From positions 1-46,858 of the forward strand of contig CASFYT010000014.1 in the NCBI GenBank assembly GCA_949299015.1: a DNA stretch of 46,858 nt. Direction: 5' to 3'. The position numbers were made by a program, and so were the translations under genes. Under the pieces are notes generated by a model. That model was not told the DNA's origin. It did no database searches and saw nothing but the letters and a program-made list of their open reading frames with translations. This stretch comes from an uncultured Bacillota bacterium. Lineage in GTDB: Bacteria > Bacillota_I > Bacilli_A > RFN20 > CAG-288. Shown here one piece after another: positions 1 to 46,858 of the stretch (position 1 is the stretch's first letter; the number at the start of each line of letters is the position of its first letter).

Positions 1-175
1 CTCGATGGGAGAAGAGCTCTTCGACACCCTGCTCAAGGCGCTCTCCAAGGCCGTCGTGGCCGTGACGGGAACGCATCCCTTCCGGACCTATGTCAACGGA
101 GACGTGACGGGAACGCCGGAATACTTCGACAAGATGCCGCCTCTCTCGGATCTGAAGGGAGGACAGGGACGATGA
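1..175 (+). CDS. 3' end of an unrecognised protein (partial)
   Basis: An open frame enters from the left edge (first full codon at position 2) and ends at TGA 173-175. About 57 residues are visible, mixed in composition, with no transmembrane segment or recognisable motif. Its stop overlaps the start of the next lipoprotein gene as ATGA (172-175), so the two are probably translationally coupled in one operon. The function cannot be judged from this fragment. Confidence 0.6.
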   Translation, partial: SMGEELFDTLLKALSKAVVAVTGTHPFRTYVNGDVTGTPEYFDKMPPLSDLKGGQGR

Positions 176-1266
176 GGAAGGGAATTCTTTTCCTGCCGTC
201 TCTGGCCCTCCTTCTCTCCTCCTGTTCCCTGCTCTTCGGGGAAGAGCAAAGCTACATGATCGAGAGCGTCACCTCCGTCGTGGACCAAGAAGGCAACACC
301 CGGGTGACCATCACCTTCCGGGAGGACGCGAGGGAAGACTTCGTCTTCACCATCCCTTCCGGGACGACGGGTATCGACGGCTCCACGATAAAGGACGTCA
401 CGGCCAAGATCGAAGGCGAGGAGATCGTATTGACCATAAAGGTTGAGGGGAAGGAGGACGTGACGCTTCGCGTCCCCAACCTCGAGGGCGAGGACGGACG
501 TCTGATCACGAGACTGACGATTGGCAAGGACACGGACGGAAACACGACCTTGACCTTCCTCTACTCCGACGGGACGGAAAGCGCCCTCCTGACCCTTCCC
601 AAGGGCGAGGACGGGGAGAGCGCCTCCCGCTTGATTTCCTCCTTCGAGGTCGAGAAGGAGGAGGACGGGACGAAGGTGACGATTCACTATCAGGACCAGA
701 GTGAGGACACGGTCTTCGTCATCCCCGACGCCAAGGACGGGACGACGATCGAGAAGGTCGAGATCACCAAGGTGACTTCCGCCTCCACGACCTATACCTT
801 CTACCTGAGCGACGGCTCGACGATCGACATCGACCTTCCCGTCACCAGGGCCCAGAGCTGGCTTCAGGGGGTCGGAGAGCCTTCTTCCTCTCTGGGAGAG
901 GACGCAGACTTCTACCTCGACATCCGCAGCGGAGACTTCTATGCCAAGGAAGAGGGAAAATGGAAGTTCCTTCTCACCATCGACGGATACCAGATGGAGG
1001 AGAATCCGTCCTACTACTCCCTGACCTTCGATGCCCAGGGAGGCACGCTCAACACGGGTTCTGGAAGCGTGACCTACTTCCTGGAGGAGGGAAGCCGTCT
1101 GCCTTTGGAGATCCTGACGGAGAGGATCGGCACGCCCACAAGAGGGACCGACACCTTCCTGGGTTGGTACACCTCCCCGGATTACGATCCCAACGCCGGC
1201 CGCTTCAGCGACACGACACCGGTCCTTAGAGACCTCATGCTCTATGCATGGTATGATATTGCTTAG
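172..1266 (+). CDS. Repeat lipoprotein with GxDG-spaced beta repeats and a C-terminal Flg_new/InlB-type repeat
   Basis: This is a 364-aa predicted surface lipoprotein. A short basic start and hydrophobic stretch lead to the lipobox LLSSC, with Cys18 as the lipidated residue. The body has four to five repeats of about 45-50 residues. Each reads roughly as isoleucine/valine-rich strand, GNTxLTxxYxDG, then a proline-containing strand, and repeats are separated by collagen-like GEDG or AKDG linkers. Near residue 225 comes a W-x-G...DFYLD...GDFYxK segment often seen after collagen-like stalks. The last 80 or so residues match the Listeria-Bacteroides repeat (LTFDAQGG ... FLGWYTS ... LYAWY). It resembles the following gene throughout, so the two are paralogues. 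The start overlaps the upstream stop. A role in adhesion or surface display is inference; no catalytic motif is visible. Confidence 0.85.
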   Translation: MRKGILFLPSLALLLSSCSLLFGEEQSYMIESVTSVVDQEGNTRVTITFREDAREDFVFTIPSGTTGIDGSTIKDVTAKIEGEEIVLTIKVEGKEDVTLRVPNLEGEDGRLITRLTIGKDTDGNTTLTFLYSDGTESALLTLPKGEDGESASRLISSFEVEKEEDGTKVTIHYQDQSEDTVFVIPDAKDGTTIEKVEITKVTSASTTYTFYLSDGSTIDIDLPVTRAQSWLQGVGEPSSSLGEDADFYLDIRSGDFYAKEEGKWKFLLTIDGYQMEENPSYYSLTFDAQGGTLNTGSGSVTYFLEEGSRLPLEILTERIGTPTRGTDTFLGWYTSPDYDPNAGRFSDTTPVLRDLMLYAWYDIA

Positions 1267-1278
1267 GAGGAAAGCGCG

Positions 1279-2427
1279 ATGAGAAAGACATTCACGAAAC
1301 TTCTTGCCAGCCTGACGCTGTTTGCGGCGACGCCGATGCTTTCCTCGTGCTCCTTCATCTTCGGCGGGGACGAAGGTTATCAGATCCAGGACGTCGAGAC
1401 CGCGACCGACGCAAACGGCGATACCGTATTGACCATCACCTACACCAATGCCGAGCTTGCTCCCCTGGTCGTCACCCTGCCCAAGGGAATGAGCGGCAAG
1501 GACGGCGTCGGGATCCAGGACATCCAGTCTTCCATCGTCGACGACGAGATCGTATTGACCATCACCTATACCGACACTTCGGTCGAGCCGACCATCCTGT
1601 CCTTCCCCATCCTTCAAGGCGAGGACGGGAAGGGAATCGAGTCCGTCGACGTGAAACAGGACGAGCAGACCGGGAACACCATCCTGGTCTTCCACTACAC
1701 CGACGGGACGAATTCCGGGAACATCACCATCCCCAAGGCCCAGGACGGAAAGGATGGCGTTGGCATCGATACCATCTCCTCTACCTATGACGAGACGACA
1801 AAGAATTATCTGATCACCATCACCTATACTGACGGAAGGGAACCGACCGTCGTTACCATTCCTCCGAGCGAGAACGGAGTTGGCATTTCCTTCATCTCCT
1901 ATTCCGAAATCCAGTCCGATGACGAGAACTATGGAATCATCATCTCCTACACCGACGGCACGACCTCCATCCTTCGCATCCCCCGTCCCCAGTCGACCCA
2001 CTGGTACTATGGCGATGTCGCACCCTCCTCCACGATCGGCGTGACGGGAGACTATTATCTCAACACCAGCACGGGAGAGGTCTATTGCAAGCAAGACTCC
2101 GGTTGGGGAGTGCCGCTCTTCTCCATGAAGGGAACCGGGACGACACAGGAGAAAGAGTATTGCACCATCTACTTCGATGCCAACGGCGGAATCTTCGAAG
2201 GGGGAGAGAGCATCAAGTTCTTGGCCTCCCTCGAGGTCGGGACCAACATCCCCCTCACCGGAAGCGACAGTTTCGAGACGATCGGAATCCCCACTCTCGC
2301 CGGCCAGGAGTTCTCGGGATGGTACACCTCCCCCGAGGATGAGTCCTTGAGCGGACAGTTCACCGACCTGACGCCCGTCTATGGCGAGCAGCTGACCCTC
2401 TATGCCCACTGGGAGGTCGAAGGATGA
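1279..2427 (+). CDS. Second repeat lipoprotein, paralogue of the preceding gene
   Basis: This 382-aa predicted lipoprotein has the lipobox MLSSC with Cys24. It has the same architecture as the gene before it: about five repeats with LTITYTD strands and GKDG/GEDG/GQDG-like linkers, then HWYYGDVAPSS...GDYYLN...GEVYCK, then a C-terminal Flg_new-type repeat (YFDANGG ... FSGWYTSPEDE ... LYAHWE). An AGGAGG ribosome site lies upstream of the ATG, 12 nt after the previous stop. Several repeats share near-identical DNA stretches encoding VLTITYT, which suggests expansion by internal duplication. The stop overlaps the next start (ATGA, 2424-2427). It is probably a stalk-like cell-surface protein; ligand and function are unknown. 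Confidence 0.85.
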   Translation: MRKTFTKLLASLTLFAATPMLSSCSFIFGGDEGYQIQDVETATDANGDTVLTITYTNAELAPLVVTLPKGMSGKDGVGIQDIQSSIVDDEIVLTITYTDTSVEPTILSFPILQGEDGKGIESVDVKQDEQTGNTILVFHYTDGTNSGNITIPKAQDGKDGVGIDTISSTYDETTKNYLITITYTDGREPTVVTIPPSENGVGISFISYSEIQSDDENYGIIISYTDGTTSILRIPRPQSTHWYYGDVAPSSTIGVTGDYYLNTSTGEVYCKQDSGWGVPLFSMKGTGTTQEKEYCTIYFDANGGIFEGGESIKFLASLEVGTNIPLTGSDSFETIGIPTLAGQEFSGWYTSPEDESLSGQFTDLTPVYGEQLTLYAHWEVEG

Positions 2428-3110
2428 AGAAGTGGAAGATCGCGACCATCATCGGCCTTTGCACGGCCAGCATGGCTGGTCTTGGTTTTTCCACATGGAT
2501 CTTGGGCGCGGAACCGGAGAGGATCGACATTCCGGTCTCGGCCGACGATGTCGTCGTTTCCTCCACCATCGATCTTCAGACAATCGGATTCGAGACGACA
2601 GCCAATTCCTTCGAAGCCTTCCGCTATGCCACGATCATCGACAATCCGGATTCGACATCGACGGAAGTGAAGGAATACGTCGGCGATGTCTATTTTTCCG
2701 TCGGCGGAACGATCGACACGTCGAAGGAACTTGAGTACAGGGACGATCTCTTCCTGAAAGTGACCTTCTCCTACGTCGGATATGTCAGCGGTGTCGCAAA
2801 CATCATCGAGGGATTGAGCGTCTATCCCGCGAATTACGAGCATTACGATTTTCCGGCCTATCGTTCGTCGGTCACGAATCAGGAAAACACTCTCGAAACG
2901 ACGGTCTTCTATTTCCCGGTCCAGAGCAAGCACAGCATGTCCCTTCGGGCCCTAGCTTCCTTGGATTCGACGTATCCGAGAGGCACGGACTATTCCGTTC
3001 CGCTCGTCTTCCGCTTCTCGGTCTCGAATGTGACAGACGCTCTGCTCGATTCCGAACAGGCCTTCCCGCAAATCCGGATCAGCTTCGGCCTTGCGACTTC
3101 CCGCGACTAA
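2424..3110 (+). CDS. Membrane-anchored or secreted protein with a GFSTW motif after the N-terminal helix
   Basis: This is a 228-aa protein. A short basic N-terminus (MKKWK) is followed by one hydrophobic helix of about 18 residues ending in GLGFSTWILG. An equivalent motif (GYSTFIAG, GYASWNIS) follows the N-terminal helix of two more proteins in this cluster. The arrangement recalls SipW-dependent or TasA-like signal peptides, where a G-x-x-W/F motif follows the hydrophobic core, but the match is only by eye. The rest is beta-rich with many Ser/Thr residues and no cysteine. The start overlaps the stop of the lipoprotein gene. It is likely exported; a role as a fibre or matrix subunit is speculation. 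Confidence 0.7.
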   Translation: MKKWKIATIIGLCTASMAGLGFSTWILGAEPERIDIPVSADDVVVSSTIDLQTIGFETTANSFEAFRYATIIDNPDSTSTEVKEYVGDVYFSVGGTIDTSKELEYRDDLFLKVTFSYVGYVSGVANIIEGLSVYPANYEHYDFPAYRSSVTNQENTLETTVFYFPVQSKHSMSLRALASLDSTYPRGTDYSVPLVFRFSVSNVTDALLDSEQAFPQIRISFGLATSRD

Positions 3111-3121
3111 GGAGGTGAACC

Positions 3122-5794
3122 ATGAAACAAGAAAAAGAAAAGAAGACAAAGAGAATTCCTCTCTGGAAGACATTGACGGTCGTCTTCCTTTTGCTTGGCA
3201 TCTTCGTCGCGGTCGGCTATTCCACTTTCATCGCCGGTCCGGTCGTCGATACTTCCTCGACCATCCAGACATCGGGAGAGACGGAAACGGACGATTCCGA
3301 TATGGTTCGCGTGGATTTCAAGTATCAGATTTGTGATGGAATGGAAGTCGTCACATACGATCCGGAACCCTTGGGCGATGTCAACGGAACATCGTATTCC
3401 GATATGACTAAAGAATACACTACAACAAATGAAAACAACTACAATACCTTTCAAAATTTGATGAACACTCTCACGGGATCTAGACCAGGAGATATTACTA
3501 CTATAGGCCAGTCGAAATTTGTCGGTGTCAATGATTGGAGCGATTATCTAATTGTTGTGGATGTTATCGATGGAATAACTTTTACAGAAGGAATATGTAG
3601 TGATACATATACGGGAAAATACAGAATTTGGAAGATTCATAATGATGAAACTTCCTACACTTATTCTTATTCAACGGACACCAAGTTTTCATTGGAAATT
3701 GCAAAAGGAAATCCAATTCCGAATAAAGTTCTTCTTGATTACATAGATAACAAAGAGAGCAACTATACTTTTGTCAATATGGTTTCGGGGGCCATGAATT
3801 TGGAAGGAGAAGAGGTTCCCGGAACAGAAGTGATTTCCTTTGATACTCCAATCAATTCTGACATGTCTGTTTATATTGTCATGAACAGCAACGTTGATCT
3901 GGCGGAATATAAGACGAATCTTTCCCAAACAATTTCTAACGCCACGGGAGAAATAACAATTAACGGCTTTTCTGCTGAATCACCTTACAATGTTACGGAA
4001 GATTTGTCTTATTTTGAATCTGACAAAACAGTAATGTTGACTCAAGAAACACATATTCATGAGGGGGTTACAGTTAATTTTGGGTTGAACGATGGCAATA
4101 TAACAAAAACGGCAACGGGAGATTTTAGCAATTATGAACCTGAGAACGAGAAGCATGAACTTCAATATAAAGTTGTTTTGCAAGACGATATGATTATTGA
4201 TGGCACTTTGAAAATCGGATCAAATTACGGTGTCAATACGGCTAATGCCAATCAAGGAATGATTGCGAATGAATATGTTTGTTTGGATCTCAACGGCCAT
4301 GACATTACCGTCAATGCGAATGGTGCCCTTTTATCTTATGGCCTGATAAAAGATTCGAAAGGAACAGGATCTATTCTTATCAATGGAGGAAAATTGCTGA
4401 CATTAGCTGTTGTAGAGGACTATCACGGGGGACGTGCAACACGCACTATGGTTAGTGATGAATACGTCTTCCCTTTTCAGGTGTATCTGTTGCCATATTT
4501 GCGATGCCATGCACGCATTTTGAAAAGTGAAGATGGAATTTGGGGACAATTTCTTGCGTTAGCTCACATTTGTGCTCAAACAACAGGAGGAACTACTTAC
4601 GCCGAACCTGTTTTGAATTTTATTGGCCCTTCCAATTCATCTGAACAATTTTTGTTCTCTTTAGAAGAGGAGAATGGCACGAACTCTTATGTTGATATTA
4701 TTGGGTATTCTCACTCTCAAATGGAAGAAGAAATGACAGCGGCAGATCGACAATATGTTTTATCAAGTAGAATGAAAATTGTTTTTGAAGGTGTCTCATG
4801 TGTCATGAATTCTTTGCAACTGGATGTTATAGAACAAATTGATACGGGAGACTATATTTTCCCAATTTCTGGATTTTTCGATATTGTTTTGAATTCCTCA
4901 AATATCGTCATATCACAAAGAATAAAATTCATGCCAGGATCGAGCTTTTTTGCAGATGAGAAAAGTATCATTGCTTTATCCTATACTAATGACTATAGTG
5001 CTCAGATTTCAGTTCTCGATAAAAGTTATAACTATTATGATCCTTCCTGTGGCTCTAAAATCACAAACGATAACGCCGCTGGTGGTGGCACTACGTTTGG
5101 TGAGAGGTATCTGAACTCAGATGCTTATTTGAAATATTTTTCTGGAAGCAGAACTAAAATTTTTGGCACAATAGCATTTAAAGCTGGAAACACAAGGAAT
5201 CCATATATTCTGGCCGGAAATATTGATTTTAATAAGATTGCTTATTATACAGATGATTATAACCAATGTGTTGAAATCGAATACACAGAGAATGAAAATC
5301 CATTTACTAAGATAGTAAATGCTAATCAAAATATTTCTATTCGCACATATAATTTTTCAACTATTTTAGGGCAAAATTATAATACTAGTTTGGTGACCGC
5401 TGATGTTTACCATAATAGAGGTTATGTTTTGCCACTTGTATCGCATGATAAATGCTATTACCAAAACGGAACGGAAACGGAAGGAATGGTTGGAACATTC
5501 GATTCTTTATCAGGAGAGATGATTTTTGATAATAATCCTTATTACTTTAATTGTGATGGTTCTTATCAAATGAACGACCAACGTTCCTGTTCGTTACGCC
5601 AATGTACGTATAATTCGGATAAACATGTTTTCATTGATGGAGAAAAGACTTATATCTATTTTGCAAGCATGTATTTTGAGTTTACTGAAACAGGTGATTT
5701 TGTGGGAACGGCCAACACCGAAAGACTAAACAACCAAACTAAATCGACGAATGTCCGTTTTGATTCAACCCTGAATCGTTGGCTGAGGGCCTGA
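3122..5794 (+). CDS. Large exported protein with G+C-rich N-terminus and A+T-rich beta-helix-like body
   Basis: This is an 890-aa protein whose start follows an AAGGAGG ribosome site. It has a basic N-terminus, one transmembrane helix and the motif VGYSTFIAG shared with its neighbours, so it is probably anchored outside the membrane. The centre includes CLDLNGHDITV and IKDSKGTGSILINGG, phrases typical of right-handed parallel beta-helix proteins. No catalytic residues were recognised. The base composition changes sharply. Codons up to about 3410 are G+C-rich like the rest of the window; from there to about 5700 third positions turn A/T-rich; the last few codons are mixed. This looks like a host-type export head joined to a foreign or diversifying passenger. 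The next start (5796) lies one base after the stop. Confidence 0.75.
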   Translation: MKQEKEKKTKRIPLWKTLTVVFLLLGIFVAVGYSTFIAGPVVDTSSTIQTSGETETDDSDMVRVDFKYQICDGMEVVTYDPEPLGDVNGTSYSDMTKEYTTTNENNYNTFQNLMNTLTGSRPGDITTIGQSKFVGVNDWSDYLIVVDVIDGITFTEGICSDTYTGKYRIWKIHNDETSYTYSYSTDTKFSLEIAKGNPIPNKVLLDYIDNKESNYTFVNMVSGAMNLEGEEVPGTEVISFDTPINSDMSVYIVMNSNVDLAEYKTNLSQTISNATGEITINGFSAESPYNVTEDLSYFESDKTVMLTQETHIHEGVTVNFGLNDGNITKTATGDFSNYEPENEKHELQYKVVLQDDMIIDGTLKIGSNYGVNTANANQGMIANEYVCLDLNGHDITVNANGALLSYGLIKDSKGTGSILINGGKLLTLAVVEDYHGGRATRTMVSDEYVFPFQVYLLPYLRCHARILKSEDGIWGQFLALAHICAQTTGGTTYAEPVLNFIGPSNSSEQFLFSLEEENGTNSYVDIIGYSHSQMEEEMTAADRQYVLSSRMKIVFEGVSCVMNSLQLDVIEQIDTGDYIFPISGFFDIVLNSSNIVISQRIKFMPGSSFFADEKSIIALSYTNDYSAQISVLDKSYNYYDPSCGSKITNDNAAGGGTTFGERYLNSDAYLKYFSGSRTKIFGTIAFKAGNTRNPYILAGNIDFNKIAYYTDDYNQCVEIEYTENENPFTKIVNANQNISIRTYNFSTILGQNYNTSLVTADVYHNRGYVLPLVSHDKCYYQNGTETEGMVGTFDSLSGEMIFDNNPYYFNCDGSYQMNDQRSCSLRQCTYNSDKHVFIDGEKTYIYFASMYFEFTETGDFVGTANTERLNNQTKSTNVRFDSTLNRWLRA

Positions 5795-5795
5795 G

Positions 5796-6578
5796 ATGCT
5801 TCCTTATATCACGATTGGTTCTCTTTCCGTTCCTTCCGGTGCCTTCTTCTGGATCATCGGCATCATCCTTTGCCTCATCTTTTATGTCGCTTCCCACAAG
5901 GTCTATGGATACAAATGGTATACGGCCCTGCTTCTCGGTGGCATGATGATCATCCTGGAGATCTTCGGGGCGAAGATCATGTATTATCTTCAGAATCCTT
6001 CGGCCTTCGGAGAACCGATTTCCTGGACGAGCGGTTACTCCTTGTATGGCGTCTTCTATTTCACGCCTCTCTTTGTCTTCTTGGTGACGCTTGTCATGAA
6101 GACGAGCTTCTATTCCGTGATGGACTTCCTTGCCCCAGGAATCATGATCGAATTGGCCCTCTATCGCATCGGATGCATGTGCGCCGGTTGTTGTTACGGA
6201 ATCGAGGTTGGTTGGGGAATCACCAATGGTGCAACCGATGGTCTCTTCCCGGTCCAACCGCTCGAAGCAGGATTGGATTTGATTGTCTTCGCGATCGTTT
6301 TCGCTTTGTATTGCAAGAAGAAACTGATCGTGGGCGAATCCTTCCTTTCGGTCTTCTTGGGCTACAGCATCGTCCGCTTTGGCGTCGAATTCCTGCGCTA
6401 TCGCGTCAATATCCTCGGACCGATGTCTCTGGGACATATCTTCGCCTTGGTTCAGATCGTTGTCTGTGGACTATGGATCCTTTACCTGCACTATCGCAAG
6501 AACAGGAAAGGACTAAGTCCAAGGAAGCAGAAACGAATCCTGCAGGAATTCGAGGACACTTTGGAAACGATCCATTAG
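5796..6578 (+). CDS. Lgt-family (prolipoprotein diacylglyceryl transferase-like) membrane protein
   Basis: This 260-aa polytopic protein with about seven hydrophobic segments matches Lgt in layout: SGYSLYG where Lgt has its GG-hS-hYGG region, APGIMIELALYRIGCMCAGCCYG where Lgt has the APxxxxxxxxGRIGNFxNGE signature, FPVQPLEA in place of HPxQLYEA, and a C-terminal IVRFGVEFLR. The signature Arg is kept, but the Asn and Glu positions around it are cysteines and the HP histidine is Phe. This CxGCCYG form belongs to a paralogous branch often annotated as Lgt. It may transfer lipid to a different substrate. It sits directly after the surface proteins (one base after their stop), which suggests a role in modifying or exporting them. 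Whether it is a genuine diacylglyceryl transferase is uncertain. Confidence 0.75.
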   Translation: MLPYITIGSLSVPSGAFFWIIGIILCLIFYVASHKVYGYKWYTALLLGGMMIILEIFGAKIMYYLQNPSAFGEPISWTSGYSLYGVFYFTPLFVFLVTLVMKTSFYSVMDFLAPGIMIELALYRIGCMCAGCCYGIEVGWGITNGATDGLFPVQPLEAGLDLIVFAIVFALYCKKKLIVGESFLSVFLGYSIVRFGVEFLRYRVNILGPMSLGHIFALVQIVVCGLWILYLHYRKNRKGLSPRKQKRILQEFEDTLETIH

Positions 6579-6595
6579 GGAACGGTTTCTGTCAC

Positions 6596-6624
6596 TTTCT
6601 AATCCATGAGAAATAGAGTATCAT
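6596..6624 (+). promoter_or_regulatory. Weak promoter before the split surface-protein gene
   Basis: TTTCTA (6596-6601), 17 bases, then TATCAT (6619-6624). Only 7 nt separate the -10 box from the ATG at 6632, so the transcript would start at or next to the start codon. No ribosome site is visible there. Confidence 0.4.
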
Positions 6625-6631
6625 AACCAAT

Positions 6632-7311
6632 ATGAAGCTAAAGCATTGGTCTCGTCGGCATCGTCTGCTATTGGCCGGGGAGGGGGGCAACTCCTCGCTG
6701 TTTTAACGCTCTTTAGCATTGGCTATGCTTCTTGGAATATTTCTACTTCCGGTGGAATGCCCCTTGATGGGGTGATGGTTGGCGCTGACGAAGTCGAACA
6801 GGTCTCGAAGTATTGCTCTGTCGATGAATTCTCCTTTTCATCCTTTTGCGACAAAGGTTTCATCGTGGACGAAGCCATCGGAAACACGGCGGTCTTTTCG
6901 GCCTCTCTGAATTTGAATCTCACCTTGCTACAGGCGGAGGATTCCCCTTTCCCGTTTGTCGACGGTGCCTTGCCTTTGCGTCTTCGTCTGTCCTATAGCC
7001 GTGCCCTCTCTTCGGATGAAGCCGATGTCTTGAGCTTGGCCAATTCTTATTCGGCCTATTATTCGCATGCCAACACGACGCAGGACGTCTCTGGAAGCAC
7101 GATTTGGCAGGATTCTGTCCTGACGGCCTACATGAACCTTGCCGGTCTACCCGATGTTTCCGGTTCGACAGCGGAACGCTATTTCATCGTGAATGTGAAA
7201 TTTGCGTTAGCGTTTGAGGACTTTGCTTCCTTGTATCCGAAGCTGCAGGCCAATCCAAAGATTCCTTTCCAATTGGGAGTCGATTTCTCGGAGGTCGAGA
7301 GCAATGCGTAG
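6632..7311 (+). pseudogene. Surface protein with GYASW motif, split by a frameshift in a G tract
   Basis: An ATG at 6632 begins MKLKHWSRRHRLLLAGEG, a basic N-terminus like those of its neighbours, but the frame stops at TAA 6703-6705. The hydrophobic helix and the body (QLLAVLTLFSIGYASWNIS and on to TAG 7309-7311) continue in the -1 frame. The switch falls at a run of six G (6682-6687) after an earlier GGGG. One extra G would fuse both parts into a protein of about 226 aa with the same helix-plus-GYxSW plan as the genes at 2424 and 3122. In the current sequence only a TTG at 6646, without a ribosome site, could open the second frame. Possible explanations are a sequencing error, slippage-based phase variation or programmed frameshifting. 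Confidence 0.6.
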
Positions 7312-7516
7312 GAAAAGAATCGGGTATGCTCTTTTCCTCCTTCTGCCCGCCTTGTTCCTTACCGCTTTTTCGCGTTGGATTGTCGCCCTCGACGCCAATA
7401 TTAGTGAACCCTTCTTTTGGGTTCGGAAGGGATTCGGCTTCGGTTCTGCCTCGTTTCTTTGGCCTTCGATCATTCCATCTTCCGCCGGCAGGGAAACTGC
7501 CGGAGAAAGGAGGTGA
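7304..7516 (+). CDS. Small membrane protein running into the duplicated module
   Basis: The ATG at 7304 overlaps the end of the preceding frame. The product is about 70 aa, starting MRRKRIGYALFLLLPALFL, with one hydrophobic helix. From about codon 39 the frame lies inside the duplicated module that begins at 7419, and it stops within the ribosome site of the 32-aa peptide gene. The C-terminal half therefore looks like chance read-through into inserted DNA, so the original gene was probably longer or different. No family was recognised. Confidence 0.35.
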   Translation: MRRKRIGYALFLLLPALFLTAFSRWIVALDANISEPFFWVRKGFGFGSASFLWPSIIPSSAGRETAGERR

Positions 7517-7519
7517 GCG

Positions 7520-7618
7520 ATGGGAACTTGTGATGTTCTCGTCCTTCTGCTTTTCTACCTCATCCTCAAATACATCGACAAGAAGGCAGAAAAAAAGGAC
7601 CGTAGCGATGACGACTGA
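7520..7618 (+). CDS. 32-aa single-helix peptide, candidate type I toxin (copy 1)
   Basis: The reading frame encodes MGTCDVLVLLLFYLIL, a predicted membrane helix, followed by a charged tail KYIDKKAEKKDRSDDD. A strong ribosome site AGGAGG (7508-7513) lies 6 nt before the ATG, just after a stable hairpin (7485-7503). The size, single helix and charged C-terminus fit type I toxins such as Fst, TxpA or BsrG in Bacillota, though the sequence matches none that I recognise. The copy at 9312 shares 22 of 32 residues, and a predicted antisense RNA overlaps the 3' end. Toxicity is inference. Confidence 0.65.
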   Translation: MGTCDVLVLLLFYLILKYIDKKAEKKDRSDDD

Positions 7619-7666
7619 CGAGCCAAGTTAGTCCATCGCGAGGCAGAGCCTCGGCCCGGTCCCTTC
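7590..7666 (-). ncRNA. Predicted antisense RNA (type I antitoxin-like), copy 1
   Basis: On the minus strand a TATAAT (7678-7673) would start a transcript near 7666 that covers the 3' end of the peptide gene and ends at seven U (opposite A7590-7596). It can fold as a three-way junction. P1 pairs GGACCG with CGGTCC (7657-7662 with 7597-7602) directly before the U-run. P2 pairs GCGATG and GACT with AGTC and CATCGC (7605-7616 with 7630-7639), with a two-base bulge. P3 is GAGGC/GCCTC with a 3-nt loop (7640-7652). The same structure is kept in copy 2. No known RNA family was recognised. Confidence 0.55.
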
Positions 7667-7672
7667 CTTGGT

Positions 7673-7700
7673 ATTATAGGCCCAGTCGAGGCGAAATCAA
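7673..7700 (-). promoter_or_regulatory. Promoter of the antisense RNA, copy 1
   Basis: On the minus strand: TTGATT (7700-7695), 16 bases, TATAAT (7678-7673). The -10 lies in the shared module; the -35 lies just outside it. Confidence 0.5.
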
Positions 7701-8352
7701 ATGTGCGAAGGCGTTGTTGGGATTTTTCCATTGACGAAATGGAGAGAAAAGAAAGACTTTGGAGGGAGGAGGCAATTAAAAAGAGTAATTTTTTACACTT
7801 CGTTTTCTTTTCCGAAAATGTCGTCAAGGTTGGTTTCGCCATGATCGATTGCACGTCCAATTTTCATGCGTGGCGACAAGAATTTTAGATGATGTTTCAT
7901 CGATTATTTCTGGGAATGTTAAAGCGATAATCGCTTCTTCGTCGTAAAATTACTGTGTTTTTTCTACCATTGAAATTGACATCGCTTGAAATAAAGAAAT
8001 GACTGCAGATGTCAAATTGGAATGGCCAATCGATTCTTCCTGCATCAAGGAGACATCACCGGATTTTTTGGCTGTTTCTCATCCCAGCGTTTCCGCTCTG
8101 ATAATGGTTGTAATCGGAAACAAGTCCATGTTCTCAATGCATGCGAGGAAACGAGTATGGTAAACTTATTCTCATACACAAGATGATGACAAAAGCGAAA
8201 ATGACTCAGGAGATTGCCCGGAAACGAGAGACACCACGGAATATAGTCGCTCTTTATATGAAAATGACGTTTCGTGTTTTCTCTTCTTCTTTTTCTAATA
8301 TTTATTCGATGATGTTGATATCGGCACCTTCTGATAGGAACTTATCTCTGAT
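7701..8352. other. A+T-rich intergenic stretch without a supported gene
   Basis: This stretch between the first module copy and the membrane protein gene is clearly richer in A+T than the rest of the window. Short open frames occur on both strands, but none has a ribosome site, plausible composition or family resemblance. It may contain decayed genes. Confidence 0.5.
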
Positions 8353-8961
8353 ATGACCTTACCTGAAATTTTGGATTTGGCAATGGTTTTGCTTTGGGAC
8401 GTGGTATATATCCTCATTATTGTCTTTGGTATCAAAAAAAGAATCTGTCTCATGCCTTTTCTTCCAATTTCCCTCAACCTCTCATGGGAATTGGCACGTT
8501 GTCTTGATCTCGATTTTCAAAATGTTTCTCAATCCATAGGGCTTCTCTCTTGGCTGATTTTGGATCTGGTGATCTATGCCATTCATCTAAGATTCGGTGG
8601 TGTGATGATGACAAAAAAACGGAAGGGATTTCTCCTTCTTTCCATTTCTGTTCCTTTGGTTTGTTGTGCAATTGTGCTTGCACTTTCCTGGTTTGTCCCG
8701 TCTTTTTTTCTTTACTTTTCATTTTTCATCAATCTTCTGATGTCCTGTCTCTTTCTTCCCTGCCTTTTAATGAAACGAACCCATCAAAAAGAATGGGCCA
8801 TCATCGCTCTCTTTCGGTTTCTCGGAACGCTTTCTGCAACGATTGTCTATGGAATCTTTTTTTCGGACTGGATTGCCTTGGCTGTCGGTGTCTTGATTGC
8901 GGCAATCGATTTCATCACTTTTGCTCTTGCCTTTCTCCTTCCGAATCCGAAGGAGGATTGA
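8353..8961 (+). CDS. Polytopic membrane protein, tentatively PaxB/Pyr4-type terpene-cyclase-like
   Basis: This 202-aa protein consists mostly of six to seven hydrophobic helices. Two features recall the transmembrane terpene-cyclase-like family (PaxB/Pyr4): an N-x-x-W-E motif at the start of the second helix region (Asn42, Trp45, Glu46) and an acidic residue in a helix followed by an RFG end (Asp71 ... HLRFG). In fungal members a Glu and an Asp are catalytic; bacterial homologues are mostly uncharacterised. The resemblance is by eye only, and no prenyl-transfer gene lies nearby. The gene is A+T-rich compared with the chromosome, stands alone between the two module copies and lacks a clear ribosome site, which points to acquired DNA. 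It could be another small membrane family. Confidence 0.55.
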   Translation: MTLPEILDLAMVLLWDVVYILIIVFGIKKRICLMPFLPISLNLSWELARCLDLDFQNVSQSIGLLSWLILDLVIYAIHLRFGGVMMTKKRKGFLLLSISVPLVCCAIVLALSWFVPSFFLYFSFFINLLMSCLFLPCLLMKRTHQKEWAIIALFRFLGTLSATIVYGIFFSDWIALAVGVLIAAIDFITFALAFLLPNPKED

Positions 8962-9311
8962 TCCTGAATTGATAAAGGCAAGGAGAATCCCTCTTTTGTA
9001 ATTGAAATTATGAAATAGTCTCATTTATTCACGGCATAAAGGAAACGTACGAGCTTCCTCTTGCAACTATGGATATTCTGCCTGTTTCTCCCGTTAGCTA
9101 GGATTCAACTCTCTGAAAAAAGGATGAAGGCAACGGATTAACGCATTTCTATACGTAAGAGCCTTTTCAGGACAATAAATGGTGAGCTCTGTCTTTGTCA
9201 TGGAGACGGGGTTCGGAAGGGCCTCGGCTTCGGTTCTGCCTCGTTTCTTTGCTTTTCATTCTTTTCCTCTTCCGCCGGCAGGGTTTCTCTGCCGGAGAAA
9301 GGAGGTGAGTC

Positions 9312-9410
9312 ATGGGAACGGTCGACGTTCTCGGACTTCTGATCTTCTACCTCATCCTCCGGTTTGTCCGTGAGGAGACAGAAAAAAAGGACCGTAGCGA
9401 TGACGACTGA
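9312..9410 (+). CDS. 32-aa single-helix peptide, candidate type I toxin (copy 2)
   Basis: The frame encodes MGTVDVLGLLIFYLIL followed by the charged tail RFVREETEKKDRSDDD. AGGAGG precedes the ATG at the same distance as in copy 1. Differences from copy 1 cluster in the helix and first tail residues and keep hydrophobicity or charge spacing, while the last nine residues are identical. The identical end is the part covered by the predicted antisense RNA, so its conservation may be enforced at RNA level. Confidence 0.65.
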   Translation: MGTVDVLGLLIFYLILRFVREETEKKDRSDDD

Positions 9411-9457
9411 CGAGCCAAGTTAGTCCATCGCGAGGCAGAGCCTCGGCCGGTCCCTTC
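9382..9457 (-). ncRNA. Predicted antisense RNA (type I antitoxin-like), copy 2
   Basis: Same architecture as copy 1 on the minus strand. The TATAAT at 9469-9464 would start it near 9457, and a U-run opposite A9382-9388 follows the CGGTCC side of the closing stem (9389-9394). The P2 and P3 stems are identical to copy 1. The RNA would overlap the 3' end of the peptide mRNA including its stop codon. Confidence 0.55.
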
Positions 9458-9463
9458 CTTGGT

Positions 9464-9491
9464 ATTATACGTCGGCGCCGTCCCTTTCGAA
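9464..9491 (-). promoter_or_regulatory. Promoter of the antisense RNA, copy 2
   Basis: On the minus strand: TTCGAA (9491-9486), 16 bases, TATAAT (9469-9464). The -10 is shared with copy 1; the -35 is weaker and lies in unrelated flanking sequence. Confidence 0.4.
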
Positions 9492-9640
9492 AGGAATTCC
9501 GATACCCTATTTCGAGTTATTCTCTCTTCGAGAGCGGCGATGAAGGAAGCGGTTCTCAAAACGACTTTTGGTGGATGGGCGTTTTCTCTGCCGAATGTCG
9601 AATGATCCGTTCTAGTGACGGAAAACTTCGTTCGGCTTCG

Positions 9641-9672
9641 AAAAAGCCGGGTTCTTCTTCCAAACCCGGCTT
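9641..9672 (-). terminator. Terminator of the metal-ATPase gene
   Basis: A 10-bp stem AAGCCGGGTT/AACCCGGCTT (9644-9653 with 9663-9672) is followed on the minus strand by a run of five T. It lies just after the stop of the minus-strand ATPase gene. Confidence 0.8.
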
Positions 9673-9691
9673 GTTCCTTCTTTCTGGCGAC

Positions 9692-11683
9692 TTATTTCTT
9701 CTTTGGCTGGGGGATGTACTTGGTCCTATAGAGGAGGAGGGACATCGAATGGAGGACGCACAGGGCCATGACGCCGGTGTCGGAGAGAGTCCCCAGGATC
9801 ATGGCGTAGCTTCCTCCGTAGCCGAGGGCGACCAGGACCATGATCAGGACCTTGACGAAGATGGCGAAGCTGACGCCGACGATGACGTTGAGCATCGTCC
9901 GGCGCGCGAGCCTCCTTCCTTCGGCGACCTTCCTGAGGTTGTCGTCCATGATGACGATGTCGCTGGCTTCGATGGCGGCATCGCTTCCGAGTCCTCCCAT
10001 GCTGATTCCGACGTCGCTGGCCAGGAGGGAAGGAGAGTCGTTGATGCCGTCTCCGACGAAGCCGACCTTCTTCCTCTTCATCTCTTCCTTCAGCGCCTGG
10101 AGCTTCTCGTCCGGAAGGAGGCCGGCACGATAGCCATCCAGGCCCACTTCCTTGGCCACGGCTTGGGCAATCCGGTCGTCGTCTCCCGAGAGCATTAAAG
10201 TCTTCTCCACCTTTTCCTTCTTCAGGTCCTGGAGGGCTTCCTTCGCCCCTTCCTTGATCTCGTCGGCGACGATGAAGTCCTGAATCTTCTCACCTCCCTC
10301 CTTGGCAAGGGCGAGGACCTTGTAGGGCGTCTTCGCCTCTTCGTAGTCCTGGACGCCGTTCTGAAGCAGGAAGGCCTTGCTTCCGAGGACATAGGTTTCT
10401 CCTTCGATCGTGCCGCGGATTCCTCCGCCGGGGACGTTCTGGAAGTCCTGGACGGGAAGCGTCCTTCCGTCGTAGGCGTCTGTGATCGCCTTTCCCAGCG
10501 GGTGGGTCGACTTCGCCTCCAAGGAGGCGGCGATGGCGAGAATCGATGGTTCGACCTCATTCTTCAGGACGAAGTTTCCGCGTGTCAAAGTTCCGGTCTT
10601 GTCGAAGAAGATGGTATTGGCTCTTGCGATGTTTTCCAAAGGGAGAGAGCCTTTGATCAAGACGCCAATTCTACTGGCGACACCGATTCCGGCAAAGAAG
10701 GAGATGGGAACGGAGATGACCAGGGCGCAGGGGCAGGAGATGAGAAGGATGGAAAGGGAGCGGTAGAGCCAAGCCTGGCCGCCGGAGGCGCCCTCCCAGA
10801 CGAAGCCGGAAAGGCCGTATCCGAGAAGGAAGACGAAGAGGGCGATCAAAACGACGATGGGCGTATACACCTTGCTGAAGCGGGTGATGAACTTTTCGCT
10901 CTTGGCCTTCTTTTCCTGCTCTTGCTGGACGAGGGTCAGGATTCGGGAGAGCGTGGAGTCCTGATAAGGCTTCTCGGTCCTGATGGAAAGGACGCAGGAA
11001 AGGTTCACCGATCCGGAATAGATCTTCTCCCCTTCCTGGATCTCGCGGGGAAGGGATTCGCCGTTGATGGAGGACATGTCCAGGGAGGATCGGCCCGAGA
11101 CGACGATGCCGTCGATGCTGACCTTTTCCCCGGGACGGACTTCCAGGAGGGAGCCGACTTCGACTTCCTCAGGATTCTTCTCGACGATGCTCCCGTCCTT
11201 CGTCACGACGTGGGCGTGGAGGGGAATGTCGTTGACCAGGCCCTGGATCGACTTCTTCGACCTTTCGGTCGCGTAGTCCTCCAGCATCTCCCCGACGATG
11301 TTGAAGAGGACGACGAGGATCGACTCCAGGAACTCTCCGATGGCGTAGGCGCCCAGGGTCGCCAGGAACATCAGGGTGAACTCGTTGATGTAGTTTCCTT
11401 CCCGAATCTCCCGGATCATGTTCTTAATTAGGATAAAGGAGAGGAAGGCATAGTCGATCGTGTAGATCAGGAATGCCGGGAAGGAAAGGGAGGAGAGGAA
11501 GGCAGGATCGGAGAAGAACGACCATTCAATCTCTTGATAGCGGGGGTCGTCGACCTTGTTCAGGACGAGCGCGAGGATCAACAGGAGGACGCCGACGCCG
11601 AGGAAGACGAAGTGAAGGATCTTTTCCTTCCTTTCTTCCTTCTCGTCCAAAGGACATCCGTCGTGACAGGCTTTGCAGGACAT
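9692..11683 (-). CDS. Heavy-metal P1B-type ATPase (Zn/Cd/Pb type)
   Basis: This 663-aa membrane pump hydrolyses ATP to export a soft divalent metal. It has the SCPCALVIS transmembrane metal site (Cys317-Pro-Cys319), the phosphorylated Asp361 in DKTGTLT, the HPLGKAI motif, and GDGINDSPSL followed by MGGLGSDAAIEASD, the pattern of the Zn/Cd/Pb group. There is no N-terminal ferredoxin-like HMA domain. Instead the protein starts MSCKACHDGCPLDEKEE, a short CxxCxxxC tail that may bind metal. The start at 11683 was chosen because GGAGG lies 7 nt upstream; an in-frame extension to 11791 would run through the promoter. It is transcribed divergently from nifJ. Metal specificity is inferred from motifs only. 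Confidence 0.9.
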   Translation of the reverse strand: MSCKACHDGCPLDEKEERKEKILHFVFLGVGVLLLILALVLNKVDDPRYQEIEWSFFSDPAFLSSLSFPAFLIYTIDYAFLSFILIKNMIREIREGNYINEFTLMFLATLGAYAIGEFLESILVVLFNIVGEMLEDYATERSKKSIQGLVNDIPLHAHVVTKDGSIVEKNPEEVEVGSLLEVRPGEKVSIDGIVVSGRSSLDMSSINGESLPREIQEGEKIYSGSVNLSCVLSIRTEKPYQDSTLSRILTLVQQEQEKKAKSEKFITRFSKVYTPIVVLIALFVFLLGYGLSGFVWEGASGGQAWLYRSLSILLISCPCALVISVPISFFAGIGVASRIGVLIKGSLPLENIARANTIFFDKTGTLTRGNFVLKNEVEPSILAIAASLEAKSTHPLGKAITDAYDGRTLPVQDFQNVPGGGIRGTIEGETYVLGSKAFLLQNGVQDYEEAKTPYKVLALAKEGGEKIQDFIVADEIKEGAKEALQDLKKEKVEKTLMLSGDDDRIAQAVAKEVGLDGYRAGLLPDEKLQALKEEMKRKKVGFVGDGINDSPSLLASDVGISMGGLGSDAAIEASDIVIMDDNLRKVAEGRRLARRTMLNVIVGVSFAIFVKVLIMVLVALGYGGSYAMILGTLSDTGVMALCVLHSMSLLLYRTKYIPQPKKK

Positions 11684-11707
11684 GGGTGGGCCTCCTAATA
11701 TGAAGTT

Positions 11708-11744
11708 ACGTTCATATGATATAACGTTCATAAAACGTTGGCAA
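11708..11744 (-). promoter_or_regulatory. Promoter and probable metal-sensor operator of the ATPase gene
   Basis: On the minus strand: TTGCCA (11744-11739), 17 bases, TATCAT (11721-11716). Two direct copies of ACGTTCATA (plus-strand 11708-11716 and 11724-11732) lie within and just after the core promoter. A+T-rich repeats over the promoter are typical operators for ArsR/SmtB/CadC-type metal sensors. No such regulator gene is in the window. Confidence 0.6.
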
Positions 11745-11819
11745 GCATTTTCGGCAGGAAAAGGAGCGATATAGTTATCATATGTTAACAAAATACGACG
11801 TTTTTCCTGCCTTTTTGGG

Positions 11820-11849
11820 TTTCTACTTTGTTTTTGTTTGTTCTATAAT
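11820..11849 (+). promoter_or_regulatory. nifJ promoter
   Basis: TATAAT at 11844-11849 with a weak TTTCTA at 11820-11825 (18-base spacer). The leader of about 30 nt carries GGAGG (11876-11880) unusually close to the ATG at 11885. Confidence 0.55.
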
Positions 11850-11884
11850 AAATTGCTTGAACCAGCAGAATCATTGGAGGATGT

Positions 11885-14800
11885 ATGGAAAAAGAGAAGT
11901 TCACATTCAAGTCCGTCGATGGCAACACCGCTGCTGCCCTCGGCTCCTACAAGTTCACCGAAGTCGCTGCCATCTATCCGATCACTCCTTCGAGCCCGAT
12001 GGCGGAAAACGTCGACGTCTATGCCTCCCAGGGCATGAAGAACGTCTTTGGCGATGTTGTGAAGGTCGTTGAGATGCAGTCCGAAGCCGGCGCCTCGGGT
12101 GCCGTCCACGGCGCGCTCCAGGGCGGTAGCCTTGCGACGACCTATACGGCCTCTCAGGGTCTTCTCCTGATGATCCCGAACATCTACAAGTGGGTCGGCG
12201 AAGAGCTTCCGGCCGTCCTGCACGTTGCCGCCCGCTCCCTCGCTTCCCGTTCCCTCTCCATCTTCGGCGATCACGGCGACATCTATGCCGTCCGTCAGAC
12301 GGGCGCTGCCATGATCTGCTCCCACTCCGTCCAGGAAGTCGCGGACCTCGCTCCTCTGTCGCATCTGATTGCGATCGAGTCGGCTTCCCCGGTCATCCAC
12401 TTCTTCGACGGCTTCCGCACCTCGCACGAAATCCAGAACGTCGAGTTCGTCAACGACGATTTCTGGAAGTCTCTCCTCAACACGGAGAAGGTCGACGAAT
12501 TCAAGAAGAGGGCGCTCAATCCGCACGGCCATGCGGTCACCCGCGGCGGTGCCGAGAACGACGACATTACCTTCCAGGGACGTGAAGCCCAGAACCTCCA
12601 CGAGGAGCACATCGTCGACGTCGCCTGCAAGTATTTCCAGAAGCTGACCGATGCGACGGGCCGTGCCTATGCGCCGTTTGTCTATTACGGCGATCCCGAG
12701 GCGACGAAGGTCATCATCGCCATGGGTTCGGTCACGGAGACCTGCCTCGAGGTCATCGACGACCTGATGAAGAAGGGCGAGAAGGTCGGCTTGGTCAAGG
12801 TCCATCTCTATCGTCCGTTCTCTGTCCGTCACCTGATGGCGACGATCCCCACCACGGTCAAGAAGATCGCGGTCCTCGATCGCACCAAGGAGCCGGGAAG
12901 CAACGGCGAGCCTCTCTATCTCGACGTTGTCGCTGCCCTCAAGCAGGGCGGCAGGACCGACATCGCGGTCCTCGGCGGCCGTTACGGCATCTCCTCCAAG
13001 GATACGCAGCCGAACCAGATCAAGGCGGTCTTCGACTTCCTTGACGCGAAGAAGACCTGGACGGGATTCACGATCGGCATCGACGACGATGTCACGCATC
13101 TCTCGCTTCCGGTCGACGAGACCTACACCGTTCCGCACGACTACACCTCCTGCCTCTTCTACGGCCTTGGATCGGACGGCACCGTCTCGGCCAACAAGTC
13201 CTCGGTCAAGATCATCGGCGACGAGACGCACCAGTATGCCCAGGCCTACTTCGCCTACGATTCCCGCAAGGCCGGCGGCGTCACCCGCTCGCACCTCCGC
13301 TTCGGCAAGACGCCGATCCACTCGACCTACTACGTCGAGAACGCGGATTTCGTCTCCTGTTCCCTGGATTCCTACATCTTCAAGTTCGACATGCTTCGCA
13401 ACCTGAAGGATGGCGGAACCTTCCTTCTCAATACGGACATGACCGACGAGCAGCTCTTCAACGCGATGCCCAACCGCATGAAGAAGCAGCTTGCCGACAA
13501 GCATGCCAAGTTCTACGTCATCGACGCGAACAAGATCGCTCTTGCCATCGGCATGGGCCGTCATACCAACACGATCCTCCAGGCTTCCTTCTTCTATCTC
13601 AACCAGCAGATCATGCCTTATGCCGAGGCCAACGAATGGATGAAGAAGTTCGCGGCCAAGACCTACGGCAAGAAGGGCCAGGACGTCGTCGAGCTCAACT
13701 ACAAGGCCATCGACCAGGGAACGGAAGGACTGCGCGAGGTCACCGTCGATCCCAGCTGGTCCAACCTCCCGGTCAGCAAGACGGTCAAGCTCACCGGTGA
13801 CGACTACTGGGACAGCTACGTCGCCTTGATCGGCAACCTCGAAGGAAACGACATCCCGGTCTCGACCTTCCTCAAGTGGGAGCTCGAGGACGGCACGATG
13901 GAGCCCAACGTCACCCTGCGTGAGGATCGTTCCATCGCCGACCGCGTCCCGGTCTGGGAGAAGGAAAACTGCATCCAGTGCGCCCAGTGCGCCTTCGTCT
14001 GCCCGCATGCGACGATCCGTCCCTTCCTCCTGAACGAGGAAGAGCTCGAGAAGCTTCCGGAAGACGAGAGGGCCGATGTCCTGGCGGCGATGGGCGGACC
14101 CAACGTCAAGGGACTCTTCTGGCGCATCCAGGTCTCTCCGATGAACTGCGTCGGATGCGGACTCTGCGTCAACCAGTGCCCGGGCAAGAGAGTCGCCAAG
14201 AAGGACGAGAACGGCAACGAGGTCAAGGACGAGAACGGAAAGACCGTCTTCGAGCAGAAGAAGGCCCTCAAGCTCGTCGAGGCCAAGAGCCAGTTCCACC
14301 ACGAGGAGGCGGCCAAGATCCTCTACACGCAGATCGAGCCTCGCGAAGGACTCTTCCCGGCCGGAACGGTCAAGGAAGTCGCCCTCAAGAAGCCCTATCA
14401 GGAAGTCTCGGGTGCCTGCGCCGGCTGCGGCGAGACGCCTTACTATCGTCTGGCTTCCCAGCTCTTCGGACAGGATATGCTCATCGCCAACGCGACGGGC
14501 TGCTCCTCCATCTACAACGGTTCCACGCCGATGACGCCGTTTGTCTGCGACAAGAACGGCAACGGTCCGGCCTGGGCGAACTCCCTCTTCGAGGACAACG
14601 CCGAGTACGGCTATGGAATGCGCATCGCGACCGATCACAAGCTCACCAAGATCGTCTCCATCATCAACGGTGCCCTGGACAAGGTCGAGCCCGAGCTCAA
14701 GGACATCCTTGTCGACTACGTCAACAACATCAAGAACAAGAAGCACGTCCGTGAGATCCTTCCGAAGCTCCTCAATCTCGTCCAGACCTCGGCCAACAGC

Positions 14801-15496
14801 GACATCAAGGCCCTGCTTCCGATGAAGAACGACCTCCTCGACAAGTCCATCTGGATCGTCGGCGGCGACGGCTGGGCCTACGATATCGGCTACGGCGGAC
14901 TGGACCACGTCATCGCGACGGACGACGACGTCAACATCCTCGTCCTCGATACCGAAGTCTACTCCAACACCGGCGGCCAGGCCTCCAAGTCCTCGCAGAC
15001 CGGACAGATCGCCAAGTTCGCGGCTTCCGGAAAGAAGACGGCCAAGAAGAACCTCGGCCTCATCGCCATGGCCTATGACCATGTCTATGTCGCCCAGATC
15101 GCTCTCGGCAGCAACCCGGCCCAGGCCATCAAGGCCTTGACCGAGGCGGAGAGCTACAACGGACCTTCCCTCGTCATCTGCTATGCGCCTTGCCAGGAGC
15201 ACGGCATCAAGGGCGGCCTCGGCAATTCCATGAAGCAGGAGAAGATGGCCGTCGACTGCGGCTACTTCCTCACCTACACCTACGATCCTCGCCTGAGGGA
15301 GCAGGGCAAGTCCCCGCTGGTCATGTCCTGCAAGCCGGACTTCTCCAAGTTCCGCGACTTCGTCATGACCCAGACCCGCTACAGCCAGCTCTTCCGTGTC
15401 AATCCGGATCATGCGGAAGAACTCCTCACCAAGAGCGAGAAGCTCGCCGAGCAGCGCTACCACGACATCCTCCGCTACGGCGGACTCGAGAAGTAA
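11885..15496 (+). CDS. nifJ: Pyruvate:ferredoxin (flavodoxin) oxidoreductase
   Basis: This single-chain enzyme of 1203 aa has the usual length for homodimeric PFOR. It converts pyruvate and CoA to acetyl-CoA and CO2 and reduces ferredoxin, the central step of anaerobic pyruvate use. The N-terminal domain has the YPITPSSPM pyruvate/CoA signature. Two 4Fe-4S clusters are bound by CIQCAQCAFVCPHA (from Cys696) and CVGCGLCVNQCPG (from Cys755). The proximal cluster uses Cys845, Cys848, Cys873 and Cys1103 (GACAGCGET, NATGCSS, APCQEHG). Thiamine diphosphate binding is seen in GGDGWAYDIGYGG followed by YSNTGGQASKSS. The gene is monocistronic between its own promoter and terminator. Confidence 0.97.
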   Translation: MEKEKFTFKSVDGNTAAALGSYKFTEVAAIYPITPSSPMAENVDVYASQGMKNVFGDVVKVVEMQSEAGASGAVHGALQGGSLATTYTASQGLLLMIPNIYKWVGEELPAVLHVAARSLASRSLSIFGDHGDIYAVRQTGAAMICSHSVQEVADLAPLSHLIAIESASPVIHFFDGFRTSHEIQNVEFVNDDFWKSLLNTEKVDEFKKRALNPHGHAVTRGGAENDDITFQGREAQNLHEEHIVDVACKYFQKLTDATGRAYAPFVYYGDPEATKVIIAMGSVTETCLEVIDDLMKKGEKVGLVKVHLYRPFSVRHLMATIPTTVKKIAVLDRTKEPGSNGEPLYLDVVAALKQGGRTDIAVLGGRYGISSKDTQPNQIKAVFDFLDAKKTWTGFTIGIDDDVTHLSLPVDETYTVPHDYTSCLFYGLGSDGTVSANKSSVKIIGDETHQYAQAYFAYDSRKAGGVTRSHLRFGKTPIHSTYYVENADFVSCSLDSYIFKFDMLRNLKDGGTFLLNTDMTDEQLFNAMPNRMKKQLADKHAKFYVIDANKIALAIGMGRHTNTILQASFFYLNQQIMPYAEANEWMKKFAAKTYGKKGQDVVELNYKAIDQGTEGLREVTVDPSWSNLPVSKTVKLTGDDYWDSYVALIGNLEGNDIPVSTFLKWELEDGTMEPNVTLREDRSIADRVPVWEKENCIQCAQCAFVCPHATIRPFLLNEEELEKLPEDERADVLAAMGGPNVKGLFWRIQVSPMNCVGCGLCVNQCPGKRVAKKDENGNEVKDENGKTVFEQKKALKLVEAKSQFHHEEAAKILYTQIEPREGLFPAGTVKEVALKKPYQEVSGACAGCGETPYYRLASQLFGQDMLIANATGCSSIYNGSTPMTPFVCDKNGNGPAWANSLFEDNAEYGYGMRIATDHKLTKIVSIINGALDKVEPELKDILVDYVNNIKNKKHVREILPKLLNLVQTSANSDIKALLPMKNDLLDKSIWIVGGDGWAYDIGYGGLDHVIATDDDVNILVLDTEVYSNTGGQASKSSQTGQIAKFAASGKKTAKKNLGLIAMAYDHVYVAQIALGSNPAQAIKALTEAESYNGPSLVICYAPCQEHGIKGGLGNSMKQEKMAVDCGYFLTYTYDPRLREQGKSPLVMSCKPDFSKFRDFVMTQTRYSQLFRVNPDHAEELLTKSEKLAEQRYHDILRYGGLEK

Positions 15497-15514
15497 GTCG
15501 ACCTTTGGAAGACG

Positions 15515-15545
15515 AAGGGGCTGTTTCGACAGCCCCTTTTCCTTT
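15515..15545 (+). terminator. nifJ terminator
   Basis: A 10-bp stem AAGGGGCTGT/ACAGCCCCTT with a TTCG tetraloop, followed by TTCCTTT. Confidence 0.85.
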
Positions 15546-15574
15546 CGCCGGATGGAAAAGGGAGCCTTTTTGCC

Positions 15575-15580
15575 TATAAT
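15575..15580 (+). promoter_or_regulatory. -10 box of the sirtuin operon
   Basis: TATAAT, with no convincing -35. An in-frame ATG at 15588 lies 7 nt downstream, where a transcript would begin. A second ATG at 15609 has a purine-rich ribosome site. This box would drive the operon that runs to 25523. Confidence 0.55.
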
Positions 15581-15608
15581 AAAACGGATGGATTTCGGGA
15601 GGGGAGGA

Positions 15609-16343
15609 ATGGCGCAGCTGGACGAGGATCGGACGTTTCTTCAACAGGAGATCGAGAAGAGCGCAAACGTCGTCTTTTTCGGTGGGGCGGGCGTCTCGAC
15701 GGAGTCGGGAATCCCGGATTTCCGCAGCACGGACGGCCTCTACCACCAGAAATACCGCTTCGATCCGGAAGTCATCCTCTCCCACGCTTTCTACGAGAGC
15801 CACAAGGAAGAGTTCTTCCGCTTCTACCGCGAGAAGATGCTCCTTCTCGACGCCCGTCCCAACGCCTGCCACCGGGCTCTCGCTGCCCTGGAGAAGAGGG
15901 GCAAGGTCAAGGCCGTCGTCACCCAGAACATCGACGGCCTGCACCAGAAGGCGGGAAGCCGGAACGTCGTGGAGCTCCATGGCTCCATCCATCGCAACTT
16001 CTGCGAGGAATGCGGACGAAGATACGATGGATCGTTCGTCCGGGAGACGGAGGAGCTCGTCCCCCGTTGCCCCCGCTGCGGCGGCGTCATCAAGCCGGAC
16101 GTCGTCCTCTATGGGGAATGCCTGGACGAACGGGTGATGACAAGGGCGGCGATCGCCATCTCCGAGGCCGACCTGCTTATCGTGGCCGGGACTTCCCTCG
16201 CCGTCTATCCGGCCGCTTCCTTCCTGAACGTCTTTCAGGGAAGGCTTCTGATTTTGATTGACAAGGATGAGAAGAAGACGGATCATAGGGCGGACGTCGT
16301 CCTGCACGACAAAGTCGCCGAACTCTTCGGAGGAATCCAATGA
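15609..16343 (+). CDS. cobB: Sir2-family NAD-dependent protein deacylase
   Basis: This 244-aa sirtuin removes acyl groups from lysines using NAD+, releasing nicotinamide and O-acyl-ADP-ribose. Motifs in order are GGAGVSTESGIPDFRS (residues 25-40), TQNIDGLHQKAG, the catalytic His124 in ELHGS, a zinc site of Cys132, Cys135, Cys154 and Cys157, IKPDVVLYGE, and GTSLAVYPAA. It is a compact class U/CobB-like enzyme without extra domains. The start was placed at 15609 because GGGAGGGGAGG precedes it; the in-frame ATG at 15588 would add seven residues on a leaderless mRNA. Its stop overlaps the next start (ATGA), so it leads a tightly coupled operon. Confidence 0.92.
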   Translation: MAQLDEDRTFLQQEIEKSANVVFFGGAGVSTESGIPDFRSTDGLYHQKYRFDPEVILSHAFYESHKEEFFRFYREKMLLLDARPNACHRALAALEKRGKVKAVVTQNIDGLHQKAGSRNVVELHGSIHRNFCEECGRRYDGSFVRETEELVPRCPRCGGVIKPDVVLYGECLDERVMTRAAIAISEADLLIVAGTSLAVYPAASFLNVFQGRLLILIDKDEKKTDHRADVVLHDKVAELFGGIQ

Positions 16344-16678
16344 CCCTGCTGGAGCAGATGGAATGCCCGACCTCGACCTGCTATTGCGGAAGCGCCTGCT
16401 TCTGCTCCCTCCTTCCCTTCGTCAACCTTCTGGAAGAGGAAGAGCGGGAAGAGGCAAAGGAACGGCTGCTTTCGATGGTCGTCCTGGACGGGACCTACTT
16501 CCTTTCGAAGGGAGAGGAAAGGGCGCGGCTTCTGCCCCGCTGCCGGGAAGGCTATCTCTGGGCCATCGCCCTGACGGAGAGGCTTCGCAAGCGGGCGCGG
16601 AGCGCTGCGGCGAAGCGACAGCTTCTCTCCGACGAGCGATTCCTGCGCCATCTTCTTTCGTTGGTGGAGGAAGGATGA
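16340..16678 (+). CDS. Small helical protein with an N-terminal cysteine cluster
   Basis: This 112-aa protein matches no family I recognise. Five cysteines are packed near the start (CPTSTCYCGSACFC, residues 9-22), which suggests metal binding. The remainder is predicted helical and rich in Glu, Arg and Leu. It overlaps the sirtuin gene by ATGA and the next gene by ATGA, so it belongs to the same operon. A link to the sirtuin is guesswork. Confidence 0.6.
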   Translation: MTLLEQMECPTSTCYCGSACFCSLLPFVNLLEEEEREEAKERLLSMVVLDGTYFLSKGEERARLLPRCREGYLWAIALTERLRKRARSAAAKRQLLSDERFLRHLLSLVEEG

Positions 16679-17040
16679 AGGACCGGTACCTGGAAGCCGT
16701 TTCCGCGACGGGGAGGGAGGAGACGGACCTGATTCTCCTCTCCCTGCTTCCTGGGCTCGGCATGCTGAACAAGCTCCTGACGCGCAAGGAGAGGGGGAAG
16801 AGGCCCTTTTCGCCCTCGTTCGGCTTTTCGGCGCGGATCCAGGAGATCCAGGAGCTCACCCAGCTTCTTCTCTCCGAAAGGGGGAGGGAAGGGAAGGAAC
16901 TCTTGGAAAGGCTGGCGGAGACCTGCGACAGGGCCGTGGAAGAGATTCGGACACCGTCCCTTCAAGAAGACATCCGCTGGCTGGGAGAAGGCTTCGAAAA
17001 CGCCATCCTCGCCATCGAGGAAGAGAGGAGAACACGCTGA
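16675..17040 (+). CDS. Unrecognised helical protein
   Basis: This 121-aa protein starts at the ATG overlapping the previous stop (16675-16678), preceded by GGAGGAAGG. The same frame is open much further upstream, but that part lies over the sirtuin and the cysteine-cluster gene and is rejected. The product is amphipathic and helical, rich in Leu, Glu and Arg, with no signal peptide or motif. Its stop overlaps the next start (TGATG). Confidence 0.6.
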   Translation: MKDRYLEAVSATGREETDLILLSLLPGLGMLNKLLTRKERGKRPFSPSFGFSARIQEIQELTQLLLSERGREGKELLERLAETCDRAVEEIRTPSLQEDIRWLGEGFENAILAIEEERRTR

Positions 17041-17381
17041 TGAAACACTATGAGGAATGGAAGGATCGGACCATCCTGATCGACCTTCAAAACCGCTTTG
17101 CGACCTGCTATCAGAATCCGGATGGATCGATTTTCTATGTCGAGCCTCAATTCTATACCTATCTTCAAGGATATAAGATGCTTCGTCCGGAAAGCTATTC
17201 GAAACTGCTTTGCAAGATGGATGAGATCGTGAAGAAGAATCGCAAGGTCGTCTTCGTCGGGCAGGAGGACAATCCCCTGGTGGAGACGGAGGGGGCCATC
17301 TTCCTGACGGCGATGGACGTCGCCGACTTTTGCCAGGTCCTGGTCGAGGACAAGAGCCGCGGGTCGGACTACGGAGACTAG
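17040..17381 (+). CDS. Unrecognised small cytoplasmic protein
   Basis: This 113-aa protein starts MKHYEEWKDRTILIDLQNRF and has a mixed alpha/beta appearance, with hydrophobic strands such as KVVFVGQE and a conserved-looking aromatic stretch IFYVEPQFYTYLQGY. It has no signal peptide or catalytic motif. It overlaps the previous gene by one base and ends one base before the M6-like protease start, which fits co-expression in the sirtuin operon. Confidence 0.6.
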   Translation: MKHYEEWKDRTILIDLQNRFATCYQNPDGSIFYVEPQFYTYLQGYKMLRPESYSKLLCKMDEIVKKNRKVVFVGQEDNPLVETEGAIFLTAMDVADFCQVLVEDKSRGSDYGD

Positions 17382-17382
17382 C

Positions 17383-18933
17383 ATGCCCAAGAAAACTGCT
17401 TTCCTCTCCCTGCTCCTGCTCCCCCTTCTTTCGTCGTGCGACTTCCATCTCCCCTTCGTCACGACCTCCGGGGAGATTCCCTCCTTCGGCTATCGAGAGC
17501 CTGAATACGGGGTTCAGGACTCCAGCGCCAACCTCAACGTCACGAACGTCGGGGCCTGGAACGGACAGGTCTACATGCCGCATCAGGGCGAGGCGAGGAT
17601 CCTCGTCGTCCCGATCGCCTTCGCGGACGACGCCTTCTCTTCCCTTGAGCTGGAACGGCTGGAGCACTCCTTCTTCTCCCCTTCCTCGATGACGGGCTGG
17701 GAATCCGTCGCCTCCTACTACGAGAAGTCCAGCTACGGGAACCTGACGATCATGGGAGAGGTGGCCCCGGTCCTGACGCTCTCGGCGACCGTCGCGGAAG
17801 CCGGAACCATGGACGCGACCACCTTGACGGAGAGCATCCTCGACGAGAGCCTCTCCTTCTACGCCTCGACGATGGACCTTTCCTCGTTCGACGCCAACGG
17901 AGACGGATATCTCGATGCGGTCTGGATGGTCTATTCCGCCCCCTTCCGCTCGAGTTCCGACCTCTTCTGGGCCTTCACCAGCTGGACGAGCTCCCAGGCG
18001 ACCTATTCGGGCCTTCGGGCCTCTTCCTATTCCTGGGCGTCGATCGACTTCCTGATGGAGGGGAACTACGCCCCGGCGGGGAGCGCCTACAACGGGGACG
18101 CCCATACCTTCATCCATGAGACCGGCCATCTTCTGGGCCTGGACGACTACTATTCCTACGACGTGGACGAGTCGAACCTCGACTCCCCGACGGGAGGGGC
18201 GCTGATGATGGACTACAACATCGGCGACCACGACGCCTATTCGAAGTACGTCCTCTCCTGGGTGGATCCGGTGGTCGTGACCGAGGACCTCCTGGAACGG
18301 AACGACGGTACGCTGACCCTCTCCTCCTTCGAGGAGACGGGAGACTGCCTGATCCTTCCCATCGTCCAGGACGGCGGGGAGGACTTCAACTGGACGCCCT
18401 TCGACGAGTACCTGATCCTGGAATACTACACGCCGACGGGGCTCAACGCCCAGGACGCGCGCGTCCCCTATCAGAACCAGCTTTCCATGTTTACGGAGCC
18501 GGGGATCCTGGTCTATCACGTCAATTCCCGGATCGGAAAGCTGACGCCCTCCTATTCCTCCGTGATGGGTCTTGAATGGGACGGCTGTTCCTACGATCGG
18601 ATTCCCCTGGCCCAGCCGCGAAACGAACTCTACTACTACATCTATTCCAACACGCGCTCCCGATGCTTCGACACTCGGATCGAGGACGAGGATTCGTCCT
18701 TCTACCGCGGACGCCTTCTCTCCCTGCTTCCGGCCAGCGGACGGAAGACCTGCTTCGAGGCGTGGTCGATGGCCAACAACACTTCTCTCTACCAGGAAGG
18801 GGATTCCTTCCTTCTTCCAGGAGGAACATACGAAGAATTTGTCTTTGACGACGGAAGCAAGCCGGCCTATGGTTTTGAAATTGAACAGAAAGGAGACGAG
18901 TCCTGCCGTCTGCATTTCCAGGCGCTGGAGTGA
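17383..18933 (+). CDS. M6-like (InhA-type) zinc metalloprotease lipoprotein
   Basis: This is a 516-aa lipoprotein with lipobox PLLSSC (Cys19), so it is anchored outside the membrane. After a beta-rich propart comes the M6 core beginning RILVVPIAFADD, an acidic calcium-loop-like DANGDGYLDAVW, and the zinc site HETGHLLGLDDYY (His245, Glu246, His249, Asp255). That is the HExxHxxGxxD form seen in M6/immune inhibitor A relatives. A downstream LMMDYNIGDHDAYSK matches the MMD...H..AYSK region of M6 enzymes. GGAG precedes the ATG. It follows the three small genes with one-base spacing and precedes the giant paralogues. It is probably a secreted protein-degrading enzyme of the cell surface; the substrate is unknown. 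Confidence 0.88.
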   Translation: MPKKTAFLSLLLLPLLSSCDFHLPFVTTSGEIPSFGYREPEYGVQDSSANLNVTNVGAWNGQVYMPHQGEARILVVPIAFADDAFSSLELERLEHSFFSPSSMTGWESVASYYEKSSYGNLTIMGEVAPVLTLSATVAEAGTMDATTLTESILDESLSFYASTMDLSSFDANGDGYLDAVWMVYSAPFRSSSDLFWAFTSWTSSQATYSGLRASSYSWASIDFLMEGNYAPAGSAYNGDAHTFIHETGHLLGLDDYYSYDVDESNLDSPTGGALMMDYNIGDHDAYSKYVLSWVDPVVVTEDLLERNDGTLTLSSFEETGDCLILPIVQDGGEDFNWTPFDEYLILEYYTPTGLNAQDARVPYQNQLSMFTEPGILVYHVNSRIGKLTPSYSSVMGLEWDGCSYDRIPLAQPRNELYYYIYSNTRSRCFDTRIEDEDSSFYRGRLLSLLPASGRKTCFEAWSMANNTSLYQEGDSFLLPGGTYEEFVFDDGSKPAYGFEIEQKGDESCRLHFQALE

Positions 18934-18942
18934 TTTTGGCAC

Positions 18943-21900
18943 ATGAAAAGCATTGAACTGAATCCGTTGGAGGGCTATTCCGAAGCCCATGTCGGGAAGA
19001 ACTTCGTCCTGTTTTCCGATGCCTCGTCGCAGAAGCTGTGCCTCGACGAATTCGACCTTCCGGCCGTGGAAGAGGCGTTTGCGATGGCGAAGAAGTTCCT
19101 TCCCCTCCTTCCGTCGTTCCCGGTCTTCAACGACTACGGCGTCCAATACGTCCCGGGAACGGATCCCTTGGCCAAGGAAGCCTTCCTCGGCCTTCCTCCC
19201 CTTTCGGGAAAGAGCTGGGAGGACGAGAGGGACATCGGCCTGCTGACGATCCGCGGCGACCTCAAGGCGCGGAAGGAGGAGGTCGGGACGACGATCTACG
19301 CCCATCAGGGCAAGGCGTGGTATACGGCCGAGTTCCGGACCTACCTTCTGGGCCGGGGCCTCTACTTCCCCTTCGAGAACGAGGAGGAATTCCTGTCCTA
19401 CGACCGCAATCAGATGCCGGTCTTCATCGACGAAAGCCGGCTCTCGGGCCATCTCAAGGAAGCCTACGAGGGCTTCTCCGTCGACCGTCTCCTGATCGAC
19501 GTCCTCTCGCGGGAGGCGGATTCGAAGCACGAAAGGTTCTTCCGCCGCTTCCAGGGCTTCTCGCTGAGCGAGCTGGTCCTCTACTTCCTGGACGACGCCG
19601 AGGACGAGCGCCTGGACGAGCTGGTCTCGGACGACGTGGACGAAAACGACGACTTCGCGGAAGTCCTCCGCGAGTTCCTCCTCGACCTGGTCCAGGTCGG
19701 GAGGGACGACTATCGGAGGGAGCGCCTCCAGGAAGAGCTGGAGTCCTGCTCCTATCTCCTTCCCCAGGCGGTGAAGGGAACGGAACGGCTCTGCCTTTCC
19801 AGCTTCACGGCGGAGATGTATGGAAAGGAAGGCGAGGACTTCTTCCTCGACGAGACGGCGAGGGAGCGCATCCGCTTCCTCCTGGAGGAATCCCTGGCGG
19901 AGGATCCGGCGATGCCCCTTTCCGTCCTCTATGCGCGTCTTGGCCTTCCCTACCAGGGCTACGTGCAGCTTCGAAGGAAGGAGGGCGTCACGACGAAGAA
20001 CATCCTCTCCCATCTCGACTTCGCTCCGGACCTCGTTCCGGACACGATTGATTTCGCCGCGCCCAAGAGAGTCGACATCGGCAGGGTCGATTGCTTCGGC
20101 AGCGAAGAACACCTTGAGTGCTACCTCACCCGACGGCTCCTGGACGAGGGCGTCGACCTGGTCTCCGTCCCCGATGAATCGGGGGAGGACCTCTATGCCA
20201 TCATGGTCCATCCCTCGCGGAGGAGGAATCCGGAGCTGAGGAAGATCTTCGATGCGCCTCAGTGCGCCCTGATGGACTACTATCTGCCCTACTGCGTCAA
20301 GAGGGACATTCCCCAGGACGCCAAGCTCGAGGACGTCCTTCGCCGCTTGGACGAGAAATCGGACGGGACCGCCTGCCACGCCTTCTTCTCCACCTTTGCC
20401 GGGTGCGGCGTCCTTGACGCCGTCACCTTCCTCCAGCAGCGCTTCCGCGTCCGCTTCCCCGTCGAGGAGGCCGTGGATTTCTTCGATTACCTCTTCCATC
20501 GCCTCCTGGAGAGCGTGCGCGAGGAACTGTCCGCACAGCTCCGGGAAGAAGGAAGGAGGGATCTGCTTGCCCTGCTGGAGCTCAGCGCCCAGGAAAACTT
20601 CCGCTACGAGCCGAAGCTTCCTTCTCCCTATGTCACGACTTCCCCCTATGCCGTTTGCTTCCAGAAGACGCCGCTCGATCCGCCGCACTTCTGTTCCTGC
20701 CAAAAGGAGGGACTGCGGAAGGCCATCGAACATTTCCGTACGAACTTCTCGCTGAAAGAAAAAGGAAATCCTTCATTGGAAAAGGAAAATGCCTATATTC
20801 TCTCCCAGCTTTGCCTCCCTCAGAAGGTGACGCAGGAACTGGATCTGAAGAAGGAGATCCTCCCTCAGCTCTGCTTCGAGGACGGGCTTTGCCATCTCTG
20901 CAACGGCGTGACGCCGATCGGCGGGGAGGGATCCGACATGAACCTGGAGGACTCCCGGGTGGAAGCCTATCTTCCCTACATCCGGTCGATCGGGGCGAAG
21001 AACGGCGTCTACCTTCCTCTGGATCCCCTCTCTTCGCTGACCGCTGAGGAACTGGAGACCAAGGCGCTCTTGAATTCCTTCTCGTCCCTCTTCCCGGGAG
21101 ACATGGGGAAGATCTCTCCGGCGATCGACGACTTCCTCCAGCTTCCCATCCAGGCCTGCGCCGCGATCCTCGGGCTCTACGACAACGACTTCCTCGTCTC
21201 GGACGAGGGGATGAGGGCCGTCGCCTCCCTCCGGCCCTACGACAGCCATTTCACCTATAGCGCCGTCCTTTCCTCCGACGAGCACACGAGGGAGATCCTC
21301 TCCGTCTCTCCGGAGCTCTTCTCCCGCCTTTCCCGCTTCTACCAGTGCCTCGCCTACGCCTATGCCATCGATTGCGCCAGGAAGGAGATCCCGGGCCTTG
21401 CGAGCACGACCTACGTCCGCACCGTCCCCGTCAAGGGACTGAAGCATCCCCGGGTCGTTCCGGGATTCGTCTTCAACGCCTTCCAGGACGAGGAGGACGG
21501 TCCCTATTACTTCTGCTCGTGCGACCGGACGGCGATGGAAAGGACGTTGATCTACTTCGCCCGCAGCTACGATTCCCGGATCGAGGATCCGCTGATCCTG
21601 ACGAGCGTCGTCCTCTCCAACGCCGGCTTCCCGCTCCCCTTCATCCTCGACTGCCTGAAGAGGAACGTCTCCCTCGATCAGTCCAACGTTCCCTTCTTCC
21701 TGAGCCAGCTGAACTTCGAGGACCATCTCTGCGGAAGCTGCAATCGCCTCTTGACGCCGGTCCCGGCCTTCGGCGAACCCTTCCGCTATCAGATCTCGGA
21801 GACAGAGGTCTCCGCGGCCCGGATGCGCAACGAGATGGCCCACGCCGGCTTCCTGCTTCCGCTTTCCTTCGACTGGCGCGACATCTCCTACGATTCCTCC

Positions 21901-22311
21901 TACCGCTACGACCTTTCCTCCGTCATGGACCCGAAGGTGCCCTTCTACTACACCCTGACCTACGAGAACGACTATTTCCTTAGCGAGTTCCTGGGCGGAA
22001 ACGAGGACCTCCTCAGGACGGAGATCGAGGACTTCCTCGAGGAGACAGCGGACGAGGCCGGAAGGAAGGCAATCGAGCTGATCCAGGAGAAGAGAAAGGA
22101 CGAGAAGGATTTCCTCTACCGCCTGATGGACCAGCTCGGGACGGAGGGGAGCTATGAGAACACCCTCCGGAAGGAATTCCCTGAGCTGAAGGAGAGGAAG
22201 GACCGGGAAGACGTCATGCAGCGCATCCTCGGCTTCCTGACGTTCCTCGGCGAAAGGATCGACCTCCACTACAAGGACTATGCTTCCGTCGGCGGAAGGC
22301 GCTCCTCCTGA
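18943..22311 (+). CDS. Giant four-module protein with LGLP signatures and two CxC...CxxC metal sites
   Basis: This 1122-aa protein matches no family I recognise and has no signal peptide or transmembrane helix. Four related modules of about 250-290 aa are visible, each marked by an LGLP-like turn: Leu82-Pro85, Leu333-Pro336, Leu623-Pro626 (LCLP) and Ala894-Pro897 (AGFP). Each signature sits after a helix of the form xxxhxxAhxxhxxxh and a loop ending in a proline. Modules three and four carry cysteine pairs, FCSC (584, 586) with LCHLC (650, 653) and FCSC (858, 860) with LCGSC (930, 933), which look like zinc sites. The first module lacks them. The C-terminus is a charged helix. It is the paralogue of the next gene, whose start overlaps its stop. 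The function is unknown; structural or nucleic-acid-binding roles are possible. Confidence 0.75.
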   Translation: MKSIELNPLEGYSEAHVGKNFVLFSDASSQKLCLDEFDLPAVEEAFAMAKKFLPLLPSFPVFNDYGVQYVPGTDPLAKEAFLGLPPLSGKSWEDERDIGLLTIRGDLKARKEEVGTTIYAHQGKAWYTAEFRTYLLGRGLYFPFENEEEFLSYDRNQMPVFIDESRLSGHLKEAYEGFSVDRLLIDVLSREADSKHERFFRRFQGFSLSELVLYFLDDAEDERLDELVSDDVDENDDFAEVLREFLLDLVQVGRDDYRRERLQEELESCSYLLPQAVKGTERLCLSSFTAEMYGKEGEDFFLDETARERIRFLLEESLAEDPAMPLSVLYARLGLPYQGYVQLRRKEGVTTKNILSHLDFAPDLVPDTIDFAAPKRVDIGRVDCFGSEEHLECYLTRRLLDEGVDLVSVPDESGEDLYAIMVHPSRRRNPELRKIFDAPQCALMDYYLPYCVKRDIPQDAKLEDVLRRLDEKSDGTACHAFFSTFAGCGVLDAVTFLQQRFRVRFPVEEAVDFFDYLFHRLLESVREELSAQLREEGRRDLLALLELSAQENFRYEPKLPSPYVTTSPYAVCFQKTPLDPPHFCSCQKEGLRKAIEHFRTNFSLKEKGNPSLEKENAYILSQLCLPQKVTQELDLKKEILPQLCFEDGLCHLCNGVTPIGGEGSDMNLEDSRVEAYLPYIRSIGAKNGVYLPLDPLSSLTAEELETKALLNSFSSLFPGDMGKISPAIDDFLQLPIQACAAILGLYDNDFLVSDEGMRAVASLRPYDSHFTYSAVLSSDEHTREILSVSPELFSRLSRFYQCLAYAYAIDCARKEIPGLASTTYVRTVPVKGLKHPRVVPGFVFNAFQDEEDGPYYFCSCDRTAMERTLIYFARSYDSRIEDPLILTSVVLSNAGFPLPFILDCLKRNVSLDQSNVPFFLSQLNFEDHLCGSCNRLLTPVPAFGEPFRYQISETEVSAARMRNEMAHAGFLLPLSFDWRDISYDSSYRYDLSSVMDPKVPFYYTLTYENDYFLSEFLGGNEDLLRTEIEDFLEETADEAGRKAIELIQEKRKDEKDFLYRLMDQLGTEGSYENTLRKEFPELKERKDREDVMQRILGFLTFLGERIDLHYKDYASVGGRRSS

Positions 22312-25300
22312 TGAACTATCACGCAGACCTCTTCGACGGACGAAGGGAGCGCGACTCGGGAACGAAGTATCGATACTTCTCCCTCGGCGCCTTCTATGAC
22401 TGCCATAGCGACGACGGAAAGGAGTTCTATCTCTCCCGGAAGGATCAGAAGTCCTTCCTGGAGCGGGTCCTTCTCTATCGGGAGCGCGTCCTGAAGCTCT
22501 CGTTCTACCCGATCTTCTCCCGGCGGCACGGCGTCCGCTTCGTTTCGCCTGCCCATCCGACGTCGATACAACAATTCCTTGGATTACCGAAGGAATTGTT
22601 TTCGAATATTTCGAACCTATTTGGTGAGAAGCTTCTCGATGCTGTCGTTTCTCATGTCCACTTCGATAACTCTCTCTGCAAGAACTACCTTCCTCTGGAG
22701 AACTACGACCTGGAACGGCAGCTGCAGGAGGATGAGGAGCTGGGCGTCGAGTGCATCAACTTCCTCCTGGAACGGGGGATCCTCCTTCCCCACGTCGACG
22801 TCGTCGTCCAGTCCAACCAGCCCTTCTTTCCCCTCCTTCCCGCCTTCTGCGACGCGAAGAGGGTTCCGCCGTCCTTCGTCAAGGCGAGCTCGAGCCTCCT
22901 CCTTCTGCTCTTCGGGGAGGAGCTGGACTTCAAGGAGAGGCAGGACCTCGAGAACTTCCGCCTGCTCGTGGACGCGATGGACCTGGAGGAGCAGTTCTCC
23001 TTTGCCTACTCCCCCCGGACGATGCCCTGGGACAGCAACGCGGCGATGCAGCGGGTGCTCCGGGAATACTACAACGGCCTGATCCGGAAGGAGCTCAACG
23101 TCTTCTTCCGGGACGTCTACCATCTTTCCCGCGCCTTTCCTCCGACCCTCCTGGAGGAGGACTCTCTTTCCCTCTTCCACTCGCGGCGCCTTCTTTCCGT
23201 CGGCTGGAACTTCGTGATGTCGGCGAAGGTCTTCCTCCAGGAGGAAGAAAGGGACGGCGAGGTCACCTTCGTCGAGAAGTCCTCTCCCTTCTCCTTCTCC
23301 GCGGCGGACCGGGAGGGAATCCGTCTGGCCTTCCTCTCCGTCCGATCCTACCTGCGAGAGAAGGGGGCCTTCGTCTATCCCGAGCTCTTCCTGCGCCTGA
23401 TGGGCCTTCCCTATCGGGCCCTTTCCTTCGTCTCGTCCTTCTCCTTCGAAGAGGGGACGGCGGAGGAATTCCTCTCCCTCCTTCCCTTCGCTTCGGAAGA
23501 CGTCCTGTCGGACCTTCCGCCCTTCGGCATCGCCGCGGAGAAGGTCCTGGTCCTCGGGGCGAAGGACGATCCCCTCTTCCAGCGCTATCTCCTGGTCCGG
23601 AAGGGCGTCTTCCTCCTCTTCCTCCGCCAGGGTTCGGAAGACCTCGACTACCTCCTCTTCCTCGACGGAGCGCTGTCCTTCCTTTCCGAGCTGGACTGGG
23701 ACAAGGCGCTTCTCCCTTATGCGAAGAAGATCCGCGTTCTCCTTCAGGGAAGCTTCCGGCGCGATTTCCTTCCTGGCTCCTCCCCTTCCCCTTCCGCTTC
23801 CTATCGACGTGCGATCCTCTCTCTCCTCCAGGGCGAGGAGTCGGAGCAATCCTTCCTTGAGTTCCGTCAGCCGGGCAACCCGGTCGTCGAGCGTTTCCAC
23901 GCCTTCTACGTCCTCCTTCTCCTGCTCTCCTTCCTCTCGCGCCGCCTCTCTTCCCGTCGCAGGCAAAGGGAGGGTTCCCCTACATGGAAGGAGAAACACG
24001 AGGAGATTCGCTTCCTCGACGGTCGAAGCCTCTTCCTTTCGGACCACCTGCTGTTCACGGTCGAGGAAGGCCGACTTCTGCTCCTCGAGGAGGACCGGAA
24101 GCTCCTCCGCCTGGCCGAGGAGATCGCTCAGGGGGAAGGAGACGGAAGGCAGGGGACCTTCGTCGAGGAGACGACCTTCTTCGGCTGGAACGTCTTCGCC
24201 CCGGCACGCAAGGTCACGACGCGGTTCTCCTCCCTCCTTCATCTCGGCTTGTCGGACAAGGTCCTTGCCGCCCTCGACGACGATCGCCCGAAGTGGATCG
24301 GCTTCTCGTTCTTCGCCGACGAGCGCTATCGGAAGGCCGTCGCCCTCTCCCCGATCCTCTCCCGGATTTCCGCCTATCGGAAATGCCTGGAGGACGGCAT
24401 GCTCACCCACGGCGAGGACGGACAGGGCGTCGTCCTCTTCCATCCGCGGAAGGTCGCCCAGGACATCCGTCCCTATCTGGATCCGGAGCTGTCCCTGATG
24501 GTCGCGGCCGACCTCTCCTGCCGCGTCTGGAACGATCGTCCCACCTTCGCCCTTTCCGACCTGGACGCCGTCCTGAAGGGGCCCTATCTCCATCTGCTGG
24601 GCAACTGCATCTATCGTCTCCGCCTCCTTTCCGTCCAAGGGAAGGAGAGGGACGGCTACCTGAACGCCTATTTCGACGAGAGAAGGAAGCTCTACGTCGC
24701 TCCCGGCCTCTTCTTCGACGCCTACTCCCGTTCCGGAAAGGAGGGGAGCTTCTTCCTCCTTGAGGAGGACCGTCCTGTCTTCGACGCCTTCCGGGAGTTC
24801 TCCCGCCTCCTGTGGAAGGATCCCTCCTCCTTCTGGCAGCGCCTTTCCTGCGCCTTCTCCTTCTCCCTGCCCCTTCCCGTCGCCTCCCAGGTCCTCTCGG
24901 GAGAAGATCCCTTCTCCTTCCCCTTCCGGAAGGGGCGGGAGAGGGACGACTCCCTGAGCTTCGAGTCGTACTTCCGCGTCGCGCGGACGAGGAGCGTCCC
25001 CTTCGAGTCGAGGCCCTTCTATCGGAGCCTGCTCCTGGACGGAATCTTTCCGCTGCGCCGGGGAGACCTCGTCTCCTGGAAGAGGTCCGACTTCGAGGCG
25101 GCCGGCAGGGACGAGGAGACGTTCCTCCGTCGCTTCGACGGGACCCGCTTCCTCCTGGCAGAGGAGATCCATGGCCTGGCCAAGTCCTTCCTCTCCCCTT
25201 CCCCGGTCCTCTTCTCGGAGCTGCTTTCCCGCTTCGTCCAGGAATACCGCTCCTTCCATCCGGAGGACGATAGGCTCGTCCTTGCCCTGCCCCTCTTTGC

Positions 25301-25523
25301 GGAGGTCCGGCGCAGGAGGCCCGACTTCCTGGAACGGATCTTCCGCCGGAAGGAAGGGTTCGAGGCTCGGCTTCGAAGGAACGAGCGGCTTCTCTCCGCC
25401 CTGGCCTCGAAGAAGGACATCCGTCGGTTCACGGTCCTGGAGACGCTCTTCGCCTCCTTCGTCCTGACGGAATATTTCTCCAGGACGTGGCAGAGGATCC
25501 TTGTGGAGGACGAGGATCTCTAG
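22311..25523 (+). CDS. Second giant four-module protein, paralogue without the metal sites
   Basis: This 1070-aa protein overlaps the previous gene by one base (TGATG). The same four-module plan is visible through LGLP-like signatures at Leu90-Pro93, Met364-Pro367, Leu645-Ser648 (LGLS) and Leu853-Pro856 (LPLP). Its N-terminal module aligns by eye with the start of its neighbour (HGVRFVSPAHP... FLGLP against YGVQYVPGTDP... FLGLP). The last third also aligns (APGLFFDAYS against VPGFVFNAFQ). The CxC and CxxC pairs are replaced, for example YLS where the partner has FCSC. No signal peptide or enzyme motif is visible. The pair may form a hetero-assembly, with this member as the non-metal partner. 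This is inference. Confidence 0.72.
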   Translation: MNYHADLFDGRRERDSGTKYRYFSLGAFYDCHSDDGKEFYLSRKDQKSFLERVLLYRERVLKLSFYPIFSRRHGVRFVSPAHPTSIQQFLGLPKELFSNISNLFGEKLLDAVVSHVHFDNSLCKNYLPLENYDLERQLQEDEELGVECINFLLERGILLPHVDVVVQSNQPFFPLLPAFCDAKRVPPSFVKASSSLLLLLFGEELDFKERQDLENFRLLVDAMDLEEQFSFAYSPRTMPWDSNAAMQRVLREYYNGLIRKELNVFFRDVYHLSRAFPPTLLEEDSLSLFHSRRLLSVGWNFVMSAKVFLQEEERDGEVTFVEKSSPFSFSAADREGIRLAFLSVRSYLREKGAFVYPELFLRLMGLPYRALSFVSSFSFEEGTAEEFLSLLPFASEDVLSDLPPFGIAAEKVLVLGAKDDPLFQRYLLVRKGVFLLFLRQGSEDLDYLLFLDGALSFLSELDWDKALLPYAKKIRVLLQGSFRRDFLPGSSPSPSASYRRAILSLLQGEESEQSFLEFRQPGNPVVERFHAFYVLLLLLSFLSRRLSSRRRQREGSPTWKEKHEEIRFLDGRSLFLSDHLLFTVEEGRLLLLEEDRKLLRLAEEIAQGEGDGRQGTFVEETTFFGWNVFAPARKVTTRFSSLLHLGLSDKVLAALDDDRPKWIGFSFFADERYRKAVALSPILSRISAYRKCLEDGMLTHGEDGQGVVLFHPRKVAQDIRPYLDPELSLMVAADLSCRVWNDRPTFALSDLDAVLKGPYLHLLGNCIYRLRLLSVQGKERDGYLNAYFDERRKLYVAPGLFFDAYSRSGKEGSFFLLEEDRPVFDAFREFSRLLWKDPSSFWQRLSCAFSFSLPLPVASQVLSGEDPFSFPFRKGRERDDSLSFESYFRVARTRSVPFESRPFYRSLLLDGIFPLRRGDLVSWKRSDFEAAGRDEETFLRRFDGTRFLLAEEIHGLAKSFLSPSPVLFSELLSRFVQEYRSFHPEDDRLVLALPLFAEVRRRRPDFLERIFRRKEGFEARLRRNERLLSALASKKDIRRFTVLETLFASFVLTEYFSRTWQRILVEDEDL

Positions 25524-25530
25524 GAAACGA

Positions 25531-25567
25531 AAAAGGGGACTGCCGTCGGGCAGTCCCCTCTTTTTTC
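25531..25567. terminator. Bidirectional terminator between convergent genes
   Basis: A 10-bp perfect stem GGGGACTGCC/GGCAGTCCCC with loop GTCG, flanked by A-rich sequence on the left and TCTTTTTT on the right. It can end both the long plus-strand operon and the minus-strand calcium-type ATPase gene. Confidence 0.9.
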
Positions 25568-25580
25568 TTTCCGGGAAGCG

Positions 25581-28499
25581 TCAGATGATCTGGACGTTCT
25601 TCGCTCGGAAGATCGGAGCGCAGATCTCGTGGGCGACGAGCGGGATGACGGCAAAGCCGAGCAGCTCGAACCATTCGAACCATTGCAGATGGGTCGTTCC
25701 GAAGACCAGGTTCATGCCGTTGACTTCCGTGACGAGGACCTGCATGGCGAAGCCGAAGATGAAGGAGACCAAGAGCATCCAGTTCCTTCCCTTGAAGACG
25801 TTGACGAAGGAATGCTTGATGTCGGTCATGCCGACCATGTGGAAGACCTGGGCCATGGCCAGGACGGTGAAGGCGAAGGTCTGCGCCTGCTCGTGGACGT
25901 TGAGCCATCCGCCCTCTTTGAACTGGTATTCGTTGAGGAGCTCTTCCGTCTCGAAGAACCGATGGACGTATTCTCCGTTCTGGTATTGGATGCCGACGTA
26001 GTTTCCGTTTCCGTCCTGGGAGGCCATGCAGTTGAAGAAGCCTTCCCAAGACCAGGACCAGAATTCGGTGTCTCCCATGTGCTGGAGAATCGGAAGCAGG
26101 AAGGCGATGGCCGTGATGACGAAGATGACGGCGCCGTAGAAGAGGGTGAACTTCAGTCCGCCGTGGGCGAAGACGCCGTCCTTGGGGTTGCGGGGCTTCT
26201 GGTCCATGATGCCTTTCTCCTTGTCGTCCATGCCCAGGGCGATGGCCGGCAGTGAGTCGGTGATGAGGTTGATCCAGAGGACGTGGAGGGTCGCCAGGGG
26301 CAGGATGACGCCGTAGTTGGAGAAGGCCGTCAGGATGGTGAAGAAGAACATGACCAGGACTTCGGCGAAGTTGGAGGAGAGGAGGTAGAAGATGGCCTTC
26401 TTGACGTTGGAGAAGATTCCCCTTCCTTCCTCGACCGCCTTTTCGATCGAGGCGAAGTTGTCGTCCGTCAGGACCATGTCCGCCGCGCTCTTGGCGACGT
26501 CGGTTCCCGTGATGCCCATGGCGATGCCGATGTCCGCCGCCTTCAGGGAGGGAGCGTCGTTGACGCCGTCTCCCGTCATCGAGACGATGTTTCCGTTGGC
26601 CTTGAGGGCCTTGACGATCTGGACCTTGTTCTCCGGCGAGACGCGGGCGAAGACGTTGGTCGTCCTCACCTTCTCCTGGAGACCTTCCTCGTCGAGGGCG
26701 TTGATCTCGTCACCGCTCATGCACTGGCTCTTCTCCTGGGCGATTCCGAGGTTCTTGGCGATGGCGAAGGCGGTGTCCTTGTGGTCGCCGGTGATCATGA
26801 CGGTGCGGATGCCGGCCTTCTTGAAGGTGCTGACGGCAGGGGCGGCCTCCGGCCTCTCCGGATCGATCATGCCGACCATGCCCTTGTAGATGAGGTGTTC
26901 CTCCGTGAGCCTCTCCTCGGAGTCGTTGTAGTGATAGGCGAAGGCCAGGACGCGGAAGGCTTCTGAGGCCATCTCGCTGGAGGCCTTGTTGATCTTTTCG
27001 ATGTCCTCCGGCGTGATGGGACGGACCTTTCCGTCGATGTCGATGAATTCCGTATGGCGCAGGATGGAGTCGAGGGCGCCCTTGGTATAGACGATCTTCC
27101 TTCCGTCGAGGAGGTTCTCCGTCGACATCATCTTGCGGACGGAGTCGAACGGAAGCTCGTCGACGCGCTTCTGGCTTTCCTTTTCGGTCTTCTCCTTCTC
27201 GATGCCCAGCCCGTAGGCGTAGTCGAGGAGGGCGAGTTCGGTCGGGTCGCCGTAGCGGTCGCCGTTGATGGAGGCGTTGGAGCAGAGCATCATTCCCGTG
27301 GCCAGGAAGGTCGGGTTCTCGACCTTGTCGGCGTCGAAGGTCTTCTCGTCCTGATAGACCTTCTTGACGGTCATGCGGTTCTGGGTCAGGGTTCCGGTCT
27401 TGTCGGAGCAGACGACCGTGACCGAGCCGAGGGTCTCGACCGAAGGCAGCTTGCGGACGATGGTGTTGACCTTGACCATCTTTCCGACGCCCAGGGCGAG
27501 GGCGATGGTGACGATGGCGGGAAGGCCTTCGGGGATGGCGGCGACGGCCAGGGCGATGGCGCTTTCGAAGAGTTCAAGGACGCTCTCCCAGAACGTCTCC
27601 CACCCCGCGGGCGTGGTGCTGGCCTTGACGATGGCGGCGATGACGCCGACGAGGAAGGTCACGACCACGATGATCAGGCAGATGAGTCCCAGCTGCTTGG
27701 AGAGGACGGCCAGCTTCTTCTGGAGCGGCGTTTCCTCGTCCTCGGCGTTCGTCAGCATGCCGGCGATCTTTCCCATTTCGGTCTTCATGCCGGTCGCGAC
27801 GACGATGCCCGTGCCTCGGCCGTAGGAGATGGGACAGGACATGTGGCCGATGGTGCATTGGTCGCCGATGACGGTGTCCTCCGCCAGGACGGCCTTGGCG
27901 TCCTTGTCGGCCGGGACGGATTCTCCGGTGAGGGAGGATTCATCGGACTTCATGTCGACGGAGGTCAGAAGGCGGACGTCGGCCGGGATGATGACGCCTT
28001 CCTCCAGGATGACGATGTCTCCGGGAACGAGGTCCTCCGCCTTGATGGTGCAAAGCTTTCCTTTCCTCTTGACGGTGCAGGTCGGGCTGGAGAGCTTCTT
28101 CAGGGCCTCCAGCGATTGCTCCGCCTTCTGTTCCTGGATGGCGCCGATGAGGGCGTTGATGATGACGATGGCCAGGATGACGATGCAGTCGATCCATTCC
28201 TCCGATTCGTCGCCGGAGGCGGCGTGGAAGATGAAGATGCCAAGCGAGATCAAGGCGGCGACGAGGAGGACGATGACCATCGGCTCGATGAACTGCCTCA
28301 GAAGCTTGATGATGAAGGGGACCTTCTTTCCCTCGTCGAGCTTGTTGGGACCATAGGTCGCCCTTCTCTTCTCGACCTCTTCGTTCGTCAGTCCGTTTTC
28401 CTCATCGCTTTCGAAATGCTTGAGGACCTCTTCGGGCGAATGACAGTACGCCTTGTATTCGGATTCGGCTGGCGTTTGGTTTTTCTCTTCAGAATCCAT
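25581..28499 (-). CDS. P2-type calcium-transporting ATPase
   Basis: This 972-aa cation pump of the SERCA/PMCA-like group probably exports Ca2+ from the cytoplasm. It has an N-terminal cation-ATPase domain, the actuator TGES ([12 protein letters not shown]), PEGLP in helix four, the phosphorylated Asp366 in [11 protein letters not shown], a KGALD-type nucleotide-binding motif, [11 protein letters not shown] in the hinge, and about ten membrane helices. It is longer than many bacterial members because of a roughly 60-residue hydrophilic insert between the last helices (around [14 protein letters not shown]...). An AAAGGA ribosome site precedes the ATG. It stands alone and ends at the bidirectional terminator. 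Exact ion specificity is not proven by the sequence. Confidence 0.92.
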
Positions 28500-28591
28500 G
28501 ACGTGTCCTTTCCTTTTACTGGTCTCATCCCCGCAGAGCGGTTCCTTCTCCGATCTGGTCTCCCAGATGAGCTGACGGAGAAAGGAGACGA

Positions 28592-29488
28592 TTACTCCCC
28601 AAGTAAAAAAGCGCTGATATTGTATCGTTTTTTCTTAGGAAAAGAAATATCGAAGGGCCTTCTTGGGAGAAGATGGTTCTTCCGTTCAAGATCTTGGATG
28701 GGAAAGGAAGGGGAAAAAGGAAGGACCAAAGGGGATAGAAAAAAGACAAACTGATAATGAATTTTTAGATTGCTTTCTGAAAAATCAAACTCGTACCGCA
28801 GCGGAATCGAAGATGTTTTTTCCAAGAAATCGATTGCCTGTTGGAAATCGTCGATGACGAGCACAGCGTTTCTTCCAATCTCCTCTGCGTCCTTTTGGGA
28901 GGCGTCGTCTTGGACGGCGATCGTCTGGAACGAGGCCTTCTTCGCCGTCTTCAGGGCGACGAGGATGTCTTCGAAGACGAGGCATTGCTCCGGAAGGACG
29001 TCCAGCCTTCGGGCGACGTCGAGGTAGAGGGTGGGTTCTTCCTTGCTGGTCTTCAGGCGATTGGCGTCCTCCAGCAGGTCGAAGTAGGAAAGGAGGCCGT
29101 TGTTTTCCAGGCAGGGGCGGTAGAGACTTTCCTGGTTGGATGTGGCAAGGGCGATGCGGACGCCTTTGTCCTTGAGGTAGGAGAGGAGTTTTTTGGCGTT
29201 CTTCTTAGCCTTGATGTGGAAGGCGTATTCGGTCCGGGCGATGCCCATCCAGATCTGCATCAGCTCCTCGGGGGTCTCCTTGAACTGAAAGCGGTCGACA
29301 GTGTATTGGGCGATCTGACGGAAGGCCATGTGGCTGATCTCGCGTTGGTAGTCCTCGGGAATCTCCATTCCCTTCGAGAGGAAGAACTGTTGGTCGACGT
29401 GCTTCCAGACGCCCATGGAGTCGACGAGCGTCCCGTCCAGGTCGAAGATGCAGGCTTTCAATCCCTGCGGAAATCGTTTCGTTTGCAT
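28592..29488 (-). CDS. HAD-family phosphatase (beta-phosphoglucomutase-like) with an unusual C-terminal tail
   Basis: This 298-aa protein has the HAD core: FDLDGTLVDSM with nucleophile Asp and acid Asp, a helical cap, LATSN as motif II, a lysine in SKEEPTLYLDVA as motif III, and VFEDILVALKTAKKA as motif IV. Family members usually end about 220 residues in, here near FLEKTSS. The remaining 75 or so residues are A+T-rich in coding DNA and unlike the core (PLVLPFSPSFPIQDLERK), so they may be a read-through tail after loss of the normal stop. The -10 box lies 6 nt before the ATG with no ribosome site. The substrate is likely a small sugar phosphate or nucleotide. Confidence 0.85.
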   Translation of the reverse strand: MQTKRFPQGLKACIFDLDGTLVDSMGVWKHVDQQFFLSKGMEIPEDYQREISHMAFRQIAQYTVDRFQFKETPEELMQIWMGIARTEYAFHIKAKKNAKKLLSYLKDKGVRIALATSNQESLYRPCLENNGLLSYFDLLEDANRLKTSKEEPTLYLDVARRLDVLPEQCLVFEDILVALKTAKKASFQTIAVQDDASQKDAEEIGRNAVLVIDDFQQAIDFLEKTSSIPLRYEFDFSESNLKIHYQFVFFLSPLVLPFSPSFPIQDLERKNHLLPRRPFDISFPKKKRYNISAFLLGE

Positions 29489-29494
29489 GAAAGC

Positions 29495-29500
29495 ATTATA
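29495..29500 (-). promoter_or_regulatory. -10 box directly before the HAD gene
   Basis: TATAAT on the minus strand, with GCTTTC and then the ATG. A transcript would start at or beside the A of the start codon, which implies a leaderless mRNA. The -35 is weak (TTCCTC at a 17-base spacing). Confidence 0.55.
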
Positions 29501-29541
29501 GCAAAGAGGGGCCTTGCGAGGAACTTTCCTTCTGCGCCTTG

Positions 29542-29570
29542 TTGTCTCCGGGAAGGCGGAAAACTACAAT
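29542..29570 (+). promoter_or_regulatory. Promoter of the exonuclease gene
   Basis: TTGTCT (29542-29547), 17 bases, TACAAT (29565-29570). Six bases later comes the ATG at 29577, again without room for a ribosome site. Confidence 0.6.
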
Positions 29571-29576
29571 AGAATC

Positions 29577-30512
29577 ATGAACTACGTCTTCTTTGACACG
29601 GAGTGCGCCAACTGCCTGAAAGGCGAGGGAAAGATCTGTTCCTTCGGCTACGTCCTGACCGACGAGGCGTTTCAGGTCCTGAAGAAGAAGGACATCCTGA
29701 TCAACCCGGACGCTCCCTTCCTTCTGGGAAACGCCCGGAAGGGGGAGGGAATCGAACTCGCCTATCCCCTGTCCCGGTTCCGGAATTCCCACCGCTTTCC
29801 CTACTACTACGACGCCATCCGCCATATCCTGGAAGAAGAGGACGTCCTCGTCGTCGGCTTCTGCATCCATCAGGACATCGCCTTCCTGGACTATACCTGC
29901 CATCGCTACGGCCTCAGCCTGCCGTCCTTCCCCTACGTCGACCTTCAGAAGCTCGACAAGAGGCTCTATCAGACGAAGGACTACCGGGGACTGGATACCT
30001 TGATCGAGCAGTTCGGCCTTGCCAAGTTCACCTACCATCGGTCGGATGACGACGCCATGATGACGATGGAGGTCTTCAGCAAGATCCTGGACGAAAACCA
30101 CCTTAGCATCGAGGACGTGAGACGGGACCACCAGGAAGCCTGCGGGACCAGCCTGGAGCTTGCGGAAAGGCTTCGCCAAAGGCGGAGGGAGAAAGCGAGG
30201 AAGAGGCAGCTTTCCCAGAAGGCAGCGCGCCTCTTCGCCCAGAAGGCGACGCCTTCCCTTTCCTACTACAACCCGTTCTTCTGGAACAAGAAGGTCTTCT
30301 TCAAGACGAGCAGCCTCTATCGGCACCTTGACTATCTGACGAAGAACGCCGAGCGCTTCCTGCTTCGCGGCATGACCTTCGTCGAGAATCCCGCCCAGGC
30401 CGACATCATCGTCTACGATCGGGGAGAACAGCTCGACAGGATCCGCCAGCAGAACGAGAAGGCGGTCTTCCTCCTCTTTCCGCACTTTCAGAAGAAGGTC
30501 GAAAACGGTTGA
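29577..30512 (+). CDS. DEDDh-type 3'-5' exonuclease (DnaQ-like)
   Basis: This 311-aa protein begins MNYVFFDTECANC, with the first Asp and Glu of the DEDD site at residues 7 and 9. Asp in HQDIAFLDYTCHRYG is the second acidic motif, and YHRSDDDAMMT supplies the HxxxxD end of the DEDDh type. A basic region (LRQRRREKARKRQ) and a C-terminal domain of about 100 residues follow; part of it (ADIIVYDRGEQLDRI) resembles the BRCT-like end of some DnaQ proteins, but weakly. The ATG at 29577 is preferred because the promoter lies directly upstream; earlier in-frame starts lie in the promoter. It probably trims DNA or RNA in repair; the substrate is unknown. Confidence 0.82.
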   Translation: MNYVFFDTECANCLKGEGKICSFGYVLTDEAFQVLKKKDILINPDAPFLLGNARKGEGIELAYPLSRFRNSHRFPYYYDAIRHILEEEDVLVVGFCIHQDIAFLDYTCHRYGLSLPSFPYVDLQKLDKRLYQTKDYRGLDTLIEQFGLAKFTYHRSDDDAMMTMEVFSKILDENHLSIEDVRRDHQEACGTSLELAERLRQRRREKARKRQLSQKAARLFAQKATPSLSYYNPFFWNKKVFFKTSSLYRHLDYLTKNAERFLLRGMTFVENPAQADIIVYDRGEQLDRIRQQNEKAVFLLFPHFQKKVENG

Positions 30513-30564
30513 GCCGTCCTTCGGGGAAGGAGGGACCTTCCCTGCCGAGGGGACGAACGAAAAC

Positions 30565-30590
30565 GGCCACCCTTCGAGGGTGGCCTTTGT
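30565..30590. terminator. Bidirectional terminator
   Basis: Stem GGCCACCC/GGGTGGCC (30565-30572 with 30578-30585) closed by a TTCGA loop, with TTTGTATTT on the right and a T-run on the minus strand (GTTTTCG). It serves the exonuclease and the convergent fruK. Confidence 0.85.
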
Positions 30591-30599
30591 ATTTCTTCC

Positions 30600-31529
30600 T
30601 TACTTGATCTTGGTGACCTTGATCTGCGGAAGGAGGGACTTCCAGAGCTTGTAGGATCCCAGGTGCGGCGAGAAGGCGGTGGCGCCGCCGGCGGCCATGG
30701 AATACTTCAGGGTCTCCTCGATGCTCTTTCCTTCGCTCAGGCCCTTGATGAAGCCGGCGATGGAGGAGTCGCCCGCGCCGACCGCGGAGATCTGGGTTCC
30801 GGTGGCGTTGGAGCAGTGGTAGACGTGACCGTCCTCGCTGAAGTAGTAGGCTCCCCTTCTTCCCAGGGTGACCATGACGGAACGCGGACCCTTCTTCTTG
30901 AATTCCTCGCCGCCGGCGATGATTTCTTCGTCGGTGGTGAGCTTCTTGCCCAGGAGGTCGCCGAGCTCCTCGTCGTTCGGCTTGATCATGAAGGGCTTGT
31001 AGGGAAGGGCGTAGGTGAGGGCTTCGTCGACCGTGTCGAGGAAGACGTAGGCGTTCACCGGATTGCAGCATTCCTCCATGATGCGGGCGTAGAGGTGCTT
31101 GTCCTCCTGCCCCAGGGAACCGGAGAGGATGACGATGTCCTTCTCCTTGAGGTGCTTCTTGAGATAGGTGAAGAGGCGTTCGATCTCCTTGTCCTTGACC
31201 TTCGGGGCAGAGGGGTCGAAGCGGGTGTCCTGGTGCGGGCCGGTGATCATGACGTTCATGCGGGAGTTGGCTTCCGTCTTGAGGTAGATGGGGTGGTCGT
31301 ATTCCTTGTCGACGATGTTCTGGATGTCCTTGCCGATGTTGCCTCCGACGGCGACGATGGGGATGTTCTCGACCCGGAGGTTGTTCAGCATGCGGGAGAC
31401 GGTGATTCCCTTTCCGCCCAAGGAAAAGCCTTCCGCCTTGGGACGGTTGACGCCACCGACGCGAAGTTCCTTGTCTTCCAGGTTGAGGTTGTAGTCGATG
31501 CAGGGTGCGATTGTCAGCGAATAAATCAT
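30600..31529 (-). CDS. fruK: 1-phosphofructokinase-like PfkB kinase
   Basis: This 309-aa PfkB-family kinase probably converts fructose 1-phosphate to fructose 1,6-bisphosphate. It starts MIYSLTIAPCIDYNLNLED, as FruK/LacC enzymes do. Other motifs are GGKGITVSRML (usually GGKGxNVARxL), LSGSLGQ, a PNDEELGDLLG motif, and the active-site loop SAVGAGDSSIAGF with its catalytic Asp. The start follows AAGGAG and lies 17 nt after the DeoR-type regulator gene, so the two form a fruR-fruK operon. No PTS permease gene follows in the window; tagatose 6-phosphate kinase is the main alternative. Confidence 0.87.
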   Translation of the reverse strand: MIYSLTIAPCIDYNLNLEDKELRVGGVNRPKAEGFSLGGKGITVSRMLNNLRVENIPIVAVGGNIGKDIQNIVDKEYDHPIYLKTEANSRMNVMITGPHQDTRFDPSAPKVKDKEIERLFTYLKKHLKEKDIVILSGSLGQEDKHLYARIMEECCNPVNAYVFLDTVDEALTYALPYKPFMIKPNDEELGDLLGKKLTTDEEIIAGGEEFKKKGPRSVMVTLGRRGAYYFSEDGHVYHCSNATGTQISAVGAGDSSIAGFIKGLSEGKSIEETLKYSMAAGGATAFSPHLGSYKLWKSLLPQIKVTKIK

Positions 31530-31546
31530 TTGAAGAGCTCCTTTCC

Positions 31547-32320
31547 TTATTCGTTCGCTTCGACTTCGATCATCTTGACGAGGGAACGGTACTTTTCGTT
31601 CGCGACGTCGGTGATCAGGATGGGACGGGTGAAATCGGAGAAGGTTGCCGTGGAGATGTTGTCGAACTTCGTATGGTCGGCGAGGATGTAGACGCTGTAG
31701 CATTTGCGGATGGCCGCGGACTTGATGGCGCACTCCTGCGGGTCGGGCGTCGTGAACTTGGCCTGCGGATGGATTCCGTTGGTTCCGAAGAACCCGATGT
31801 CGAAGTTGAAGCGGTTGATGAAGTCGATGGCATAGGGCCCGATGAAGGCGTTGGTCGTCAGCTTCAGTTCTCCCCCTGTGACGTAGCAGGTCAGTCCGCG
31901 TTCGGCGAGCTTCTGGGCGAGGAGAGGGGAATTGGTGACGTAGTAGGTGTTGCGGAAGGTGGGAAGGAAGAAGATCATGCTGGCGACGGTGGTGGAGGCG
32001 TCGAGGTAGATGCACAGTCCTTCCTTCACGTAGTGGGACGCCTCGCGGGCGATGCGCTTCTTGACCTCGGGTTCGGTCCGCTCCCGTTCGAGGTATTCCC
32101 GGTCGAGACGTTCGAACTTGAAGTTCCCCGAGAAATGGAGGCTTGCCGCTCCGCCGTGGACGCGCAGGAGCTTGTGCTCCAACGCCATCCTCTGGAGGTC
32201 GCGCCGGATGGTGGATTCGGACGTCTTGAAATAGTCGGCCAGCGCTTCGACCGAGACGTACTGCGATGGGCTTTCCTCGAGGAGCTTGAGGATCTCCTCG
32301 TCTCGTTCCTTGAGGCTCAT
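31547..32320 (-). CDS. fruR: DeoR-family sugar-responsive repressor
   Basis: This regulator of about 257 aa has an N-terminal winged helix-turn-helix (VSVEALADYFKTSESTIRRDL), the DeoR signature, followed by VHGGA and a DeoRC sensor domain related to sugar-phosphate isomerases (LDASTTV, VTNSP, FFGTNGI, ADHTKFD). The start was set at MSLKERDEE (32320); an upstream TTG in frame is unlikely. It is followed by fruK, so it probably represses its own operon until a sugar phosphate binds. Which sugar phosphate it senses is inferred from the neighbour. Confidence 0.88.
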   Translation of the reverse strand: MSLKERDEEILKLLEESPSQYVSVEALADYFKTSESTIRRDLQRMALEHKLLRVHGGAASLHFSGNFKFERLDREYLERERTEPEVKKRIAREASHYVKEGLCIYLDASTTVASMIFFLPTFRNTYYVTNSPLLAQKLAERGLTCYVTGGELKLTTNAFIGPYAIDFINRFNFDIGFFGTNGIHPQAKFTTPDPQECAIKSAAIRKCYSVYILADHTKFDNISTATFSDFTRPILITDVANEKYRSLVKMIEVEANE

Positions 32321-32331
32321 GTCCAACGATT

Positions 32332-32360
32332 ATGATAGCTCAAAGACGAAAGCGCTTCAA
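32332..32360 (-). promoter_or_regulatory. Promoter of the fruR-fruK operon
   Basis: On the minus strand: TTGAAG (32360-32355), 17 bases, TATCAT (32337-32332). The leader to the ATG at 32320 is about 11 nt and lacks a clear ribosome site. Confidence 0.65.
32347..32360. promoter_or_regulatory. cre-like CcpA site over the -35 box
   Basis: CGAAAGCGCTTCAA resembles the catabolite-responsive element TGAAAGCGCTTTCA and overlaps the -35 of fruR. Binding here would block transcription when preferred sugars are present. No ccpA gene is in the window. Confidence 0.45.
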
Positions 32361-32406
32361 TTCTTCCGTGCATGAAACGAGCGCCATTCTGCTCGTTCTG
32401 CTCAGT

Positions 32407-33405
32407 TCAGCTAAAGAGCGGAATCCTCTCCCTCGCCTTCTCGAGGACCCGGCGATAGTCATCGAGCGAACGGCACTGCACGAGGGCGAGGCGGATGTCC
32501 TTGGTGTGGTCGAATCCCTTGAGGTAGCGGATGGAGATGCCGCGCATGATGTCGCTGGCCGGCTTCTCCTCCTTGACGGAATAGATCAGAAGGAGGTGCT
32601 TCCAAAGATCCGAAAGCTGACCTTCGAAGGTCGTCTCCTCACAGGCCCTTCCCTCTTCCCTGGCCACCATGTCCTGGAAGACCTTGGGATAGCCGATCGC
32701 CCGCTGGCCGATCATGACGGCGTCGGCCTGGGTTTCCTCGAGGACGGAGAGGAAGTTCCTTTCGTCGATGCCGCCGTTGGCGATGACGGGAATCGAGACG
32801 CTTTCCTTGATGGCGCGGATGACGTCGTAGTGGACCGGCCCCATGAATCCCTCCTTGCGGGTCCTGCCGTGGACGGCGATGGCCCTCACGCCGGCCGCCT
32901 CGATTTTTCTTGCGACCGTACGGACATCCATGATTTCATTGAATCCGATACGAATCTTGACAATGACAGGCTTTTTCGAAATAGAAACCATCTTTTCTAA
33001 TAAAGAATAAAGCTCATCAAGCCTGTTCAGCCAGTAGGAGCCAGCTTGCTGCCGCATGACCTTCGGGACGGGACAACCGACGTTGAAGTCCAGGAAGTCG
33101 TAGGAAGCCTGCTCTTCGACGAGGGGGATGGCGCGCAGGATGCTCTCCTGCTTTCCTCCGAAGATCTGAAGCGCCAGCTTCGTCCTTCCCTCCTCCTTTG
33201 CATCGCGATGCGTCGCCCGGAGGTCGTTCAGGGTCGCCTGGCTGTCGTAGATCAGGGACTCGCAGGACTCCATCTCGGTATAGACGAGGCCGGCTCCGTA
33301 ATCGGAGGCGAGCTTGCGGAGCGAAAAGTCGGTATAGCCGGCCAAGGGCGCGAGGACGTAGCGGTTGGGGATCTCGATTCCGGCAATCGAAAAGGTCTTC
33401 GTCAT
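32407..33405 (-). CDS. dus: tRNA-dihydrouridine synthase
   Basis: This 332-aa flavoenzyme reduces specific uridines of tRNA to dihydrouridine with FMN and NADPH. The TIM-barrel begins VLAPLAGYTDFSLRKLA. The catalytic loop DFNVGCPVPKVMRQQAGSYW contains the conserved Cys. KIRIGF, AVHGRTRKEGFMG, PVIANGG and MIGQRAIGYP form the FMN and phosphate contacts. The start at 33405 overlaps the stop of the DUF523 gene by 4 nt (ATGA); the longer in-frame extension overlapping that gene is rejected. It is the last gene of the three-gene operon with DUF523 and HD genes. Confidence 0.93.
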   Translation of the reverse strand: MTKTFSIAGIEIPNRYVLAPLAGYTDFSLRKLASDYGAGLVYTEMESCESLIYDSQATLNDLRATHRDAKEEGRTKLALQIFGGKQESILRAIPLVEEQASYDFLDFNVGCPVPKVMRQQAGSYWLNRLDELYSLLEKMVSISKKPVIVKIRIGFNEIMDVRTVARKIEAAGVRAIAVHGRTRKEGFMGPVHYDVIRAIKESVSIPVIANGGIDERNFLSVLEETQADAVMIGQRAIGYPKVFQDMVAREEGRACEETTFEGQLSDLWKHLLLIYSVKEEKPASDIMRGISIRYLKGFDHTKDIRLALVQCRSLDDYRRVLEKARERIPLFS

Positions 33406-33893
33406 CCTTCCTCCTCCAGAAGCGCCAGGAGCGCCCTTCCCTCGTCCTCGTTGAGCACGAGGAGCCCTTCCTTCTCGAGCCTCTTTGCCGTGATGCCCTT
33501 TCCCTTCACGAGGCCGCCGGAAAAGGTGCCGTCGTGGATCAGGGTCGTTCCGCAGCTCGGGGAACGGTCCTTGAGGATGGCCAGGCCGACCTTCTGGCTG
33601 CGGGCCACGGCACTGGCCCAGTAGGCGCCGTTTCGATAGTTTTCCGTGACGTCCCTTCCGCGGACGGTTAGGACCTTGTCGGCGACGATTTCGCTGGGAT
33701 CGCGCGGCGTCTTCAGCCCTCCAAGGACCTCCGGGCAGATCGGCAGGAGGAGGAAGTAGGAGGCGAGCCTGCGGATCTCCGGGACTTCCTTGCTCTGTCC
33801 GTCGTAGCGGCATCTCTCTCCCAGCAGGCAGGAGGAGACGAGGACCTTCTCTCCCCTGTGGGAGAGGAACTTCCGGATCTTCTCAACGTCCAT
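33402..33893 (-). CDS. DUF523 (YbbK-like) protein
   Basis: This 163-aa protein carries all DUF523 marks: LVSSCLLGERCRYDG near the start, LPICPEVLGGLKTPRDPSE, a central Asn/Gly-rich stretch, and DRSPSCGTTLIHDGTF, with cysteines at conserved positions that suggest metal or iron-sulfur binding. The biochemical role of the family is not established. It overlaps the HD gene upstream by about 11 nt and dus downstream by 4 nt, so translation is coupled. Confidence 0.9.
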   Translation of the reverse strand: MDVEKIRKFLSHRGEKVLVSSCLLGERCRYDGQSKEVPEIRRLASYFLLLPICPEVLGGLKTPRDPSEIVADKVLTVRGRDVTENYRNGAYWASAVARSQKVGLAILKDRSPSCGTTLIHDGTFSGGLVKGKGITAKRLEKEGLLVLNEDEGRALLALLEEEG

Positions 33894-34527
33894 AGCCGGT
33901 CTCCTTGGAAAATTGCTCGAGGAAGAGCAGGAGGAAACGATGCCTTTCTTCGGCCATCCTCCTTCCTTCGCCCGTGTTCATCATGTCCTTCAGGAAGAGG
34001 AGCTTTTCATAGAAGTGGGTGATGGTGGCGCTCTTCCGGGAACGGTATTCTTCTTCCGAGAGGGCGGTCAGGACCATCGGCCTCTCCTCGTAGAGGGGAC
34101 GTCCGTGGGCTCCGCCGAAGGCGAAGGCGCGGGCGATGCCGATGGCCCCGATGGCATCCAGTCGGTCGGCATCCTGGACGATCTTCCCTTCGATCGTCGC
34201 GGGGACGCAGCTGTCCTTTCCCTTGAAGGACACTTCCCGGATGAGGGTGAGGACCCTCTCCCTTGTCTCCTCGTCCAGGCCGAGGGTTGAAAGGAAGCTT
34301 CGGGCGCTCTCCTGATTCCTGTTCTGCGGAAAGAGCTTCACGTCGTCGACGTCATGCAAGGCGGCGGCCAGAAGGACGGCGAAGGAATCGGCTTTTTCGG
34401 TCGAAAGGATCTGCCTGGCGTTCCTGACGACGCGCTCGATGTGGTCGTACCCGTGTCCCGTGGCATCGCCTTCGAGAAGGGACTTGGCGAACTGGAGGGC
34501 GGATTCGATGGCTTTTTCTTGGTTCAT
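33883..34527 (-). CDS. HD-domain hydrolase (YedJ-like)
   Basis: This 214-aa protein has metal-binding motifs GHGYDHIERVVRNA, ALHDVDDVK (the HD pair) and QDADRLDAIGAIGIARAF, the order seen in the YedJ/YpgQ group of HD phosphohydrolases. These probably hydrolyse nucleotides or similar phosphate esters. It is the first gene of the HD-DUF523-dus operon. The ATG at 34527 has a TATAAT only 7 nt upstream and no ribosome site, so it may be translated from a leaderless mRNA. Confidence 0.9.
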   Translation of the reverse strand: MNQEKAIESALQFAKSLLEGDATGHGYDHIERVVRNARQILSTEKADSFAVLLAAALHDVDDVKLFPQNRNQESARSFLSTLGLDEETRERVLTLIREVSFKGKDSCVPATIEGKIVQDADRLDAIGAIGIARAFAFGGAHGRPLYEERPMVLTALSEEEYRSRKSATITHFYEKLLFLKDMMNTGEGRRMAEERHRFLLLFLEQFSKETGYGR

Positions 34528-34534
34528 GGATATG

Positions 34535-34540
34535 ATTATA
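34535..34540 (-). promoter_or_regulatory. -10 box of the HD-DUF523-dus operon
   Basis: TATAAT on the minus strand, with CATATCC and then the ATG. No good -35 is visible at 16-18 bases. Confidence 0.55.
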
Positions 34541-34830
34541 GCCTATCGACGGCGGAAGGTAGGAACTTCCGCGGACGGCCTCTTCCCTTTCCGGGGCGGA
34601 AGAGGGTGGAAGGATAGGACGGTATCATGACGAATACGTTTCTTCCTCAAGCATCAGTTGCTTATCGTAAAAGAGGCGAAGATCTAAGAGAGATCAAGAT
34701 TGAATTATCTTGTATCCATCGAATGGAACTTCCTTTCTGTGGAGCAGGGGAATTGCCATTCCTTCCCTTTCTTCCCGGAGGGTCTTGCCGTGCCCGATCT
34801 TCCCTCGGCCCCTTGTCTTTGGATTTAGCG
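34541..34830. other. Non-coding gap between divergent operons
   Basis: This is the region between the HD operon and the rpmG promoter. Short open frames occur but none has a ribosome site or coding character. I see no RNA gene. Confidence 0.5.
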
Positions 34831-34859
34831 TTGCTATTTCGGCCCTTTTCTTCTATAAT
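34831..34859 (+). promoter_or_regulatory. rpmG-secE-nusG promoter
   Basis: TTGCTA (34831-34836), 17 bases, TATAAT (34854-34859). The leader of about 40 nt contains a small terminator-like hairpin before the rpmG ribosome site. Confidence 0.8.
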
Positions 34860-34865
34860 GCTTCT

Positions 34866-34884
34866 AGTCCCTCTGGGACTTTTT
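34866..34884 (+). terminator. Possible attenuator in the rpmG leader
   Basis: Stem AGTCCC/GGGACT with loop TCT followed directly by four more T. It is too weak for a strong terminator but sits within the first transcribed bases, so it could act as an attenuator or pause site for the secretion/ribosome operon. Confidence 0.4.
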
Positions 34885-34906
34885 CAATGCAACGCTGAGG
34901 TGACAT

Positions 34907-35053
34907 ATGCGAGAGAAAGTTTCGTTGGTCTGCACGGAATGTGAAGCGAGGAACTACAACGCCACGAAGAAGAAGACGGATTCGGTGCGCCTTGAAGTTC
35001 GGAAGTTCTGCCCGAAGTGCGGCAAGTACACTCTCCATAGGGAAGGGAAATGA
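34907..35053 (+). CDS. rpmG: 50S ribosomal protein L33
   Basis: This 48-aa protein starts [17 protein letters not shown] and ends [10 protein letters not shown]. The zinc ribbon pairs CTEC and CPKC are both present, so this is the zinc-binding form of L33. GAGGTG precedes the ATG. It overlaps secE by ATGA, the usual rpmG-secE-nusG order of Bacillota. Confidence 0.95.
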
Positions 35054-35328
35054 TCATGAAGAAAATCACGAGATACTTCCGTGGTGTCGGAGAAGAAGCC
35101 CGTCGTATCCGCTGGCCCAGCCGCAAGGATCTGTTCCAGTCGGTCGCCAAGGTCCTGGCCATCGGCATCGTCGCGGCCTTGGCCATCGTCTTGTCGGACT
35201 ATCTCATCATGCAGATCATCCATGCGGTGGAGGAAGCCTATCCCAGTGCGACAAGCGGCACGTCGAGCTCGACGGGTGAGGCCGTCGCGATGCTGGCACA
35301 GAACGTTCAGCGTCTCTTAGGGAGGTAA
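35050..35328 (+). CDS. secE: Preprotein translocase subunit SecE
   Basis: This 92-aa SecE has a short cytoplasmic stretch with the conserved [13 protein letters not shown], followed by one membrane helix ([19 protein letters not shown]). It stabilises SecY in the export channel. It may start at 35050 (overlapping the rpmG stop) or at the in-frame ATG 35056. The C-terminal 25 or so residues after the helix are Ser/Thr-rich and longer than usual. nusG follows after 6 nt. Confidence 0.93.
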
Positions 35329-35334
35329 GGCAAG

Positions 35335-36072
35335 ATGGAAGAAGAGAACAAGTACATCGGCGAAGACCGTCGGACTTCGGTCGAGAAGGCCTTGGAGTCG
35401 GAAGACTCCAGGGAATACAATCCGAGCATCGGTCAGGTCTATTCGGATGCGGGCGACAGCTCGAACGACGACCTTCCGGAAAAGGCGTGGTACGTCATCA
35501 ACACCTTCGCCATGCGCGAACGGCAGGTCAAGGACATGCTGGAGAAGCGCGCCAAGTCCATGAACATGGAAGACAAGATCTTCCGCGTCATCTGCGCCGA
35601 GTATGAGGAGCCCATCCTCGACGAGAACGGAAAGCCCAAGATCGTCAAGGACAAGAAGACGGGAAAGATGATTCCGAAGGTGAAGATTCGCAACTACTAC
35701 CCGGGATATATCTTCGTCGAGATGATCATGACCGACGAGACGTGGTTCGTCGTCCGTAACACTCCGGGCGTTTCGGGCATCACCGGCTCTTCCGGCAAGG
35801 GCGCCAAGCCGTTCCCGATTCCGCGCGAGGAGATCGAACCGGTTCTGAAGAGAATGCACATCGAGGATCCGGACATGTACTCCGATTATCAGGTCGGGGA
35901 CATCGTCAAGATCCTTTCCGGAACCTTCGCGGATGCGGAAGGCACCATCGCCGCCGTCCGTCCCGAGGCTTCGGAAGTGGACATCCAGATCACTCTCTTC
36001 GGACGCCCGACCTCCATCACGGCGAAGTATTCCGAGATCGAGAAGGTCTCCAACCATCCCCAAACCCTCTGA
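35335..36072 (+). CDS. nusG: Transcription elongation factor NusG
   Basis: This 245-aa NusG has an acidic N-terminal extension of about 50 residues, then the NGN domain (KAWYVINTFAMRERQVKDML ... YPGYIFVEM ... WFVVRNTPGVSGI), and a C-terminal KOW domain (YQVGDIVKILSGTFADAEG). Between NGN strands lies a lysine-rich insert of about 25 residues (around ENGKPKIVKDKKTG), as in Mollicutes-type NusG. It binds RNA polymerase and controls pausing and termination. It is unusual that a sugar-kinase gene, not rplK-rplA, follows at 36074. Confidence 0.95.
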   Translation: MEEENKYIGEDRRTSVEKALESEDSREYNPSIGQVYSDAGDSSNDDLPEKAWYVINTFAMRERQVKDMLEKRAKSMNMEDKIFRVICAEYEEPILDENGKPKIVKDKKTGKMIPKVKIRNYYPGYIFVEMIMTDETWFVVRNTPGVSGITGSSGKGAKPFPIPREEIEPVLKRMHIEDPDMYSDYQVGDIVKILSGTFADAEGTIAAVRPEASEVDIQITLFGRPTSITAKYSEIEKVSNHPQTL

Positions 36073-36073
36073 C

Positions 36074-36964
36074 ATGGCGAAGGACATCCTGGTCATCGGC
36101 GGCAGCAACATCGACATCAAGGCCACGTCGCTTTCGGACCTTGTCCTTCACGATTCCAACATCGGATCTTTCACCCTCTCCCACGGAGGGGTGTCCAGGA
36201 ACGTCGTCGAGAACCTCTTGAGGCTTCGTGACGACGTTCTTTTTTTGACGGCCCTCGGTCGGGAGGAAGAGGCCGCGGCCATGCAAAGGGAGCTGGCGGA
36301 GCTCGGCGGAAAGGTCCTCGTCCTGCGGGACGACAGGCCGACGGCGCGCTATATCGCCATCCATGACAAGGACGGAGACCTGTACGTCGCCGTCTGCGAC
36401 TCCGAGATCCTCGACACACTGCGTCCGGAGCACTTCCTTCCCTTCGACGAGACGATCCAAGCGCACGAGTTCATCGCCGTCGACACCAACCTCTCGAAGG
36501 AAGCTCTCGACTTTCTTTTCGAACGTTACTCTGGACATCGTTTCCTTGTCGAAGGCGTTTCCGCCAACAAGATCGTCCGCCTCGCCGACCATCTTCCGGA
36601 CATCGCCCTTCTCAAGTGCAACCGCATGGAGGCCAAAGTCCTCCTTGGGGCCGACCTTCCCTCGGCGGAACTGGCCCTGGAACTTTCCCGGCGCGGACTC
36701 TTTTCGGCCGTCATCACCGACGGCGACCGGGACGTCACGATCCTGGAGGCGGGAAAGGTCTCCTCTCTCCCTGTCGTCAAGGCAGAGCATGTCGTCTCGA
36801 CGATGGGCTGCGGAGACGCCCTCTTCGCGGGCCTGCTCCATGGACTCCATCTCCGCTGGAGCCTGCCTCGGGCGGTCTTCTTCGGAATCGAAATGTCGTC
36901 CGCCACTCTATCCTCTCCTTATGCTGTCGATTCGGACATCGCGGAGAAGGTCCTGAAGAAATAA
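36074..36964 (+). CDS. psuK: PfkB-family kinase, probably pseudouridine kinase
   Basis: This 296-aa kinase starts MAKDILVIGGSNIDIKATS and has the PsuK-like motif SHGGVSRNVVENLLRL. Further marks are FIAVDTNLSKEAL, LKCNRMEAKVLLG and the catalytic loop TMGCGDALFAGLLHG, in which the usual GAGD is GCGD. These match pseudouridine kinase, which phosphorylates pseudouridine for breakdown to uracil and ribose 5-phosphate. No pseudouridine glycosidase gene is nearby. The ATG lies one base after the nusG stop, so the gene is in the rpmG-secE-nusG transcript. An adenosine or ribokinase-type specificity cannot be excluded. Confidence 0.8.
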   Translation: MAKDILVIGGSNIDIKATSLSDLVLHDSNIGSFTLSHGGVSRNVVENLLRLRDDVLFLTALGREEEAAAMQRELAELGGKVLVLRDDRPTARYIAIHDKDGDLYVAVCDSEILDTLRPEHFLPFDETIQAHEFIAVDTNLSKEALDFLFERYSGHRFLVEGVSANKIVRLADHLPDIALLKCNRMEAKVLLGADLPSAELALELSRRGLFSAVITDGDRDVTILEAGKVSSLPVVKAEHVVSTMGCGDALFAGLLHGLHLRWSLPRAVFFGIEMSSATLSSPYAVDSDIAEKVLKK

Positions 36965-37025
36965 AACCGCTTTTTCTCTATCGAAGAAAGTCGGATAGAA
37001 ATCAAGCAGACGGAAGACATTTTTT

Positions 37026-37075
37026 GTAGAGAGAAAAAGGGCTGCCCGGATGAAGAATCCAGGCAGCCCTTCTTT
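37026..37075. terminator. Terminator between psuK-like gene and the M13 peptidase
   Basis: Stem GGGCTGCC/GGCAGCCC (37039-37046 with 37062-37069) extended by GGAT/ATCC inside the loop. On the minus strand it runs into TTTTTCTC, and on the plus strand into TTCTTTG. A longer repeat TTTTTCTCTA (36971-36980) pairs with TAGAGAGAAAAA (37027-37038). Confidence 0.8.
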
Positions 37076-37081
37076 GTGGTC

Positions 37082-38983
37082 TTACCAGATGATGACGCGC
37101 TTGTCCTCCGGAAGGAACATGCCGTCCCCTTCCTTGACGGAGAAGGCCTTGTAGAACTGAGGGAAGTTTCGAACCTGCATGTCGGCTCGATAGTAGGCCG
37201 GCGAGTGGACGTCGATGGAAAGAAGCAGGCGCGTGTATTCGGGCCTGGCCTTGCTGCACCAGATGCGGGCGAAGTTGAGGAAGAAGCTCTGGTAGTCGGG
37301 ATTCTCGATGTTCCGCTCCATGGTCTCCAGGGAGGAGGCGACGCCGCCGTTGTCGGCGATGTTCTCGCTGACGACGAGCTTGCCGTTGACCTTTCCTCCG
37401 GCCAGGGGGAGGTTGTCGAACTGCTCGATCATGGCCTGGGTCTTCACCCGGAAGGTCTCGTAGTCCTTCTTCGTCCACCAGTTGTTGATGTTGCCGAATT
37501 CGTCCATCTGGGCGCCGTTGTTGTCGAAGGCGTGGCTGATCTCGTGTCCGATGACGGTTCCGATGCCGCCGTAGTTCTCCTCCTTCTTCTGGTGGATGTC
37601 GTAGAAGGGGGCCTGCAGGATCGCGGCCGGGAAGGTGATGTCGTTGGAGCAGGGATTGTAGCAGGCGTTGACGAGATGGGCGTCCATGCCCCAGAGGCTG
37701 CGGTCGACCGGTTCGGACAGGAGGCGGTCGCTGTAGCGTCCCCGCTCCCTGTTCAGGGTGTCGACGATCTCGGCCAGGGAGCTTTCGGGATCGAAGGCGA
37801 GGAAGGAATAGAGCGGATCGTTTCGTTCGGGATAGCCGATCTTGAGGACGATCTTGTCGAGCTTGAAGATGGCCTTCCGACGGGTCTCGGGGCTGAGCCA
37901 GGTGTTCTTGGAAAGCCGGTTCTTGTAGGTCTCGATGAGGTCCTTGACGATCTGGATCACGTCTTCCTTCGCCTGCTTCCCGAAGTATTTCCTGCCGTAG
38001 TAGACGCCTACGGGGCCGCCGAAGTAGCGGTTGGCCAGGCGATAGGCGAACTTATCCTTGGTCGCGCCCTTCTTCTGTCCCGAAAGGGTCCTTCCGAAGA
38101 TTCCGGAGAGGTCGCGGAGCTCCTCGGAGAGGTAGGGGGCGAAAGAAAGGGCGACCTTGGTCTTGGCCCAGCCGAGGTAGAGGGAGACCGTCCTTTCGTT
38201 GAAGACCGTGGAGAAGCCTTCGAAGTAGCGGGGCTCCATGACGATGACCTTCTTGGGCAGGACGCCGTAGCGGACGCGGAGGAAGGAGCGCATCTTCAGG
38301 GGCGCCATCTGCTCGACGAGGGTCTCCGTCTCGACGGGGTTGTAGCTCTTGATGTAGTCGGCCAGCTCCTCCTGGCTCTTGACGAGCGTCGAGAGGAGCT
38401 TGTCGAAGGCGAGGGCGTCCTTGACGATCTTCTTGGCCTTCCTTTCCTTATAGAAGCGGGAAAGAATCTTCTCCGCCATGTCCTGATAGACGGAAAGCAG
38501 CTTCTTTCCGGCCTCCTTTCCGTAATACGTCGTATCGGGAAGGATGATGGAGGGGGCCGTGACGAGGACGATGTGACGGGAGGTGTCCTTCATGTCGGCG
38601 TCGACGCCGATCTCGAAGGGGAGGGGGATGTTGTTGTCATAGAAATACGGAAGGAAGTCGACGACGTCGTCGACGGTCTTCCACTGGTCGAGGTAGGAGA
38701 GCTTCTTCTGGACGTAGGCGAAGCCTTCCTTCTTCCTTTCGTCGTCCTCCATCGCCTTCTCATAGAGTAGGACCGCCTTGTCGACGAGCGGGTCGTTGCT
38801 CTTCCGCCCGCGGGCGAGGGCCTTGAACTCCTTGAGCATCGTCTTCTCGACGTTGTCGCGGAGCGTGATGAATCCGCCGACGCTGGAATGGTCGGCCGGG
38901 ATCCTCGCCTTCTGAACGAAGTCGCCGTTGACGTATTGATAGAGGTCGTCCTGAACGCGGACTTCCGTCTTTTCTTCTGTCAT
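37082..38983 (-). CDS. pepO: M13-family (neprilysin-like) zinc endopeptidase
   Basis: This 633-aa oligopeptidase has the N-terminal M13 domain (DDLYQYVNGDFVQKA), the NACYNP substrate motif, the zinc site HEISHAFD with Glu, ENIADNGG with the third zinc ligand, and the C-terminal RADMQVRNFPQFYKAF stretch. There is no signal peptide, so it acts in the cytoplasm on short peptides, as PepO of lactic bacteria does. The start was set at MTEEKTEV (38983), 7-8 nt after AGGAGG; the ATG two codons earlier is too close. It is monocistronic. Confidence 0.93.
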   Translation of the reverse strand: MTEEKTEVRVQDDLYQYVNGDFVQKARIPADHSSVGGFITLRDNVEKTMLKEFKALARGRKSNDPLVDKAVLLYEKAMEDDERKKEGFAYVQKKLSYLDQWKTVDDVVDFLPYFYDNNIPLPFEIGVDADMKDTSRHIVLVTAPSIILPDTTYYGKEAGKKLLSVYQDMAEKILSRFYKERKAKKIVKDALAFDKLLSTLVKSQEELADYIKSYNPVETETLVEQMAPLKMRSFLRVRYGVLPKKVIVMEPRYFEGFSTVFNERTVSLYLGWAKTKVALSFAPYLSEELRDLSGIFGRTLSGQKKGATKDKFAYRLANRYFGGPVGVYYGRKYFGKQAKEDVIQIVKDLIETYKNRLSKNTWLSPETRRKAIFKLDKIVLKIGYPERNDPLYSFLAFDPESSLAEIVDTLNRERGRYSDRLLSEPVDRSLWGMDAHLVNACYNPCSNDITFPAAILQAPFYDIHQKKEENYGGIGTVIGHEISHAFDNNGAQMDEFGNINNWWTKKDYETFRVKTQAMIEQFDNLPLAGGKVNGKLVVSENIADNGGVASSLETMERNIENPDYQSFFLNFARIWCSKARPEYTRLLLSIDVHSPAYYRADMQVRNFPQFYKAFSVKEGDGMFLPEDKRVIIW

Positions 38984-39116
38984 GTTCATGCCTCCTTGCA
39001 CACTTTCATTCCTCTATTATCGCACAGGCGAAGGCAAGAGAGGAGAAAGAAAGCAGGAAAAGAGGAAGGAAACCGTTCCGAGCCGTGTCCTCTTCCCCGG
39101 GAGTTTCAAAAAACCT

Positions 39117-39145
39117 TTGACAAGCGGAACGGCGCTCTCTATAAT
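39117..39145 (+). promoter_or_regulatory. Consensus promoter of the str operon
   Basis: TTGACA (39117-39122), exactly 17 bases, TATAAT (39140-39145): a perfect sigma-A promoter. The leader to rpsL is about 95 nt. Confidence 0.92.
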
Positions 39146-39244
39146 TCTCGATGCTGTCGTTTCGTGGCTTTGCGCCTTCTTTTTATGGAAAAAGGTGGAA
39201 ACGCCCGGAGCAGAGGCAGCTGATTCGCATTTTGGAGGATACAA

Positions 39245-39670
39245 ATGCCAACAATCAACCAGCTCGTGAGAAACGAGAGAAAGAAGCCCGTCTACAAGTC
39301 CAAGTCTCCGGCCTTGGGAAAGAGATGGGATTCCCTCAACAAGAGGGAGAGGCAGATTCCTGCCCCGCAGAAGAAGGGTGTCTGCACCCGTGTCGGAACG
39401 ATGACGCCGAAGAAGCCGAACTCGGCGGCTCGTAAGTACGCCAGAGTCCGTCTTTCCAACGGCTACGAAGTCACGGCCTACATCGGCGGCGAGGGACACA
39501 ACCTTCAGGAACACAAGGTCGTCCTCATCCGCGGCGGCCATGTCCGCGACCTTCCTGGCGTCCGTTACCACATCATCCGCGGAGCCCTTGAATGCTTCGG
39601 CGTCGAGAACCGCAAGCAGGGCCGTTCCCTCTACGGAACGAAGAAGGATGGAAGCATCCAGAAGAAGTAA
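39245..39670 (+). CDS. rpsL: 30S ribosomal protein S12
   Basis: This 141-aa S12 starts [15 protein letters not shown]. It has the decoding-site segments [11 protein letters not shown] and [10 protein letters not shown], with the lysines whose mutation gives streptomycin resistance in wild-type form. An insert between PALGKRW and IPAPQKKGV is typical for this branch of Bacillota. GGAGGA precedes the ATG. It is the first gene of rpsL-rpsG-fusA-tuf; no rpoBC is upstream. Confidence 0.97.
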
Positions 39671-39685
39671 GGAGGAACGACAACA

Positions 39686-40159
39686 ATGCCTAGAAAGAAC
39701 GGTTCCGTCTCCAAGAGAGACGTTCTCCCCGATCCGATCTACAACTCCAAGCTGGTCACGCGTCTGATCAACCGCATCATGCTCGACGGAAAGAAGGGCG
39801 TCGCCCAGACGATCCTCTACGGCGCCTTCAACAAGGTCGAGGCCAAGACGGGCAAGCCGGCCCTCGAGGTCTTCGAGATCGCCCTCGGCAACATCATGCC
39901 GGAAGTCGAGCTCAAGGCGCGTCGCGTCGGCGCGAGCAACTACCAGGTCCCGGTCGAGGTCTCGGCCGAGAGGAAGGTCACCCTGGGACTCCGCTGGCTT
40001 GTCACCTATGCGCGTCTTCGCAACGAGAAGACGATGACGGACAAGCTCGCCGGCGAGATCATCGACGCGGCCAACGGCACGGGCGGCGCGGTCAAGAGAA
40101 GAGACGACATGCACAAGACGGCCGAAGCCAACAAGGCCTACGCTCACTATCGCTGGTAA
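39686..40159 (+). CDS. rpsG: 30S ribosomal protein S7
   Basis: This 157-aa S7 starts [17 protein letters not shown] and is full length. It includes the [25 protein letters not shown] core and the conserved C-terminal helix with [20 protein letters not shown]. An AAGGAGG lies before the ATG, 15 nt after rpsL. Confidence 0.97.
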
Positions 40160-40198
40160 TCCCGATCGTCGTTTTGAATTGAAAAGGAAAACCGAATC

Positions 40199-42328
40199 AT
40201 GGCAATGGATAACGATCAGGCGATGAATGCGACCTATGAGGCCGTACCGCTTGAGAAAGTGAGAAACATCGGCATCATGGCGCACATCGATGCCGGCAAG
40301 ACAACGACGTCCGAACGTATCCTCTACTATACGGGCAAGACCCACAAGATCGGTGAGGTCCACGACGGCGGCGCCTCGATGGACTTCGATCCGCAGGAGC
40401 AGAAGAGAGGCATCACGATCTACTCGGCTGCCACCACCTGCCTGTGGAAAGGCTACCGCATCAACCTCATCGACACTCCGGGGCACGTCGACTTCACGGC
40501 GGAAGTCGAGCGCTCCCTCCGCGTCCTCGACGGCGCGGTCTGCGTCCTCGACGGCAAGAACGGCGTCGAACCGCAGACGGAGACGGTCTGGAGACAGGCC
40601 GACAAGTACAACATCCCCCGCATCGTCTTCGTCAACAAGCTCGATGCGACGGGTGCCGACTTCGAGATGTCCGTCTCTTCCGTCAAGGAAAGGCTGGGAG
40701 GCAACGGCGTCGCCATCGCCTATCCGGTCGGCCTTGAGCAGAACCTTCTGGGCTTGATCGACCTGGTCGAGATGAAGGCGTGGCTCTGGGACCTCGACGC
40801 GAAGAAGTCGGCGGACATGCAGCCCAACATCGTGGAGCTCTCGGAAGTTCCGAGCCAGTACGCCCACGACATCGAGCAGGCCCGCTTCTATCGTTCGATC
40901 CTCATCGACCAGCTGGCCAACTTCGACGACGAGATCATGAACATGGTCCTCGAGGAGAAGGAGCCTTCGACGGAGCAGATCAAGGCGGCGATCCGCAAGG
41001 GAGTCCTCTCGGGCCACATCTATCCCTGCATCCCCGGCTCGGCCTACAAGAACAAGGGCGTCCAGTACGTCCTCGACTCCGTCCTCGCCTACCTTCCTTC
41101 CCCGCTGGACATCCCTCCGGCCGAGGGAACGGGAGAGGATGGCGCGAAGATCGTCTGCAATCCCGATCCCAAGGCGCCGTTCGTCGCCCTGGCCTTCAAG
41201 ATCACGACCAACCAGTTCGGAAACCTCTGCTTCTTCCGCGTCTATTCCGGAACGATCAAGGCGGGATCCTACATCTACAACGTCCGTAAGGGCACCAAGG
41301 AGCGCGTCTCCCGTCTGGTCCTCATGAACGCGTCCTCTTCGGAGAGCATCTCCGAGGCCAAGGCCGGCGAAATCGCCGCGGCCATCGGCTTCTCGGCAAC
41401 GCGCACGGGCGATACGCTCGTCGGCGAGAACGACACGAAGGTGACCCTGGAAACCATCAAGTTCGCCGATCCGGTCATCTCCGAGGCCATCGAGCCGGTC
41501 AGCAAGAACGACCAGGACAAGATGGCGGCGGCCTTGGTGAAGTTCACCGAGGAAGACCCGACCTTCCACTACTACACCAACGAGGAGACGGGACAGGGCA
41601 TCATCGCCGGCGTCGGCGAGCTTCAGCTCGACGTCAACGTCACCCGTCTGAAGAACGACTACAAGATCAACGTCAAGGTCGGCGCCCCGCAGGTCGCCTA
41701 TCGCGAGACGATCCGCAAGGAGAACTCCTGCGAAGGTAAGTACATCAAGCAGTCGGGCGGCCACGGCCAGTACGGCCACGTCGTCTTCAAGCTCGAGCCC
41801 AATCCGGGCAAGGGCATCGAAGTCGTCGACGCCATCACGGGCGGCGCCATCCCGAAGGAATTCATCAAGCCTTCGATCGAAGGTCTCAAGGAGGCCCTCG
41901 AGCGCGGCATGATCGCCGGCTACCCGGTCATCGACGTCAAGGCGACTCTCTACGACGGCTCCTACCACGACGTCGACTCCTCTGAGGCGGCCTACAAGCT
42001 CGCTTCGGCCCAGGCCGTCAAGGTGGCGGCGGAGAAGTGCGATCCGGTCATCCTGGAGCCCATCGTCCGCGCCGACATCACGACGCCTCTCGACTATGTC
42101 GGAACCGTCATGGGAGACATCTCTTCCCGTCGCGGCAGCGTCGAAGGCATGGTCCAGAAGGCCAACGCCCAGGTCATCTCGGCGACGATCCCGCTCGCCA
42201 ACATGTTCGGATACATCTCCGACCTTCGTTCGATGACCCAGGGACGCGGCATCTACTCCATGGAGTTCGACCACTATCAGGAAGTTCCTCGCTCCGTTCA
42301 GGAGGAGATCGTCAAGAAGCGCGGCTAA
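40199..42328 (+). CDS. fusA: Elongation factor G
   Basis: This 709-aa translocation GTPase has the P-loop [11 protein letters not shown], switch [12 protein letters not shown], switch [10 protein letters not shown] and [10 protein letters not shown]. Domains II to V follow, with the GHGQYGHV and [16 protein letters not shown] motifs. About eight extra residues precede the usual start (MAMDNDQA). The AAAGGAAAA upstream is a modest ribosome site. It lies 39 nt after rpsG, in standard str-operon order. Confidence 0.97.
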
Positions 42329-42339
42329 GGCCTCCCTTC

Positions 42340-42368
42340 TTGAAAAGAAGCTGTCGATTGTGTATAGT
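42340..42368 (+). promoter_or_regulatory. Separate tuf promoter
   Basis: TTGAAA (42340-42345), 17 bases, TATAGT (42363-42368), between fusA and tuf. It gives tuf its own supply of transcripts with a GGAGGAAAAAA leader. Confidence 0.8.
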
Positions 42369-42401
42369 CATTAAGATTGATAACCTGGAGGAAAAAACAA
42401 C

Positions 42402-43586
42402 ATGGCTAAGCAGAAATTCGACCGTTCCAAGCCGAATGTGAACATCGGCACGATCGGTCACGTCGATCACGGCAAGACCACCCTGACCGCCGCCATCACC
42501 CTCACCCTCTCCAAGCAGGGCCTTGCGCAGGCTGTCCGTTACGATCAGGTTGACGCCGCTCCTGAAGAGAAGGCCCGTGGCGTCACCATCAACGCGGCCC
42601 ACATCGAGTACGAGACGGCGAAGAGGCATTACTGCCACGTCGACTGCCCTGGGCACGCGGACTACATCAAGAACATGATCACCGGTGCCGCCCAGATGGA
42701 CGGCGCGATCCTTGTCGTCGCGGCGACCGATGGCGTCATGCCCCAGACCCGTGAGCACGTCCTGCTCGCCCGTCAGGTCGGCGTCCCCTACATCGTCGTC
42801 TTCCTCAACAAGTGCGATGCGGTCGACGATCCTGAGCTGATCGACCTCGTCGAGATGGATGTCCGTGACCTTCTCAACAAGTACGGCTATCCGGGCGACG
42901 AGATCCCTGTCATCCGCGGTTCCGCCCTCAAGGCGCTGAACGACGACGCCGAAGCGCAGAAGAGCATCATGGAGCTCATGGATGCGGTCGACAAGTACAT
43001 CCCCGATCCGAAGCGTGATACCGAGAAGCCCTTCCTGCTCGCGGTCGAAGACGTCATGACCATCACCGGCCGTGGCACCGTCGCGACGGGTAGAGTCGAG
43101 AGAGGCATCATCAAGCCGAACGATGAAGTCGAAATCGTCGGCATCCTCCCGACCCGCAAGTGCGTCTGCACTTCGCTCGAAATGTTCCGCAAGACCCTCG
43201 ACTACGCCGAGGCCGGCGACAACGTCGGCGCTCTGCTTCGTGGCGTCGACCGCGATCAGATCGTCCGTGGCCAGGTCCTTTGCAAGCCGGGCTCCATCAC
43301 GCCGCACAAGAAGTTCAAGTGCCAGGTCTACGTCCTGAAGAAGGAAGAGGGCGGCCGTCACACGGCTTTCGCCAGCAACTATCGTCCTCAGTTCTACTTC
43401 CGTACGACCGACGTCACCGGTACCGTCTCCCTTCCCGAGGGAACGATGATGGTCATGCCGGGCGACAACGTCGAGCTCACCGTCGAGCTCATCCACTCCA
43501 TCGCCCTCGACGCCAACACGAAGTTCTCCATCCGTGAGGGTGGCCACACCGTCGGTGCGGGCACCGTCACCGAGATCATCGAATAA
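42402..43586 (+). CDS. tuf: Elongation factor Tu
   Basis: This 394-aa EF-Tu carries [30 protein letters not shown] and NKCD, followed by domains II and III ([15 protein letters not shown] ... [15 protein letters not shown]). It delivers aminoacyl-tRNA to the ribosome. CTGGAGG precedes the ATG. A strong terminator follows, so this is the last gene of the str operon. Confidence 0.98.
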
Positions 43587-43594
43587 GTCTCGTG

Positions 43595-43625
43595 AAGCGC
43601 CTACCTTCCGGGTAGGCGCTTTTCC
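43595..43625 (+). terminator. tuf terminator
   Basis: An 11-bp stem AAGCGCCTACC/GGTAGGCGCTT with loop TTCCG, followed by TTCCTTT. Confidence 0.88.
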
Positions 43626-43725
43626 TTTGCTTTCTTCGAGAAAGGCCTTCCTTCGCATCCGTCTTGCCCCTCTCTCCCTCGCCGAAGGACTTCGTGGAAG
43701 CGCATTCGGGGTTCCGGGGGTGGGC

Positions 43726-43754
43726 TTTCTATCCTTCCGGAACTCTGCTAAGAT
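43726..43754 (+). promoter_or_regulatory. Promoter of the BIg2 lipoprotein gene
   Basis: TTTCTA (43726-43731), 17 bases, TAAGAT (43749-43754). TTTCTA also appears at the -35 position before nifJ and before 6632. Confidence 0.5.
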
Positions 43755-43811
43755 AGAAGATGAACCTGAACAAGAAAGGAAAAAAGGACTTTCAGGGGTC
43801 CGACCCAAAGC

Positions 43812-46262
43812 ATGAAAAAGCATTTCGTCTCGTTGGTAGCGTTTGTTTCCCTTCTCGCCTTGGCTTCCTGCTCGACTCCGACTTCCTCCACCACGTCCTC
43901 GAGCTCTTCGACGACCCAGAATTCGACGAGCACTTCTTCTTCTTCTTCCAGCTCTTCCTCCTCGACCACGACGACCACGTCCACTCCGGATGAAATCGAC
44001 GTCGAATCCATCACCCTGAGCGAGACGACGCTCACCCTCAAGGTCGGCGAGACCCACACCCTCACGGCGACCATCCTGCCGGAGGATGCGACGGACAAGA
44101 CGCTCACCTGGACGACGGACAACGAGACTGTCGCGACGGTTGCCGGTGGCGTCATCACCGCGGTCGGTGCCGGCGAGACGGTCATCACGGCCACGGCGGC
44201 CAACGGCGTCAAGGCGACCTGCACCCTGACGGTCGAGAAGGCGACGGTCGAACTTACTTCAATCACCATCTCCGGAGCGACTGAAGTCCTTGTTGACGAG
44301 AAGATCACCCTGACGGCGACGCCGAACGCCGGTGCGACGTTGGAAGAAGTGACTTGGAAATCTTCCGACACGACGATTGCTACGGTCGAAAACGGCGTTG
44401 TCACAGGTGTCAAGGCCGGAACGGTGGAGATCACTGCCTCCTCCGGCGACATCACCAGCGCTCCCTATACCATCGAAGTCAAGGATGCCATCGTCGAGCA
44501 GGGAAAGTTCGGCCTCTACCAGGTCACGCGTGGTGAAGCTCGGTACTTCACGGGCAAGATGGACGGATACTACTTCGGAACGACGACCGACTATGCCGCT
44601 GCCGTCGATGTCATCGTCTACGAAGCCGAAGGCGGCGTGACGCTCCGCATCGGCGAAGAGGGACAGTACATCGGTGCGAGGCTGAACGATGGACATAATA
44701 ACATCCTCATGCAGGATGACCCCTACGTCTGGACGTACGATGAAGAACATGATGCCTACCTCACGACTCTTGGCGAGGAGGACCTCTTCATCGGAAGCTC
44801 CAGCAACTATGACACGCTTTCTCTGAACAAGATCCAATACATCGATGTCGAGGGCAACAACATCGCCCACGTCGTCCAGGAAGAGATCCCGGCTCCGGCG
44901 CTCGAGAGCATCACGATTTCGGGCCCGACCGAAGTTGCCGTTGGTGAAAACATCACATTGAGCGCAACTCCGAACTTGGGAGCAGTGATTGACGAATTGA
45001 CTTGGACGTCTTCCGACACGGAGATTGCCACGGTCGAGAACGGCGTCGTCACGGGCGTCAAGGCCGGAACCGTGGAGATCACCGCCTCCTCCGGCGACAT
45101 CACCAGCGCTCCCTATACCATCGAAGTCAAGGATGCCGTCGTTCCTCCGACGATTGTCGAGCAAGGAAAGCTTGGCCTCTACCAGGTCACGCTTGGCAAA
45201 GCCCTGTACTTCACGGGTGAGCAGGCGGGCAATTTCCTTGGCACGACGACGGATTATGCTGCAGCTGCCGATGTCATCGCCTACGAGGCGGAAGGCGGAG
45301 TGACGCTCCGCATCGGCGAAGAGGGACAGTACATCGGTGCCATCGAGTCCGGAAGATACAAGAACCTTCATCTCCAGGCCGATCCCTTCGTCTGGAAGTA
45401 CGACGATGTCAATGACGCCTATCTGGCGGCCTTCGGCGATGTCGATTACTACATTGGTAATTACAGTGATTTCGACACCTTCTCCTTGAGCGAATCGAGG
45501 TACATGACTCAAGAGGGCAACAACATCGCCCACATCGTCCAGGAAGAAATCCAGGGTCCGGCTCTGGAAGGCATCACGATCACGGGCCCGAGTCAGGTTG
45601 TCATTGGACAGACCGTCACCCTGAGCGCGAAACCCTCGAACACGGGAGCGGAGCTTGGCGATGTCACGTGGACCTCCGAAGACACGAAAGTCGCGACGGT
45701 TGATGCGGCGACGGGCGTGGTCACGGGCGTTGCGGAAGGAAAGACGAACATCGTCGCAACCTATGGCGAGATTTCGGCAAAATATGAGATTTCGGTCATT
45801 ACGGCAGAAGACGTCCCCGATACGATCACCTACAACTTTGCACCGGCTGCGGGAAGCAGTTCGACTGAACTGGGAACGGACGCTTTGCTTGCGACCTTCC
45901 AGGCTGCCAGCGATTCGGGCCTTGTCACTGCTATCACGAATGCTTCGAAGGTCTACGAAGGATATAATAACTATACTCAGCTTGGCCTGAAGTTTGGAAC
46001 GGGCAGCGCGGCTGGTACGTTTACGGCAACGCTTTCGCAGCCTGTCTCGACGATTTCCGTCACGGCGGTCGGCTGGAATAGCTCCGATACGCTTGAGCTC
46101 TCGAGCGGCGACGTGAACGTCTCTGTCGATGGCAAAATGCCTGCCCCGTACAGTAGCGCCGAGCCTTCTGCGGTCACCTTCACCTTCTCTCAGGCGGTCA
46201 CGGAGTTCACTTTGACCTTCTCCAACCGCGGCTTTGTTCCTCAGATTGACTTCGTTCTGTAA
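43812..46262 (+). CDS. BIg2-repeat surface lipoprotein with duplicated domains
   Basis: This 816-aa lipoprotein has lipobox LALASC (Cys20), then a Ser/Thr linker of about 35 residues, then four BIg2 (bacterial Ig-like group 2) domains. Each has an LTATxxP...VTW...D...IATV...GVVTGVxAGTxxITA core. Domains two and three are each followed by a module of about 120 residues (GLYQVTxGxAxYFTG ... GVTLRIGEEGQYIGA). The C-terminus (from about residue 670) is a beta-sandwich-like domain with TFTATLSQPVSTISV and FTLTFSNRG. It is probably wall-facing and may bind carbohydrate or host protein; no catalytic site is visible. It is monocistronic, between promoter and terminator. The ribosome site is weak. Confidence 0.88.
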   Translation: MKKHFVSLVAFVSLLALASCSTPTSSTTSSSSSTTQNSTSTSSSSSSSSSSTTTTTSTPDEIDVESITLSETTLTLKVGETHTLTATILPEDATDKTLTWTTDNETVATVAGGVITAVGAGETVITATAANGVKATCTLTVEKATVELTSITISGATEVLVDEKITLTATPNAGATLEEVTWKSSDTTIATVENGVVTGVKAGTVEITASSGDITSAPYTIEVKDAIVEQGKFGLYQVTRGEARYFTGKMDGYYFGTTTDYAAAVDVIVYEAEGGVTLRIGEEGQYIGARLNDGHNNILMQDDPYVWTYDEEHDAYLTTLGEEDLFIGSSSNYDTLSLNKIQYIDVEGNNIAHVVQEEIPAPALESITISGPTEVAVGENITLSATPNLGAVIDELTWTSSDTEIATVENGVVTGVKAGTVEITASSGDITSAPYTIEVKDAVVPPTIVEQGKLGLYQVTLGKALYFTGEQAGNFLGTTTDYAAAADVIAYEAEGGVTLRIGEEGQYIGAIESGRYKNLHLQADPFVWKYDDVNDAYLAAFGDVDYYIGNYSDFDTFSLSESRYMTQEGNNIAHIVQEEIQGPALEGITITGPSQVVIGQTVTLSAKPSNTGAELGDVTWTSEDTKVATVDAATGVVTGVAEGKTNIVATYGEISAKYEISVITAEDVPDTITYNFAPAAGSSSTELGTDALLATFQAASDSGLVTAITNASKVYEGYNNYTQLGLKFGTGSAAGTFTATLSQPVSTISVTAVGWNSSDTLELSSGDVNVSVDGKMPAPYSSAEPSAVTFTFSQAVTEFTLTFSNRGFVPQIDFVL
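44262..45550 (+). repeat. Two-unit direct repeat inside the BIg2 gene
   Basis: A unit of about 640 bp encoding one BIg2 domain plus the GLYQVT module occurs twice (about 44262-44890 and 44907-45550). Some stretches are identical at DNA level, notably those encoding ASSGDITSAPYTIEVKDA, while other parts have diverged. This suggests gene conversion or recent duplication. Confidence 0.8.
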
Positions 46263-46282
46263 TCGATAGAAAAATCTTTCGG

Positions 46283-46315
46283 GGCCGCCGGCTTTTGCTC
46301 GGCGGCCTTTTCGTT
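46283..46315 (+). terminator. Terminator of the BIg2 lipoprotein gene
   Basis: Stem GGCCGCCG/CGGCGGCC with loop GCTTTTGCT, followed by TTTTCGTTT. Confidence 0.88.
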
Positions 46316-46322
46316 TGTCTGC

Positions 46323-46328
46323 TATAAT
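46323..46328 (+). promoter_or_regulatory. -10 box of the last gene
   Basis: TATAAT, 18 nt before the ATG at 46347. No ribosome site lies between them and no -35 is obvious. Confidence 0.5.
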
Positions 46329-46346
46329 CATATTGTGTGACTTCAC

Positions 46347-46858
46347 ATGAGAAAAGAAGACCGAGAGAACTATATCTTTCAGAAGAAGAGCCTTCTGGCC
46401 CTGCTCTTCCTCTATTACATCAACGACGTGTCCTACGATGCAATCACGCTTCGTTCCTTTGGCTTCCACTTCGATCCTTCCTGCAACTTCAAGGCCATCG
46501 TCCGCAGCAAGAAGGATCATATCCACAAGTATGTCTGCCATATCTTCGCCTCTCCCTATGGGGTCAACTACGAGGCGCTGGACGTGATGGGAAACGTCAA
46601 CATCGTCCAGGTCAACGACATCGATGGGGACTTCTGGATTCCGGATGCGAGCCTGAACCTCTATTTCACGGGTTCGGAGCTCTTTGCGGTCGGGTATCTG
46701 GAAGGAAAGAAGATCTTCTACAAGCTCCGGAGGAGAAGGAAGGACGTGACGGAGACCCTGCTCTATCGCTTTTCGACGGACAAGGACTTCCAGGGAGTCA
46801 ATTCCTCGGCCGGGAGCTTCCAGCTGTGGCTTCTGAAGCTCTTTTCCAACAAGCTTCA
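46347..46858 (+). CDS. Unrecognised protein, 5' part only
   Basis: The frame begins MRKEDRENYIFQKKSLLALL and runs 170 codons to the window edge without a stop. It is mixed alpha/beta, with aromatic stretches such as LFLYYINDVSYD and ASLNLYFTGSEL and no signal peptide. Codon use matches the chromosome. I do not recognise the family. The start is taken because TATAAT lies shortly upstream. Confidence 0.6.
   Translation, partial: MRKEDRENYIFQKKSLLALLFLYYINDVSYDAITLRSFGFHFDPSCNFKAIVRSKKDHIHKYVCHIFASPYGVNYEALDVMGNVNIVQVNDIDGDFWIPDASLNLYFTGSELFAVGYLEGKKIFYKLRRRRKDVTETLLYRFSTDKDFQGVNSSAGSFQLWLLKLFSNKL

Follow-up and report, generated by a model that had tools for sequence, protein, structure and literature searches.

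Here, we describe a chromosomal, multi-copy module that is probably a type I toxin–antitoxin-like pair of a new sequence family, two copies of which lie in the window, that is, the whole 46,858-nucleotide stretch of DNA that was analysed. Each copy combines a short open reading frame (ORF) and its ribosome-binding site (RBS) with a convergent antisense gene that has its own promoter and terminator, and with RNA structures that covary between copies from three species. The best explanation of this anatomy is a genus-restricted module that would work like txpA/RatA and bsrG/SR4 of Bacillus subtilis while being unrelated to them in sequence. As far as they can be computed from sequence, all hallmarks of a Gram-positive type I pair are present: a short, hydrophobic peptide whose tail is charged, a strong RBS in structured RNA, a convergent antisense gene and multiple copies. 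They support, by analogy, the toxin/antisense reading of a first-pass annotation of this DNA; that the peptide is toxic and the RNA neutralises it we infer from anatomy and from likeness to known systems. The features of the two copies are as follows.

7396–7404, plus strand: presumed weak −10 of the peptide mRNA, copy 1 (CAATATTAG, from the alignments; putative promoter function)
9173–9181, plus strand: presumed weak −10 of the peptide mRNA, copy 2 (CAATAAATG; putative function)
7406–7424, plus strand: 5′ mRNA hairpin, copy 1 (GAACCC-loop-GGGTTC)
9184–9214, plus strand: 5′ mRNA hairpin, copy 2, with a covarying stem
7425–7453, plus strand: 5′ arm of the long-distance helix, copy 1, resembling the 5′ end of the antisense RNA
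9215–9243, plus strand: 5′ arm of the long-distance helix, copy 2
7485–7503, plus strand: hairpin just upstream of the RBS, copy 1 (CCGGCAG/CTGCCGG)
9275–9295, plus strand: hairpin upstream of the RBS, copy 2, with covariation
7506–7516, plus strand: RBS, copy 1 (AAAGGAGGTGA), its core conserved in all copies
9298–9308, plus strand: RBS, copy 2 (AAAGGAGGTGA)
7520–7618, plus strand: presumed toxin ORF, copy 1, a 32-aa single-helix peptide (MGTCDVLVLLLFYLILKYIDKKAEKKDRSDDD)
9312–9410, plus strand: presumed toxin ORF, copy 2, a 32-aa peptide (MGTVDVLGLLIFYLILRFVREETEKKDRSDDD)
7639–7667, plus strand: 3′ arm of the long-distance helix, copy 1, also the target of the 5′ half of the antisense RNA
9431–9458, plus strand: 3′ arm of the long-distance helix, copy 2
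7590–7669, minus strand: presumed antitoxin RNA, copy 1, ~80 nt, a three-way junction ending in T7
9382–9460, minus strand: presumed antitoxin RNA, copy 2, a three-way junction ending in T7
7673–7700, minus strand: antisense promoter, copy 1 (TTGATT-16-TATAAT)
9464–9469, minus strand: antisense −10, copy 2 (TATAAT; weak −35, TTTCGA)

The two direct copies that had been reported at first are borne out: 7419–7678 and 9209–9469 align in three collinear repeat blocks at a spacing of ~1790 nt. Identity is 85% at the ORF start, 87% in the 5′ leader and 97% over the 76 nt of the antisense block, which had rightly been called nearly identical. The units as a whole span about 7396–7678 and 9173–9469, and their true start lies about 25–35 nt further upstream than had been given. 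The first inventory had missed both the long 5′–3′ complementarity of the mRNA and a third copy in the same genome, on another contig (G000:C13:20864-21130, 92%). Among 59 relatives searched, further copies occur in two congeners, G010 and G006; in these 2 of 14 congeners lie four more full copies besides partial ones, which brings the full copies to seven, spread over three species of a single genus (3 of its 15 species). Because five of the full copies lie outside the window, the module is more than a chance arrangement. G010 has one full copy (L004), a decayed antisense block (L010) in which the closing helix of the antisense RNA is lost, and a leader-only remnant (L008). G006 carries L005, L007 and L009 as full copies, together with a solo antisense gene (L011, G006:C27:13110-13184) that keeps promoter, full three-way junction and terminator intact without a peptide gene. 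Full, antisense-only and leader-only copies thereby form a natural series of module decay. An integrase-core transposase gene (L066:9215-10483) is found about 1 kb from L011.

Type I toxins are shorter than 60 aa and have a transmembrane part and a charged C-terminus, with examples of 34 aa in Clostridioides difficile (PMC6563280). The single-helix peptide with charged tail that had been proposed is encoded in both window copies. Across the seven copies the peptides are 32–37 aa long, have a mean hydropathy of 2.2–2.4 over residues 2–16, in keeping with one membrane helix as in type I toxins, and end in a tail of K, R, D and E residues, again as in these toxins. They share M[GD]xxDVLxL[LF]xxYLIL[KR], in which the D-V-L and Y-L-I-L core is invariant, followed by a lysine-rich tail and, in most, an acidic end. 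The AGGAGG that had been noted is part of a longer site, the one listed above. The reading frame, whose conservation in relatives had been proposed as a check, is kept in all seven full, homologous copies, and third codon positions vary most. In codons 1–20, Sd/S is 0.31 against an Nd/N of 0.12 (three closest pairs pooled; Fisher p = 0.003), a dN/dS of about 0.4; by this comparison the codons are under purifying selection, in agreement with the earlier remark that helix changes are conservative. Part of the tail sequence is set by the antisense terminator, since the minus-strand T-run is at the same time the lysine-coding A-run. In L009, a frameshift alters the tail, which is not conserved there, and the constant part of the peptide therefore appears to be the core.

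The antisense gene of copy 1 (TATAAT at 7673–7678) covers the last peptide codons and the part 3′ of them, and has by sequence a promoter and a terminator of its own. The minus-strand TATAAT, the three-way junction and the seven U described in the first-pass annotation are all there in both window copies. The junction is the predicted fold in 8/8 antisense copies, with z between −3.1 and −3.8 in each. In the alignment, 99.4% of the cells in its three helices are paired and both partners are changed in four pairs; none of 500 shuffles and none of the slid controls reaches the covariation score. The −10 is invariant in all eight copies. As to the rest of the promoter, the −35 is good in copy 1 (TTGATT, 16 bp) and weak in copy 2; the four G006 copies all have TTGAAA with dissimilar spacers of 17–18 bp, and the boxes in G000 and G010 are weaker than this. 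The apical loop AACU(U)GG, of the YUNR form familiar from antisense loops, is kept in 7 of 8 copies and reads AACUUGC in L005. A covariance model of the antisense block (R1), a check that had also been suggested, picks up every full copy and, in addition, one solo copy, and scores the eight intact RNAs at 88–99 bits. The duplex of antisense RNA and mRNA is predicted to extend over ~80 nt with a gain of −78 to −95 kcal/mol.

On the plus strand, the presumed −10 block (CAATA or AAATA) stands just upstream of the leader hairpin in 7/7 copies. The upstream stem that had been said to persist while its loop differs is real: the stem covaries between copies (GAACCC/GGGTTC, GAAGCC/GGCTTC, GAAGCA/TGCTTC) around a variable loop. 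In other copies the hairpin before the RBS reads CCGACAG/CTGTCGG, again a compensatory change. Of the features not noted before, the strongest is a covarying long-distance helix, provided that the transcript extends far enough. This 24-bp pairing of the 5′ and 3′ regions, of the kind that closes the aapA mRNA, is in the minimum-energy fold of all seven peptide transcripts. In the alignment, 95.8% of its cells pair and three pairs differ in both partners; its covariation score, though drawn from only seven related sequences, is above all 500 shuffles. Taken alone, the two arms form a duplex of −38 to −50 kcal/mol, and none of 500 shuffles per copy is as strong. For the plus-strand mRNA we found no terminator, and the match of its promoter to the consensus is poor, so that we can only infer the mRNA 3′ end that the helix needs. 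The predicted accessibility of the RBS is low with and without this 3′ end, and the RBS is mostly paired in both cases. The folds thus gave no support to a masking of the RBS by the 5′–3′ helix itself, and an aapA-like activation by 3′ trimming finds none in them either.

How does the module compare with known systems? In Fst/RNAII, from the par locus of pAD1, the genes are convergent, the antisense RNA overlaps the 3′ end and repeats lie near both 5′ ends. The module also has convergent genes, a 3′-end antisense RNA and repeats, but its repeats are inverted rather than direct and therefore pair within the mRNA, and the peptide has no match to the Fst_toxin profile (PF13955, Fst/Ldr). txpA/RatA and bsrG/SR4 are closer in design: convergent antisense RNAs pair with the 3′ end of the mRNA, the peptide is a small single helix with a charged tail, and the RBS of txpA and bsrG is hidden in local structure (PMC6562991). 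However, there is no sequence relation to them, with no match to the Hol_Tox profile (PF16935, TxpA/BsrG) at E up to 10 and no member of that family in the 23 family genomes searched; the peptide of the module is shorter (32 aa), its antisense RNA is a compact three-way junction, and its mRNA carries the 24-bp closing helix. The modules of C. difficile (CD0956.2-RCd10 and others) resemble it in having convergent, overlapping genes in several copies and toxins as short as 34 aa whose C-terminal region is charged (PMC6563280). In contrast to these, the present module lies in no recognisable prophage as far as seen, its different peptide has an acidic end (RSDDD) after the lysines, and there is no sequence similarity in the libraries searched. 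aapA/IsoA of Helicobacter pylori is likewise chromosomal and multi-copy, and a long-distance 5′–3′ helix closes its full-length mRNA (PMC6733600). Here, though, the 5′ arm nearly repeats the 5′ end of the antitoxin itself and pairs with the site that the antitoxin targets, and the long helix is not predicted to mask the RBS directly.

The first-pass annotation had not recognised the sequence, and this holds, as no relative was found in any library or collection searched. Rfam gave nothing credible for the whole window at the gathering threshold or for copy 1 at a lenient E-value. Searches of Pfam, NCBIfam, PHROGs and PADLOC at E up to 10 returned chance hits only (RIFIN, for example), a PDB profile search returned no more than a weak YajC match (E 0.16), and the viral contigs, plasmids and phages scanned held no relative. 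In 279 order genomes the peptide profile (A3) separates members, at E below 1e-15, from noise at E above 0.004; nine hits inspected at E 0.005–0.05 are interrupted by stops, lie within other coding sequence or are without an RBS. Nothing credible emerged from 395 class genomes, where the hits at E about 0.001 carry stops. R1 brought up no further credible member in 23 family and 279 order genomes; its hits in G003 and G013 were a stretch unrelated to the module and an ordinary terminator. When about 85,000 GTDB species genomes were scanned with a pattern, all records came from G006 and G010 except for three chance hits (L023, L028, L030), which have no ORF or antisense architecture.

The module probably works as follows. 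The plus-strand transcript would begin just before the 5′ hairpin and run to about 7667 (copy 1) or 9458 (copy 2). Little peptide would be made from it, because the full-length mRNA would be held closed by the 24-bp 5′–3′ helix and RBS and start codon would lie inside local hairpins. The convergent antisense RNA, made from the better promoter, would pair over ~80 nt with the last ~10 codons and the 3′ untranslated part, probably starting at the conserved AACU(U)GG loop, and RNase III would cut the duplex, as for txpA/RatA (PMC6562991). If antisense synthesis fell or a copy were lost, the more stable mRNA would be translated and the single-helix peptide would enter the membrane and halt growth. 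The antisense RNAs of the three genomic copies are nearly identical and should therefore cross-protect; the solo antisense copy of G006 could neutralise the module in trans. As the 5′ arm is similar to the antisense RNA over the latter's first 30 nt, it can pair with the 3′ site that the antitoxin targets. We tentatively suggest, as a possibility short of even chances, that the leader contains an inverted-duplicate imitation of these 30 nt, which apparently arose from the promoter and 5′ end of the antitoxin gene. By folding onto the 3′ site it would compete with the antitoxin, keep the mRNA silent and protect it from antitoxin binding until the 3′ end decays.

Frame conservation, an antisense RNA and a structured leader would fit any tightly repressed peptide, including a small membrane peptide that is no toxin, such as a transporter regulator or a stress peptide under cis-antisense control. 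We consider this unlikely: several copies per genome, partial remnants and occurrence in 3 of 15 species fit an addiction or selfish module better, and the neighbours of non-orthologous copies differ, so that there is no constant partner gene. It is less probable still that the module is a MITE-like, non-autonomous mobile element with the imperfect 29-nt inverted repeats as its termini and the ORF and RNA as incidental content. The repeats (7425–7453 and 7639–7667) are indeed near-terminal, and copies are dispersed, some partial, with copy 1 at a truncated gene end. Yet the genome holds three copies only, 82–92% alike, which is neither the high copy number nor the burst of identical copies of such elements, and no target duplication is evident by eye. 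Moreover, the ORF is under purifying selection behind a strong RBS, antisense promoter, terminator and helices are kept, the helices covary, and conserved −10 blocks lie outside the repeats.

The intact L011, with its promoter, three-way junction and terminator but no peptide gene, could also be taken as the typical form of a trans-acting small RNA, the peptide gene being secondary. We give this very little weight, no more than the mobile-element reading, as a conserved peptide ORF underlies 7 of 8 intact RNA genes, L010, the other solo copy, is without its closing helix, and loss of a toxin would be expected to leave an orphan antitoxin behind.

Type I modules easily escape searches, as their peptides and RNAs are dissimilar between groups, and the confinement of known cases to few phyla has been attributed to search bias (PMC12390103). 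The present candidate family has good support from sequence comparison and comes from an uncultured Firmicutes lineage with small genomes; it offers a covariance model and a defined peptide core, DVLxLLxxYLIL[KR], and may provide a testable case of a toxin mRNA leader that imitates its own antitoxin.

The modules sit in a hypervariable gap between two blocks syntenic with G010:C4 (window 2950–6460 and 9692–17158). The matching gap in G010 holds one full copy and two remnants, its contents being otherwise different, which suggests that the site is prone to recombination and that modules are kept or exchanged there. Copy 1 starts just past the first ~30 codons of a gene with a 983-aa homologue in G006. 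This secreted-protein gene stub (7304–7516, MRRKRIGYALFLLLPALFLTAFSRWIVALD...) has an N-terminus homologous to that of this 983-aa protein, which has a Hint domain (L066:12957-15908), and the homology ends at 7389, just before copy 1. Between the copies, a low-GC island (8353–8961, about 39–41% GC against 49–60% around it) encodes a 202-aa membrane protein that matches the Pyr4-like transmembrane terpene cyclases of Pfam (PF25129, E 2.6e-12). Further upstream, a large secreted-protein gene without a Pfam match (3122–5794) directly precedes a gene of the prolipoprotein diacylglyceryl transferase (LGT) family at 5796–6578.
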